The notes beneath the pieces were generated by a model. It was not told where the DNA came from, searched no databases, and saw only the letters and a list, made by a program, of their open reading frames with translations. A program made the position numbers and the translations under genes. A stretch of 47,700 nucleotides of DNA from Alphaproteobacteria bacterium (lineage in GTDB: Bacteria; Pseudomonadota; Alphaproteobacteria; JAJTHO01; CANGXP01), in contig CANGXP010000002.1 in assembly GCA_947457935.1 (NCBI GenBank), positions 1-47,700 on the forward strand. The letters run 5' to 3'. Shown here one piece after another: positions 1 through 47,700 of the stretch (the stretch's first letter is position 1; every line of letters begins with the position of its first letter).

Positions 1-53
1 TACGTGCGCCTGAAATTGGCCAAAATCAATCTCGGGTAGATAAAATTCCCTAA
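1..53 (+). pseudogene. possible 3' end of an upstream toxin ORF
   Basis: Reading frame 3 is open from the window edge to a TAA at 51-53 and would end a protein in ...SRVDKIP. It lies just upstream of a small immunity-like gene, in the place where a toxin C-terminus would be expected. The stretch is too short to assign a family and its upstream part is outside the window. The same bases could instead be the right half of a palindromic element, because the window opens with TACGTGCGC, which resembles the element core described in the findings. Confidence 0.25.
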
Positions 54-164
54 TCTACCATCCAAAGCAGCATCCACACGCCTTCTTTGCCACTGTCGGC
101 TCTCATACACACCGCTTCCTCTTAAAATCTTGTGTTTTGCGGAGGTCTCGATAGGAGAAAAATC

Positions 165-545
165 ATGAAAATACTTGATATACATAATGATCGTGTTACT
201 GCGCGTTTCTCATGGGATGAACTGTATATGTTATGGATGGCTTTTCTCGGCGTGACAGATCCAGAGAAACGTGACGCTCCCATTGATTGGGAAAGAGAAG
301 AAGCCATTCTTTTTCAAGGTAGAATTGAGATGATATACAATGCAACTGACAGAATAAAAACCGCTATGGCAGATGTGGCACTGTCTCGAAAAGAATTACT
401 TTATCTCGCAAAAATCCATGATGGCCATATGCAATGGCTAGGCATCATAGATTATCATGATGTAATTAGTCAAAATTGGGAAGAGGCTGAGCAGTTACTA
501 GAGGAGCTACAAAAAGCTGCTGCTTTAACTTCCCCCAACCCTTGA
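165..545 (+). CDS. putative immunity-type protein of a polymorphic-toxin locus (126 aa)
   Basis: This is a small acidic soluble protein with no signal peptide or membrane segment. I do not recognise the family. The ATG at 165 is chosen over an upstream in-frame ATG at 132 because an AGGAG Shine-Dalgarno (about 153-157) sits at good distance. The sequence is mostly helical by composition, with an acidic C-terminal stretch (EEAEQLLEELQKAA). Its immunity role is inferred only from position: it is the first of four small unrelated genes interleaved with toxin-tail remnants and copies of one linker repeat downstream. Such arrays are typical of the 3' end of Rhs, CDI or similar secreted polymorphic toxin genes, where each toxin tip is followed by its own cytoplasmic inhibitor. 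It could also be an unrelated accessory gene. Confidence 0.6.
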   Translation: MKILDIHNDRVTARFSWDELYMLWMAFLGVTDPEKRDAPIDWEREEAILFQGRIEMIYNATDRIKTAMADVALSRKELLYLAKIHDGHMQWLGIIDYHDVISQNWEEAEQLLEELQKAAALTSPNP

Positions 546-606
546 CAGGCAACGCCAACAAGCGGCGGGTATTCAAGAGTATATCTGGAATCCCAATGAG
601 TTTTAG
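529..606 (+). pseudogene. toxin C-terminal remnant (about 25 codons)
   Basis: A short open stretch follows an in-frame stop at 526-528 and ends at TAG 604-606, encoding ...RQRQQAAGIQEYIWNPNEF. It has no start codon and overlaps the end of the preceding gene in another frame. It stops 11 nt before the next small gene, which has its own ribosome binding site in that gap. The layout (toxin tail, stop, RBS, immunity gene) suggests the last residues of an otherwise deleted toxin tip. The tail is too short to name a family. Confidence 0.35.
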
Positions 607-617
607 GAGAAGGTAAC

Positions 618-887
618 ATGCAATCTAACAAGGAAAAAATCGTCAATATTTACGTTAATCTTTTGGAAGAAGGGACTGATTGTTCCCGTCTAACCACTGC
701 GATAGATCTCGGTAATGGTCTATACAAAATACTACCCACTCCCGATTATGATCCAGAAGATGAAGAATGGGAATTCGTTCCCGAAACTATCGTTCGGGGT
801 GAGTGGGTTGATTACCAAGCAGCGGGAAAAACAGTCAAGGAAAGAATTCTTGTGGCACGAGAAGCTGTACAGACTGCTAGTTCATAA
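618..887 (+). CDS. putative immunity protein (89 aa)
   Basis: This is a small, very acidic protein with a central DPEDEEWEFVPET stretch preceded by IDLGNGLYKILPTPDY. It has no signal peptide or membrane segment. The start is supported by a GGAGAAGG ribosome binding site at about 607-614. The sequence resembles small cytoplasmic proteins I associate with immunity genes in polymorphic-toxin loci, but no family can be named without a search. Its TAA (885-887) is followed at once, in the same frame, by the first linker-plus-toxin module. The toxin it would neutralise is represented only by the short remnant at 529-606, so this looks like an orphan immunity gene kept after loss of its toxin. Confidence 0.6.
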   Translation: MQSNKEKIVNIYVNLLEEGTDCSRLTTAIDLGNGLYKILPTPDYDPEDEEWEFVPETIVRGEWVDYQAAGKTVKERILVAREAVQTASS

Positions 888-1277
888 GCAAGCCATCGCG
901 CTCTTGTGGCATTGGGAGAACGGGGGGCACCGCTTTTGCGGCGCGTGACAGAGACGCTGCGGGGGTTGAGACGGGTTAGGCAACAACAGGAAGATATTTT
1001 TAAACGTCCTGAGGGGGTGCCTGAAGATTGGATTCGCGTTCCTGCTAAAAAAGGTGATGGGGTGAAGTATGTCGATCCCTCTTCGGATGGTCACACATAT
1101 ATTCGTATCTCTCGGGGTAATCCTGATGCCTTGCAACAAGGACAAAAAGTGGATTATGTGCGTTGGCAAAGAAATGGCATCCAGTTTGATAAAAACGGGA
1201 ATAGTGTGCCAGCAGATAGTTTAGACGCACATATCCCTCTAAAAGAATTTCAATTCAAAAAGGATCTCTTCAAATGA
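888..1277 (+). pseudogene. orphan toxin module 1: linker repeat plus C-terminal toxin tip
   Basis: The frame is open from directly after the preceding stop to TGA 1275-1277. The first part is the shared linker (ALGERG then LRRV, RGLRRVRQQQEDI). The second part, from about 1003, is a distinct tip with a VPEDWIRVPAKKGDG start, a YVDP motif, GNP, a YVRWQ segment, DKNGN and an AHIPLKEFQF end. I recognise this pattern as a tip family found on many Rhs-like and other polymorphic toxins, probably nuclease-like, but I cannot name the family securely. There is no ATG start; a GTG at 906 is the only nearby start codon and lacks a good ribosome binding site. It is therefore best read as a silent 'orphan' tip that could be recombined onto an intact upstream toxin gene. 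Its last codon overlaps the start of the next gene (ATGA at 1274). Confidence 0.65.
909..999 (+). repeat. toxin linker repeat, copy 1
   Basis: Copy 1 of a direct repeat of about 90 bp is also present at 1781-1855 and 2517-2607. Copies 1 and 3 are near-identical through QQQEDI; copy 2 diverges after RRVRQ. It encodes a basic amphipathic segment (ALGERGxPxLRRVTETLRGLRRVRQ) that precedes each tail. This is the homology block through which tips could be exchanged. Confidence 0.9.
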
Positions 1278-1657
1278 AAAAAATAAATAAACCCATGGTT
1301 ATTCAAGGATTGAAATGGATGGCGAGTTATGACTATCAAAAACTTGCATGGTTTCCCAATAATGAAAATTTACTCTCGTCATTCTTAGAAATTTACCAAG
1401 CTGTTTTTGAGGATTCTGTTCTTTTAGACGCATTAGAAGATGGTAATGTTGTTTTCGACAAAGTCGCAGATGCGGCGTTGTGGGATTTACACCAAGCAAC
1501 AGATGCTATTGATGTAGATATAATGCGAGAAGATGAAATCTTAGATTCTTCTGCAATGCAAATTATCAGAAACAAAGCAGCATTTGCCTTGGATCTTGTT
1601 CAAAAAAGCACTGGTAAGGAAAAGACTGTAGAATATTTCTATTCTAAGGGAAATTAA
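1274..1657 (+). CDS. putative immunity protein for toxin module 1 (127 aa)
   Basis: This small acidic soluble protein starts in an ATGA overlap with the stop of toxin module 1, which is the usual coupling of a toxin tip and its inhibitor. It has no signal peptide, transmembrane segment or recognised motif. The middle is rich in Asp and Glu (DSVLLDALEDGNVVFDK, DAIDVDIMREDEILD), as many nuclease inhibitors are. The family was not recognised, so the immunity function is inferred from position, size and charge. Its TAA is followed directly by an in-frame TGA and then by toxin module 2 in the same reading frame. Confidence 0.65.
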   Translation: MKKINKPMVIQGLKWMASYDYQKLAWFPNNENLLSSFLEIYQAVFEDSVLLDALEDGNVVFDKVADAALWDLHQATDAIDVDIMREDEILDSSAMQIIRNKAAFALDLVQKSTGKEKTVEYFYSKGN

Positions 1658-1660
1658 TGA

Positions 1661-2128
1661 GGATTTCTAGTCGCCGCCTTTTTGATTGCCTTAATACCAC
1701 AAGCACGCGCTGCAGCAACTGCTGTGCGCATTGCACAAAATGCCGAACGGGCATTGCTTGCTACCCGTCGTGCTGCTGTAGCGTTGGGAGAGCGGGGCGT
1801 GCCAATTCTACGGCGGGTGACAGAGACGTTGCGGGGGTTAAGACGGGTTAGGCAGGAGACGGAAACTCTGCCATTAAACCAACAACAGACCGCAAATTTA
1901 CAACGATTCGAAACCAAGCTACCAAACGATGCAGGTTCAATACAAATTGAGCGGCTACAAAACGGGAACGTGGTATTTAAAGCCGATGTTCCCGCAAGAA
2001 ATGTTCCTCAATCATTTGCCCGATACGAGAAAGTTATTGATAAAGATGGAAATACTCTAAAGTTTACCAAAACAACTTTTGCAGGGGATGGCAAGATTGT
2101 TCACATCAAAACTAAATTTGAAAGGTAA
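1661..2128 (+). pseudogene. orphan toxin module 2: hydrophobic segment, linker repeat and toxin tip
   Basis: The frame opens right after stops at 1655-1660 and runs to TAA 2126-2128. It carries more of the parental toxin than the other copies. A hydrophobic stretch (GFLVAAFLIALIPQARA) comes first, then an Ala-rich helix (AAATAVRIAQNAERALLATRRAAV), the shared linker, and a separate tip from about 1860. The tip has NLQRFETKLP, SIQIERLQNGNVVFKADVP, YEKVIDKDGNT, FTKTTF and a final IVHIKTKFER; I associate this pattern with tips of Rhs-like proteins. There is no convincing start codon or ribosome binding site (a TTG at 1682 lies inside the hydrophobic part), so it is probably a silent cassette. The next immunity-like gene follows 4 nt after the stop. 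Confidence 0.65.
1781..1855 (+). repeat. toxin linker repeat, copy 2
   Basis: Middle copy of the linker repeat. With copy 3 it also shares the preceding TRRAAV codons (from 1763 here, from 2499 in copy 3), so the homology is longer than the core 75-90 bp. Divergence begins after the RRVRQ codons, where the toxin tip changes. Confidence 0.9.
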
Positions 2129-2132
2129 TGCG

Positions 2133-2474
2133 ATGAAAAATCACCGAGAAATCTTAAGTACCCTCCTACAATTTCAATCTGACTTGCGAAGCATAGAAAG
2201 CAACTTGTCGTCTTTGGAATGGGATAGCGTAGAAATAATAACATTAAGCAAAGATCACCTCATCAATGTTTTAGAACGGTATTTATCGAGCAATTTGTCC
2301 GCACAAGATGTTGAGAACTGGGCAAATCTGATTGAAGGACGGGATGATATTGCTTACGCTGAAAACCAAGAAGATCTTGTAAAAAAAAGTATTACTGAAC
2401 TTGCTAATCCCATTCTATATGGCGTGCTAACACCTGAAATAGCAGAAAATATTATCAAACTATTGGGGAAATAA
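2133..2474 (+). CDS. putative immunity protein for toxin module 2 (113 aa)
   Basis: A small soluble helical protein starts 4 nt after toxin module 2. ATG 2133 is preferred over in-frame ATGs at 2079 and 2088 because those lie inside the toxin tip and because AAGG precedes 2133. The conserved-looking part is the C-terminal half: LSAQDVENWANLIEGRDDI followed by ELANPILYG and LTPEIAENIIKLL. I associate a 'WAN..EGRDD' helix followed by an 'ELANP' helix with small immunity proteins of polymorphic toxins. The assignment is from memory and position, not from a search. Toxin module 3 follows in the same reading frame directly after the TAA. Confidence 0.68.
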   Translation: MKNHREILSTLLQFQSDLRSIESNLSSLEWDSVEIITLSKDHLINVLERYLSSNLSAQDVENWANLIEGRDDIAYAENQEDLVKKSITELANPILYGVLTPEIAENIIKLLGK

Positions 2475-2614
2475 TTTTCCGAACACGGACTGTTTTCCAC
2501 CCGTCGTGCTGCTGTAGCGTTGGGAGAACGGGGTGCACCCCTTTTACGGCGGGTGACAGAGACGCTGCGGGGGTTAAGACGGGTTAGGCAGCAACAGGAG
2601 GATATTTATAGCCC
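2475..2614 (+). pseudogene. orphan toxin module 3, tip lost
   Basis: The frame continues straight from the preceding TAA through STRRAAVALGERG and the linker to RRVRQQQEDI (about 2607). The sequence then runs into the 3' end of the oppositely oriented YjbF-like gene, whose stop is at 2615. The frame stays open to 2723, but only as the antisense of that gene, so no toxin tip follows. This copy is truncated by whatever event joined the toxin locus to the exopolysaccharide operon. It is very unlikely to be translated. Confidence 0.65.
2517..2607 (+). repeat. toxin linker repeat, copy 3
   Basis: Near-identical to copy 1 (909-999), including the QQQEDI end, and followed at once by non-toxin sequence. 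The repeat end marks the right boundary of the toxin island. Confidence 0.9.
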
Positions 2615-3271
2615 CTACCACCCCGCGACAGGTTTTGTCACTGCCATGAACACAGGCGGCAAATCAGGTGAAAGGTGTTGCACAGACTGCCACACAAATC
2701 CTGTGTTGATGTCCAGCCAATAAGTATTGGTGAAATCCCAATCCAGCAAGTCACACCGATTATACTCAACATAACGGCGAGTTTGATAGGTTCGCTCAAG
2801 AATAGTGATGGTTTCTTGCCCCTCAAATTGCAGGGTGGCATTCACAGGGATTGCATACAGATTTTTATAACGTAAATCGAGGGTATACCGATGATTAAGT
2901 GTCTCAATAGGCTGTTTTGCAAGCTGAAGTAATGGCTCTTGTTGCAACGGGTGAACAGCGGTTCTATCTTGTATAAGCCCGACAGACTTCACCAACCGCC
3001 CTTTTTGTGTTACCAGCACCACTTTATCAGCGGCAATCCACGAAAACTTATCGCCCTCTGCGGTGGTAAGCACCACCAACGCATTGCCACTTTTGCCAAT
3101 TTGCGCCAACATCGTTGCGTAAGGGAGCGTTTCAACGCTCTGCCGTGTGACGGGAGCATCGTCAAAACCGTTAAACACAACATTAAGCGACTGCATGGCG
3201 GGGTTCTTAAGAGGGCTTGCATTGCAGGCCGTAATCAGTGATAAAGCCACTATAATTGCGAGAAAACGCAT
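2615..3271 (-). CDS. yjbF: YjbF/GfcB-family outer-membrane lipoprotein
   Basis: This is a 218-residue lipoprotein with a clear signal and lipobox (MRFLAIIVALSLITAC, Cys16). The body has the small beta-rich pattern of the YjbF family (KFSWIAADKVVLVT, RYTLDLRYKN, and FWLD/YWLDINTGFVWQS-type ends). ATG 3271 is chosen over 3340 because the lipoprotein signal starts there and an AGGA precedes it. In enterobacteria YjbF belongs to the yjbEFGH exopolysaccharide operon, with YjbH. Here it is divergent from the multi-SLBB protein and YjbH, with only 36 nt between the two start codons. It probably serves the same secretion apparatus at the outer membrane. Confidence 0.8.
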   Translation of the reverse strand: MRFLAIIVALSLITACNASPLKNPAMQSLNVVFNGFDDAPVTRQSVETLPYATMLAQIGKSGNALVVLTTAEGDKFSWIAADKVVLVTQKGRLVKSVGLIQDRTAVHPLQQEPLLQLAKQPIETLNHRYTLDLRYKNLYAIPVNATLQFEGQETITILERTYQTRRYVEYNRCDLLDWDFTNTYWLDINTGFVWQSVQHLSPDLPPVFMAVTKPVAGW

Positions 3272-3307
3272 CGATAAATTCCTGCTTTTGGAGAAAGGCA
3301 TACTATT

Positions 3308-6241
3308 ATGCACAATACCCCTACACACCGTGCGAAGCAAACGCTAGCTCTTTTGCTTTCAATCGGGCTTATCATCGAACAGGCAGCACCCGCAACAGCA
3401 CAATCTTTTAACGCTCAAGATATAGAGGCTTTGCGACAAAACTATAGTGGGATGGTGGGGATGGAGCAGCAATCCGCTTTTGATGTCCCCCCTTCCGCCG
3501 CCACGCCCCCCATCCAACGTGATGAAAAAGCACAGCGGGCACGCCAAAAACTAGTGGAGAAACCCTCTGCCCTTGAGAAAGACTATGCCGAGCAACTGGC
3601 AGGACGCGTAGAGAATGACCAACTACCCCGCCAGTTCGGGTATGAATTTTTGCAACAACAATTTCCTGCCGCGCTTTCTTTAACTTTAACGCAAGGCACC
3701 GTGCAAGATAGCTATACATTAGGGATTGGCGATAAACTTGTGGTGGTGCTGCGCGGCGCGGTATCACGCACGCTGAACACAAGCGTTAACCGTGATGGCA
3801 CTGTGGTTTTGCCAGACCTACCCCCACTCTCTGCGGCAGGTATGTCGTTAGGCGATTTCAAAAGCCAACTCGAAACAACCGCCACGCAATCCTTACCCAA
3901 TACGCAAACTTTTGTCTCTGTGGGGCAAGTACGTTCTATTCAGGTGTTGGTGGCGGGTGCTGTGGCGAAAGCAGGGATGAAGTCCCTTATCTCCACGAAC
4001 ACAGTGTTGGATGCGCTGATTGCAGCAGACGGTGTCCGCAAAGAAGGAAGCTTGCGCCGCATTCAGCGCGTGCGTGGCAACACAACGGAAATCATTGATT
4101 TATATGCTGTGTTCCTCAGTGATGCATCGCAACCTGTTGACTTAAGCATTCAAGATGGTGACCGTTTGATTGTGCCGCCCTTGGGCAACACGTTTGCCAT
4201 TGCAGGAGATGTGCAGCAAGCAGGGATTTTTGAGTTACCCGCTTCAGGCAAAACTTTAAGTATCCCAAAAGCATTGCAATACGCAGGGGGTGGGCTTCGG
4301 GCGCGTGCCAACCGCTATTTAACCATCAACTTACGCGAGAATGGCAAGCAAGTTGTCTCCTCCACCCCGAAAGGTGTTCTCTATCCCAATGATATTTTAC
4401 TGGTGCAACGCACCACGCAGCAACAACAAGGCGGCGTAACACTAGCGGGACACGTTAAGAATGCGGGACAACGCTCTTTAGCAGATGTTTCAACAGTGCG
4501 GGATTTATTAGGCGACAGCAAAAGTCTGCAACCCAATGCCTATCTTTTATTTGCCGCCCTTATTCGCCAACAAGAAAACTCTACGGATACAAAAATTATT
4601 CCTGTTAATCTACAAAACATCCTCAATGGCACAGAGAACATAGCGCTTGAAGATCAAGACCAACTTGTGGTGTTAAGCCGTGACGATGTGCAATATTTAT
4701 GGTCAGCGGATGTGCAAGCAATTTTGCAAGGCAAAGTACCGCTCTCCCTAGACATCGCTTTATCACGCGCCGTGGGCGATGCAATTATTATGCAGCCAAC
4801 GGCGAACGCACAGCCTGAAGCAGTTACGACAACACAACTTGATCAAAAAACATCGCAACAAAAGTCAAAAACGCCAGTAAGGGTGCTGCCCCTCTTCCCC
4901 GCACCGCTTACCCCTGAAAACAAAAACAATAATGCGGATGATATTGACAGTTTTGCTGCACAAATTGCCGAAGAGAAAAAGCCCGTAGTGCAGGAAAGTT
5001 TTGTTGCGCGGGGGTATAATACCTACAACGTGGTTCAAGCCCCGATGTGCAAAGGGTTACGGGCGTTGAAAGCTATTGTCAAAGCACAAGGCGCAAGTCG
5101 CTTTGTTGGCGCGAAACATGTAAGCGAAAGCCTCACGCATCCTGATAACACTGACCAACAGATTGAAAGCTATGCAGAATGCCCCCCTATTTTTGACCAA
5201 TACGGCGATATTTTGCCCGTATTGCTTGATAGTGTCGCGGTGCTTACAGGAGAAGTAAACAAACCCGGGATTTATCCTCTCACCAACACCACAACGCTGG
5301 GGAATTTATTACAAGCAGCAGGTGGTTTGAGCAGCAAAGCGGATAAAAACTCCATTCGCCTTACACAGCTTACACTTGACCCCTTAAGCGGCGAAGAAAA
5401 CGCCAATCCCATCACCGTTGCTTTAAGTGATGCAACGGCAGATATTACCGTTAAAGCAGGGGATTATGTGGATGTAAACCAACGCGTTTCTGAACGCTCT
5501 ATTGGTGTGGTGGAATTAACAGGGCAATTCCGCCGACCTGGGATTTACGATGTGCGCGAAAAAGAAACTCTCTCCAGCGTGGTTGCACGTGCAGGGGGGC
5601 TTGCTTCAGAGGCGTATCCTTACGGGGCGGTGTTCACGCGCAGCTCTATTCGCGTTCAAGAAAAGGAGAATTTTGAGCGGTTGGCAGGACAGCTTGAAAC
5701 ATCGCTGCTTACCACACTGGATAAAGTTGGCACGAATAGCAATCCACAACTTATTTTAGAGGCAACAGAACGTCTTATCCAAAGCCTTAAAAACACCGTG
5801 CCTGTGGGGCGCATGGTGATTGAGGCTGACCCTGACGTTTTGGCCGTAACACCCCAAAAAGACATTTTATTAGAGGCGGGGGATAAACTGTTCATGCCGA
5901 AACGTCCTTTCTTTGTGATGGTTGCGGGCGATGTGCTGAGTGCGGGTGCAAAGCAGTTTGACCCGAAAAATACGGCAGAGGATTACATTAAATTAGCGGG
6001 GGGATTAAAGTCTTCTGCTGATGAGGGGCAGATTTTCCTTGTGCTGCCGAATGGGGATGCAAAGCCGATCTCCCTTTCTGCATGGAATTATACAGAAGAG
6101 AATATTCCCCCTGGCAGTGCGATTATTATTCCCACAGAGCCTATCAATTCTTCCTTTTTTGCAGCGTTCCGCGATGCAAGCCAAGTGTTAGGACAAGTAG
6201 CCTTAACGGCTGCTTCTGTGGCTGTTATTGGGCGTAAATAG
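3308..6241 (+). CDS. large multi-SLBB polysaccharide export protein
   Basis: A 977-residue secreted protein with a signal peptide (cleavage near residue 31, PATAQS). A polysaccharide export domain lies at about 134-206 (YTLGIGDKLVVVLRG, DGTVVLPDLPPL). It is followed by repeated SLBB-type segments starting near residues 209, 295, 375, 643, 733 and 869, each with a 'GxVxxxG' strand followed by a 'LLxxAGGL' helix. A linker rich in Gln, Thr and Pro spans about 500-560. Proteins of this layout are periplasmic or outer-membrane parts of Wza-like export channels, but it is much longer than Wza (about 380 aa) and lacks a lipobox. The start is supported by GGAGAAAGG at about 3288-3296. It overlaps in function with YjbF and YjbH on either side; yjbH begins 12 nt downstream. 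Confidence 0.85.
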   Translation: MHNTPTHRAKQTLALLLSIGLIIEQAAPATAQSFNAQDIEALRQNYSGMVGMEQQSAFDVPPSAATPPIQRDEKAQRARQKLVEKPSALEKDYAEQLAGRVENDQLPRQFGYEFLQQQFPAALSLTLTQGTVQDSYTLGIGDKLVVVLRGAVSRTLNTSVNRDGTVVLPDLPPLSAAGMSLGDFKSQLETTATQSLPNTQTFVSVGQVRSIQVLVAGAVAKAGMKSLISTNTVLDALIAADGVRKEGSLRRIQRVRGNTTEIIDLYAVFLSDASQPVDLSIQDGDRLIVPPLGNTFAIAGDVQQAGIFELPASGKTLSIPKALQYAGGGLRARANRYLTINLRENGKQVVSSTPKGVLYPNDILLVQRTTQQQQGGVTLAGHVKNAGQRSLADVSTVRDLLGDSKSLQPNAYLLFAALIRQQENSTDTKIIPVNLQNILNGTENIALEDQDQLVVLSRDDVQYLWSADVQAILQGKVPLSLDIALSRAVGDAIIMQPTANAQPEAVTTTQLDQKTSQQKSKTPVRVLPLFPAPLTPENKNNNADDIDSFAAQIAEEKKPVVQESFVARGYNTYNVVQAPMCKGLRALKAIVKAQGASRFVGAKHVSESLTHPDNTDQQIESYAECPPIFDQYGDILPVLLDSVAVLTGEVNKPGIYPLTNTTTLGNLLQAAGGLSSKADKNSIRLTQLTLDPLSGEENANPITVALSDATADITVKAGDYVDVNQRVSERSIGVVELTGQFRRPGIYDVREKETLSSVVARAGGLASEAYPYGAVFTRSSIRVQEKENFERLAGQLETSLLTTLDKVGTNSNPQLILEATERLIQSLKNTVPVGRMVIEADPDVLAVTPQKDILLEAGDKLFMPKRPFFVMVAGDVLSAGAKQFDPKNTAEDYIKLAGGLKSSADEGQIFLVLPNGDAKPISLSAWNYTEENIPPGSAIIIPTEPINSSFFAAFRDASQVLGQVALTAASVAVIGRK

Positions 6242-6252
6242 GAAGAGCGTCC

Positions 6253-8727
6253 TTGAATCATGCTAGGAAAATTGGTTTTTTCGCCCTGATGCTGCTTATA
6301 TTTTGCAGTATCACAAGCATGGCAACGGCAGAAGTGGGGGGAAACAAAGAATACACCTCCAGCTATAATGATTTTGGCGCAACAGGATTATTACAAACCC
6401 CTAATGCCCGTTTTGCAAAGGATGGGCAGTTAAACCTTGGGGTGTCCGTTGTGCAGCCCTATCAACGATTATTCTTGAACGTACAAGCCCTGCCGTGGCT
6501 GGAAACGGGCTTTCGCCTTACGCAAATTACCAACCGTATTGAAACAGGCTCGTTACAGTTTGATAATGTGCAAAGCTTTTATGATCGAGGCATTGACCTC
6601 AAAATACGCCTGTTTCATGAAACGGCGGACACACCCCAAGTGGCGTTAGGGTTTCGGGATATTGGGGGCACAGGGTTATTTTCCTCGGAATACCTTGTTT
6701 TCAGCAAACGCTATTATAATTGGGATTTTACAACAGGTGTGGCATGGGGCAACCTTGGCACACGCGGGCAACTTAAAAATCCGTTTGGTCTGTTGTCAGA
6801 TAGTATAAAAACACGGCAAGGCGCATCAACGGCAGGGCAATTTAACAACACCTTTTTTCGAGGTGAAAACATTGGTATTTTTGCAGGGGTTGAATACCTC
6901 ACACCCATCAAGGGCGTGCGCCTTAAAGTGGAATTAGACGGCAACGATTATCAATCAGAACCACTGAATAACCCCCAATCAGTCTCAAGTCCGATTAATG
7001 CCGCGATTGAATATCGCCCTGTAAATTGGGTGAATGTTTCGGCAGGAGTTGAGCGCGGCAACACGCTGATGTTTCGTCTCTCGCTCTCTGAATCCTTAAA
7101 AAGCAAAACCACCCTGCCAAAACTTGATAAAGAGCCTGTGCCGTTTTCTCCACGCCCGCCTGCACGGATGCTGCCTGATACATCCATTGAAGAAAGTGCG
7201 TTAAAAAGGCGTTGCACCCCGAAAGAAGAGCGGGATTTTAAAGCGCGGCTTGTCAAAATTGTTGAGCATACCTATACCGTGCAAGTTGCGCTTAATTGTC
7301 GCCCGTCTGACGCTGTTTTACAGCAGAAAATAACGGCGTTATTGCCTAAAAGAACAAATACCGAAACCCCTACTATAAAAGTGGAAGGCACACACCCCAC
7401 AGAGGACACCGCTGTTTTTATACCCCCTGTTGCTCTCCCTTCTTCAGGCATGATGGGCAATGTGTATGATGAGCTTGTTAATGAATATCAAGAACAACGT
7501 CCGCGCCAACAAATCGAACAACAGCAAACCGCCGTTGCCACCACAACAGCCCTTGAAGAAAATGGTTTTAGCGTTACCGCTGTTGAAGAAGATGCCCACA
7601 CCATGCGCGTGTGGGTGAGTGAAAATAGCTTTCCGCAACGCCCCAAAGCGATTGGTCGCGCCGCCCGTATTGTTGCCAACAAAGCCCCTGCCAATGTGGA
7701 GAAAATACAAATTATTTCGGAAGAAGGCGGCATTCGCACTAGCAGCGTGACACTACCCCGAACCCGATTAGAAAATGCGATGCAAGGCAAAGCGAGTGCA
7801 GCAGAATTATGGTATGGGGCAGAGTTTACCAATGATGCACCATCGCCGCTTGATACCGCTGTGTACAACAGTGCGCGTTATCCCGCTTTTAATTGGGGGA
7901 TTGGTCCTGGGTATCGGCAGAGTTTCGGGGGGCCTGATCAATACTATTCTTATCAAGTATATACAGATATTGGCGGTTCTGTGGAATGGGCACGCGGGCT
8001 TAAAACCTCTCTGAGTTATGCACAAGATATATCCAATAACTTTGATGGCATAAAATTAGAATCAGGAAGCCCTATTCCCAACGTGCGAAGTGGCATCAAA
8101 AATTATCTGCAACAGGGTGCTAGCGGGATAACCTCGTTTGATACAAGTTTCACGCGGAATATCGCGCCCAATTGGTATGGACAAGCAACGGGCGGCTTAT
8201 TAGAGCAAATGTTTGGCGGTGTGGGCGCAGAGGTTCTCTATGCACCGTTTGACAAACCGTGGGCAATAGGCGGGAATTTCTTCTGGGTTAAACAACGCGC
8301 GTTTGATGGCGGCTTTGGATTCCTGCCCTATCAAACCACCACAGGGCATTTAACCGCCTATTACAAACTGCCCTATTACGACTTAACCGCAAAAGTGAGC
8401 ACAGGGCGATATTTAGCGGGCGATGATGGGCAGACTTACGATTTATCGAGGACTTTTGAAAGTGGCGTAACGGTAGGCGTTTTTGCCAGCCTTACGGATG
8501 TGCCTGCGGAGAAATTCGGGGAGGGTAGCTTCGATAAAGGCTTTTATGTCACCATTCCGCTTGATTTATTCTATCTTAAATCCACACGGCGCACGGGTAC
8601 GTTTGCTTTCCGCCCTGTAACGCGTGATGGGGGTGCAAGACTTGGTGCAGGAGAATCGCTCTATGGCACAGTGGATGAGTATCGCAAAAGGTCGTTAAAG
8701 CGGGGGTGGGATAAAATATTAGAATGA
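6253..8727 (+). CDS. yjbH: YjbH/GfcD-family outer-membrane exopolysaccharide protein
   Basis: An 824-residue protein with a signal peptide (cleavage after TSMATA). The N-terminal module is typical of YjbH (DFGATGLLQTPNARFAKDG, QRLFLNVQALPWLETGFR), followed by beta-strand-rich repeats and a C-terminal barrel-like part (YQVYTDIGGSVEWARGLK). The start is a TTG at 6253 with GGAAGAG directly upstream; an ATG further in would remove the basic end of the signal peptide. YjbH proteins are thought to form outer-membrane pores or sleeves for polysaccharide secretion. It follows the SLBB gene with only 11 nt between, so the two are surely co-transcribed. The stop lies 4 nt from the convergent ppk stop. 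The middle region (about 330-500) is not recognised. Confidence 0.85.
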   Translation: MNHARKIGFFALMLLIFCSITSMATAEVGGNKEYTSSYNDFGATGLLQTPNARFAKDGQLNLGVSVVQPYQRLFLNVQALPWLETGFRLTQITNRIETGSLQFDNVQSFYDRGIDLKIRLFHETADTPQVALGFRDIGGTGLFSSEYLVFSKRYYNWDFTTGVAWGNLGTRGQLKNPFGLLSDSIKTRQGASTAGQFNNTFFRGENIGIFAGVEYLTPIKGVRLKVELDGNDYQSEPLNNPQSVSSPINAAIEYRPVNWVNVSAGVERGNTLMFRLSLSESLKSKTTLPKLDKEPVPFSPRPPARMLPDTSIEESALKRRCTPKEERDFKARLVKIVEHTYTVQVALNCRPSDAVLQQKITALLPKRTNTETPTIKVEGTHPTEDTAVFIPPVALPSSGMMGNVYDELVNEYQEQRPRQQIEQQQTAVATTTALEENGFSVTAVEEDAHTMRVWVSENSFPQRPKAIGRAARIVANKAPANVEKIQIISEEGGIRTSSVTLPRTRLENAMQGKASAAELWYGAEFTNDAPSPLDTAVYNSARYPAFNWGIGPGYRQSFGGPDQYYSYQVYTDIGGSVEWARGLKTSLSYAQDISNNFDGIKLESGSPIPNVRSGIKNYLQQGASGITSFDTSFTRNIAPNWYGQATGGLLEQMFGGVGAEVLYAPFDKPWAIGGNFFWVKQRAFDGGFGFLPYQTTTGHLTAYYKLPYYDLTAKVSTGRYLAGDDGQTYDLSRTFESGVTVGVFASLTDVPAEKFGEGSFDKGFYVTIPLDLFYLKSTRRTGTFAFRPVTRDGGARLGAGESLYGTVDEYRKRSLKRGWDKILE

Positions 8728-8731
8728 CGTA

Positions 8732-10846
8732 TTATAATCTTAGCGATGGCGCTTCTCCGTGCGCCCCACTGCCCCGCCCTGAAAAACTGGGGTTATGCAT
8801 AAAATAGTCATGGGCAGAAAAGGGCGGCTCTCCCTGAGGGCAGACGACACGGGTATAGCTCCCATCAGGCAACAATTCCCATGCTTGTTGATTATCCTTT
8901 AAATTCGCCACCATGATTTGTTCTAAAACCTGCTGATGCACCGTGGGGTTCGTAAGCGGGACAAGGCTTTCAACGCGTCTATCAAAATTGCGGGACATCC
9001 AATCGGCGGACGAAATGAAGACTTTGGCTTGTGGGGAGGGTAATGCTGTGCCGTTTGCGAAACACACAATACGAGCATGTTCTAAGAATCGCCCGACGAT
9101 GCTGCGTACGCGAATATTCTCTGACAAGTTCGGCACTTGCGGACGCAAGCAACAAATACCCCGCACCACTAATTCTATTTTTACCCCTGCTTGCGAGGCT
9201 TCATAGAGTTTCTCAATAATGCGTTTATCCACCAACGCATTGAGTTTTCCCCAAATTCCAGCAGGTTTACCTGCCTTGGCGTTGTATATTTCTTGGTCAA
9301 TGTGGGCAAGCAACGTATTGCGGAGTTGCAACGGCGCGAGTGTAAGGTTTTCTAAGGCTTTTGGCTCGGCATAGCCTGTAAGGTAATTGAAAAGTTTCAC
9401 GGCATCACGCCCCATGGCGGCATCACAGGTGAAGAAAGATAAATCAGTGTACACCTTGGCAGTAATCGGGTGATAATTCCCCGTGCCAAAATGCACATAT
9501 GTTTGCAGCACCTCGTCTTCTTTTCGCACCACAAGAGATACTTTGGCATGGGTTTTTAAATCAAGAAACCCGAAGACGACTTGCACGCCCGCACGCTCTA
9601 AATCCCGTGCCCACTGAATATTTGCTTCTTCATCAAAACGGGCTTTCAGTTCCACCACAGCGGTGACTTGCTTGCCATTTTCCGCTGCTTGAATCAGCGC
9701 TTTAACAATAGGCGAATCTTTACTGGTGCGATACAGCGTTTGCTTAATCACCAATACATCGGGGTCAACTGCTGCTTGCTGCAGGAATAACACCACCACA
9801 TCGAAACTCTCAAACGGGTGATGCACCAGCATATCTTTATGTTTTATACTAGCAAAACAATTCCCGTGAAAATCCATAATGCGTTCAGGAAAACGGGGAT
9901 TATACGGCGTGAATTTAAGGGCGGGCAGATTTTTTGCCACCAGTTGCTCGGTATCCACCAACGCAACCAAGCCTGAAACCCAAAAAATCTCCTGCTCTTG
10001 TAGGGTGCTTTGCGTGATAATAAACTGACGCAAACTCGGTGGCATGTCCGCATCTGCCGTCACCTGAATGACGTTGCCCCGACGACGACGTTTCAACGCA
10101 ATCTCAAACAGTTGCATTAAGTCATCAGCTTCATCATCAATTTCTAATTCACTATCGCGCAGCACTTGGAATAGCCCCTTAGAAAGCATTTTATAGCGGG
10201 GAAACAAGTTTTCTAAAAAAAGAACGATGCAGTCTTCCAAAAGAACAAACGTATTGTCTGTTTTTTGCAATTTCACGAACCGTTTCAAGCTACGCGGCAA
10301 CGGCACCAGTGCCCGCATGGTTTTATCGGATTCTTTTTCTTTTAGCTCCAGCACCAAGTTTAAACCTCTGTTCGGAATAAACGGAAAAGGATGGGCAGGG
10401 TCAATCGCCAACGGGGTGAGAACGGGGAAAATATCCGTCAAAAATTGCTGCTTAAGCGTTGCCTTGTCTTGCACGCTTAAGGTCGATGGTTCGACAATAT
10501 GCACCCCGTTATCACGGAGTTCTTTGTTCAGTGTCAGCCATGTTTTTTGCTGTTTACTAATAATGCTGCGTGTACGGGCGTAAATATCATTGAGTTGTTC
10601 TGTGGGGGTGAGTCCATCTTGACTTAACGGGTTCATCACCGCACGAACTTGCGCTTTTAACCCTGCTACCCGCACTTGGTAAAATTCTTCCAAGTTACTG
10701 TGTGAAATCGCCAGAAATCGCAACCGTTCCAACAACGGGTGCTGCGGGTTCTCTGCTTCCTCTAAAACGCGCTCATTAAAAGCAATCCACGAGGCTTCGC
10801 GGTTGATATAGGGCGAGGGAAAAGGGGGGGAGTCTTGGGTGTCCAT
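8732..10846 (-). CDS. ppk: polyphosphate kinase 1
   Basis: A 704-residue enzyme that reversibly transfers the ATP gamma-phosphate to polyphosphate. All PPK1 parts are seen: the N domain (INREASWIAFNERVLEEA, ISHSNLEEFYQVRVAG), the head domain, and the catalytic C1/C2 domains. The phosphate-accepting histidine is in LKTHAK (about residue 433) and the second conserved histidine in FLEHARI (about 590). HHPFESFDVV and the IKQTLYRTS segment are also canonical. Length is normal for the family. The gene is convergent with yjbH (4 nt between stops) and stands alone. There is no ppx exopolyphosphatase in the window, although ppk-ppx pairs are common. Confidence 0.97.
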   Translation of the reverse strand: MDTQDSPPFPSPYINREASWIAFNERVLEEAENPQHPLLERLRFLAISHSNLEEFYQVRVAGLKAQVRAVMNPLSQDGLTPTEQLNDIYARTRSIISKQQKTWLTLNKELRDNGVHIVEPSTLSVQDKATLKQQFLTDIFPVLTPLAIDPAHPFPFIPNRGLNLVLELKEKESDKTMRALVPLPRSLKRFVKLQKTDNTFVLLEDCIVLFLENLFPRYKMLSKGLFQVLRDSELEIDDEADDLMQLFEIALKRRRRGNVIQVTADADMPPSLRQFIITQSTLQEQEIFWVSGLVALVDTEQLVAKNLPALKFTPYNPRFPERIMDFHGNCFASIKHKDMLVHHPFESFDVVVLFLQQAAVDPDVLVIKQTLYRTSKDSPIVKALIQAAENGKQVTAVVELKARFDEEANIQWARDLERAGVQVVFGFLDLKTHAKVSLVVRKEDEVLQTYVHFGTGNYHPITAKVYTDLSFFTCDAAMGRDAVKLFNYLTGYAEPKALENLTLAPLQLRNTLLAHIDQEIYNAKAGKPAGIWGKLNALVDKRIIEKLYEASQAGVKIELVVRGICCLRPQVPNLSENIRVRSIVGRFLEHARIVCFANGTALPSPQAKVFISSADWMSRNFDRRVESLVPLTNPTVHQQVLEQIMVANLKDNQQAWELLPDGSYTRVVCPQGEPPFSAHDYFMHNPSFSGRGSGAHGEAPSLRL

Positions 10847-10946
10847 CTACGAATACTAGCACACATATCTAAACAAAGGTTTTACTTTTTGAGACTGCTA
10901 TAGAAGTTAATGACAGTGAGGCAGGTTTGACAGAAATAAAAAAGTT

Positions 10947-12335
10947 CTACACCCCCAACGCCCGCCAGCCAATATCCCGTCTGCAAAAACCATTATCCCA
11001 CTGAATAGCATCCACGGCTTTATAGGCATTCTGCTGCGCTTGCCGCAAGGTTGCCGCCTTGCTGCTCACAACCAACACCCGCCCGCCAATGGCGGTTAAT
11101 GCACCGTTTTCATCCCGTGCTGTACCTGCATGAAACACGACTGTATCCGATACCAACCAACTAAAATTTCTGAAGGCTGCCTGCGCCACGCCATCGGCTG
11201 CAGTCATTGGCGTTAAGCCAACTCCGTTTAGCCTCGGCTCGCTCGACGACCCTTCAGAAATTTTAGTTGGTTGGTATGATGGTGTCGATAACGCATCCAC
11301 ACCCCGAATCACCGTGCCTTTTTGGAACTGGGCGGGATAGCCCTTGCTTGCCATCACTACGCATAAAGCAGGCGCATCATCCCACTGAGGGGTTGGCAAC
11401 GCGGCAAGGCGTTGTTCTGCAACACTGAGCATAATTTCCACAATATCGGTGTTGAGGCGTAACATCAGCACCTCACATTCAGGGTCACCAAAACGGGCAT
11501 TATATTCCAGCAATTTCGCGCCGTCTTTGGTGACCATCAACCCTGCGTACAGCACCCCTTGATAGGTAATCCCTTCGGCGTTCAATGCATTCACCGTAGG
11601 GATAATAATGCTGTCCATAATCTGTTGCGTGAAGGCAGGATTTTCTAACGGCGCGGGAGAATATGCCCCCATGCCGCCTGTGTTAGGCCCCTTGTCGCCA
11701 TCAAACACGCGCTTGTGGTCTTGCGCCGTGCCAAACGGTATCGCGGTGATGCCATCCGTCAGCGCAAAAAAACTCACCTCTTCGCCCTCCATAAACTCTT
11801 CAATAACGATAGCCCCCTGCTCTTCTAGCAACGTGTGTACGGCTGCCTCTCCTTCTGCATAACTCTCCGCAATAATCACGCCCTTGCCCGCCGCCAAACC
11901 ATCCGCTTTTATCACCAAGGGAGGAGACAATGTTTGCAAATACTGGAGGGCAGGTTCTGCTGTTGTGAATCGCTGATAGGCTGCTGTGGGAATCCCATAT
12001 TTCGCGCACAGGTCTTTCATAAAGACCTTAGAGCCTTCGAGTTGCGCAGCCATCTGATTACAGCCAAACGCCTTTATTCCTGCTTGTGCGAGGGCATCCA
12101 CCACCCCTGCCACCAACGGTGTTTCGCCGCCCACCACCACAAAATCAATGGTATTTTTTTGGCAGAACGCCACAACGTCGGCAGGATTATTGGCGTTGCC
12201 CGTAACGGTTGTTGCAACATCCGCAATCCCTGCGTTGCCATTCATGCAATATAACGCCGTGCAGTGCGGGGATTGTTTGATTTTCCACGCCAGCGCGTGT
12301 TCGCGCCCGCCGTTGCCAAGGAGGAGGATGTTCAT
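10947..12335 (-). CDS. purD: phosphoribosylamine-glycine ligase with an in-frame palindromic insertion
   Basis: GARS, the ATP-dependent second step of purine synthesis. It has the N-terminal MNILLLGNGGREHALAWKI, the ATP-grasp domain (VIKADGLAAGKGVI, GEEVSFFALTDG, FNARFGDPE-like YNARFGDPECEVL) and the C domain (VVMASKGYP, VVFHAGT, GGRVLVV). It is 462 residues; most PurD proteins have about 420-430. The excess lies between GVDALSTPS and SDTVVFHAGT, where about 43 residues (YQPTKISEGSSS...FRNFSWLV) have no counterpart in the family. This insert is encoded by a perfect 27-bp inverted repeat and its spacer (11150-11277). The reading frame is preserved, so the enzyme is probably made with a surface loop added to the C domain. 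The gene is divergent from xseA, a common alphaproteobacterial arrangement. Confidence 0.95.
   Translation of the reverse strand: MNILLLGNGGREHALAWKIKQSPHCTALYCMNGNAGIADVATTVTGNANNPADVVAFCQKNTIDFVVVGGETPLVAGVVDALAQAGIKAFGCNQMAAQLEGSKVFMKDLCAKYGIPTAAYQRFTTAEPALQYLQTLSPPLVIKADGLAAGKGVIIAESYAEGEAAVHTLLEEQGAIVIEEFMEGEEVSFFALTDGITAIPFGTAQDHKRVFDGDKGPNTGGMGAYSPAPLENPAFTQQIMDSIIIPTVNALNAEGITYQGVLYAGLMVTKDGAKLLEYNARFGDPECEVLMLRLNTDIVEIMLSVAEQRLAALPTPQWDDAPALCVVMASKGYPAQFQKGTVIRGVDALSTPSYQPTKISEGSSSEPRLNGVGLTPMTAADGVAQAAFRNFSWLVSDTVVFHAGTARDENGALTAIGGRVLVVSSKAATLRQAQQNAYKAVDAIQWDNGFCRRDIGWRALGV
11150..11277. mobile_element. in-frame palindromic element in purD
   Basis: The arms 11150-11176 and 11251-11277 are perfect 27-bp inverted repeats around a 74-bp GC-richer spacer. 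The spacer contains a smaller stem TTGGC-GTTAA-GCCAA at about 11207-11221. The whole element is 128 bp and with one flanking base adds a multiple of three. It falls exactly where PurD is longer than its relatives. Rickettsial palindromic elements (RPEs) are known to insert in frame into protein genes in this way; I cannot say whether this is the same family. No transposase is present, so it would be non-autonomous. Confidence 0.85.
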
Positions 12336-12389
12336 GGGTTACTAACTTTCGCTTGTTCTGTTGCTGCCGCAGGATATACATAAAAATCT

Positions 12390-13592
12390 ATGCTTATTCA
12401 ATCCCCCGTTTTCAGTGTTTCCGACCTTGCCTTCACGCTTAAAGCGACAGTGGAGGAAACATTTGGCTTTGTGCGGGTGCGCGGCGAAATCGGCGATTGC
12501 AAACAAGCCTCCTCAGGACATTGGTATTTCACTCTTAAAGATGCCAACGCGGTGATGGATAGCGTGTGTTGGCGCGGCACGGCAGAACGGCTGCCTGTGC
12601 GCCCTGAAGAGGGCTTAGAGGTGATTTGCAGCGGTAGAATTACCACATACCCCGCCCGTTCTAAGTATCAGTTGGTTGTAGATGCGCTAGAACCCGCAGG
12701 ACAAGGCGCGTTGCTTGCCCTTTTGGAACAGCGCAAAGCCGCCCTTGCCAAAGAAGGCTTGTTCGATAGCGATCGCAAACAAGAATTGCCGTGGTTGCCG
12801 CGTACTATCGGTGTGATAACCTCCCCCACAGGAGCGGTGATTCGGGATATTCTGCATCGCCTCAGTGACCGTTTTCCGTGTCATGTATTGGTCTATCCTG
12901 TGTTGGTGCAGGGTGAAGGCGCAGCGGCGCAAATCACCCACGCGATTAACACCTTCTCGGCAATGGCAAATGATAACCCATTGCGTCCCGATGTGGTGAT
13001 TGTGGCACGCGGCGGTGGTTCCCTTGAAGACCTCTGGTGTTTTAACGAGGAGAATGTGGTGCGAGCGGCGGCAAACTGCACCATACCGCTGATTTCCGCT
13101 GTGGGACACGAAACTGATACCACGCTCATTGACTTTGCCGCCGACAGACGCGCCCCCACCCCCACCGCCGCCGCTGAAATGGCAGTGCCTGTGCGGGAGG
13201 AGCTTTTAAACAGCCTTATCCACGCGCTTTATCGCCTGCAAACAGCGTGGCAGCGGGAGTATCAACGGCGGACAGAGTATGTGCGGTTGCTCTCTGCACG
13301 GATTGCCTCCCCGCAACGCCTGTTTGAGTTTAATCAACAACGTGTTGATGACCTAAGCGACAGGCTTTCAAAGGCTTTCAACCGCTTTTTACAACAAAAA
13401 AATACGCAAGTAGAAATGCTGCAAAAACTCCTTCAAACCCTCTCGTATCAAGGGGTTTTGGAGCGCGGCTTTGCCTTTGTGACAGATGAGACAGGAAAGA
13501 CTGTTTCTTCTCAACAGAGAGCGGCGCAAGAACCGCGCTTAACCGTGCACTTTAAGGATGGGGCGTTGGGGGTTAGCCCACTACGCACTTAA
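12390..13592 (+). CDS. xseA: exodeoxyribonuclease VII large subunit
   Basis: A 400-residue subunit of ExoVII, which with XseB degrades single-stranded DNA in both directions. The N-terminal OB fold (FSVSDLAFTLKATVEETFGFVRVRGEI) is followed by the catalytic domain: IGVITSPTGAVIRDI, VVIVARGGGSLEDLW and SAVGHETDTTLIDFAADRRA at about residues 135-255. A coiled-coil stretch spans about 270-350, then the C-terminal ERGFAFVTDETG barrel part. Length is slightly short of E. coli XseA (456). A weak AGGA lies 15 nt before the ATG. Its stop shares bases with the convergent rsmD stop (13589-13592). xseB is not in the window. Confidence 0.96.
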   Translation: MLIQSPVFSVSDLAFTLKATVEETFGFVRVRGEIGDCKQASSGHWYFTLKDANAVMDSVCWRGTAERLPVRPEEGLEVICSGRITTYPARSKYQLVVDALEPAGQGALLALLEQRKAALAKEGLFDSDRKQELPWLPRTIGVITSPTGAVIRDILHRLSDRFPCHVLVYPVLVQGEGAAAQITHAINTFSAMANDNPLRPDVVIVARGGGSLEDLWCFNEENVVRAAANCTIPLISAVGHETDTTLIDFAADRRAPTPTAAAEMAVPVREELLNSLIHALYRLQTAWQREYQRRTEYVRLLSARIASPQRLFEFNQQRVDDLSDRLSKAFNRFLQQKNTQVEMLQKLLQTLSYQGVLERGFAFVTDETGKTVSSQQRAAQEPRLTVHFKDGALGVSPLRT

Positions 13593-14152
13593 GCCTCTGC
13601 TAAGTGCCGCCAGAACTGTACGCGGCTTTTGCCATACTCTCGCGTTAAATCTAACTCTAGCGGCAACTCCAGCTCTTCTGTCACGCTTGTTTCTGTAACA
13701 ATAACAGCATCGGCCGCAAAAAAACCGCGCTTTAATAATGCTGTGATAGTGGGTGGAATGAGTCCCTTATTATAGGGAGGATCAAGAAAAACAAGCGTTC
13801 TGGGGGGTAAATGCGGTGCGTTCGCTGCCTCCCCTTTCGTGAAATCAGCTTGCGCAAGGCATTGCATCTTTGTTGCGTTATGACGCGCGATGTTCAGGGC
13901 TTGCTGGCTCGTGTCATTAAACAAGCACCGTGCCGCACCGCGTGAAATTGCCTCTAATCCCAATGCGCCACTACCACAAAAAATATCCGCCACCATGCTG
14001 TCTTTCAATAAGGGCGTGCCATCTTCATGGGTGTAGCGATGCATCAGCACGTTGAACAGTGCCTCACGCACGCAGTCTGCCGTGGGGCGCACGCTGTCAT
14101 CCGCCAGTGTTTCTAATTTTCTGCCTTTAAATATTCCTGCAATAATTCGCAT
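13589..14152 (-). CDS. rsmD: 16S rRNA (guanine966-N2)-methyltransferase
   Basis: A 187-residue methyltransferase acting on G966 of the small subunit. It starts MRIIAGIFKGRKLETL and has PTADCVREALFNVL, the SAM-binding loop (VADIFCGSGALGLEAISRGA) and the catalytic DPPY (VFLDPPYNKG, about residue 121), all characteristic of RsmD. Length matches the family. It is on the same strand as yacG and PBP1A, but separated from yacG by 176 nt that hold a palindromic element (14191-14262). The TAA overlaps the xseA stop on the other strand by three bases. Confidence 0.95.
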   Translation of the reverse strand: MRIIAGIFKGRKLETLADDSVRPTADCVREALFNVLMHRYTHEDGTPLLKDSMVADIFCGSGALGLEAISRGAARCLFNDTSQQALNIARHNATKMQCLAQADFTKGEAANAPHLPPRTLVFLDPPYNKGLIPPTITALLKRGFFAADAVIVTETSVTEELELPLELDLTREYGKSRVQFWRHLAEA

Positions 14153-14190
14153 GAGAACCTACTCACAATTTCTACTATACCTTGCTGCAA

Positions 14191-14262
14191 ATCGATGTTT
14201 TTTGCGCTTCCAGTGCTCATGTATAAAGAATACACTGCGCGCTGGTACTCAAAAACATCAAT
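14191..14262 (-). repeat. palindromic element (core-hairpin family), 14.2 kb copy
   Basis: The outer arms 14191-14204 and 14250-14262 are complementary with one mismatch and one bulge (ATYGATGTTTTTTG), and pairing continues imperfectly inward through a CCAG block. The centre, read on the minus strand, is GTGTA-N7-TACATGAGC, the core seen in three other elements of this window. It sits between yacG and rsmD and has no coding potential. Confidence 0.65.
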
Positions 14263-14328
14263 ATTGGCTTCGCCGCCACTTCGTGGTCGCTAGCGGTCTA
14301 GCGAAATTGTGCACAGGTTCTGAGCGTT

Positions 14329-14514
14329 TTACATCTCCATATTATCATTCGCATTAACATCCTCATCCGTTTCAATAGCATAATGTCCATTAAACCACCT
14401 GCCTAAATCAATATCCTTGCAGCGTTTTGAGCAAAACGGGCGACTTTCTATGGTTGACGGCTTTTTACAGATAGGACACGGCTTGCCCACGCCAATAATG
14501 GATTGCTCGGTCAT
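14329..14514 (-). CDS. yacG: DNA gyrase inhibitor YacG, zinc-binding
   Basis: A 61-residue protein with the YacG zinc ribbon: CPIC (KPCPICKKP) and CSKRC ([17 protein letters not shown]) supply the four cysteines, followed by an acidic tail ([14 protein letters not shown]). ATG 14514 is preferred over an upstream start at 14544 because it makes an ATGA overlap with the PBP1A stop and begins the conserved part. In E. coli YacG binds GyrB and inhibits gyrase. In alphaproteobacteria it usually sits in the infA-maf-yacG neighbourhood; here the PBP gene lies between infA and yacG. Confidence 0.93.
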
Positions 14515-16394
14515 GGTAGAATTTCTCCCATATACTCTTTCCAAATACGGGCGGGCAGACTCCCCCCTGTAACCTTATCCATCGGCGCATTGTCATCATT
14601 GCCTAACCAAATACCAGTGGTGATACCTTGCGAATAGCCAATAAACCATGCATCGCGGAAGTCTTGACTCGTGCCTGTTTTGCCGCCTGCAGAGTGAGTA
14701 ATCCGCGCCCCTTTTCCTGTCCCTATGGGCGATTCAATAACGTCTTGCAACATACTTTTCATCTGTACCACAACCGCTTCATCAAGCACCTGCCCTAAGC
14801 CGTTCCCTGCGCGTTCGTATAGCGTCTCACCTTTGCGGGTTTGAATGCGCTCAATGCCGAATGGGATAACGCCTTGCCCGTCCGCACTTAACACACTATA
14901 GGCGGTGGTCATATCCAGTAAGGTAGCCTCGCTTGTGCCCAAGGCCGAGCTTAAATCACGGCGGATAGGTGCGGTTACGCCGAGTTTGCGCGCCATGGTA
15001 ATCACCGCGCTCATCCCGACTTGCTTGGCAATTTGCACGGCGGGCACGTTCAAAGATTCCACAATCATTTGTTTAAGCGTCACTTCGCCGCGAAATTTAT
15101 TGTCGTAGTTTGTAGGTTTCCAGCCATCAATATCCAGCGGTTTATCGGTGATTGTTGTCTCTGGTGTCCACCCTGCTTGTAACGCCGCAAGGGCAACAAA
15201 TATTTTGAACGATGACCCTGACTGTCGCAACGCTTGGGTTGCTCGATTAAACTGACTGTATTGATATTCTGTTCCCCCCACCATTGCCAACACCGCGCCT
15301 GTGTCTGCCAGCGTTAGCAACGACCCTTGCGAGATGTTATGCGCCATACCTTCTTGGTTAATATGTTTTTTCAGGGTTGCTTCTGCAATACTTTGCGCAT
15401 TGCGATCTAACGTGGTTTGCACAATAATGTCTTCGTTAATATACCCCGCAAATTGGGGGATTTGATCAAATACCCAATCCGCAAAGAACCGTGCGCCTAG
15501 TTCTGTGCGCCCTGCTGCCAAGTTAATTGTTTCTTGCTTTGCTAGCGCAAGATCCTGTTCGCTTAAATAGCCTGCCTCTTGCATGTTATCCAGCACTTCA
15601 TTTTTGCGCCGCTCTGCCCGTTCAGGATTCACCAACGGATTGAATTTCGACGGGGCTTTTAATAAGCCAATCAACATCGCAGATTCTGCAACATTCAACT
15701 CTCTTGAGGAGCGTTGAAAATACCGCTGTGCCGCTGCATCCACGCCAAACGTACCCGCCCCAAAATACACACGGTTAAGATACAACCGTAAAATTTCTTC
15801 CTTGCTGAGATTATGCTCAAGCCACAAGGCAAACACCACTTCTTTGAGTTTGCGCGTCAGCGTCCGTTCGTTGCTGAGGAATAAATTTTTGGCGAGCTGT
15901 TGTGTAATCGAGCTGCCGCCTTGGCTTAAGTGCCCCTGTGTAATATTGGTAACGGCTGCTCTTGCAATACCCCGAAAATCAATGCCCCCATGCTCATAAA
16001 AGCGGCGATCTTCTGTTGCTACAATCGCATGAATCAGCTCAGGCGGGAGGTCTTTAATTTCCACCGTCTCGCCGTATAATGTTCCGAATGTTGTGAGCAC
16101 CTGCCCGTCTGCCGCGAGCATCGTGACGCTAGGGCGACGCTTCAAGTCATACACAACGTCAATATTGGGGAGTTGCGAGCCATACCACAACAGCACGCCA
16201 CCAATGAAAATTGCCGCCCACAGGGCAAGGTTAATCCCCCACCGCATCGCCGTGACTGTATAGCGCACGCTGTTTGGCAACGGTTTTTTGCGGCTTTTCG
16301 AGCGTTTTTGCGGCGCAGCAGCCGCACTCACTGCCTCTTTTGGAGGTTTTTTCGCGTTTCTAGCATTTTCAAAAGAGGGAGGTTTACGAGCCAT
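14511..16394 (-). CDS. class A penicillin-binding protein (PBP1A type)
   Basis: A 627-residue bifunctional peptidoglycan synthase. A basic cytoplasmic tail (Lys/Arg/Ala-rich, about 1-46) and one transmembrane helix (about 50-72) come first. The GT51 glycosyltransferase follows, with the catalytic glutamate in [17 protein letters not shown] (about 122-138), [13 protein letters not shown] and [10 protein letters not shown]. The transpeptidase has its active-site serine in SGSSFK (about 391), an SLN motif (about 447) and KTGTS (about 573). It is shorter than classical PBP1A because the OB insert is missing, like many alphaproteobacterial 'PBP1A family' members. It is downstream of infA (42 nt) and overlaps yacG by 4 nt. 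Confidence 0.94.
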
Positions 16395-16436
16395 AGCACA
16401 AGAAATGCTGGCAAAGACGGTCTGTTGTCAAGGGGT

Positions 16437-16655
16437 CTATTTGAAACGGAACGTAATCCGTCCCTTAGTCAAGTCATAAGGAGTCATCTCAACCGTGACT
16501 TTATCCCCCGCCAGCACGCGAATACGGTTTTTACGCATCCGTCCGCTGGTGTGCGCCAACACATTGTGGTTGTTCTCTAGCTTCACACGAAACATCGCAT
16601 TAGGCAGAATCTCTTCCACCGTGCCACCAAATTCAATGAGTTCTTCTTTTGCCAT
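16437..16655 (-). CDS. infA: translation initiation factor IF-1
   Basis: A 72-residue S1-fold protein: [22 protein letters not shown], then [36 protein letters not shown]. Length and sequence are standard. It binds the A site of the 30S subunit during initiation. A good sigma70-like promoter lies upstream on the minus strand. It is probably the first gene of an infA-PBP-yacG transcript. Confidence 0.98.
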
Positions 16656-16696
16656 GCTATTCCATTATGGAGAGTATTTTTCTAATAGGTTCGCGC

Positions 16697-16724
16697 ATTA
16701 TACAGATATTTCAGGATTTTTGAA
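16697..16724 (-). promoter_or_regulatory. sigma70-like promoter of infA
   Basis: Read on the minus strand, a -35 TTCAAA and a perfect -10 TATAAT are separated by 16 bp, about 42 nt from the infA ATG. It is the only strong match in the 119-bp gap before infA. Confidence 0.7.
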
Positions 16725-16749
16725 GTAAAAAAACCAGATGCATATAGAA

Positions 16750-16765
16750 CTAGCAAAAATGCTAG
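16750..16765 (-). terminator. weak hairpin after the phosphatase gene
   Basis: A perfect 6-bp stem CTAGCA/TGCTAG with a 4-nt loop lies 9 nt after the phosphatase stop. It has only a short T-poor tail (TTCTATA), so it is at best a weak terminator. Confidence 0.35.
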
Positions 16766-16774
16766 AAAATAAGA

Positions 16775-17266
16775 CTACATCTCAAAATGCAGCTTGATTT
16801 TCGCCCCAATCGCATCGCGCAGCAGGCGGTAAATCATCAGGCATTGGTCGCGGTTCATGTTTTCTGCGTCGGGCATCGGGAAATCCCAAAAATGCACCGC
16901 GCCTGTTTGGAACGGCACGCCATGTGCCAGTAAATCAAAGGCGGGGGCAGACAAGGCAATAGTTTCATGGAATATTGCCGTTGTAGGCATTTCATCAAAT
17001 GTTTTCGCCTCGTGGTGGTCAACGCTGTAAATTTCATGCTCTTCTAACACCGCCACCACAAACGGGTCAATACCTGCCACCGCCACCCCCACAGAATCAA
17101 CATGCCACGTTGGTTGTAACTTTTTCAAAATGGCGGCTGCCATGGGGGAACGCACGGAATTCAGCGTACACGCAAATAAAATTTTCTTAGAACGTGTCTC
17201 AAAACGCGCTAGGTCGTCAGCGAGCAGCACTGTAGAATCTCTAGATTCGTTCTTAGGCGAGGACAT
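16775..17266 (-). CDS. low-molecular-weight protein tyrosine phosphatase family protein
   Basis: A 163-residue protein of the LMW phosphatase/arsenate reductase fold. The P-loop CTLNSVRS (C-x5-R-S) follows a hydrophobic strand (KKILFACT) at about residues 28-40. An acidic FWDFPMPD near residue 128 is where the general-acid aspartate lies. Compared with true arsenate reductases it lacks the extra resolving cysteines, so a phosphatase or unknown esterase role is more likely. The gene overlaps the UPF0262 stop by 14 nt. The pair UPF0262-LMW phosphatase upstream of infA is conserved across alphaproteobacteria, but the substrate is not known. Confidence 0.88.
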   Translation of the reverse strand: MSSPKNESRDSTVLLADDLARFETRSKKILFACTLNSVRSPMAAAILKKLQPTWHVDSVGVAVAGIDPFVVAVLEEHEIYSVDHHEAKTFDEMPTTAIFHETIALSAPAFDLLAHGVPFQTGAVHFWDFPMPDAENMNRDQCLMIYRLLRDAIGAKIKLHFEM

Positions 17267-17738
17267 GATGATTCCCCCTTATATGAAGTACGCAAATGAG
17301 TGTGAATAAGCGCCGTGCCGTCTTAAAATCAATCTCAACGTGCGGTTTTAACAGTTCCTGCAATTTTTCTGATCCCTCATTGTGCACCCCCCTACGCCCC
17401 ATATCGATGGACTCAAGGCGCACATGAATTTGCTCTTGCAGCGCATGATAATAGGCATCGCAAATGCGGAAATAATCCTTAATGATATGTCGCAAGTCTT
17501 GCAGCGAAAGGCGGAATTTTTCTGGCTCTGGTGTTTGTGGCGCAGAAAGTGTGAATACCAACGTGCTTTCTTCTAGTTCTAAATGCAGGGAAAGTGGCGG
17601 CGAAAGCCCCGATTGCAGGCGAAACGTATTCTCTAACAAAATATCTGTGATTGCCGCATCCCGCTCCTGCAGCACCGTTGCATGATAGCGCAGGATGTTC
17701 CGTTCGTCGAGGGTGATGGTGGTTAGGTCTTGGGGCAT
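17253..17738 (-). CDS. UPF0262 family protein
   Basis: A 161-residue protein of a conserved alphaproteobacterial family of unknown function. The hallmark C-terminal run is present: SIDMGRRGVHNEGSEKLQ followed by VEIDFKTARRLFTLICVLHI. The N-terminal part (ITLDERNILRYHATVLQERDAAITDI) is also typical. It has no signal peptide or membrane segment. It is normally preceded directly by hisD; here a 223-residue unrecognised gene (17745-18416) and a palindromic element lie between. The start ATG 17738 has a weak ribosome binding site. Confidence 0.93.
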   Translation of the reverse strand: MPQDLTTITLDERNILRYHATVLQERDAAITDILLENTFRLQSGLSPPLSLHLELEESTLVFTLSAPQTPEPEKFRLSLQDLRHIIKDYFRICDAYYHALQEQIHVRLESIDMGRRGVHNEGSEKLQELLKPHVEIDFKTARRLFTLICVLHIRGNHHVLA

Positions 17739-17744
17739 TTCTCG

Positions 17745-18416
17745 CTATGAATTTATCGATTGTTGTTTAAGTAGTGCTATGCTGTCCTGTGCTGCCAAAG
17801 TTTGTTGCTTGAATAATGTACCATCGAGAACGCTGTCTATAAAGACTTTTACAAGAGAACGAATTTCGGGATTGCTGCTTAAAAGGTCAGAATTACACAT
17901 TTGGGTTATTCCCTCAAGCCGCTCTTTATTATTGCGTACTTCCGCTATTTTTATTCCATATTTAGGATCATAGCCTGTTTTTTCTAACACAAATTCCTGA
18001 TGTTGAGTAAAAGTAGTAACGCGAGGACGCTCAAATTCTCCCTTTGGAATTTCTTTTATCGCGGGAATGGCACTATGAACAGCATTGTCAAATACACCAT
18101 TTTCATACTTATTAGTTTTTTCATTTACATCCCCCATTGACGATGGATCACGAGGAAGGACAAGCACTCTAATGGAACTGTGTTGATTAGCAACATGATC
18201 AAAACTTAATGCTATAGTGCCAATTGAGCTTGCTGTATCGGGATTCAACAATGTAATATCTGCTTGTTGAGTATAAGGAAATGCAACATCATTTTCACGG
18301 ATCTTTTGCTCAAGATTTATTATACCTTCTGCTTGCTGCCCCCCCCCGCTACTTTCAATAGTAAATCTATGTAATTTCAACTCTGCATTGCATAAATCAG
18401 CTGCTTGTGTGCTCAT
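17745..18416 (-). CDS. unrecognised 223-residue protein
   Basis: The start ATG 18416 is supported by AGGAAA about 9 nt upstream; an in-frame ATG at 18476 lies inside the palindromic element and lacks one. The protein is hydrophilic, with no signal peptide, membrane segment or metal motif. A Gly/Gln-rich spot (ESSGGGQQAEG, near residue 22) is followed by a segment with mixed beta character (SIGTIALSFDHVANQHSSIRVLVLPRD) and a helical C-terminus (IRSLVKVFIDSVLDG, LAAQDSIALLKQQ). I do not recognise the family. It interrupts the usual hisD-UPF0262 neighbourhood, is richer in A+T than both neighbours, and ends 6 nt before the UPF0262 start. It looks like a recent gain, perhaps together with the repeat upstream. 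Confidence 0.7.
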   Translation of the reverse strand: MSTQAADLCNAELKLHRFTIESSGGGQQAEGIINLEQKIRENDVAFPYTQQADITLLNPDTASSIGTIALSFDHVANQHSSIRVLVLPRDPSSMGDVNEKTNKYENGVFDNAVHSAIPAIKEIPKGEFERPRVTTFTQHQEFVLEKTGYDPKYGIKIAEVRNNKERLEGITQMCNSDLLSSNPEIRSLVKVFIDSVLDGTLFKQQTLAAQDSIALLKQQSINS

Positions 18417-18447
18417 AAAAATTTCCTTTCGTTTATTGGTTATAGAC

Positions 18448-18573
18448 TTACGCGAAACGGTAGTTCCGCATGTCATCCCCGAGACATCGGGGATCCACGC
18501 TTTTTTGGTTTAAGGGTGGATTCCCGTCTTCACGGGAATGACACACACTACGTACCCTAGGCGTTTCGGGTAA
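18448..18573. mobile_element. nested palindromic element at the hisD 3' end
   Basis: The outer arms 18448-18460 and 18561-18573 match at 11 of 13 positions (TTACSCGAAACGS). Inside are two perfect 8-bp hairpins, ATCCCCGA-GACA-TCGGGGAT (18475-18494) and ATTCCCGT-CTTC-ACGGGAAT (18520-18539). The two halves are also inverted copies of each other around a TTTTTTGG centre. The inner hairpins are of the 'GTCATTCCCG...CGGGAATCCA' type found dispersed in many bacterial genomes. The hisD stop codon is inside the right arm. Confidence 0.85.
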
Positions 18574-19858
18574 ATCCTAGATTGAGACGCACTGCCACAC
18601 TCCCCGCATGGGCGTGTAATCCTTCCTCGCTTGCCAGTGTCACGGTGGGTTGCCCCAACACTTGCAAAGAATCAGCGGAACACTCAAGATAGGTGGTGCG
18701 CTTTAAGAAATCGTAAACGCTTAACCCTGAGGCAAACCGAGCCGTTTGGTTGGTGGGCAACACGTGATTCGCCCCGCCAATATAATCGCCAATCGCCTCA
18801 GGGGTATATTTGCCGATAAACACACTGCCTGCATGGCGGATTTTTTGAGCGAGTTCACGCGCGTTTTCCACACAAATCTCCAAGTGTTCGGCTGCAATGG
18901 TGTTGGCAATGGCGATGCTCTCCTCAATAGTCTCCACCACAATCACCACGCCATGCTGCTGCCAACTTTGCACGGCAATCTCGCGGCGCGGCAGGGTTTC
19001 AAGGATTTTCTCTACCGCTGCAACCACGTTCGCTGCAAATTCCGCATCATCCGTGATCAGAATAGATTGCGCCGAGGCATCGTGTTCTGCTTGAGAGAGC
19101 AAATCCCACGCAATCCATTGCGGATTATTGTGTTTATCCGCAATCACCAGAATTTCCGAAGGGCCTGCAATGCTATCAATGCCCACGCGCCCGAACACCT
19201 GTCGTTTTGCCTCTGCCACAAAGGCGTTGCCTGGTCCGACAATTTTATCCACAGGCTTGATAGTTTCCGTGCCAAACGCCAACGCTGCCACGGCTTGCGC
19301 TCCCCCGATGGGGTAAATTTCTGTCACACCCGCCAGTTGCGCTGCATACAGCACCGAGGGCTTTATCGCGCCATTCGGTGTGGGCACCACCATCACAATC
19401 CGCTCCACACCTGCAACCTTGGCAGGGAGCGCATTCATCAGCACGGAACTCGGATAACTCGCCGTGCCTCCCGGAACGTAAATCCCCACGCTATCAAGCG
19501 GTGACCACGCAAGCCCCAAGCGCACACAAATTTCATCCGTATAATCAAGCGGTTGCGGAGATTGCTTGGCATGAAAACTACGAATGCGCGTCGCCGCTAG
19601 CTGCAACGCATTTTGCACATCTTCAGGGCATTTTGCCGCCTGTTGCGCGATAAAATCTTGTGATAACGCCAGTGTTTGCCCAAGCGTGTGTTTATCAAAC
19701 CGCTGGGTATATTCTCGCAATGCCACATCACCGTTATTTTGAACAGTGATTAATATTTCGCGCACTGTTGCTGCAACGTCCACTTCTTCTCCGCGAGACT
19801 GAAGCACGTGCTTAAGTTGCGCGGCAAAATCAGGGGCAGTATTACGAAGGTATTTCAC
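18557..19858 (-). CDS. hisD: histidinol dehydrogenase
   Basis: A 433-residue zinc enzyme oxidising histidinol to histidine in two NAD-dependent steps. It has PGGTASYPSSVLMNALPAKVAG, GGAQAVAALAFGT, DKIVGPGNAFVAEAKRQVFG, IAGPSEILVIAD and the catalytic SQAEHDASAQSIL (about residue 257). The start is GTG 19858, overlapping hisG by 17 nt. The last residues (GFTRNA) and the TAG stop are encoded by the arm of the palindromic element at 18448-18573, so the natural C-terminus has been replaced. Since the family ends with a divergent helix, function is probably kept. Confidence 0.97.
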   Translation of the reverse strand: MKYLRNTAPDFAAQLKHVLQSRGEEVDVAATVREILITVQNNGDVALREYTQRFDKHTLGQTLALSQDFIAQQAAKCPEDVQNALQLAATRIRSFHAKQSPQPLDYTDEICVRLGLAWSPLDSVGIYVPGGTASYPSSVLMNALPAKVAGVERIVMVVPTPNGAIKPSVLYAAQLAGVTEIYPIGGAQAVAALAFGTETIKPVDKIVGPGNAFVAEAKRQVFGRVGIDSIAGPSEILVIADKHNNPQWIAWDLLSQAEHDASAQSILITDDAEFAANVVAAVEKILETLPRREIAVQSWQQHGVVIVVETIEESIAIANTIAAEHLEICVENARELAQKIRHAGSVFIGKYTPEAIGDYIGGANHVLPTNQTARFASGLSVYDFLKRTTYLECSADSLQVLGQPTVTLASEEGLHAHAGSVAVRLNLGFTRNA

Positions 19859-20504
19859 GCACCAATTCCCTAAATTTACTAATATACGTCTCTATTTCGG
19901 CGGAGCGCGTTTTCATTGCCGTGCGGTTCACAATCAGCTTGGAGGTCACCTCTGCAATCACCGCCACTTCCACCAAACCATTTGCCTTTAATGTAGCGCC
20001 ACTGGACACAAGGTCAACAATGCGGCGACACAACCCCAAGCTCGGCGCAAGCTCCATCGCGCCATTGAGTTTCACGCATTCGGCTTGTATCCCCCGTGCC
20101 GCAAAGTATTTCCGCGACATATTGGGGTATTTGGTCGCAACGCGAATGTGGCTCCAATGATCGGGGTTATCCTGCTCGAAAGTCTCGATTTTTTCTGCTA
20201 CCGACAGCCTGCATTTGCCGATTTTGAGATCAACGGGCGCGTAAATCTCGCTATGGTCGAATTCCAGCAACACATCATTCCCCGCAACCCCCAAATGCGC
20301 CGCGCCAAATGCCACAAATGTTGCCACATCAAAGCTGCGCACCACAATGATTTCCAAAGCAGGGTGATTGGTTTTGAATTGCAGACTGCGGGTTTTCTCG
20401 TTGAAAAAATCTGCTTCAGGTTTTACCCCCACTTTTTCTAACAACGGCAAGAATTCTTTGAGAATGCGCCCTTTCGGCAGCGCAAGAATCAGCGGAGAGG
20501 TCAT
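19842..20504 (-). CDS. hisG: ATP phosphoribosyltransferase, short form
   Basis: A 220-residue catalytic subunit of the first step of histidine synthesis: [53 protein letters not shown] and the [16 protein letters not shown] phosphoribosyl site. The C-terminal regulatory domain of the long form is absent, so it should need a HisZ partner, which is not in this window. It overlaps murA by ATGA at 20501-20504 and hisD by 17 nt, so murA-hisG-hisD are translationally linked. Confidence 0.96.
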
Positions 20505-21784
20505 GCTGCCAATTCCTCATCCTCTTTGGCACGGCGAATTATCGCGCCACAATTTGACAATTTCTGCTCCAGTTGCTCATACCCTCTATCCAAATGATAG
20601 ACACGATGAATGGTTGTCTCACCCTTTGCGGCAAGCCCTGCCAATACCAAACTACTCGAAGCCCTGAGATCCGTTGCCATTACAGGCGCACCAATCAGTT
20701 GCCGCGTGCCCCGCACCAACGCAGACGACTTGTGAATCGTCACATTCGCGCCCATGCGGCACAATTCAGGCACATGCATAAAGCGGTTCTCAAAAATCGT
20801 CTCGGTAATCATGGATGCCCCGCTCGCCAGCGTCATTAACGCCATTAATTGCGCTTGTAAATCCGTGGGAAAGCTGGGGTACGGCTCGGTCATCACATCC
20901 ACGCCCTTCAGCAAATTGAGATCACAGGCAACGCGGATGCTGTTGTCCCCCTCTTCCACCTGCACATTTGCTTTTCGTAATGCATCAATAAATGTTTCTA
21001 ACTGCTTGCTATTGCAGTTTTTTAACAGAACATCACCACCCGTTATGGCAGCGGCAATCATATAGGTGCCTGCCTCAATGCGATCAGGCAACACACTATA
21101 GGTTGCCCCTTGCAGGCTTTTCACGCCTTGAATAACCAATCTGTCTGTGCCAATCCCTTCAATGTTCGCGCCCATTGCCTTTAAACACTGCGCCAAGTCC
21201 ACCACTTCAGGCTCTTTTGCGGCATTTGTTAAAGTCGTTTCTCCGTTGGCAAGCGTTGCCGCCATCAGCAAATTCTCGGTTGCGCCCACAGAAACATAGG
21301 GGAAATGAATCACCGCGCCCTGTAAGCCATTCGGCGCACGGGCATTGATATAGCCGTTTTCCAGTTCAATCACCGCGCCCATGGTTTCCAAGCCTTTGAG
21401 ATGCAAATCCACAGGACGCGTGCCAATCGCACAGCCCCCCGGAAGGGAGACAATCGCCTCCCCACACCGCGCCAATAACGCCCCCAACACCAACACCGAG
21501 GCACGCATTTTCCGCACCAATTCATAGGGCGCTGTCGTTGAAGTGATAGACGATGTTGTCAGGATAAGCTCTTGACCTGAAATATTTCTTACAATGTTTG
21601 TGCCGTGCTGCTCCAGCAAACTAGCAAGTGTGCGAATGTCTACCAAGTTTGGTACATTTTTCAGCGTTAAGGGTGCATCGGTGAGCAGCGTTGCCGCCAT
21701 CAAGGGCAACGCGGCATTTTTCGCGCCACTGATAGTTATTTCACCTTTTAAGGGCACGCCGCCTTGAATGATAATTTTATCCAT
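20501..21784 (-). CDS. murA: UDP-N-acetylglucosamine 1-carboxyvinyltransferase
   Basis: A 427-residue enzyme of the first committed step of peptidoglycan precursor synthesis. It starts [31 protein letters not shown]. The fosfomycin-target cysteine is present in [20 protein letters not shown] (about residue 117), so the enzyme should be fosfomycin-sensitive at the target level. [25 protein letters not shown] and the [16 protein letters not shown] segment complete the EPSP-synthase-like fold. Length is normal. It is first in the murA-hisG-hisD block. Confidence 0.98.
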
Positions 21785-21920
21785 TTGTATAACTTTAACC
21801 TTTAATTCTAATATTTCAGAGATACTACACTAAAAATCGATGTAAAGAAACAGCCAAGGATAGGCGCAAGAAAAGGTGGAAGCTCTGGCAAGATCCTGAA
21901 CACAGAATAAACAATGCAAC

Positions 21921-22484
21921 CTAAAGACGCGGTAACGTAACCCCCCGCTGCCCCATATACTTTCCCGCTCTATCAGCATAAGACGTTTCACACGGCTGGT
22001 CGCCTTTCAGGAAAATAAACTGGGCAATCCCCTCATTGGCATAGATTTTTGCAGGCAGTGGCGTGGTGTTGGAAATCTCAATCGTCACATGCCCTTCCCA
22101 TTCAGGCTCAAGCGGTGTCACGTTGACGATAATCCCACAGCGCGCATAAGTTGATTTTCCTAAGCAAATCACCAATACATCGCGGGGCACACGGAAATAT
22201 TCAATGGTACGCGCCAACGCAAAACTGTTAGGCGGGATGATACACACATCGGTTTTTCTGTCCACGAAACTGGTTGCCACAAAGTTTTTCGGGTCAATCG
22301 TTGCAGAATCCACATTGGTGAAGATTTTAAACTCGTCCGCCACCCGTGCATCATACCCATAAGACGACACGCCATAAGAAATCATACCTTCGCGCTTTTG
22401 GCTCTCTACAAATGGCACAATCATGCCCTTGTCGCCCTTATAAAGCGATTGTTCACGAATCCAAATATCACTGAGTACGGTCAT
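21921..22484 (-). CDS. dcd: dCTP deaminase
   Basis: A 187-residue trimeric enzyme producing dUTP from dCTP. It has [70 protein letters not shown] (with the catalytic glutamate in PEWEG) and [10 protein letters not shown]. Length and sequence are typical of the alphaproteobacterial form. The start overlaps the end of a small upstream ORF (22468-22632). The 136-bp gap to murA shows no clear element. Confidence 0.97.
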
Positions 22485-22632
22485 TGTGTTCTTCCTTGAT
22501 TTCTTTTTGGGGAGTGGGGGTAGATTGCGGCACGCGCAATCGCTGCTGCTCTTTACGTTTTTTCAGGTTCTCACGCAAGGCTGCTTGTTGTTTTAAAAAG
22601 CGTTGTTGTTCGGAAGTGTTTTGGGTGGTCAT
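22468..22632 (-). CDS. small charged protein overlapping dcd (54 aa)
   Basis: The frame runs from ATG (22632-22630) to TGA (22470-22468) and overlaps the dcd start by 17 nt. The product is a highly charged helix-forming peptide ([24 protein letters not shown]) with a Pro/Thr spacer and an acidic end ([12 protein letters not shown]). The coiled-coil-like composition and tight overlap with dcd argue for a real gene, but there is no strong ribosome binding site and I do not recognise the family. Confidence 0.5.
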
Positions 22633-22656
22633 AATTAGATTAAGTTTCAGGTTTTG

Positions 22657-22690
22657 TATACTCTTGCATTAGTTATCACTGTATGATAAC
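22657..22690 (+). promoter_or_regulatory. promoter and operator dyad of the DUF6516/HTH pair
   Basis: A -10-like TATACT at 22657-22662 is followed by a perfect 7-bp inverted repeat GTTATCA-CTGTA-TGATAAC (22672-22690) placed over the expected transcription start, 8 nt before the first ATG. This is where an autoregulating toxin-antitoxin DNA-binding protein would bind. No convincing -35 is seen. Confidence 0.65.
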
Positions 22691-22698
22691 ATCGTACC

Positions 22699-23049
22699 AT
22701 GAAAGTGCAAGAAACAGATACGAGTTTAGAAACACTATTAGACTTAGACGGTCAAGTTTTCTTAATTAATGAGAAGACACGGTATTGGGTGAAATTTGTG
22801 GTGAAACGCGTGCCTGCAACGGCAGTGCGTCCCCAAGGATTATCCTACTCTCTGACCTTACATAACGCTGATAATGAACGTGTGCTAGGATTTGATAACG
22901 CTCATGCAATCAAGCCTCATCCTACCCATGACCATCGTCACGAGGGAGAACGGGTAAAACCCTATCCCTACACTGATGCACTTACCCTATTGCAGGATTT
23001 TTGGCAGGCAGTGGATAAACATCTACAACAAGAAGGAATTATATCATGA
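22699..23049 (+). CDS. DUF6516-like putative toxin of a toxin-antitoxin-like pair
   Basis: A 116-residue soluble protein. It resembles the DUF6516 family in its beta-rich first half (YWVKFVVKRVPATA, YSLTLHNADNERVLGFDNAH), a conserved-looking HDHRHEGE and PYPYTDALTLLQDFW near the end. In many bacteria such proteins are encoded just upstream of an HVO_A0114-type winged-helix protein, as here. The pair behaves like a toxin-antitoxin module by gene organisation, but the biochemical activity is unknown to me. Its stop overlaps the next start (ATGA at 23046). No clear ribosome binding site precedes ATG 22699, so the transcript may have a short leader. Confidence 0.78.
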   Translation: MKVQETDTSLETLLDLDGQVFLINEKTRYWVKFVVKRVPATAVRPQGLSYSLTLHNADNERVLGFDNAHAIKPHPTHDHRHEGERVKPYPYTDALTLLQDFWQAVDKHLQQEGIIS

Positions 23050-23408
23050 CAACACTCACCATCGGCATTGCTTCTTATGAACAAATGAAAGCCCGTACAT
23101 TAGCGATTGCTGCGGGCACGCATAAGCCTTCATCTGAAGAACCAAAAATATGGTTTCCCAGCACGGAAAGTTTCAGCAAGATTTTGTCTGAAAAAAACCG
23201 CATTTTATTATCTGTCATTGCAGAAACACATCCGCATTCTCTCACCGAATTGGCAGCGGAAACAGGACGAAAAAAATCTAACCTTTCCCGCACTCTTAAA
23301 ACAATGGCAAATTACGGATTAGTGGAATTGCGTAAATCGAAGAGCGGTACTATTGCACCACATGTTCCCTATGGAGCCATTCAACTGACTATGCCGCTTT
23401 CTTTGTAA
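23046..23408 (+). CDS. HVO_A0114-type winged-helix DNA-binding protein, putative antitoxin
   Basis: A 120-residue protein with an N-terminal YEQMKARTLAIAAG helix and EPKIWFPSTESFSKILSEKNRILLSVI. It then has a winged HTH whose recognition part reads SLTELAAETGRKKSNLSRTLKTM, with wing GLVELRKSKSG and end APHVPYGAIQL. This is the pattern of the HVO_A0114 family, the usual partner of DUF6516 proteins. It probably binds the perfect dyad at 22672-22690 and represses its own operon. The start overlaps the upstream stop, so translation is coupled. Confidence 0.82.
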   Translation: MTTLTIGIASYEQMKARTLAIAAGTHKPSSEEPKIWFPSTESFSKILSEKNRILLSVIAETHPHSLTELAAETGRKKSNLSRTLKTMANYGLVELRKSKSGTIAPHVPYGAIQLTMPLSL

Positions 23409-23434
23409 AGACAAGGCAATTTTCTATTGCGTTC

Positions 23435-23531
23435 AAAGCCATAGTATTGTAAAAGCTCAACCCTTCACTGCGCTGTGGCTTTATTTTATAGGCATTGCCC
23501 AGCCAGTGCGCGTCTGTTTTTAAGCAGACGC
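23435..23531 (+). promoter_or_regulatory. structured leader of rpmI-rplT
   Basis: Three RNA stems are predicted between the previous gene and rpmI. The first is a 10-bp stem with one G-U pair (23435-23444 with 23473-23482). The second is a 6-bp stem GCATTG/CAGTGC at about 23492-23509. The third is a perfect 7-bp GCGTCTG/CAGACGC (23510-23516 with 23525-23531). L20 represses this operon by binding structured leaders in other bacteria, so autoregulation is plausible. The structure does not obviously match a known Rfam leader. Confidence 0.4.
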
Positions 23532-23558
23532 ATCCCAACACAATCTATGGAGTAAAAC

Positions 23559-23756
23559 ATGCCTAAACTTAAGACAAAAAGCGGAGCGAAAAAGCGTTTT
23601 CGCGCTACCGCAACGGGGAAAGTCGTGGCTTATGCTGCGGGTCGCCGTCACAACCTTCGTCGTCGTTCACAAGACATGAAACGGAACTCAAGAGGGCCGA
23701 TGATTCTGTGCGCTAGTGATGCAGGTTTAGTACGTAAGTACATGCCGTATCTATAG
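23559..23756 (+). CDS. rpmI: 50S ribosomal protein L35
   Basis: A 65-residue very basic protein: MPKLKTKSGAKKRFRATATGKV, then RHNLRRRSQDMKRNSRG and a C-terminal YMPYL. It has a good GGAG ribosome binding site. The standard partner rplT follows 104 nt downstream. infC, usually upstream, is not here. Confidence 0.98.
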   Translation: MPKLKTKSGAKKRFRATATGKVVAYAAGRRHNLRRRSQDMKRNSRGPMILCASDAGLVRKYMPYL

Positions 23757-23860
23757 GCGAGAGTTAAGAGGCGGCAGGCAGAAGAAAATTCTCTTACCAC
23801 TATCGCCTCCCTACCATCGCCTTTCGCCTTCACTCATACACAATCATCTGGAGAACCATC

Positions 23861-24229
23861 ATGGCTCGCGTTAAAAGAGGTGTCACCGCACACGCACGAC
23901 ACAAAAAAGTTTTAGAACAAGCAAAAGGTTTCTACGGTCGCCGTAGTACCTGCATTCGTACCGCTAAACAAGCGGTGGAAAAATCCCTGCAATATGCCTA
24001 CCGCGATCGTCGCAACAAAAAGCGCGATTTCCGTGGACTGTGGATTCAGCGCATCAACGCCGGCACACGGCAATACGGCGTTAGCTATTCTGTGTTTATG
24101 AATGGCTTAAAAATCGCTGGGGTGGTTTTAGACAGAAAAATTCTGTCTGACTTGGCAATTCGTGAACCAGAAACCTTCAAAGGCTTGGTTGACAAGGCTG
24201 TTGCGGCACTCGAAGCTAAAGCGGCGTAG
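23861..24229 (+). CDS. rplT: 50S ribosomal protein L20
   Basis: A 122-residue 23S rRNA-binding assembly protein: [29 protein letters not shown], then [22 protein letters not shown] and a [15 protein letters not shown] end. It is also the probable regulator of this operon. pheS does not follow, as it often would; instead rnd starts 2 nt after the stop. Confidence 0.98.
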
Positions 24230-24231
24230 TT

Positions 24232-25398
24232 TTGCCGTTACTTACTACCACCGCTGCGCTGGAGGTGTTTTGCCTTGCAGCAGCGCAATCAGACTTTATC
24301 ACCGTTGACACAGAGTTTCTGCGGGAAAAAACGTATTTCCCGCAGCTTTGTGTTGTGCAGGTGGCAAGCGCGGCAGGGGTCGCGGTTATCGATGCGCTGG
24401 ATACCAGCCTCAACCTCACGCCGTTGTGGGATTTGCTCTATAATCCCGCCCTCCCCAAAGTTTTCCATGCGGCACGACAAGACATCGAAATTCTAGTCAA
24501 TCTTCATGGGAAAGTGCCTGAAAATCTTATTGATACACAAGTTGCCGCCGCCTTGTGTGGTTTTCGTGATAATATTGGGTATGATAAACTTGTCAAAGCG
24601 TTGTTGGGTATTGAGCTAGACAAAACCTGCCAATATAGCGATTGGACGCAACGCCCCCTTTCAGCACGTCACATTGACTATGCCGCACAGGATGTTACGC
24701 ACTTGCGCCATGTCTATGAAAAACTCCGCGCAACACTCGCCCGTAAAGGGCGACTGAACTGGCTGACCGAAGAAATGGCGACATTCGCCAACCTTGATTT
24801 TTATCGCACGCACCCTGATGACGCATGGCAACGCCTGAAACTGCCGCAAAACACCCGCACAAATGCCCGTCAACGTGCCTATTTGCTTGCCATTTGGCGC
24901 GAGGAACAGGCGCAACGCCTGAATTTTCCACGGGGGCATATCCTCAATGACGAGGGACTGTTGAAAATTGCCAGCAGCAGCACCGTGAAATCCGCTGTGG
25001 TACGCGCTGCCCTCAACCCAACACAAGGCGGATTGACGGAAAACTTGTGCGCGTTTTTGCAGAACCCACCGCCCTACTCTTTCCCCACGCTGGAAAATTC
25101 CCAAAATACTCTTATTGATGTGCATAGCTGCGCCCCTGCCCCGCTTGCCCTCACCACAGATTTACTGCGCGTCTTGCTAAAGTTTTGCGCCGCAGAAGCG
25201 GGCGTGCCCGAAAAGATGGTCGCGAACAGCGAACAACTGGAAATATTGGCACGAGAAGCAGAAAAAGCCGCCGTTTCCGCCCTCAAAGGCTGGCGGTGGG
25301 AGGCTTTCGGGCGGCATGCCCTTGCGTTACTCTCAGGCACGATGCAGTTGCAGGTGGGTGGCAAGCATGGGGTGGTGGCTAGCGATACAGATTTCTAA
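24232..25398 (+). CDS. rnd: ribonuclease D
   Basis: A 388-residue 3'-5' exoribonuclease involved in tRNA 3' processing. The DEDD exonuclease domain has ITVDTEF (D26, E28), FHAARQDIEIL and HIDYAAQDVTHLRHVYEKL. An HRDC domain follows at about residues 205-285 (NARQRAYLLAIWREEQAQRLNFPRGHILND). The start is TTG 24232, two bases after the rplT stop, because residues before the next possible start belong to the exonuclease domain. Length is typical. Translation is probably coupled to rplT, which is unusual company for this gene. Confidence 0.94.
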   Translation: MPLLTTTAALEVFCLAAAQSDFITVDTEFLREKTYFPQLCVVQVASAAGVAVIDALDTSLNLTPLWDLLYNPALPKVFHAARQDIEILVNLHGKVPENLIDTQVAAALCGFRDNIGYDKLVKALLGIELDKTCQYSDWTQRPLSARHIDYAAQDVTHLRHVYEKLRATLARKGRLNWLTEEMATFANLDFYRTHPDDAWQRLKLPQNTRTNARQRAYLLAIWREEQAQRLNFPRGHILNDEGLLKIASSSTVKSAVVRAALNPTQGGLTENLCAFLQNPPPYSFPTLENSQNTLIDVHSCAPAPLALTTDLLRVLLKFCAAEAGVPEKMVANSEQLEILAREAEKAAVSALKGWRWEAFGRHALALLSGTMQLQVGGKHGVVASDTDF

Positions 25399-25532
25399 AA
25401 AACCTCGCAGGACGCGCCTCAGATATCCTTTGTATTTTTTCGGCTACCATGGTAGCTAAAATTTTTCAAACCCCATCAGAAATCAATTTAAACGCGAAAT
25501 AGGCGTATTTTGAACACAGGGGTAGTGGTTTT

Positions 25533-25979
25533 TTATACTTTCCCCCACCGTCCCCCATCTTCCTGTTTAAAATACTCCACCGTAAAGCCCTGTGCTTGAT
25601 AGGTTTTCCAGTTCGCACGGGCAGCCGTCACTGCTTCCTCATCATGCCCATTGAAAAATATTAAGCAGCGTTCAAAATTCCCCATCTCGGGATAAGCCAT
25701 CCCATCTAACAGCACGAGAAACCCTGCCTTATTAGGGTTTTCAACCTGCGCTGTGAGATAAATCGGCTGCTTGTCAGCAAAGCCCTCTTTGGCGGTGCCG
25801 TGGGACAAAAAGCTATCGGGGTTATATGTCCACAGCACGCTATTGAGCGCATCGCGCCGCTCTTCACTACCACACAGCACCACGGCTCTACCCTGTCCTG
25901 CCACGATTTTTTCTAAGATTTGCGGCAACGCCTTTTCCAGCGGCGAGGTGAGCAGGTGATAGAAGCTAACGCGTGTCAC
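25533..25979 (-). CDS. holC: DNA polymerase III chi subunit
   Basis: A 148-residue clamp-loader accessory subunit that links the polymerase to SSB. It has FYHLLTSPLEKALPQILEK, AVVLCGSEERRDALNSVLWTY, DSFLSHGTAKEG and the QPIYLT strand, with the C-terminal ARANWKTYQAQGFTVEYFKQ. Start is GTG 25979, overlapping the lysyl-tRNA synthetase stop as GTGA. In many alphaproteobacteria holC follows pepA; here it follows lysK. The 134-bp gap to rnd contains a 14-bp palindrome at 25443-25456. Confidence 0.92.
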   Translation of the reverse strand: MTRVSFYHLLTSPLEKALPQILEKIVAGQGRAVVLCGSEERRDALNSVLWTYNPDSFLSHGTAKEGFADKQPIYLTAQVENPNKAGFLVLLDGMAYPEMGNFERCLIFFNGHDEEAVTAARANWKTYQAQGFTVEYFKQEDGGRWGKV

Positions 25980-27538
25980 CGTGCGAGTGCCTCCTCAATC
26001 ATGGTTGCCGTCTCGGTTAAACCATACAGCTTCACAAACGAGCCAAATCTGGGGCCTTGGCTTTGCCCCAACAGCACTTCATAGAGTGCCTTGAACCAAT
26101 CGCGCAAATTCTCAAACTGGTGGGTGGTGCCAATGGTATAAATCTCGGTTTGAATTGCTTCTGCATCCAGTGACGCATCAAGAGTTTTGAGTTTCGCCTG
26201 TAAATCTTGCAATGCCGCCCGTTCTTTCTCGGTGGGCGCACGATAGGCTTTCGCGGGCAGCACAAAATCATGGTAATAGCGCACGGCATAGCCTGCCAAG
26301 GCATCCAAAAACGGCGCGTTGTCAGGGGAGACCGCCGCATCATAGCGTTGAATGAAGCCCCACAACACACTTTTATCCGACGCATTACACGCCGTTGCCA
26401 AGTTCAACAACAGCGAGAACGTGAGGCTTGTTTCCGCAAGCGGCGGATTGCCATTATGGATATGCCACACAGGATTCTCATAGCGTTCTTGGGCTGATTG
26501 TCCTTGATAGGCGGTCAGAAACGCGAGGTATTCATCCGTTGCTTTCGGAATTACATCGAAATGCAGGCGTTTGGCGCGGCGTGGCGCTTGAAACATATAA
26601 AGGCTGAGGCTCTCTTGCGGTGCGTAAGCAAGCCACTCTTCCAAGCTCAAGCCGTTGCCTTTGGATTTAGAAATTTTCTCGCCTTTATCATCGAGGAATA
26701 ATTCGTAAGACAGACTTTCTGGGGGTTGCGCCCCCAAAATGCGGCAGATTTTCCCTGATAATGATACGGTTTCTAAGTGGTCTTTGCCCGCCATTTCATA
26801 ATCAACGCCCAACGCCACCCAGCGTGCTGGCCAGTCAATCTTCCACTGCAATTTACAATGCCCACCCGTGACAGGCACTTCCACCTTCTCCCCCGTTGTT
26901 TCATCAACATATACAACGGTGTTGTGGGCAAGATTCCGCTCAATAATAGGGACTTGCAGAACATGCCCTGTGCGCGGGCAAATCGGCAGAAACGGACTAT
27001 AGGTTGCTTGCCGCTCTTTGCCCAACGTGGGGAGAATCACTTTAATAATCGCGTCATAATTTTGCAGAATGCTGATCAGAACCGCATCAAACGCCCCTGA
27101 TTGATAGCTGTCTGTCGAGCTTTGAAAATCGTAGTCAAAGCCAAAATCATCGAGGAAGGCACGGAGACGCGCATTGTTATTCGCCGCAAAACTTTCATGC
27201 GTGCCAAACGGATCAGGCACTTTGGTGAGCGGCTTATGAAGGTTTGCTGCCAGCAAGTCTTGATTTGGCAGATTGGTGGGCACTTTGCGCAACCCGTCCC
27301 TATCATCCGAGAAGGCAATCAGTTTTGTGGGAATGTCAGACAGTTGCTCGAACGCATGACGCACCAAGGTGGTGCGGAACACCTCGCCAAACGTGCCGAT
27401 GTGCGGCAAGCCAGAGGGGCTATACCCCGTTTCAAACAGCGCATACCCCTTCAGAGGAGGATTTTTCTCAAATCGCTTCAGGAGTTTTTTTGCCTCTTCA
27501 AAAGGCCATGCTTTCAGGGTATCGGGGGTGTTTATCAT
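25976..27538 (-). CDS. lysK: lysyl-tRNA synthetase, class I
   Basis: A 520-residue class I enzyme, the archaeal-type LysRS that most alphaproteobacteria use instead of class II. It has the HIGH-like SGLPHIGTFGE (about residues 42-52) and a KMSKS-like KISKSKG (about 288), plus FSDDRDGLRKVP and ATYSPFLPICPRTG. Length is normal. It overlaps holC by 4 nt. The upstream gap (27539-27706) is largely the palindromic element at 27588-27712. Confidence 0.97.
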   Translation of the reverse strand: MINTPDTLKAWPFEEAKKLLKRFEKNPPLKGYALFETGYSPSGLPHIGTFGEVFRTTLVRHAFEQLSDIPTKLIAFSDDRDGLRKVPTNLPNQDLLAANLHKPLTKVPDPFGTHESFAANNNARLRAFLDDFGFDYDFQSSTDSYQSGAFDAVLISILQNYDAIIKVILPTLGKERQATYSPFLPICPRTGHVLQVPIIERNLAHNTVVYVDETTGEKVEVPVTGGHCKLQWKIDWPARWVALGVDYEMAGKDHLETVSLSGKICRILGAQPPESLSYELFLDDKGEKISKSKGNGLSLEEWLAYAPQESLSLYMFQAPRRAKRLHFDVIPKATDEYLAFLTAYQGQSAQERYENPVWHIHNGNPPLAETSLTFSLLLNLATACNASDKSVLWGFIQRYDAAVSPDNAPFLDALAGYAVRYYHDFVLPAKAYRAPTEKERAALQDLQAKLKTLDASLDAEAIQTEIYTIGTTHQFENLRDWFKALYEVLLGQSQGPRFGSFVKLYGLTETATMIEEALAR

Positions 27539-27587
27539 GGGATAGTGATAGCATATTAGAATTAAAGGGCAAGACTAGGGCTGCTCT

Positions 27588-27712
27588 ATTTAATCTTTTA
27601 TCGGGATGAGTGGCTAGGCAGGATAATGCGAAGAAACGCAAGCGTACTCTTGGGTACGTGCGGATTCTGAGTATTAGCCTAACGACGCCAATCGCCCTAG
27701 AAAAGATTAAAT
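27588..27712 (+). repeat. palindromic element (core-hairpin family), 27.6 kb copy
   Basis: The outer arms 27588-27599 and 27701-27712 are a perfect 12-bp inverted repeat (ATTTAATCTTTT), with imperfect pairing continuing inward through a GGG block. The core at 27643-27663 reads GCGTA-N8-TACGTGCGG and is preceded by GAAACGCAAG. The msbA stop codon (27707-27709) lies in the right arm. Confidence 0.75.
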
Positions 27713-29473
27713 CGCCCCCTCCCGAAACTGCATGGTGTAAAGCCCCGCATACGCCCCCTGCTTTGCCAGCAACTCGCCATGTGTGCCGCTTTCAATAATC
27801 CGACCGTCGCTCATCACATGAATCATATCTGCATCAACGATAGTGGAGAGGCGATGCGCCACCACCAGCGTGGTTTTGCCCTGCATCAGCGTGTTAAGCA
27901 CCGCCTGCACCTTTTGTTCAGACGCTGTGTCTAATGCAGAGGTTGCCTCATCCAGCAATAAAATCGGCGCGTCTTTCAGCATGGCACGGGCAATGGCAAG
28001 GCGTTGCCGTTGTCCGCCTGAAAGCGCAACGCCCTGCTCCCCAATGCGGGTTTGATAGCCTTGGGGCAAGCCCTCAATAAACTCATGCGCCGCCGCCCGT
28101 CTTGCGGCTTCCATCACCTCGGCTTCGGTTGCATCCAACCGCCCATAGAGAATATTGTTATACACCGTGTCATCAAACAGCGCGATTTCTTGGCTCACCA
28201 AGCCGATATTCTCCCGCAGGGAATGCAACGAAACAGTGCTAATATCCGTCCCATCAATGGTGATGCTGCCCGTGCTCAGATTATAAAAACGGGGAATTAG
28301 GTTGATAATCGTTGATTTCCCACTGCCTGATGCCCCCACCAACGCAACGGTTTTGCCCGCTGGCACAGTGAACGAAATATCATGTAGCACTTGATTTTCA
28401 GGTTTATAATGAAAATTTACCTTGTCAAAGACCAACGCGCCCGCCTTCACAGACAGCACAGGCTTGCCCGCCTCATCATTAACGATGACAGGGGTATCAA
28501 TGACCTCAAATAGGCGTTGCGCCGCTGCCATCCCCTCTTGCAGTTGGGTGTTCATGCGGCTGAGTTTTTTTACAGGCTCGTACGCCAGCAATAGTGCGGT
28601 GATGAACGAGAAAAATTCCCCTGTGGTTTTCGCGCCATCAATCACTTGCGAGCCGCCATACAAAATTACCACCACAATCGCCATGCCCCCCAATGTATCC
28701 ATAATGGGAGATGCTCCCGCACGAATACGGTTCGCCTTTAAGGTAAGGTGCAACATGCGGTTAATGCTTTGCCCCACCCGCGTGATTTCAAACGGCTCGC
28801 GGCAATAGGCTTTCACCTGTCGAATGCCTAAGAATATTTGCGAAAGACTGCTAGCGAATATGCCCATTTCATGCTGGGAAACGCCTGAAACTTTACGAAT
28901 GCGCTTGCCAATTCGCGCAATAGGGTAAATGGCAAGCGGGAAGGCAAAAAACGATACGGCTGCCAGTTTCCAATCTTGATAAAACATCACACTCACAAGG
29001 GCAATGAGCGTGAGCGAGTCTTTGCCCAAACTTGTCACCGTTGCGCTGGTAGTCGCTTGCAGCACACGCACATCAGAAGTCAGACGCGACATCAGCGTGC
29101 CTGTTGGGTTCGCATGAAAAAAACTAATATCAGCGCGCATCAGGTGATTAAATAATCGCGTTTGTAAATCAGAGACAATCCGAAAGCCTATCTCGTTCAT
29201 AATGCGGTCTTGCCCATAGGTGGCAACGCTTTTCACCACAAACACCAAGGCCACCATCCCTGCAATCCAGTGCAGCATAGCACGGTTTTTAGAGACAAAA
29301 ATTTCATTCAGCACAGGCTCAATCAATTTTGCCATGGCGGCCGTTGCACACGCCACCACAATCATCAACGCGAATGCCATGAGAAAGCGCGGCACATATT
29401 GCTTCATATGCTCGCGGAACAGGCGGCGCATCAGGTATTTTGTGGAGTTTTTGTCAAGAGGTGTTTGTGCCAT
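27707..29473 (-). CDS. msbA: lipid A/phospholipid ABC exporter, MsbA family
   Basis: A 588-residue half-transporter. Six transmembrane helices occupy about 1-320 (first near FLMAFALMIVVACATAAMA). The nucleotide-binding domain has Walker A GASGSGKST (about 382), signature LSGGQRQRLAIARAM (about 487), Walker B ILLLDEATSALD and VAHRLSTI. The start ATG 29473 (MAQTPLDKNSTKYL) is preferred; an upstream ATG at 29548 would place the gene across the palindromic element at 29495-29604. The stop codon TAA is provided by the arm of the downstream element (27588-27712), so the protein end (QFREGAI) was set by that insertion. Confidence 0.92.
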   Translation of the reverse strand: MAQTPLDKNSTKYLMRRLFREHMKQYVPRFLMAFALMIVVACATAAMAKLIEPVLNEIFVSKNRAMLHWIAGMVALVFVVKSVATYGQDRIMNEIGFRIVSDLQTRLFNHLMRADISFFHANPTGTLMSRLTSDVRVLQATTSATVTSLGKDSLTLIALVSVMFYQDWKLAAVSFFAFPLAIYPIARIGKRIRKVSGVSQHEMGIFASSLSQIFLGIRQVKAYCREPFEITRVGQSINRMLHLTLKANRIRAGASPIMDTLGGMAIVVVILYGGSQVIDGAKTTGEFFSFITALLLAYEPVKKLSRMNTQLQEGMAAAQRLFEVIDTPVIVNDEAGKPVLSVKAGALVFDKVNFHYKPENQVLHDISFTVPAGKTVALVGASGSGKSTIINLIPRFYNLSTGSITIDGTDISTVSLHSLRENIGLVSQEIALFDDTVYNNILYGRLDATEAEVMEAARRAAAHEFIEGLPQGYQTRIGEQGVALSGGQRQRLAIARAMLKDAPILLLDEATSALDTASEQKVQAVLNTLMQGKTTLVVAHRLSTIVDADMIHVMSDGRIIESGTHGELLAKQGAYAGLYTMQFREGAI

Positions 29474-29494
29474 AATCCGCCAACTGCAGTTGTT

Positions 29495-29604
29495 CCCAAA
29501 TAAAATTACCCACTGACGAAAACGACCGCAACCGAACGATATGTACACTCTAGTACATGAGTGAGGTTAAGGGAAGTTTGCAGACGTGGGCAACTTTATT
29601 AGGG
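29495..29604 (+). repeat. palindromic element (core-hairpin family), 29.5 kb copy
   Basis: The outer arms 29495-29513 and 29586-29604 match at 16 of 19 positions. The core at 29541-29563 reads ATGTA-N8-TACATGAGTG. It lies directly upstream of msbA, so the msbA gene is bracketed by two members of the family. Confidence 0.75.
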
Positions 29605-29611
29605 AATAACT

Positions 29612-29647
29612 AAAAAAAGCCGCTACCCATAGTGAATAGCGGCTTTT
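29612..29647 (-). terminator. rho-independent terminator of pal
   Basis: On the minus strand an 11-bp stem AAAAGCCGCTA/TAGCGGCTTTT with a loop of about 11 nt ends in a run of seven T. It lies 52 nt after the pal stop. The A-tract on the other side makes it symmetrical, but only minus-strand transcription reaches it here. Confidence 0.9.
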
Positions 29648-29698
29648 GTAATAGATTTATTTTCTAAAGCATAGTGCTTTCAACAAGCACAACAAAAA

Positions 29699-30226
29699 CT
29701 AGTCAACAACGGTTACGCTGCGACGGTTTTGGCTCCATGCTGCTTCTGTCGAACCTTGCGCTTCTGGACGCTCTTTGCCGTAAGATACGGTGTTTACGCG
29801 TGTTTCCGCAACGCCTTGACCAACGAGGTAGGTTTTTGTTGCATTCGCACGACGCTCACCGAGTGCCAAGTTGTACTCACGTGTGCCGCGCTCATCAGCA
29901 TGACCTTCAACAGTCACGTTCAAGCCAGAATATTTTTTCAGCCATTCAGCTTGTTTCGCCAATGTTGCTGTACCTTCAGCAGTTAACGCAAAGCTGTCAT
30001 ATCCAAAGAATACGCGTGATCCTGCATTTTCTTCTAATGATTTTTGCGCGCCAGCTTGGTCGCCTAAATCTGTGCCGTATTGTGAAAAACGACCGTCTGT
30101 GTTACCAGAACCGTTTGCACCATCCAGTGTTGAACCGTCTGCGCCTGTATTACCAGAACCGCTAGCGCAAGCAGAAAGCAACAATGCTACTGCAGCAAGT
30201 GTAGAGAGTTTAGTTGTAATTTTCAT
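29699..30226 (-). CDS. pal: peptidoglycan-associated lipoprotein Pal
   Basis: A 175-residue outer-membrane lipoprotein of the Tol-Pal system. It has a signal with lipobox LLLSAC (Cys20), then a Gly/Asn/Ser-rich linker (about 22-50). The OmpA-like peptidoglycan-binding domain follows (RVFFGYDSFALTAEG, NVTVEGHADERGTREYNLALGERRA, VNTVSYGKERPEA). ATG 30226 is chosen because the signal starts there with AAGGAT upstream; an earlier start at 30301 would add a non-signal extension. It follows tolB on the same strand with 165 nt between, and ends at a strong terminator. Confidence 0.97.
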   Translation of the reverse strand: MKITTKLSTLAAVALLLSACASGSGNTGADGSTLDGANGSGNTDGRFSQYGTDLGDQAGAQKSLEENAGSRVFFGYDSFALTAEGTATLAKQAEWLKKYSGLNVTVEGHADERGTREYNLALGERRANATKTYLVGQGVAETRVNTVSYGKERPEAQGSTEAAWSQNRRSVTVVD

Positions 30227-30391
30227 GGTGTTTTTATCCTTATACCCGTTGAAACTTTTTCCGTTAGCATTTCTGCACACGACATTCGCATACCACACCA
30301 AAAATTAAATTTTTGTAAACGATTTGCGCTTAATGACCGTTCTTTACAGTAGTATTTTTGCCGTGCAAAGAGATTTTATACTTTTTTACCC

Positions 30392-31711
30392 CTAATAATT
30401 TGGGTTCAAGGCAGACCAAGCAGGGTCTGAAGCCTCTGTAGGGGTGCGAATTTGGCGCAAATTATAGCCTGTCAGGTCTACACTATAGAGCTGTGACTTT
30501 TTTCCCACACCGCCCGTGCCGTATCCCGGTGTTTCACGGAAAAACATCAGCACACGCCCGTTTGGTGCCCATGTGGGGCCTTCATCCAAAAAGCTGCTAG
30601 AAAGAATCCGCTCACTGCTCCCATCAGTACGCATCACGCCAATAGAAAACTGCCCCCCTTTAGACTTTGTAAAGGCAATTAAATCGCCCCGAGGTGACCA
30701 CACAGGCGTGCTATACCGCCCTTCCCCAAAACTGATGCGTTGCACGCTGCCGCCGTTTGCATCCATCGTATAGAGTTGCTGGCTGCCACCTCTGTCTGAG
30801 TTAAACACAATTTGCGAACCATCGGGCGAGTAGCTAGGGGATGTGTCAATAGACGGGTGATTAGTGAGGCGTTGCACCCGTTTAGAGCGCAAATTCATCA
30901 CAAAAATATCCGTATTGCCACCGCGCGCCATGCTGAATACGATATTATTACCATCGGGCGAGAAACGAGGCGCGAACGTCATGCCGGGGAACGTGCCCAA
31001 GGTTTCCACCCGTCCTGTATCTACATGCAGCATGTAGACTTGCGGGGTGCGGTTATAATACCCTAAATAGGTAATGGTAGGCGAATTAGGCGAAAAACGC
31101 GGGGTAAGCACCAATGCCCGCCCGTCTGTTAAATAGCGTTGATTAAAACCATCTTGATCCATAATCGCAAGACGCTTAGTTTGCCTTGTTCTCGCGCCTG
31201 TTTCTGCCACATACACAATCCGTGTGTCAAAGTAGCCTTTTTCGCCTGTAACCCGCTCATAGATTGCATCTGAAACCAAATGCGCAATCCGCCGCCAATT
31301 TGCAACGGGCGTTTGATAGGAAAAGCCCGTCATCTGTTTTTGTGACAACACATCATACAGGCGAAAATCTACACTCAGATTGCTCCCCACTTGCGATACA
31401 CTGCCAACAACAAGCAGTTGGGCGTTGATTGCTTTCCAATCAGGAAAACGTGGCAAATCAGCAGAACTTGAAAATTGTTGAATGAACGAATTGGGATTTA
31501 AGCCCCGAAACAGGCTGGAACGCTCTAAGTCATCGGTTATTACTTTTGTAACTTGTGCGCCATAATTCCCGCCCACAAAGTTGGGAATGGCGATGGGAAT
31601 GGGGTTCATGCTGCCTTGAGTGATGTCAACGGACAGTTCAGCACGAGCAGGCGTTGTGCTAAGCACGATCACAGCGAAAAAGGTGAGAAAAAGGGAACGG
31701 AACATACGCAT
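30392..31711 (-). CDS. tolB: Tol-Pal system beta-propeller protein TolB
   Basis: A 439-residue periplasmic protein with a signal peptide (cleavage after TPARA, residue 24). The N-terminal domain covers about 25-160, followed by WD40-like beta-propeller repeats with the repeated SPDGxxIxF pattern ([48 protein letters not shown]). It interacts with Pal and is required for outer-membrane constriction at division. TolQRA, which usually precede it, are not in the window: a glycosyltransferase diverges from its 5' end instead. Confidence 0.97.
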
Positions 31712-31815
31712 AGTTTTACAATTTCTAAGTTTTTGATTTTGCCCTTGATAGCAAATTATTGCCTACCTGCCAATTGCTCTCTTGGCAAAACCGCAAAATT
31801 GTTTTTTATAGGGGA

Positions 31816-33270
31816 ATGGTTCTTTCGCCTTCTCTTTCTCCCCGCCAACAGGCTTTTTATTTTATTGCGTGCCTCACGGTGTTGCGCATTTTGTTTTTAG
31901 CCGTTTCCCCCCTGCCGCTGCATGGCGATGAGGCACAATACTGGACTTGGGCACAAGCCCTTGATTTTGGATACTATTCAAAGCCGCCGATGGTGGCATG
32001 GGCGATTGCGTTCACAACCTTCCTCGGGCAAAGCGATGCGGAATTCTGGGTGCGGCTTGCTTCGCCCTTTTGTTATGCAATAGCAAGTTATTTCATATAT
32101 TTAACAGGCAAAGCGGCGATTGATGAGAAAACAGGGCTGTGGGCGGCGGTGCTGTTTTGCACGCTTCCTGCTGTTTTTCTCTCCAGCACCATTATTTCTA
32201 CGGATCCCCTCCTCCTCCTTTTTTGGGCAATCGGGCTTTATTATGTATGGCAAGCAATAACCATAAACGCTTGGAAGTATTGGCTTCTTTGTGGATTTTT
32301 CATAGGGCTTGCACTGCTTACAAAATACACCGCTGTGCTGTTTCTCGTTTCTACATTTGTGTATCTTGTTACTGCAAAAGAGCATCGCTTCTTGCTGAGA
32401 ACGATTCGTCCTTACACCATGACATTGCTGGCTATTCTTGTTTGGCTGCCGAATTTTCTTTGGAATGCCCAGCATGATTTCCTCACCTTCAAACACACCC
32501 AAGATAACGCCAATTTAAAAAGTACGTTATTTCACCCACATAAGATGTTGGAATTTTTGGGAAGTCAGTTCGGCGTGATGGGGATTTTCCTGTTTGCGGC
32601 GTTTTTAGTGTTGCTGTGGAAATCCTGTCGCAGCAAAACACCGCCTTATAAAAATGCTTCGTTCTTCTTATGTTTTACCCTGTGTTTGTGGGGCATGATT
32701 GTTGCACAAAGCCTGTTGTCGCGTGCCAATGCAAATTGGGCAGCGGCAAGCTATATCGCAGGTACGCTGTGGGTTGTGGCGTGGTTGGTGCAAACAAATC
32801 GCACTAAATGGCTGAAAGCCTCGTTGATACTGCATTGTGGCGTTGCGTTGATCGCTTTAAGTATCCCGTTTATGAATCTGAATCTCCCTGCAAAATATGA
32901 TTTTTACAAAAAGCTGAAAGGCTATCCTGAATTGGCTCAACAGCTTGTTGTGGTACGACAGCAACACCCCAACGCCGCCATTCTCCTTGATGACAGGATG
33001 CTTTTCGCGGTGCTAAAATATTATTCTCGCGGTGGATTGCCTGTGATGATTAAATGGAATCATAACGGGCGCGTGGATGATTACTATGAAATGACAACAT
33101 CGCTGCAGGATGCCAAAAGCGGGGAATATTTATTGGTGATGCCGCCTGCTGATAGCGTTGGCATTACGCCATTTTTTCAATCTGTTGAGCAGATAAAGAC
33201 AATCACCATTCCCACAAATCCTGATAGAGCGTTGGAATATGGCGTATTTTATGGGCGGGGGTTGAAATAG
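31816..33270 (+). CDS. ArnT/PMT-like membrane glycosyltransferase
   Basis: A 484-residue multipass enzyme of the GT-C (glycosyltransferase 39/83) fold. The first periplasmic loop carries the catalytic acidic motif (LPLHGDEAQYWTWAQ) and FGYYSKPPMVAWAIAF, both typical of ArnT and related lipid-linked-sugar transferases. About ten hydrophobic helices follow, then a soluble C-terminal part. It probably transfers a sugar from an undecaprenyl carrier to lipid A or to another envelope glycan. ATG 31816 starts the hydrophobic N-terminus; an in-frame TTG at 31759 is possible because the AGGGG is very close to 31816. It is divergent from tolB. Confidence 0.82.
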   Translation: MVLSPSLSPRQQAFYFIACLTVLRILFLAVSPLPLHGDEAQYWTWAQALDFGYYSKPPMVAWAIAFTTFLGQSDAEFWVRLASPFCYAIASYFIYLTGKAAIDEKTGLWAAVLFCTLPAVFLSSTIISTDPLLLLFWAIGLYYVWQAITINAWKYWLLCGFFIGLALLTKYTAVLFLVSTFVYLVTAKEHRFLLRTIRPYTMTLLAILVWLPNFLWNAQHDFLTFKHTQDNANLKSTLFHPHKMLEFLGSQFGVMGIFLFAAFLVLLWKSCRSKTPPYKNASFFLCFTLCLWGMIVAQSLLSRANANWAAASYIAGTLWVVAWLVQTNRTKWLKASLILHCGVALIALSIPFMNLNLPAKYDFYKKLKGYPELAQQLVVVRQQHPNAAILLDDRMLFAVLKYYSRGGLPVMIKWNHNGRVDDYYEMTTSLQDAKSGEYLLVMPPADSVGITPFFQSVEQIKTITIPTNPDRALEYGVFYGRGLK

Positions 33271-33297
33271 AAACTGATATTCCCCACAGCACCATAT

Positions 33298-33918
33298 TCA
33301 ATCCGCAAATAACGTCCGATATTTCTTCACTATAGTGTATGCCTCATTGATTTTCTTCAATTTACCCTCATCCGTGAGCACACTGTGCTCTTTGTCAGGA
33401 TGATAGCGTTTTGCGAGAGTTCGATACTGTTGTTTGATATTTGTAAAAGTTATCAAGACGGTAACGTCTAATTCCAGCATTAACAGTGCTTGCCGAATTT
33501 CCACATTCATGGCGTAGGCAGCATCAACCCCTTGTTTCCCGCGATAGGTCTGGGCGTAATCCGTAAAATCAAAAAAGGCATCGTTTTTACGAAAAAAGGC
33601 ATCGTTTTTACGAAAAATCGCTTCCCTGTCGATGGCAAATGATTTTCCACCCGCCTTCCACGTTGGGCGATTCCACGTCACATCATCTTTCACTGCTGCT
33701 TCGATTTCTTCGAGTGTCATATCCGCGTAATAGTCCCAATTCGCGTTATACTCCCGAACATGCTCAAGGCAAAACCAGTAAAACTCTCGCAATGCATAGC
33801 GTGATTTTGGTGCGGGATATTCCCCCGCCCCCGTACACCCATGACAATCACAGGTACGGGGCGGTGGCGGCGGCTCGTAAAAAGCGAAATTGACAGTGTA
33901 TTTTTGCGGTTTTCTCAT
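33298..33918 (-). CDS. J-domain protein of the alphaproteobacterial cobS-linked type
   Basis: A 206-residue protein. The N-terminus has a cysteine cluster (CDCHGCTGAGEYPAPKSRYALREFYWFCLEHVREYN) that I associate with J-domain proteins encoded next to cobS in alphaproteobacteria. The C-terminal J domain carries YHPDKE (about residue 172) and a final KKINEAYTIVKKY helix. It should stimulate DnaK. A 21-bp tandem duplication in the middle gives the repeated FRKNDAF FRKNDAF. cobS is not adjacent here. It is convergent with the glycosyltransferase gene (27 nt between stops). Confidence 0.85.
   Translation of the reverse strand: MRKPQKYTVNFAFYEPPPPPRTCDCHGCTGAGEYPAPKSRYALREFYWFCLEHVREYNANWDYYADMTLEEIEAAVKDDVTWNRPTWKAGGKSFAIDREAIFRKNDAFFRKNDAFFDFTDYAQTYRGKQGVDAAYAMNVEIRQALLMLELDVTVLITFTNIKQQYRTLAKRYHPDKEHSVLTDEGKLKKINEAYTIVKKYRTLFAD
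33572..33616. repeat. 21-bp tandem duplication in the J-domain gene
   Basis: Two adjacent identical 21-bp units (AGGCATCGTTTTTACGAAAA plus one base) add seven residues in frame. The duplication is recent in appearance, as the units are identical. Confidence 0.85.
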
Positions 33919-33976
33919 ACTCTTTGACTATAACTTGAGATTTGTTAAGGTGTAGTTCATTTTGGAGTTTTCTATC

Positions 33977-34918
33977 ATGCCCCGCCCGTTACATATTTTA
34001 CTTGCTGCCCCAAGAGGGTTTTGTGCGGGGGTGGACAGAGCAATCCAAATAGTAGAACGCGCACTCGAGAAATATGGTGCGCCAATTTATGTACGCCATG
34101 AAATTGTGCATAATAAATTTGTGGTGGAAAGCCTTGAAGCGCAAGGGGCTGTTTTTGTGGAAGAACTGCATCAAGTACCGAGCGATGCACACGTTATTTT
34201 CTCAGCGCATGGCGTGCCTAAATCAGTCCCCTTAGACGCAGAAAACCGCCAGTTGCACTATTTAGATGCAACATGTCCGTTGGTGAGCAAGGTGCATCGC
34301 GAGGCAGAACGCCTATTTGAGGATGGTTTTCACATTATTTTGATTGGGCATAAAGGGCACCCTGAAGTGATTGGCACCATGGGGCAAATTCCTGAAAACG
34401 CGATGACGCTGCTTGAAACGGTTGAGCAGGCACAAACGATTGTTTTGCCAGACCATAAGCCGCTTGCCTACGTTACCCAGACTACCCTTTCTCTGGATGA
34501 AACTGCCGAGATTATCAGCGTGTTGCAGCAGCGGTTCAAAGGTATAGCTGCTCCTAAAAAAGAAGATATTTGCTATGCCACAACGAACCGCCAACTTGCC
34601 GTGCGGGAAATGGCGGCACGATGCGATGTTTTATTGGTAATTGGCGCACCAAATTCTTCCAACTCTCGCAGATTGGTTGAAGTTGGGAAGCAATATGGCT
34701 GTGAAAATGCGTACCTGATTGGGCGTGCCGTCGATATTGATATAAAATGGCTAGAAACTGCCCAAACTGTGGGGATTACAGCGGGTGCCTCTGCCCCCGA
34801 AGTGCTGGTGGATGAAGTGATAGCGTTCTTAAAAGAACGCTATGCTGTCAAAGTAGAAACAACCTCAGATGCACAAGAAAACGTGCATTTTAAGCTGCCG
34901 AGAGAGCTTGCTTCTTAA
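33977..34918 (+). CDS. ispH: 4-hydroxy-3-methylbut-2-enyl diphosphate reductase
   Basis: A 313-residue iron-sulfur enzyme, the last step of the MEP isoprenoid pathway. The three cluster cysteines are in [12 protein letters not shown] (residue 13), [14 protein letters not shown] and [12 protein letters not shown]. The substrate-binding [19 protein letters not shown] and [11 protein letters not shown] are present. ATG 33977 with GGAG 9 nt upstream is preferred over a TTG at 33962. Length is normal. The next genes are envelope genes from a separate promoter. Confidence 0.97.
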
Positions 34919-34958
34919 ATTTACAATAGATTAAATGAATTATTGAGATGCTTTGCAT

Positions 34959-34988
34959 TTGACAACACACACCCAAAACGCGTATTAT
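34959..34988 (+). promoter_or_regulatory. sigma70-like promoter upstream of the lytic transglycosylase
   Basis: A perfect -35 TTGACA and a -10-like TATTAT are separated by 18 bp, in the 185-bp gap after ispH. The gap to the ATG at 35104 leaves a leader of about 110 nt. Confidence 0.7.
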
Positions 34989-35103
34989 TCTTAAAGAGTA
35001 AACACTTTTTTATACTTTATGGCATTAAACTTGCACTGTTTGTAAAAAAACATGAGGTACGGCGTTCTCTTAAAAGGGCGCTACACAACAAAACAAAGAA
35101 TTT

Positions 35104-35892
35104 ATGACGACAAAGCCCACTTTTCCTATAAGAACACTTGCTGCATCGCTGCTGTTACTAGGTGCTGTGTCGTCTGTGGGACATGCAACCGCGCTTGCCG
35201 ATCCTGCAAAACTCGTGTGTCACTCTTATGTTCGCCTCACGGAGCAACAGGCACAAATCCCCACACAGCTTTTAGAATCTATTGCACTTACGGAATCCGC
35301 CAAGTGGTATGATCCCCTAAAGCGCACCATCGCTTGGCCGTGGACGGTGATGGCAGAGGGCAAAGGGCGTTACTTTGAAACCAAACAAGAAGCGATCAAC
35401 GAAGTAATGAAGTTGCGCGCAAAAGGCGTGCGCAATATTGATGTAGGCTGCATGCAGATTAATTTAATGCATCATCCTGATGCGTTTGCTTCTCTTGAAG
35501 AGGCTTTTGACCCCCAAACCAACGTGCGTTACAGCGCAAAATTCTTGCTTAATTTAAAAAGTCGCTTTGCAACATGGTCAAATGCGGTGGGCTATTATCA
35601 TTCTGCAACGCCAGAGTTTCATTTCCGCTATCGCAAGAAAGTATTAGATAAGTGGCGCGAAACACGCCAGCAAAACCCTCAAGGACTGGCGATTGCACCG
35701 TATACGGTAGCTAGCAACACGCCATATGACTATAAAACCTACAAACCCACTAAGAAAACGACACCCACCACAACAAGAAAAACATCCTCTACCGTGCAGC
35801 GATACTACCCTGTGCAGCAGTCTGCCTCTCAAATGCGCTCACAAATTATGAATATGCGTCGTAGTGGGCATTTAAAGGTTATTACGTTTTAG
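35104..35892 (+). CDS. SLT-family lytic transglycosylase
   Basis: A 262-residue secreted protein with a signal peptide (cleavage near ATALA, residue 31). The goose-lysozyme-like domain has its catalytic glutamate in ALTESAKWYD (E64), then WPWTVMAEGKGRYF, VGCMQINLMHHPDAF and AVGYYHSATPEF. A Thr/Lys-rich low-complexity tail spans about 205-225 (KKTTPTTTRKTSSTV). It cleaves the MurNAc-GlcNAc bond with anhydro-MurNAc formation, probably for envelope machinery or turnover. The C-terminal stop overlaps the convergent LapG-like gene by 4 nt. Confidence 0.9.
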   Translation: MTTKPTFPIRTLAASLLLLGAVSSVGHATALADPAKLVCHSYVRLTEQQAQIPTQLLESIALTESAKWYDPLKRTIAWPWTVMAEGKGRYFETKQEAINEVMKLRAKGVRNIDVGCMQINLMHHPDAFASLEEAFDPQTNVRYSAKFLLNLKSRFATWSNAVGYYHSATPEFHFRYRKKVLDKWRETRQQNPQGLAIAPYTVASNTPYDYKTYKPTKKTTPTTTRKTSSTVQRYYPVQQSASQMRSQIMNMRRSGHLKVITF

Positions 35893-36500
35893 CGTAAACT
35901 AGCAATATTTGTCGTGGGCACGGCAGTATTCCACGTTAATTGATTCTTAGTATCTTGTCTTGCGAGCCAGCGGTATTGCATGTTTTCCCACGCTTCAACT
36001 TTCTTCATCCGATTATCTAACACATAATCTCCCCCCGAAGAAGCGACAGTCAACACAACGTGATTCTCACCTTTTTCCGTTACTGCCGTTGTCAATAACA
36101 AGGCATTTTTTGACCATCCCCGCGCAACAAGCAACCGCTTCTTCAAAATTGCATAATCTTCACAATCGCCGTATTGATTACTGGGGTAGCCCCAACTGTC
36201 CGCAACACCAACGTTTTCAATATCAGATCGTGGTTGAATAGCCGCATTTACAAATTCTTGCACTTCGTCCATATCACGCTTTAAACGTTCAGACATGGTA
36301 ACTCTCTCCTCCGAGGCAACTTTACTGATGCACTCATCATAGTTACGCAAACAATACTGTAAAAAGGCAAGGGGCGGCACAACATGCTTGCCAACAGGCA
36401 TAAAATTCACTTGTGTTTCTTGTTTACTTTCTGCCTTGGCATCTGCATTGATGCCAATAAAAAGTACACTCGCTATGAGCAGTTGCTTTAAGAATGCCAT
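35889..36500 (-). CDS. BTLCP/LapG-like periplasmic cysteine protease
   Basis: A 203-residue secreted protein of the bacterial transglutaminase-like cysteine proteinase family (PF06035 type). The signal peptide ends near residue 23. The catalytic triad is visible: cysteine in YGDCEDYAILKK (C113), histidine in NHVVLTV (H146) and aspartate in YVLDN (D161 or D157). LapG proteases cleave large adhesins at the cell surface under control of LapD and c-di-GMP, but no adhesin, LapD or type I secretion gene is in the window. It is next to two export genes for polysaccharide, so a role in matrix control is possible. Confidence 0.88.
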   Translation of the reverse strand: MAFLKQLLIASVLFIGINADAKAESKQETQVNFMPVGKHVVPPLAFLQYCLRNYDECISKVASEERVTMSERLKRDMDEVQEFVNAAIQPRSDIENVGVADSWGYPSNQYGDCEDYAILKKRLLVARGWSKNALLLTTAVTEKGENHVVLTVASSGGDYVLDNRMKKVEAWENMQYRWLARQDTKNQLTWNTAVPTTNIASLR

Positions 36501-36590
36501 AAAAAAACCTTACAAGAATAAAAAAGTGTTTTTTGTCTATAACTTTAAGTTGAACACAAAAATATTAATTATCCCTTAAGTGATTTCCCC

Positions 36591-36619
36591 TTGGCGTGTG
36601 GATAAAGTTGTGCTATAGA
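36591..36619 (+). promoter_or_regulatory. sigma70-like promoter of the 36.6-39.2 kb export operon
   Basis: -35 TTGGCG and -10 TATAGA with a 17-bp spacer, about 45 nt before the ATG at 36664. Confidence 0.65.
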
Positions 36620-36663
36620 CATAGTTATTATGAATAGTTTTTTTGTTCAATATATTAGGATTT

Positions 36664-37227
36664 ATGCAAATGTTTTTTCAATCCAAGCCTGTAACCCTCT
36701 CTGTTTTCTTAGCATTTTTCGTATTATCCTCTGCCGTACAGGCACAGGATGCCTCTGTTACAGAGTCTCTCAAAGCAGTATCGACAAATGATCAAACATG
36801 CACAGAAACCGCCCTTGACTTGGCAAAAAGTCAAGCAGACCTTGCTGAAGATTCAACCAAAAAACAAACCGCTGTTGCAACGATTGCAGGCATTGCAACA
36901 ACGCAATGTAGCTTTACGGCAACATCTGGTATCGCGACCTCCTTCGCAAAAGAATTTCCCGAAGATGCCGTTGCTATTGCTGTTGCAATGACCAAAGCAA
37001 ATCCTAGTGCCGTTGCAGAAATTGTGCTGAGTATTGTCACAACTTTCCCTGAAAAAAGACAGCAGAAGAAATTTGAAGATATTATTGCGGCATTAAAGCA
37101 AGAAGTTCCTGAGCTTGCTAACCAAGAAAGCTTTGCCGCTCTCTCAATCCCTGGTGCTCCCCCCAGCCCTAGCGCACCTGCTCCTGCGGCAGGATTATTA
37201 GCGTTTGATGTGATTAGTCCTTCCTAA
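36664..37227 (+). CDS. secreted Ala-rich helical protein of an export operon
   Basis: A 187-residue protein with a signal peptide (MQMFFQSKPVTLSVFLAFFVLSSAVQAQ). ATG 36664 is preferred over a TTG at 36643; AGGA precedes it. The mature part is helical and rich in Ala, Thr and Ile (ATIAGIATTQCSF, AVAIAVAMTKANPSAVAEIV), with one pair of Cys, and ends in a Pro/Ala-rich stretch (GAPPSPSAPAPAAG). I do not recognise the family. Its position before a BBP2_2 barrel and a Wza-type lipoprotein, in one operon, suggests a periplasmic helper for polysaccharide export. Confidence 0.75.
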   Translation: MQMFFQSKPVTLSVFLAFFVLSSAVQAQDASVTESLKAVSTNDQTCTETALDLAKSQADLAEDSTKKQTAVATIAGIATTQCSFTATSGIATSFAKEFPEDAVAIAVAMTKANPSAVAEIVLSIVTTFPEKRQQKKFEDIIAALKQEVPELANQESFAALSIPGAPPSPSAPAPAAGLLAFDVISPS

Positions 37228-37282
37228 AACATACACAACACCGTAAATTATTGTCTCCTTATTTATTATCGACGGAATCCTT

Positions 37283-38611
37283 ATGAAAAAGATATTGCCT
37301 TTTAGCGTTACCGCTTCTTTGATGTTGTTTTCTCTGCCTATTTACGCGCAAACAACCTCTGCCGTGCAATATTCGCAAAGCGAACAAACAGTGCGAGGAC
37401 AAAGCAACCTAGAAAAACCCACATTCCGTAACCCCATCAAGGGACAAAGTGTTTTTGAACGGTCGCGTCCCGATTATGAACCACTAGGCATTCGCGCAGG
37501 ATCTTTTGTTTTTTCTCCTGGGATTACTTTCGCAACAGAATTTGATGATAACATTTTCATCGGCGATGATAGCGATGGTGGGAACAAAGAAGGCGACACT
37601 ATTTTTGTTGTTAGCCCTGGGGTGCGCGTTGACTCTGACTGGGAACGTCACTCTTTAACATTTCGCGCAGGCGCGCGTAGCGGCAACTATTTAGACAATA
37701 GCACGCAAGACTATACTGATGCGCTTCTTGCTGTGAACGGCGCGTACGACATCAGCAAAGGGTTCTTTATAAGCGGTGGATTAAGTGGGCAACAGCTTCG
37801 TGAAGAACGTGGATCTCCCAACGATACTGTTGGTAATCAATTCGGCCCCACAAAATACTTTCTCAGCATTCTTAATGCAGGCATCACCCGTGATGTTGGA
37901 CTTATTGGCTTTAACATCGATAGCAACTTAATACGCTGGGACTATGATCGCGTTGGCAATCTCAACAATGATGATCGCGATCGCGATGATCTTGATGTTA
38001 CAGGTCGCGTTAACTACAATTTCATGGAAAACTACAAAGCCTTTGTAAGTGTGGGCGGGAACAAACGCGAATATGATAATTCTATTGATAGCAATGGCTT
38101 TCAACGGAGCTCAGAAGGCAACGAGTATCGGGTCGGAACAAATTTTGATATTACTGAACTTGTAACGGGCGAGTTGTATGGTGGTTGGGCGTGGCAAGAT
38201 TATAACGACAGTCGTTTTAGCACCATTAAAACCCCTGTTTATGGCGCGTCTGTTTTGTGGGATTTAACAGGGTTAACATCTCTCAAAGGTTCAGTAACAC
38301 GCCAAATCACCGATTCTGTACAATCAAACATCTCAGGGTATGTTGAGTCAGCGTACCGCGTTTCAGTAGAGCATGAACTATTACGTAACATTTTGTTGGG
38401 TGCTGCTGTTGAATATCGCAACTACGACTTTAGGGGCATCAGTGTTAACCGCGAGGACGATCTTTATTCTGGTGAAATTGGCGCACGGTATTTACTTAAT
38501 CGGATTGTCGTGTTAGGCTTTGACTATGGATATTACACACGTTCTTCAAATGCTTCTAGTCAAGATTATACACAGAACACAGCCATCGCAACTGTAGGAT
38601 TAAAATTCTAA
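37283..38611 (+). CDS. outer-membrane beta-barrel protein, BBP2_2 type
   Basis: A 442-residue protein with a signal peptide (cleavage near IYAQTT). The mature part consists of alternating beta-strands with many aromatic girdle residues, beginning GIRAGSFVFSPGITFATEFDDNIF and ending in a C-terminal phenylalanine (TVGLKF), as outer-membrane barrels do. It matches the BBP2_2 pattern found in alphaproteobacterial EPS clusters, where it is the outer-membrane secretion pore or an associated barrel. Its TAA overlaps the start of the next gene (TAATG at 38609-38613), so the two are translationally coupled. Confidence 0.87.
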   Translation: MKKILPFSVTASLMLFSLPIYAQTTSAVQYSQSEQTVRGQSNLEKPTFRNPIKGQSVFERSRPDYEPLGIRAGSFVFSPGITFATEFDDNIFIGDDSDGGNKEGDTIFVVSPGVRVDSDWERHSLTFRAGARSGNYLDNSTQDYTDALLAVNGAYDISKGFFISGGLSGQQLREERGSPNDTVGNQFGPTKYFLSILNAGITRDVGLIGFNIDSNLIRWDYDRVGNLNNDDRDRDDLDVTGRVNYNFMENYKAFVSVGGNKREYDNSIDSNGFQRSSEGNEYRVGTNFDITELVTGELYGGWAWQDYNDSRFSTIKTPVYGASVLWDLTGLTSLKGSVTRQITDSVQSNISGYVESAYRVSVEHELLRNILLGAAVEYRNYDFRGISVNREDDLYSGEIGARYLLNRIVVLGFDYGYYTRSSNASSQDYTQNTAIATVGLKF

Positions 38612-39183
38612 TGACACTCCCCGCTTTGCTGCGTTATCTATCTCTTGGCTTCGTTTGTATTTTTTTAAATGCATGTGCAACGCAACCGCCACAAGCGGTT
38701 GAAACTCTCGTCTCTGATGTTTCTGAAGCGACGTATCTTTTAGGCACAGGTGACAAAGTAAACATTAAAGTTTTTCGGGAAGATAATTTAACGGGCGATT
38801 TTCAACTCGATGATAACGGTGTTATTTCTTTTCCCCTAGTTGGGGTTGTTGAGGCACGGGGACTAACTCCACGCCAATTGGAAGACACACTGAGCAAAAA
38901 GTTAGCGGCGGGCTTCTTAAAAGACCCCGTTGTTACCGTTCAGGTGCTTAGTTATCGTCCCTTTTATATCTTAGGTGAGGTTAAAAATCCAGGTAGTTAT
39001 CCTTATGTTACAGGGATAACGATTGAAAATGCTGTTGCCTTAGCGGGGGGACACACTTATCGCGGACGCAAAGATGTCGCAACAGTAACCCGTGCGGCAG
39101 AAGGCAGTACGGAACAAACAGTACCAGTAGGGACAAAAGTTTTACCAGGGGATGTTATTACAATTAAAGAGCGTTATTTTTAG
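38611..39183 (+). CDS. Wza-type polysaccharide export lipoprotein
   Basis: A 190-residue lipoprotein with lipobox IFLNAC (Cys22). The polysaccharide export domain (about 42-115) has YLLGTGDKVNIKVFRED, FQLDDNGVISFPLVGVVEARGLT and LKDPVVTVQV. An SLBB segment follows (FYILGEVKNPGSYPYVTGITIENAVALAGGHT). It is short, like GumB and other small exporters, and lacks the Wza C-terminal helix. It is coupled to the preceding barrel. No co-polymerase (Wzc type) or glycosyltransferase is encoded in this operon, so export partners must be elsewhere. Confidence 0.92.
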   Translation: MTLPALLRYLSLGFVCIFLNACATQPPQAVETLVSDVSEATYLLGTGDKVNIKVFREDNLTGDFQLDDNGVISFPLVGVVEARGLTPRQLEDTLSKKLAAGFLKDPVVTVQVLSYRPFYILGEVKNPGSYPYVTGITIENAVALAGGHTYRGRKDVATVTRAAEGSTEQTVPVGTKVLPGDVITIKERYF

Positions 39184-39231
39184 AACTGGTTCTTTGAGCT
39201 ATTCTCTAATGTGGTAGAATAAATGTCAAAA

Positions 39232-39336
39232 TATAGCGTTACTGCTTTTGATTGAGACTAGAAATGCAAGGCGATGTGTAGTAAATCTACATGAGCCAAA
39301 GCATGACACCGTATCAATCAAAATGAGGAATGCTAT
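39232..39336 (+). repeat. palindromic element (core-hairpin family), 39.3 kb copy
   Basis: The outer arms 39232-39257 and 39312-39336 are complementary at about 21 of 26 positions. The core at 39271-39297 reads GTGTA-N7-TACATGAGC and is preceded by AGAAATGCAAGGCG. It fills most of the 200-bp gap between the Wza-type gene and envC. Confidence 0.75.
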
Positions 39337-39383
39337 ACAGCGTATACCTTGCTTTCAAAGCATAACACTTATACTATCGCGCC

Positions 39384-40565
39384 ATGCGATACCCTGCCCT
39401 CTTTTGTATTTTTAGTTTTGCCTGTTTCTTGCTTACGGCTCAAGTGTCACTTGGCAATGAAAAAGCAGATCTGCAAAATATCAAGCTAAAGTTACGAGAG
39501 AAAGAGCAACTTCAGTCGTCTCAACAAGCAACACTGGCGGATTTACAAGCAACGCTCAAAAACCTGCGGAAACAATCCGCTGCCCAAGCCCGGCAAAATG
39601 TTGCCATAGAAAATCAGCTTCTTGCGCTTGAAACACAAGAACAAACGCTGTTACGCCAACAACAGCAAACACAGCAAGAGTTTGAAGACACGGCAGCAAA
39701 ACTCCAACAAACTCTTAAAACTTTGCAGCGCATCGGCAGACAACCCACTGTCGCGCTGTTATTTAAGGGGGACACCCCCCTTGATACGGTGCGTTCAGGC
39801 AGCTTACTGGCAAGTTTATTGCAAAAATTCAATGCACAAACCACCGTTGTTAAACTGCAACTCAACAAATTAACGCTATTACAGCAGCAATTGACCGCCA
39901 CAAAAAATGATCTCAGCGCACAGCAAGAAGATCTCCAAAAACAACGCGCAAAACTAGCAGAAATTACAGCGCAGAAGAATGCCCTTAATCAGCGACTCAC
40001 GAAAACTGCCCTTCTTACATCGCAAGAAATAAACAAACTCAAGCAACGCTCGAATAGTTTGGAACAACTCATTGCTAATCTTGATGCAGATGCAGCAAGA
40101 AAAGCGAAAGAACAACAACGCAGCAATACAAAAACTCAGACACAACGCAGCATCAGTGATGATAACGCAACGCGCAAACCCTTGCAACGCGGCGGACTCA
40201 TTTTGCCTGCAGCAGGACGCATCAGCGTACGATTCAACGAAGTAAATGCTTTCGGCACAAAAAATAAAGGGATTGTTATCCAAACACGCAAACAAGGGGT
40301 TGTAGTTTCGCCCGCTACGGGCAATGTTATTTTTGCAGGGAGCTTTCGTGGCAACAGCAAGGTGGTGATTATTAAGCATCACTCTCCCTACCATAGCGTT
40401 ATTATGGGCATGGCATCCCTTGACATTAAGTCAGGAGATGCGGTAGAGGCTGGCGAACCGATTGGTAAAATGGGTAAACAAGTGCTTGACCTTTACCTTG
40501 AGCTAAGGCGTAATGGCGAGCAAGTTGATCCCAGCCCTTGGCTTGCTTTGAAGAAAAATTCTTAA
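39384..40565 (+). CDS. envC: EnvC-like amidase activator with a degenerate LytM domain
   Basis: A 393-residue secreted protein. The signal peptide ends near residue 25 (SLGNE). A long coiled coil spans about 25-250 (repeated Leu/Gln/Lys heptads). The LytM/M23 domain follows at about 270-390 (GLILPAAGRISVRFN, VVVSPATGNVIFAGSF, IGKMGKQVLDLYLELRRNGEQVDPSPWL). The zinc ligands of active M23 peptidases are missing: the usual HxxxD is NKGIVI and the HxH position is SPYHSVIMGM. This is the state of EnvC, which activates division amidases rather than cleaving peptides itself. It is 25 nt upstream of ctpA, and the pair is conserved in alphaproteobacteria. Confidence 0.9.
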   Translation: MRYPALFCIFSFACFLLTAQVSLGNEKADLQNIKLKLREKEQLQSSQQATLADLQATLKNLRKQSAAQARQNVAIENQLLALETQEQTLLRQQQQTQQEFEDTAAKLQQTLKTLQRIGRQPTVALLFKGDTPLDTVRSGSLLASLLQKFNAQTTVVKLQLNKLTLLQQQLTATKNDLSAQQEDLQKQRAKLAEITAQKNALNQRLTKTALLTSQEINKLKQRSNSLEQLIANLDADAARKAKEQQRSNTKTQTQRSISDDNATRKPLQRGGLILPAAGRISVRFNEVNAFGTKNKGIVIQTRKQGVVVSPATGNVIFAGSFRGNSKVVIIKHHSPYHSVIMGMASLDIKSGDAVEAGEPIGKMGKQVLDLYLELRRNGEQVDPSPWLALKKNS

Positions 40566-40590
40566 ATAATAATTATAGAGTATCCTCGCT

Positions 40591-41985
40591 ATGGCACTAC
40601 GTTTTCCCTCTTTATTCATTACAGCAACCGCGTTCACGTTGCTGAGCTGTGCCTCTGTTTATAGCAAGGATATGCCAGAAAAAGACACGAAAACGGAAGC
40701 GGATACCTATAAACAACTGAACCTTTTTGGCGAAGTGTTCGAGCGGGTGCGCAATGACTATGTAGAAGAAAAAAAGGATCAAGAACTGATTGAAGCCGCC
40801 ATTAATGGCATGTTGACCTATCTTGATCCCCATTCAAGCTACCTTGATTTAGATAGCTTCAAGGACATGCAAGTACAAACCAAAGGGGAATTTGGCGGAC
40901 TTGGCATTGAAGTAACCCAAGAAAATGGCTTGGTAAAAGTTGTCTCTCCGATTGATGACACACCCGCTGCCCGTGCAGGCATCAAAACAGGGGATTATAT
41001 TACGCATTTAGATGGGGAACCTGTTGTAGGGCTCACCCTCAATCAAGCCGTTGATATGATGCGCGGCTTAGTGAACACCAAAATTAAACTCACCATTCGG
41101 CGTGAAGGCAAAGAAGCGTTTGATGTGGAGCTTACGCGCGATGTCATCAAAATTAAGTCCGTTCGTTTTAACCGTGAGGGTGATATTGGCTATATTCGTA
41201 TCACCGCCTTTAACGAAAACACCGAATCTGCCTTGCGCGATGCAGTGGCAAACCTCAAAAAAGACATTGGTAAAAACCTTAAAGGATATGTGCTTGACCT
41301 ACGCAATAACCCCGGAGGGTTGCTAGAGCAAGCCGTGTCTGTTTCCGATGATTTCCTTGAAAAAGGCGAGATTGTGTCAACACGCGGTCGTCGTGTGGAA
41401 GAAACACAACGCTATAATGCAGAAGAAGGCGATATTGCTGATAATTTGCCCTTAGTCGTCATTATCAATGGTGGCTCTGCCTCTGCATCAGAAATTGTTT
41501 CTGGTGCGCTGCAGGATCATCGCCGTGCTATCGTACTGGGTACGCGCTCGTTCGGTAAAGGCTCTGTACAAACAATTATACCACTTCCAGGTCATGGGGC
41601 AATGCGCCTTACAACAGCGCGGTATTACACCCCCTCAGGACGGTCAATCCAAGCAAAAGGTATCGAGCCTGACATTATTGTTCCACAAAGTAAGATAGAA
41701 ACATTAGAAAATGGGGAACGCGAACGCCATGAAGCAGACTTGCGCGGGGCATTGAAAAACCCCCAAAGCGTTGAAACAGAAAAAGAAAAACAACTGCAAG
41801 AGAACAAGAAAGACAAACCCCTCCCCGCTTCTTCCACAACCAATACCCCTGAGAAAAAAGAGGGAGATAAGAAGGATGCAAAGACGGAAGACTATCAACT
41901 GTCTCGTGCGCTTGACTTGCTCAATGGTATCGCGCTCTATGAACAACGCCGCACTGATTCTAAGACAAAGCCCGTTAGTCAATAG
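40591..41985 (+). CDS. ctpA: C-terminal processing peptidase, S41 family
   Basis: A 464-residue periplasmic serine protease. After a signal sequence (possible lipobox LLSC) comes a helical cap (YLDPHSSYLD) and a PDZ domain at about 95-175 (GGLGIEVTQENGLVKVVSPIDDTPAARAGIKTGD). The S41 domain has its catalytic serine in NGGSASASEIVSGAL (about 297-300) and lysine in RSFGKGSVQTIIPL (about 323). The C-terminus (about 385-450) is a Lys/Glu-rich linker. It trims or degrades periplasmic proteins, often peptidoglycan hydrolases. It is between envC and the deacetylase-like gene in a conserved operon. Confidence 0.96.
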   Translation: MALRFPSLFITATAFTLLSCASVYSKDMPEKDTKTEADTYKQLNLFGEVFERVRNDYVEEKKDQELIEAAINGMLTYLDPHSSYLDLDSFKDMQVQTKGEFGGLGIEVTQENGLVKVVSPIDDTPAARAGIKTGDYITHLDGEPVVGLTLNQAVDMMRGLVNTKIKLTIRREGKEAFDVELTRDVIKIKSVRFNREGDIGYIRITAFNENTESALRDAVANLKKDIGKNLKGYVLDLRNNPGGLLEQAVSVSDDFLEKGEIVSTRGRRVEETQRYNAEEGDIADNLPLVVIINGGSASASEIVSGALQDHRRAIVLGTRSFGKGSVQTIIPLPGHGAMRLTTARYYTPSGRSIQAKGIEPDIIVPQSKIETLENGERERHEADLRGALKNPQSVETEKEKQLQENKKDKPLPASSTTNTPEKKEGDKKDAKTEDYQLSRALDLLNGIALYEQRRTDSKTKPVSQ

Positions 41986-41994
41986 ATAGCTTTT

Positions 41995-43173
41995 ATGCAC
42001 GTCTCACGACAAAAACTCCTGCTTTTTTATGCACCACTGGCTGTTTTAATCCTTGTGGTCTTAAGCACAGGCGGCATTTTGTCTTGGGTTTGGGGAAATG
42101 CGGAGAAAACAACAGCAGAGCGACTTGCGCTTACTCCCTCCGCAACTGTTGGGTTTGATCTAAAAAACTCCATCAGCGAGGCTGAGTTCGTGGCGTTGGT
42201 AAAAGTGTGGGAATCGCAAAACACTCCTGCCGCTAAAGAAGAACACACAACAACACCAAAACCAAAGACAGACGCTGAACACCCTGCTGAAAAAGCCCCT
42301 AAAAAGAAACAAGGTGCTGTAGAATTTTCAGAAGAAACAGCCCCCCCTAATGCCCCCAGCTTTAATATGGCGGTTGTAGACAATTCGCTGATTGAAATTA
42401 GTCCGTTTGGTCCCCTTCCTAAAATTGGCAAGAATGGCGATACGCCGTGGCAAGCCTACCGTGCCGCATTCACGCCCCAAGAGAATATCCCGCAGGTTGT
42501 TATCATCATTGATGATGTGGGATTAAGCGAGAAAATGACGGTACAGTTGTTGCGCGATCTTCCCAAAGAAGTCACTTTTGCGTTTAATCCTTACGCCCAA
42601 CAACTGGATACATGGCTTGCGCGGGCACGCGGCAACGGACATGAAACCCTTATGGGCATTCCCATGGAGCCGAAAGATTATCCGCAATTTGACCCCGGCC
42701 CCAAAGCACTGATGAAAGATTATAGTGCCGCACAAAACGCCGATGCATTAAAATGGGCATTGGGGCGTGCAGCGGGCTATGTGGGCGTTATCAGCATTTG
42801 GGGAGATGCATTCACCGAAGCCAGTTGGCGTATTGATCCCGTACTCAGAAGCATTAACAAGCGCGGCTTGTTGTTTGTGGATGCCACAACCCCTGAAGGG
42901 CAAGATGTAACAGAAAATAGCGCGGCCGCCATCGCTCTACCATATGCTCGCGTCACAGAACGACTCGATAGCTCTTTATCGCAAAATGCCATGAAAGAAC
43001 AACTTGCTGACTTAGAAAAAACCGTAAAGAAACAAGGTTCTATTGTTGTTATTGCCTCTCCTTATCCTGTTGTACTCTCGCTTTTAAAGGAATGGATTGC
43101 GACGTTCCCTAAGAAAAAACTGCAACTTACGCCCGTTTCTGTCTTAGCAGAAGAAAGTGTGCAGGTTGAATAG
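41995..43173 (+). CDS. divergent polysaccharide deacetylase family protein
   Basis: A 392-residue protein with one N-terminal membrane anchor (about 8-28) and a Pro/Lys/Ala-rich linker (about 70-120). A YibQ-type divergent polysaccharide deacetylase domain follows (PF04748 pattern) with PQVVIIIDDVGLSEKMT, VTFAFNPYAQQLD, HETLMGIPMEPKDYP and LLFVDATTPE. The fold is that of NodB deacetylases, but metal ligands are only partly kept, and no substrate is proven for the family. It is part of the envC-ctpA-deacetylase-rppH order common in alphaproteobacteria. rppH starts 2 nt after its stop. Confidence 0.9.
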   Translation: MHVSRQKLLLFYAPLAVLILVVLSTGGILSWVWGNAEKTTAERLALTPSATVGFDLKNSISEAEFVALVKVWESQNTPAAKEEHTTTPKPKTDAEHPAEKAPKKKQGAVEFSEETAPPNAPSFNMAVVDNSLIEISPFGPLPKIGKNGDTPWQAYRAAFTPQENIPQVVIIIDDVGLSEKMTVQLLRDLPKEVTFAFNPYAQQLDTWLARARGNGHETLMGIPMEPKDYPQFDPGPKALMKDYSAAQNADALKWALGRAAGYVGVISIWGDAFTEASWRIDPVLRSINKRGLLFVDATTPEGQDVTENSAAAIALPYARVTERLDSSLSQNAMKEQLADLEKTVKKQGSIVVIASPYPVVLSLLKEWIATFPKKKLQLTPVSVLAEESVQVE

Positions 43174-43174
43174 T

Positions 43175-43669
43175 ATGACAACACCAGACTGGACACTCTA
43201 CCGCCCGTGCGTGGGCATCGCGCTTTTTAACGCCCAGAACCAAGTTTTTGTGGGCAAGCGCCTTGATACAACCGTTGAGGCATGGCAAATGCCCCAAGGC
43301 GGGATTGATGACGGTGAAAAGCCCATTCAGGCATTGTGGCGCGAATTATTTGAAGAGGTCGGCACACACAAAGCCGAAATTATTGGCGAGTTAGATGATT
43401 GGCATTATTACGATTTGCCCCCCGAACTCAAGGGCAAACTCTGGCAAGGAAAGTATGTGGGGCAACGCCAACGCTGGTTCGCACTCCGTTTTACAGGCAC
43501 GGATAGTGATATTAACATTAAAACGGAACACCCTGAATTTTGTGCGTGGCAGTGGGTGAATTTAGACGATGTGCCGAAGCTGATTGTGCCGTTTAAGCAA
43601 GAACTCTATCAAAGTATTGCGGGGGAGTTAGCCAGATTGGTCGGCATTATAGCACAGAAAACATCTTGA
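43175..43669 (+). CDS. rppH: RNA pyrophosphohydrolase
   Basis: A 164-residue Nudix enzyme that converts 5' triphosphate mRNA to monophosphate and starts decay. The Nudix box spans about residues 41-62 (GGIDDGEKP, then RELFEEVG), preceded by YRPCVGIALFNAQNQVFVGKR and followed by GKYVGQRQRWFALRF, typical of RppH. ATG 43175 (MTTPDW) is chosen over 43157, which lies inside the previous gene. Length matches the alphaproteobacterial family. Confidence 0.96.
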   Translation: MTTPDWTLYRPCVGIALFNAQNQVFVGKRLDTTVEAWQMPQGGIDDGEKPIQALWRELFEEVGTHKAEIIGELDDWHYYDLPPELKGKLWQGKYVGQRQRWFALRFTGTDSDINIKTEHPEFCAWQWVNLDDVPKLIVPFKQELYQSIAGELARLVGIIAQKTS

Positions 43670-43709
43670 AACCCTTAAAAAAAGACGGTTTCAGACAAAA
43701 TTTTGTTTT
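43667..43709 (+). terminator. terminator-like hairpin at the rppH stop
   Basis: A perfect 7-bp stem TGAAACC/GGTTTCA (43667-43673 with 43687-43693) starts at the stop codon itself. A self-complementary CAAAATTTTG with a TTTTGTTTT run follows. The distance from stem to T-run (7 nt) is longer than usual, so efficiency is uncertain. Confidence 0.45.
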
Positions 43710-43745
43710 AAAACTAGCTTCCAAAAGCTTTTCATGGTTCTATGT

Positions 43746-43762
43746 TACTCCTTAAAGGAGTA
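43746..43762 (+). promoter_or_regulatory. palindrome enclosing the ribosome binding site of the RND operon
   Basis: TACTCCTT-A-AAGGAGTA is a perfect 17-bp dyad; its right half contains the AGGAG Shine-Dalgarno, which ends 8 nt before the ATG at 43769. In RNA a TACTCC/GGAGTA hairpin would hide the ribosome binding site; in DNA it could be an operator. Either would control the efflux pair. Confidence 0.6.
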
Positions 43763-43768
43763 TTGACC

Positions 43769-44887
43769 ATGCGCCTAAGACCGCTTATATTCATAGCTAT
43801 TGCTCTCATCAGCGTGGTTTTTGCAGCGCAGTACTTTAGCAAAAACGAGACAAAAAAAACGCCGCCCGCGCCGCCCGCGTTGGTGTCTGTTGCGCCTGTT
43901 CTTAAACAAACAATCCCGATTGACCTCACGTTGGTGGGCACGTCTTACCCCTATCAAACAGTGCACATAAAATCGCGGCTTGATTCACAAATCACCGCTA
44001 TTCACTTTAAAGATGGGGATGTTGTTAAAAAAGGGCAATTACTCTTTACCCTTGATGATCGGACTCTCAAAGCCCAAGAACAACAATTGCTCGCGCAATT
44101 AAAAAATGGCGCAGCAACCCTCAAAAATGCAAATCAAGAATATCAACGCTATAAAAAATTAGACAAAGGGGGATTCGCCGCAAAACAAGTTTTACAAAGA
44201 ACGGAGGCAGATTTAAAACGCGCCCGCGCCATCCAACAGGCAGCTCAAGCCAGTCTTGATGCGTTGCAAGTGCAACTCTCTTACACGCGCATTACCGCGC
44301 CGATTGACGGGCGCACAGGCACAATTAACATCACCACAGGCAACACGGTAAAAGCCAATGATACACTGGTGTTAGTAACCATAAACCAGCTACAGCCCAT
44401 TTATGTACAAGTGGCAATTCCCCAGCAATATTTTCCGTTATTAAAAAATACGAAAACCGTTGCTGCAACCGCAACCTATACAGACGGCACACTTGCGAGC
44501 AATGGCACCCTTGCCTACATTGATAATGCTATTGATACGCAAACAGGTACGTTTATTGCCCGCGCCGTTTTCCCCAACACAGACGAAAAATTATGGGCAG
44601 GGATGTTTGTCAATCTCACCTTGACGTTAGGGCAACAACAGAACGCCCTCACCATTCCCTCTCGCGCCCTTGTGAATGCCCAACAAGGCACACTGGTGTT
44701 TGTCTATGATCCTCAGCAGAAAAAAGCCCTAAAACGCCCTGTGGTGGTGGAACGCACGGTGGGCGATGTGGCTGTTATCAAAACAGGGCTAACAGCGCAA
44801 GAACAGGTTATTACAGATGGATTGTTGCGCGTGAAAGAGGGAGATACTGTCACGCTGTCAACGACCTCTGAGGCGAAAAAGCCATGA
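43769..44887 (+). CDS. RND efflux periplasmic adaptor (membrane fusion protein)
   Basis: A 372-residue HlyD/AcrA-type adaptor. An N-terminal anchor (LIFIAIALISVVFAAQYF) is followed by a Pro-rich spacer. A lipoyl half-motif (VHIKSRLDSQITAIHFKDGDVVKKGQLLFTLDD), a coiled-coil hairpin (about 95-165) and the second lipoyl part (TRITAPIDGRTGTI) come next. The beta-barrel and membrane-proximal parts end in TDGLLRVKEGDTVTL. ATG 43769 with AGGAG is preferred over 43742. It overlaps the pump gene by ATGA, so the two form one efflux operon. The outer-membrane channel is not in the window. Confidence 0.94.
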   Translation: MRLRPLIFIAIALISVVFAAQYFSKNETKKTPPAPPALVSVAPVLKQTIPIDLTLVGTSYPYQTVHIKSRLDSQITAIHFKDGDVVKKGQLLFTLDDRTLKAQEQQLLAQLKNGAATLKNANQEYQRYKKLDKGGFAAKQVLQRTEADLKRARAIQQAAQASLDALQVQLSYTRITAPIDGRTGTINITTGNTVKANDTLVLVTINQLQPIYVQVAIPQQYFPLLKNTKTVAATATYTDGTLASNGTLAYIDNAIDTQTGTFIARAVFPNTDEKLWAGMFVNLTLTLGQQQNALTIPSRALVNAQQGTLVFVYDPQQKKALKRPVVVERTVGDVAVIKTGLTAQEQVITDGLLRVKEGDTVTLSTTSEAKKP

Positions 44888-47700
44888 ACATCTCCGCCTT
44901 TTGCATTCATCGTCCTGTTTTTACCACGCTGTTGACACTTGCTCTCATGGTGGCGGGGTTTGCGGGCTATAACAGCCTTTCTGTGAGTGCCTTGCCGAAT
45001 GTGGATTTCCCCACCATTCAAATCACCGCTAACTTGGCAGGGGCAAGCCCCGAAACAATGGCATCCTCGGTGGCAACGCCGATAGAACGGCAACTCTCCA
45101 CCATTGCAGGCATTGATTCGATGACCTCCACGAGTTTTCTGGGGGTGACACAAATCACCGTGCAATTCTCGTTAGACAGAAACATTGACGGTGCAGCCCT
45201 TGATGTGCAAACGGCTCTTTCCACTGCCGCAAGCAAATTACCCCCTGAGATGACCACTGCCCCCTCGTTCAGAAAGGTAAACCCTGCCGATCAACCTGTG
45301 CTGTATATTGCCATTAGTTCCGATACGCTCCCCATTGCGCAGGTGAATAAATACGCCGATACCCTGATGGCGCAACGCATTTCCACCCTCAAAGGCGTGG
45401 CGCAGGTGCAGATTTTTGGGTCGCAAAAATATGCGGTGCGCATTGGCGCAAACCCGAATGCGCTTGCCGCGTTTGATCTGAGCCTTAACGAGGTTCAACA
45501 AGCGGTGGCAGCGGCAGCCTCCAACTCTCCGCTAGGCGTGATTGATGGCGAAAAACAACTCTTCAACGTGCAAGTAACAGGGCAACCCACCGATGCAGCG
45601 GGGTTCCGTCCGCTTATCGTCACATGGCGGAATGGTGCGCCTGTGCGCTTGCAAGATGTTGCCAGCGTGAAAGATTCCGTTGAAGACGTGCGCTCCCAAG
45701 GTTTTGTAAAGCCAACGCCTGACACAGAAAAACGCGCGATTGTGCTCGCCATTCAACGCCAGCCCGATGCAAACACCATTGAGGTGGTAGAGAGCATTCG
45801 CAATCTCCTCCCCATTTTTCGCGCTCAACTCCCGCCTAGTATTGAGATGACACCGCTGTTTGACCGCTCTGAATCCGTGCGCGATTCGGTGGCAGACGTG
45901 CAGTTCACGCTAAAATTATCCATCGTGCTGGTGATTTTGGTGATTTTCCTGTTTCTCCGCAAAGCCTCTGCCACGCTTATTCCCGCTATTGCCGTACCAC
46001 TCTCTATTCTCGCAACATATGGCGGCATGGCACTGCTTGGCTATAGCCTCAATAACATCTCCCTGCTGGCATTAACTCTCTGTGTGGGCTTTGTGGTGGA
46101 TGACGCGATTGTGATGCTGGAAAATATTGTGCGCTATATTGAACAAGGCATGTCCCCTAAAGAAGCCGCCCTTAAAGGCTCTCGCGAGATTGGCTTTACA
46201 ATTATTTCCATTACCCTTTCGTTGGTTGCGGTGTTTATCCCTGTGCTGTTCATGGGCGGGATTGTGGGCAGGTTGTTCAGCGAGTTCGCGGTGACTATCA
46301 GCATGGCAATTTTAATTTCAGGGTTTTTGTCGCTCACGCTCACCCCGATGTTGTGCAGCCGTTTGTTAAAACAACAGAACCAACACGCCGAAGAAGGGCG
46401 TTTTGGCAAAGTGTTAGAGCGGGGTTTTACAGAGCTACTTGGTCTGTATGATCGCTCCTTAAAAGTGGTGCTACGCCACAAACGCATCACCCTTGCAGTC
46501 ACCCTCGCAAGCCTTATTGCAACAATTTACGCCTTTTCTGCTGTGCCAAAAGGCTTCTTTCCCCTCGAAGACAACAGCTTTATTTTTGCAACAACAGAAG
46601 CAGCGCAAGATATTTCTTTTGCTGAAATGATGGAAAAGCAAAACCAAGCCGCCAGCATCATCAAGGCGGATCCTGCCGTTCGCCAACTGTTCTTTGCTTT
46701 GGGCGGCGGACGCAATGCGCTTAACAGCGGACGGATTATTTTCGGGCTTGCGCCGAAAAACCAACGGGGGTCGATGGATGAGGTGATTAAGCGTCTTCGC
46801 AAGAAAATCAATGCCAACGTCACAGGGTTAAACGTGTTTATGCAGCCTGTGCAAAATATTCAGTTGGGGGGACGTCCCACCAAAAGCCTTTATCAATACA
46901 CCCTGCAAGGAACGGATTTAAAAGAACTCTTCGCCTTTGCCGACCAATTTGAACAGGTGTTGGGAAAAGAAAAAGGCTTTGTGGATGTGACCAGCGATCT
47001 GCAACTCAAAAGTTTGGAGGCACGGTTTCAAGTTGATCCTGATCGTGCTGCGCGTTTAGGCGTGGATTACGACACGATCCGCAAGGGGCTTTATGCCGGA
47101 TTTGGCACGGAGCGGGCAGCAAGCCTCTATACCCCCTCAAACGATTACCAAGTGATTGTGGAGGTTGACCAGAAATTCCAGCAACGCCCTGATGATATTA
47201 AAAACATCTATGTACGCAGCAACAACGGCAGCATGGTGTCGCTTGAAAGCGTCGGTACTATAACCAGCGGGCTTGCACCGCTTACCGTCAATCACCAAGG
47301 GCAACTGCCCTCTGTCACCCTCTCGTTTAACCTTGAGGAAGGAACAGCGTTAAGCCAAGCTGTCGGGCAAATAAACGCGTTAGAGCAAACCCTGCAACTC
47401 CCCGCCTCAATCACCAGCAGTTTCCAAGGCAACGCGCAAGCCTTCCAAAAATCTCTCAAAGGGCAAGGCATGTTGTTGTTGCTTGCTGTCGTGGTAATTT
47501 ATATCGTGTTAGGCATGCTCTATGAAAGTTTCATCCACCCGATTACCATTCTCTCAGGCTTGCCCTCTGCGGGGTTGGGCGCGATTATCACGCTGTTGTT
47601 GTTCGGGTTAAATCTTGATGTCATCGCCATTATCGGTGTGATTCTACTGATTGGTATTGTGAAGAAAAACGCGATTATGATGGTGGATTTTGCCATCGAG
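44884..47700 (+). CDS. RND efflux pump, MdtB/MdtC-like (open at the window end)
   Basis: At least 939 codons of an inner-membrane RND transporter, still open at the window edge; typical length is about 1,030. It starts MNISAFCIHRPVFTTLLTLALM with the first transmembrane helix. Periplasmic loops have LPNVDFPTIQITANLAGASPETM and ISTLKGVAQVQIFG. The proton-relay aspartates are in GFVVDDAIVMLENI (D406 and D407), and GREAT-like ERAASLYTPS parts follow. A second set of helices begins near 47460 (LLLLAVVVIYIVLGMLYESFIHP). The sequence is closest in feel to the MdtB/MdtC/heavy multidrug branch, exporting drugs or metabolites by proton antiport; the substrate cannot be told. Confidence 0.94.
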   Translation, partial: MNISAFCIHRPVFTTLLTLALMVAGFAGYNSLSVSALPNVDFPTIQITANLAGASPETMASSVATPIERQLSTIAGIDSMTSTSFLGVTQITVQFSLDRNIDGAALDVQTALSTAASKLPPEMTTAPSFRKVNPADQPVLYIAISSDTLPIAQVNKYADTLMAQRISTLKGVAQVQIFGSQKYAVRIGANPNALAAFDLSLNEVQQAVAAAASNSPLGVIDGEKQLFNVQVTGQPTDAAGFRPLIVTWRNGAPVRLQDVASVKDSVEDVRSQGFVKPTPDTEKRAIVLAIQRQPDANTIEVVESIRNLLPIFRAQLPPSIEMTPLFDRSESVRDSVADVQFTLKLSIVLVILVIFLFLRKASATLIPAIAVPLSILATYGGMALLGYSLNNISLLALTLCVGFVVDDAIVMLENIVRYIEQGMSPKEAALKGSREIGFTIISITLSLVAVFIPVLFMGGIVGRLFSEFAVTISMAILISGFLSLTLTPMLCSRLLKQQNQHAEEGRFGKVLERGFTELLGLYDRSLKVVLRHKRITLAVTLASLIATIYAFSAVPKGFFPLEDNSFIFATTEAAQDISFAEMMEKQNQAASIIKADPAVRQLFFALGGGRNALNSGRIIFGLAPKNQRGSMDEVIKRLRKKINANVTGLNVFMQPVQNIQLGGRPTKSLYQYTLQGTDLKELFAFADQFEQVLGKEKGFVDVTSDLQLKSLEARFQVDPDRAARLGVDYDTIRKGLYAGFGTERAASLYTPSNDYQVIVEVDQKFQQRPDDIKNIYVRSNNGSMVSLESVGTITSGLAPLTVNHQGQLPSVTLSFNLEEGTALSQAVGQINALEQTLQLPASITSSFQGNAQAFQKSLKGQGMLLLLAVVVIYIVLGMLYESFIHPITILSGLPSAGLGAIITLLLFGLNLDVIAIIGVILLIGIVKKNAIMMVDFAIE

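Follow-up and report, generated by a model that had tools for sequence, protein, structure and literature searches.

A dispersed palindromic element carried in frame by purD and other conserved genes of an alphaproteobacterium

Coding palindromes in bacterial genomes and the present family

Rickettsia palindromic elements (RPEs; Ogata et al. 2000, 2002) are palindromic repeats of 105-146 bp that bear terminal inverted repeats and form a long hairpin; they are dispersed between genes as well as in frame within many conserved protein genes (PMC2229807, PMC10969869) and are also present in the tmRNA and RNase P RNA genes (PMC2229807). The RPE insert is exposed on the protein (PMC3767692), and the target duplication of these elements is listed as unknown (PMC2229807). 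Wolbachia palindromic elements (WPEs; Ogata et al. 2005, cited in PMC3767692) have been described solely from Rickettsiales. Among bacterial MITEs, those with short ORFs include ERIC/RU-1, NEMIS/Correia, and Coxiella QMITE1 (PMC2759123, PMC2229807, PMC10969869), and perfect inverted repeats within conserved protein-coding genes are described for nematomorph mitochondria (PMC6649704). A review in 2024 called the occurrence of RPE-like insertion in other prokaryotes conceivable (PMC10969869), and our literature search, made largely outside the subscription journals, brought to light no previous account of such a family beyond the Rickettsiales.

The DNA analysed here, a stretch of 47,700 nucleotides (the window), belongs to an alphaproteobacterial genome of 1.83 Mb, a draft in 72 contigs. 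The palindrome in its purD gene belongs to a mobile element present in about 21 dispersed copies. Members of this family lie in at least seven conserved protein genes, where the reading frame is left unbroken, and in one catalytic RNA gene. Like the RPEs, it is a dispersed palindrome of about 100-150 bp (126 or 219 bp here) that ends in inverted repeats and forms a long hairpin, inserts in frame into conserved protein genes with an open frame of its own (seven genes, one frame), and enters a structural RNA gene (in rnpB, the P12 helix holds a subfamily copy). It differs from them in its two defined lengths and in the 3-bp TNA duplication shown below; no convincing sequence match was found in class genomes outside the order, plasmids, phages, or Rfam, RPE-1 to RPE-10 being compared by description, and the host belongs to an order of 4 genomes, which would be too small for GTDB Rickettsiales. 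By analogy the family works like the RPEs, matching them in every behavioural trait testable, and is filed as RPE-like, not as RPE. The WPEs, compared by description, are likewise protein-coding palindromic repeats of an alphaproteobacterium. The MITEs named above share with the family the short, non-autonomous form, terminal inverted repeats, target-site duplication, hairpin RNA, and an ORF that can be fused to genes, but the enterobacterial fusions primarily concern small, putative, or hypothetical ORFs, whereas here conserved enzymes have repeatedly received internal, in-frame insertions. The nematomorph palindromes resemble the family by description, as perfect inverted repeats within conserved protein-coding genes, and differ in belonging to animal mitochondria.

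The purD copy and its host protein

The initial annotation placed a perfect 27-bp inverted repeat with a 74-bp spacer in purD, and the two arms were found exactly there (Table 1). The extent given to it, 11150-11277, is that of the palindrome, but the mobile unit itself is the 126-bp stretch in Table 1, with the 3-bp duplication at its flanks. This palindrome is the sole inverted repeat of such quality within the window; three weaker ones (76-89% complementary) lie at 19791-19824, 25429-25470, and 27588-27712. The small stem noticed within the spacer corresponds to the inner hairpin, whose TTGGC/GCCAA stem is invariant across all 15 aligned copies. As coding-strand RNA, the sequence has a folding energy of -72.5 kcal/mol, compared with -36.1 +/- 3.9 for shuffled sequences (z = -9.3). 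The element scores E 3.3e-27 with the covariance model of the family, of which it is itself a member. As had been stated, the frame is kept, and the minus-strand ORF reads YQPTKISEG...FRNFSWLV across the element without interruption.

Table 1. Positions of the purD copy and associated features in the window
Feature	Coordinates	Strand	Details
purD host gene (phosphoribosylamine-glycine ligase)	10947..12335	-	462 aa including the insert; TIGR00877, 489.5 bits
Mobile element	11151..11276	-	126 bp (TACC...GGTA); 42 sense codons, purD residues 354-395
Inverted-repeat arm	11150..11176		27 nt, perfect, including the flanking A/T pair
Opposite inverted-repeat arm	11251..11277		27 nt, perfect
3-bp flank CGA	11148..11150		coding strand TCG; half of the diverged target-site duplication
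3-bp flank TGA	11277..11279		coding strand TCA; second half of the diverged target-site duplication
Conserved inner hairpin	11207..11221		TTGGC-GTTAA-GCCAA in the core, 5-bp stem

Alignment with PurD homologues defined the ends of the element and confirmed that the protein is longer than its family by about 40 residues at this point. The 36 aligned homologues, all from named alphaproteobacteria, contained 416-427 aa each versus 462 aa here, and at the site occupied by the 42 residues of the insert, 35 of them had no residue and the remaining one had a single residue. Against the solved PurD structures, the query jumped from residue 346 to 395 while the structure advanced just from 357 to 362. 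Once the element and one of the 3-bp duplicates are removed, the purD stretch reads GVDALSTPSDTVVFH, which has the same length as GLDEAAKVDGVEIFH of a relative. The same insert in distant PurDs lacking the inverted repeat was looked for and not found; the PurDs recovered from public genomes were only about 50% identical, and all were free of the insert. The AlphaFold model of PurD had a mean pLDDT of 83, with values below 50 for residues 353-395 and of 89 and 94 for the flanking blocks. It shows the insert as a low-confidence, predicted disordered loop on an intact fold, in line with the extra loop that had been proposed for the enzyme.

A family dispersed through the genome, its genes, and rnpB

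Searching the genome with the purD element by blastn gave 18 distinct places, and a covariance model built on 15 copies gave 21 copies at E <= 1e-6; besides purD, six copies lie in frame in conserved proteins and one lies in rnpB. Intact copies are 126 bp or 219 bp long, the longer form containing an additional 93-bp module, nested in the core, that has a hairpin of its own. The long form, with its module of about 93 bp, was observed at L012, L017, L014, L015, and L003, and at L149 and L151 a related module occupies a different position of the core, L149 being still in frame. The terminal inverted repeats are imperfect, span 28 bp, and begin with TACCAACCC, and the hairpins of the family fold with z values of -5.7 to -9.8. 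The subfamily L013, L016, and L018 retains the core with different arms. Type-2 elements have the same TACCAA ends and 3-bp duplications together with a different core (CTGGACACCAGCTTTCGCTGGTAATTCGC) and a length of 158-160 bp, generally not a multiple of three, so that they do not follow the arithmetic of 126 or 219 plus 3; they were observed at L155, L165, L169, and L192 (contigs 4, 9, 24, and 49), so far only between genes. Some intergenic copies of the family have taken the stop codon of a gene as their target, L002 after serA being an example. The intergenic copy L005:1471-1595 (contig 9) exactly fills the gap that separates an upstream stop codon from the ATG of an ftsY-like gene, its last bases abutting the start codon.

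In the 28-bp terminal stem, 16 pairs carried changes on both sides. The covariation score of the arms, 0.227 versus 0.105, was reached by none of 500 shuffles, and slid controls gave 0.05-0.08, about a third. Such covariation means either that the element relies on its hairpin or that the arms have been corrected from one another via template switching. The right arm of the purD copy departs from that of the family and mirrors its own left arm, and as far as the sequence goes, the perfect arms of this copy look like the product of such a correction.

The seven protein genes bearing the element, as named by NCBIfam, are purD, thiD, ubiA, ubiE, pyrC, mutL, and sfsA. Orientation and reading frame are identical in all seven, for which p is about 0.001 if three frames were usable and 2e-5 if six were. 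In most copies one or two reverse frames are open too, so the shared frame of the genic copies is not forced by stop codons alone. All seven genic copies are open and a multiple of three in length, compared with 4 of 11 intergenic copies (Fisher p 0.010). The insert was passed over by solved homologues or by the family profile in six of the seven proteins, UbiA being the exception. Against solved homologues, the query advanced from 110 to 152 in ThiD (structure 117 to 122), from 117 to 168 in UbiE (80 to 90), from 202 to 286 in MutL (220 to 230), and from 46 to 94 in PyrC (38 to 45), and the SfsA profile skipped the insert at 77-149, its second aligned stretch starting with residue 151 at profile position 79. 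UbiA is longer than its profile, and its insert was judged by length alone because the profile alignment begins within the insert. In the peptide encoded by the element, 18 of 42 positions are invariant across eight copies. The insertion in rnpB is a subfamily copy of about 124 bp (L018:1475-1598; contig 1, 102057-102183) located in the P12 hairpin, and the RNA is otherwise normal, matching Rfam RF00010 over its full length with 277.7 bits.

The flanks of 22 complete elements were compared, with shuffled partners as the control. An exact 3-bp direct duplication was present in 9 of the 22, versus a shuffled mean of 3.66 (p 0.0004), while duplications of 1, 2, and 4 or more bp were not in excess in the same set. 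The exact duplicates read TTA, TAA, or TCA, that is, TNA. In the genic copies the duplications have all diverged (none of the seven is exact), and for these copies the duplication is deduced from the family as a whole. An intact unit together with its duplicated 3 bp therefore lengthens the target by 129 bp (126 + 3) or 222 bp (219 + 3); both are multiples of three, and the frame is preserved. A duplication of TA only, as in IS630-like elements, was rejected, since a gene would then gain 124 bp and lose its frame, and duplications of length 2 were not in excess.

Terminal inverted repeats and a target-site duplication, the marks of a MITE (a non-autonomous DNA transposon), are both present here. 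The regions read, in a 72-contig draft from which a multi-copy IS could be absent, contained no autonomous element with TACCAA ends, the transposase searches covering the DDE_Tnp_1 and Y1 families, and the element is accordingly called MITE-like. Within IS5, the IS1031 group inserts at TNA, and a TNA-specific DDE transposase of the IS5/IS1031 type acting in trans is the candidate mobiliser, at roughly even odds. The only DDE_Tnp_1 match in the genome is an IS5-like element (L226, contig 32, about 1400-2300) with ends GAACCAGTCACG, flanks TAA/TAA, and a transposase frameshifted into two overlapping frames; it was not accepted as the source since its ends differ, although its flanks do fit the target rule. 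A mobiliser of the Y1/RAYT type was rejected because the PF01797 gene is absent from the genome, while it was found in 5 controls; the Y1 tyrosine transposase of REP/RAYT systems is thus missing here.

Origin of the family and its meaning

The order of the host comprises 4 genomes among 97,973 species, and its own family comprises one. Judged by this genome count, the order would be far too small to be GTDB Rickettsiales. The 4 genomes of the order include no close relative with an empty site in the same gene. Another member of the order (G001) has a single short element (L156:1460-1530, 71 bp) that shares the ends and has a TTA/TTA duplication but lacks most of the core, so the ends are not confined to the genome of the window. 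The family model at E <= 1e-4 gave no match in 384 other genomes of the class, under strict filters by which weak matches can be lost, and the 381 class genomes outside the order held no sequence match. Peptide-profile matches in other class genomes (G021, G209, G137, G149, and others) were set aside as chance, being mostly antisense thiolase or unrelated frames. Viral contigs, phage records, and plasmid records held nothing of the element sequence beyond a 35-bp Sinorhizobium plasmid match (E 8e-3), judged to be probably chance, and the purD region had no Rfam match.

A native PurD loop, specific to the lineage and immobile, with the palindrome as an incidental feature, would suit the kept frame and the plausible location of the loop; it is already refuted by the dispersed copies, the same sequence standing at about 21 places that include six unrelated proteins and an RNA gene, and the insert is in none of the 36 PurDs. 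The chance that the copies are true RPEs or WPEs, arrived by descent or transfer, is slight. Size, hairpin, and insertion in protein and RNA genes are all alike, but the searches of class genomes, phages, plasmids, and Rfam described above speak against kinship, and ATGAC is just five bases long.

What the insert does for its hosts can be read in other ways too. That the peptide or hairpin benefits the cell, by regulating mRNA stability or as a protein-protein patch, and is for this reason present in seven proteins, is an improbable reading. It draws on the invariant positions of the peptide and on the host genes being those of biosynthetic or repair enzymes; yet these positions fall in the DNA core and are conserved equally in intergenic copies, the insert is predicted to be disordered, no single pathway is common to the host genes, and of the 11 intergenic copies only 4 have the frame open. 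More doubtful still is a post-transcriptional loss of the insert, through processing of the hairpin RNA or ribosomal bypassing, that would leave the enzymes without it. An mRNA hairpin as stable as that of purD could be cut or skipped, but stops and frameshifts would then be free to accumulate, whereas every genic copy is open and 3n.

The purD insert is very probably one copy of a palindromic element that is MITE-like, non-autonomous, and adapted to survival inside genes. The moving unit of such an element would be 126 or 219 bp long and bounded by imperfect terminal inverted repeats, and it would insert at TNA sites, mostly TTA, TAA, and TCA, with duplication of 3 bp. With a sum divisible by three and one open frame, an insertion in the right phase would only add 43 or 74 residues. 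Insertions located in protein loops or at the tip of an RNA helix would survive purifying selection, and other genic ones would be lost. The insert would be translated as a tolerated loop, and selection on the hairpin, template-switch correction, or both may maintain the arms. The initial annotation had read the palindrome as an in-frame insertion of a selfish element, such as those known from Rickettsia; the dispersal, the absence from homologues, and the model, which are the outcomes of the three checks it suggested, all support this reading. Selfishness itself, in the sense of no benefit to the host, is presumed.

Mobile palindromes lying in frame in conserved genes have so far been regarded as peculiar to Rickettsia and Wolbachia, with the mode of insertion unknown. 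There is about an even chance that palindromes tolerated by genes arose more than once, the present family being of the RPE-like class with an independent origin, in which 3n length, 3-bp duplication, and open frame were selected together. If so, it would supply a simple physical rule for in-frame insertion, a matter left open for the RPEs. Elements with a 3-bp duplication and a 3n length would be expected in genes and those of other arithmetic would not, for which the type-2 elements, with the same ends, provide a ready contrast within the same genome. A second lineage that behaves alike, with a readable 3-bp duplication and 3n lengths, suggests a general rule by which parasitic DNA may persist inside essential genes and contribute new segments to proteins.
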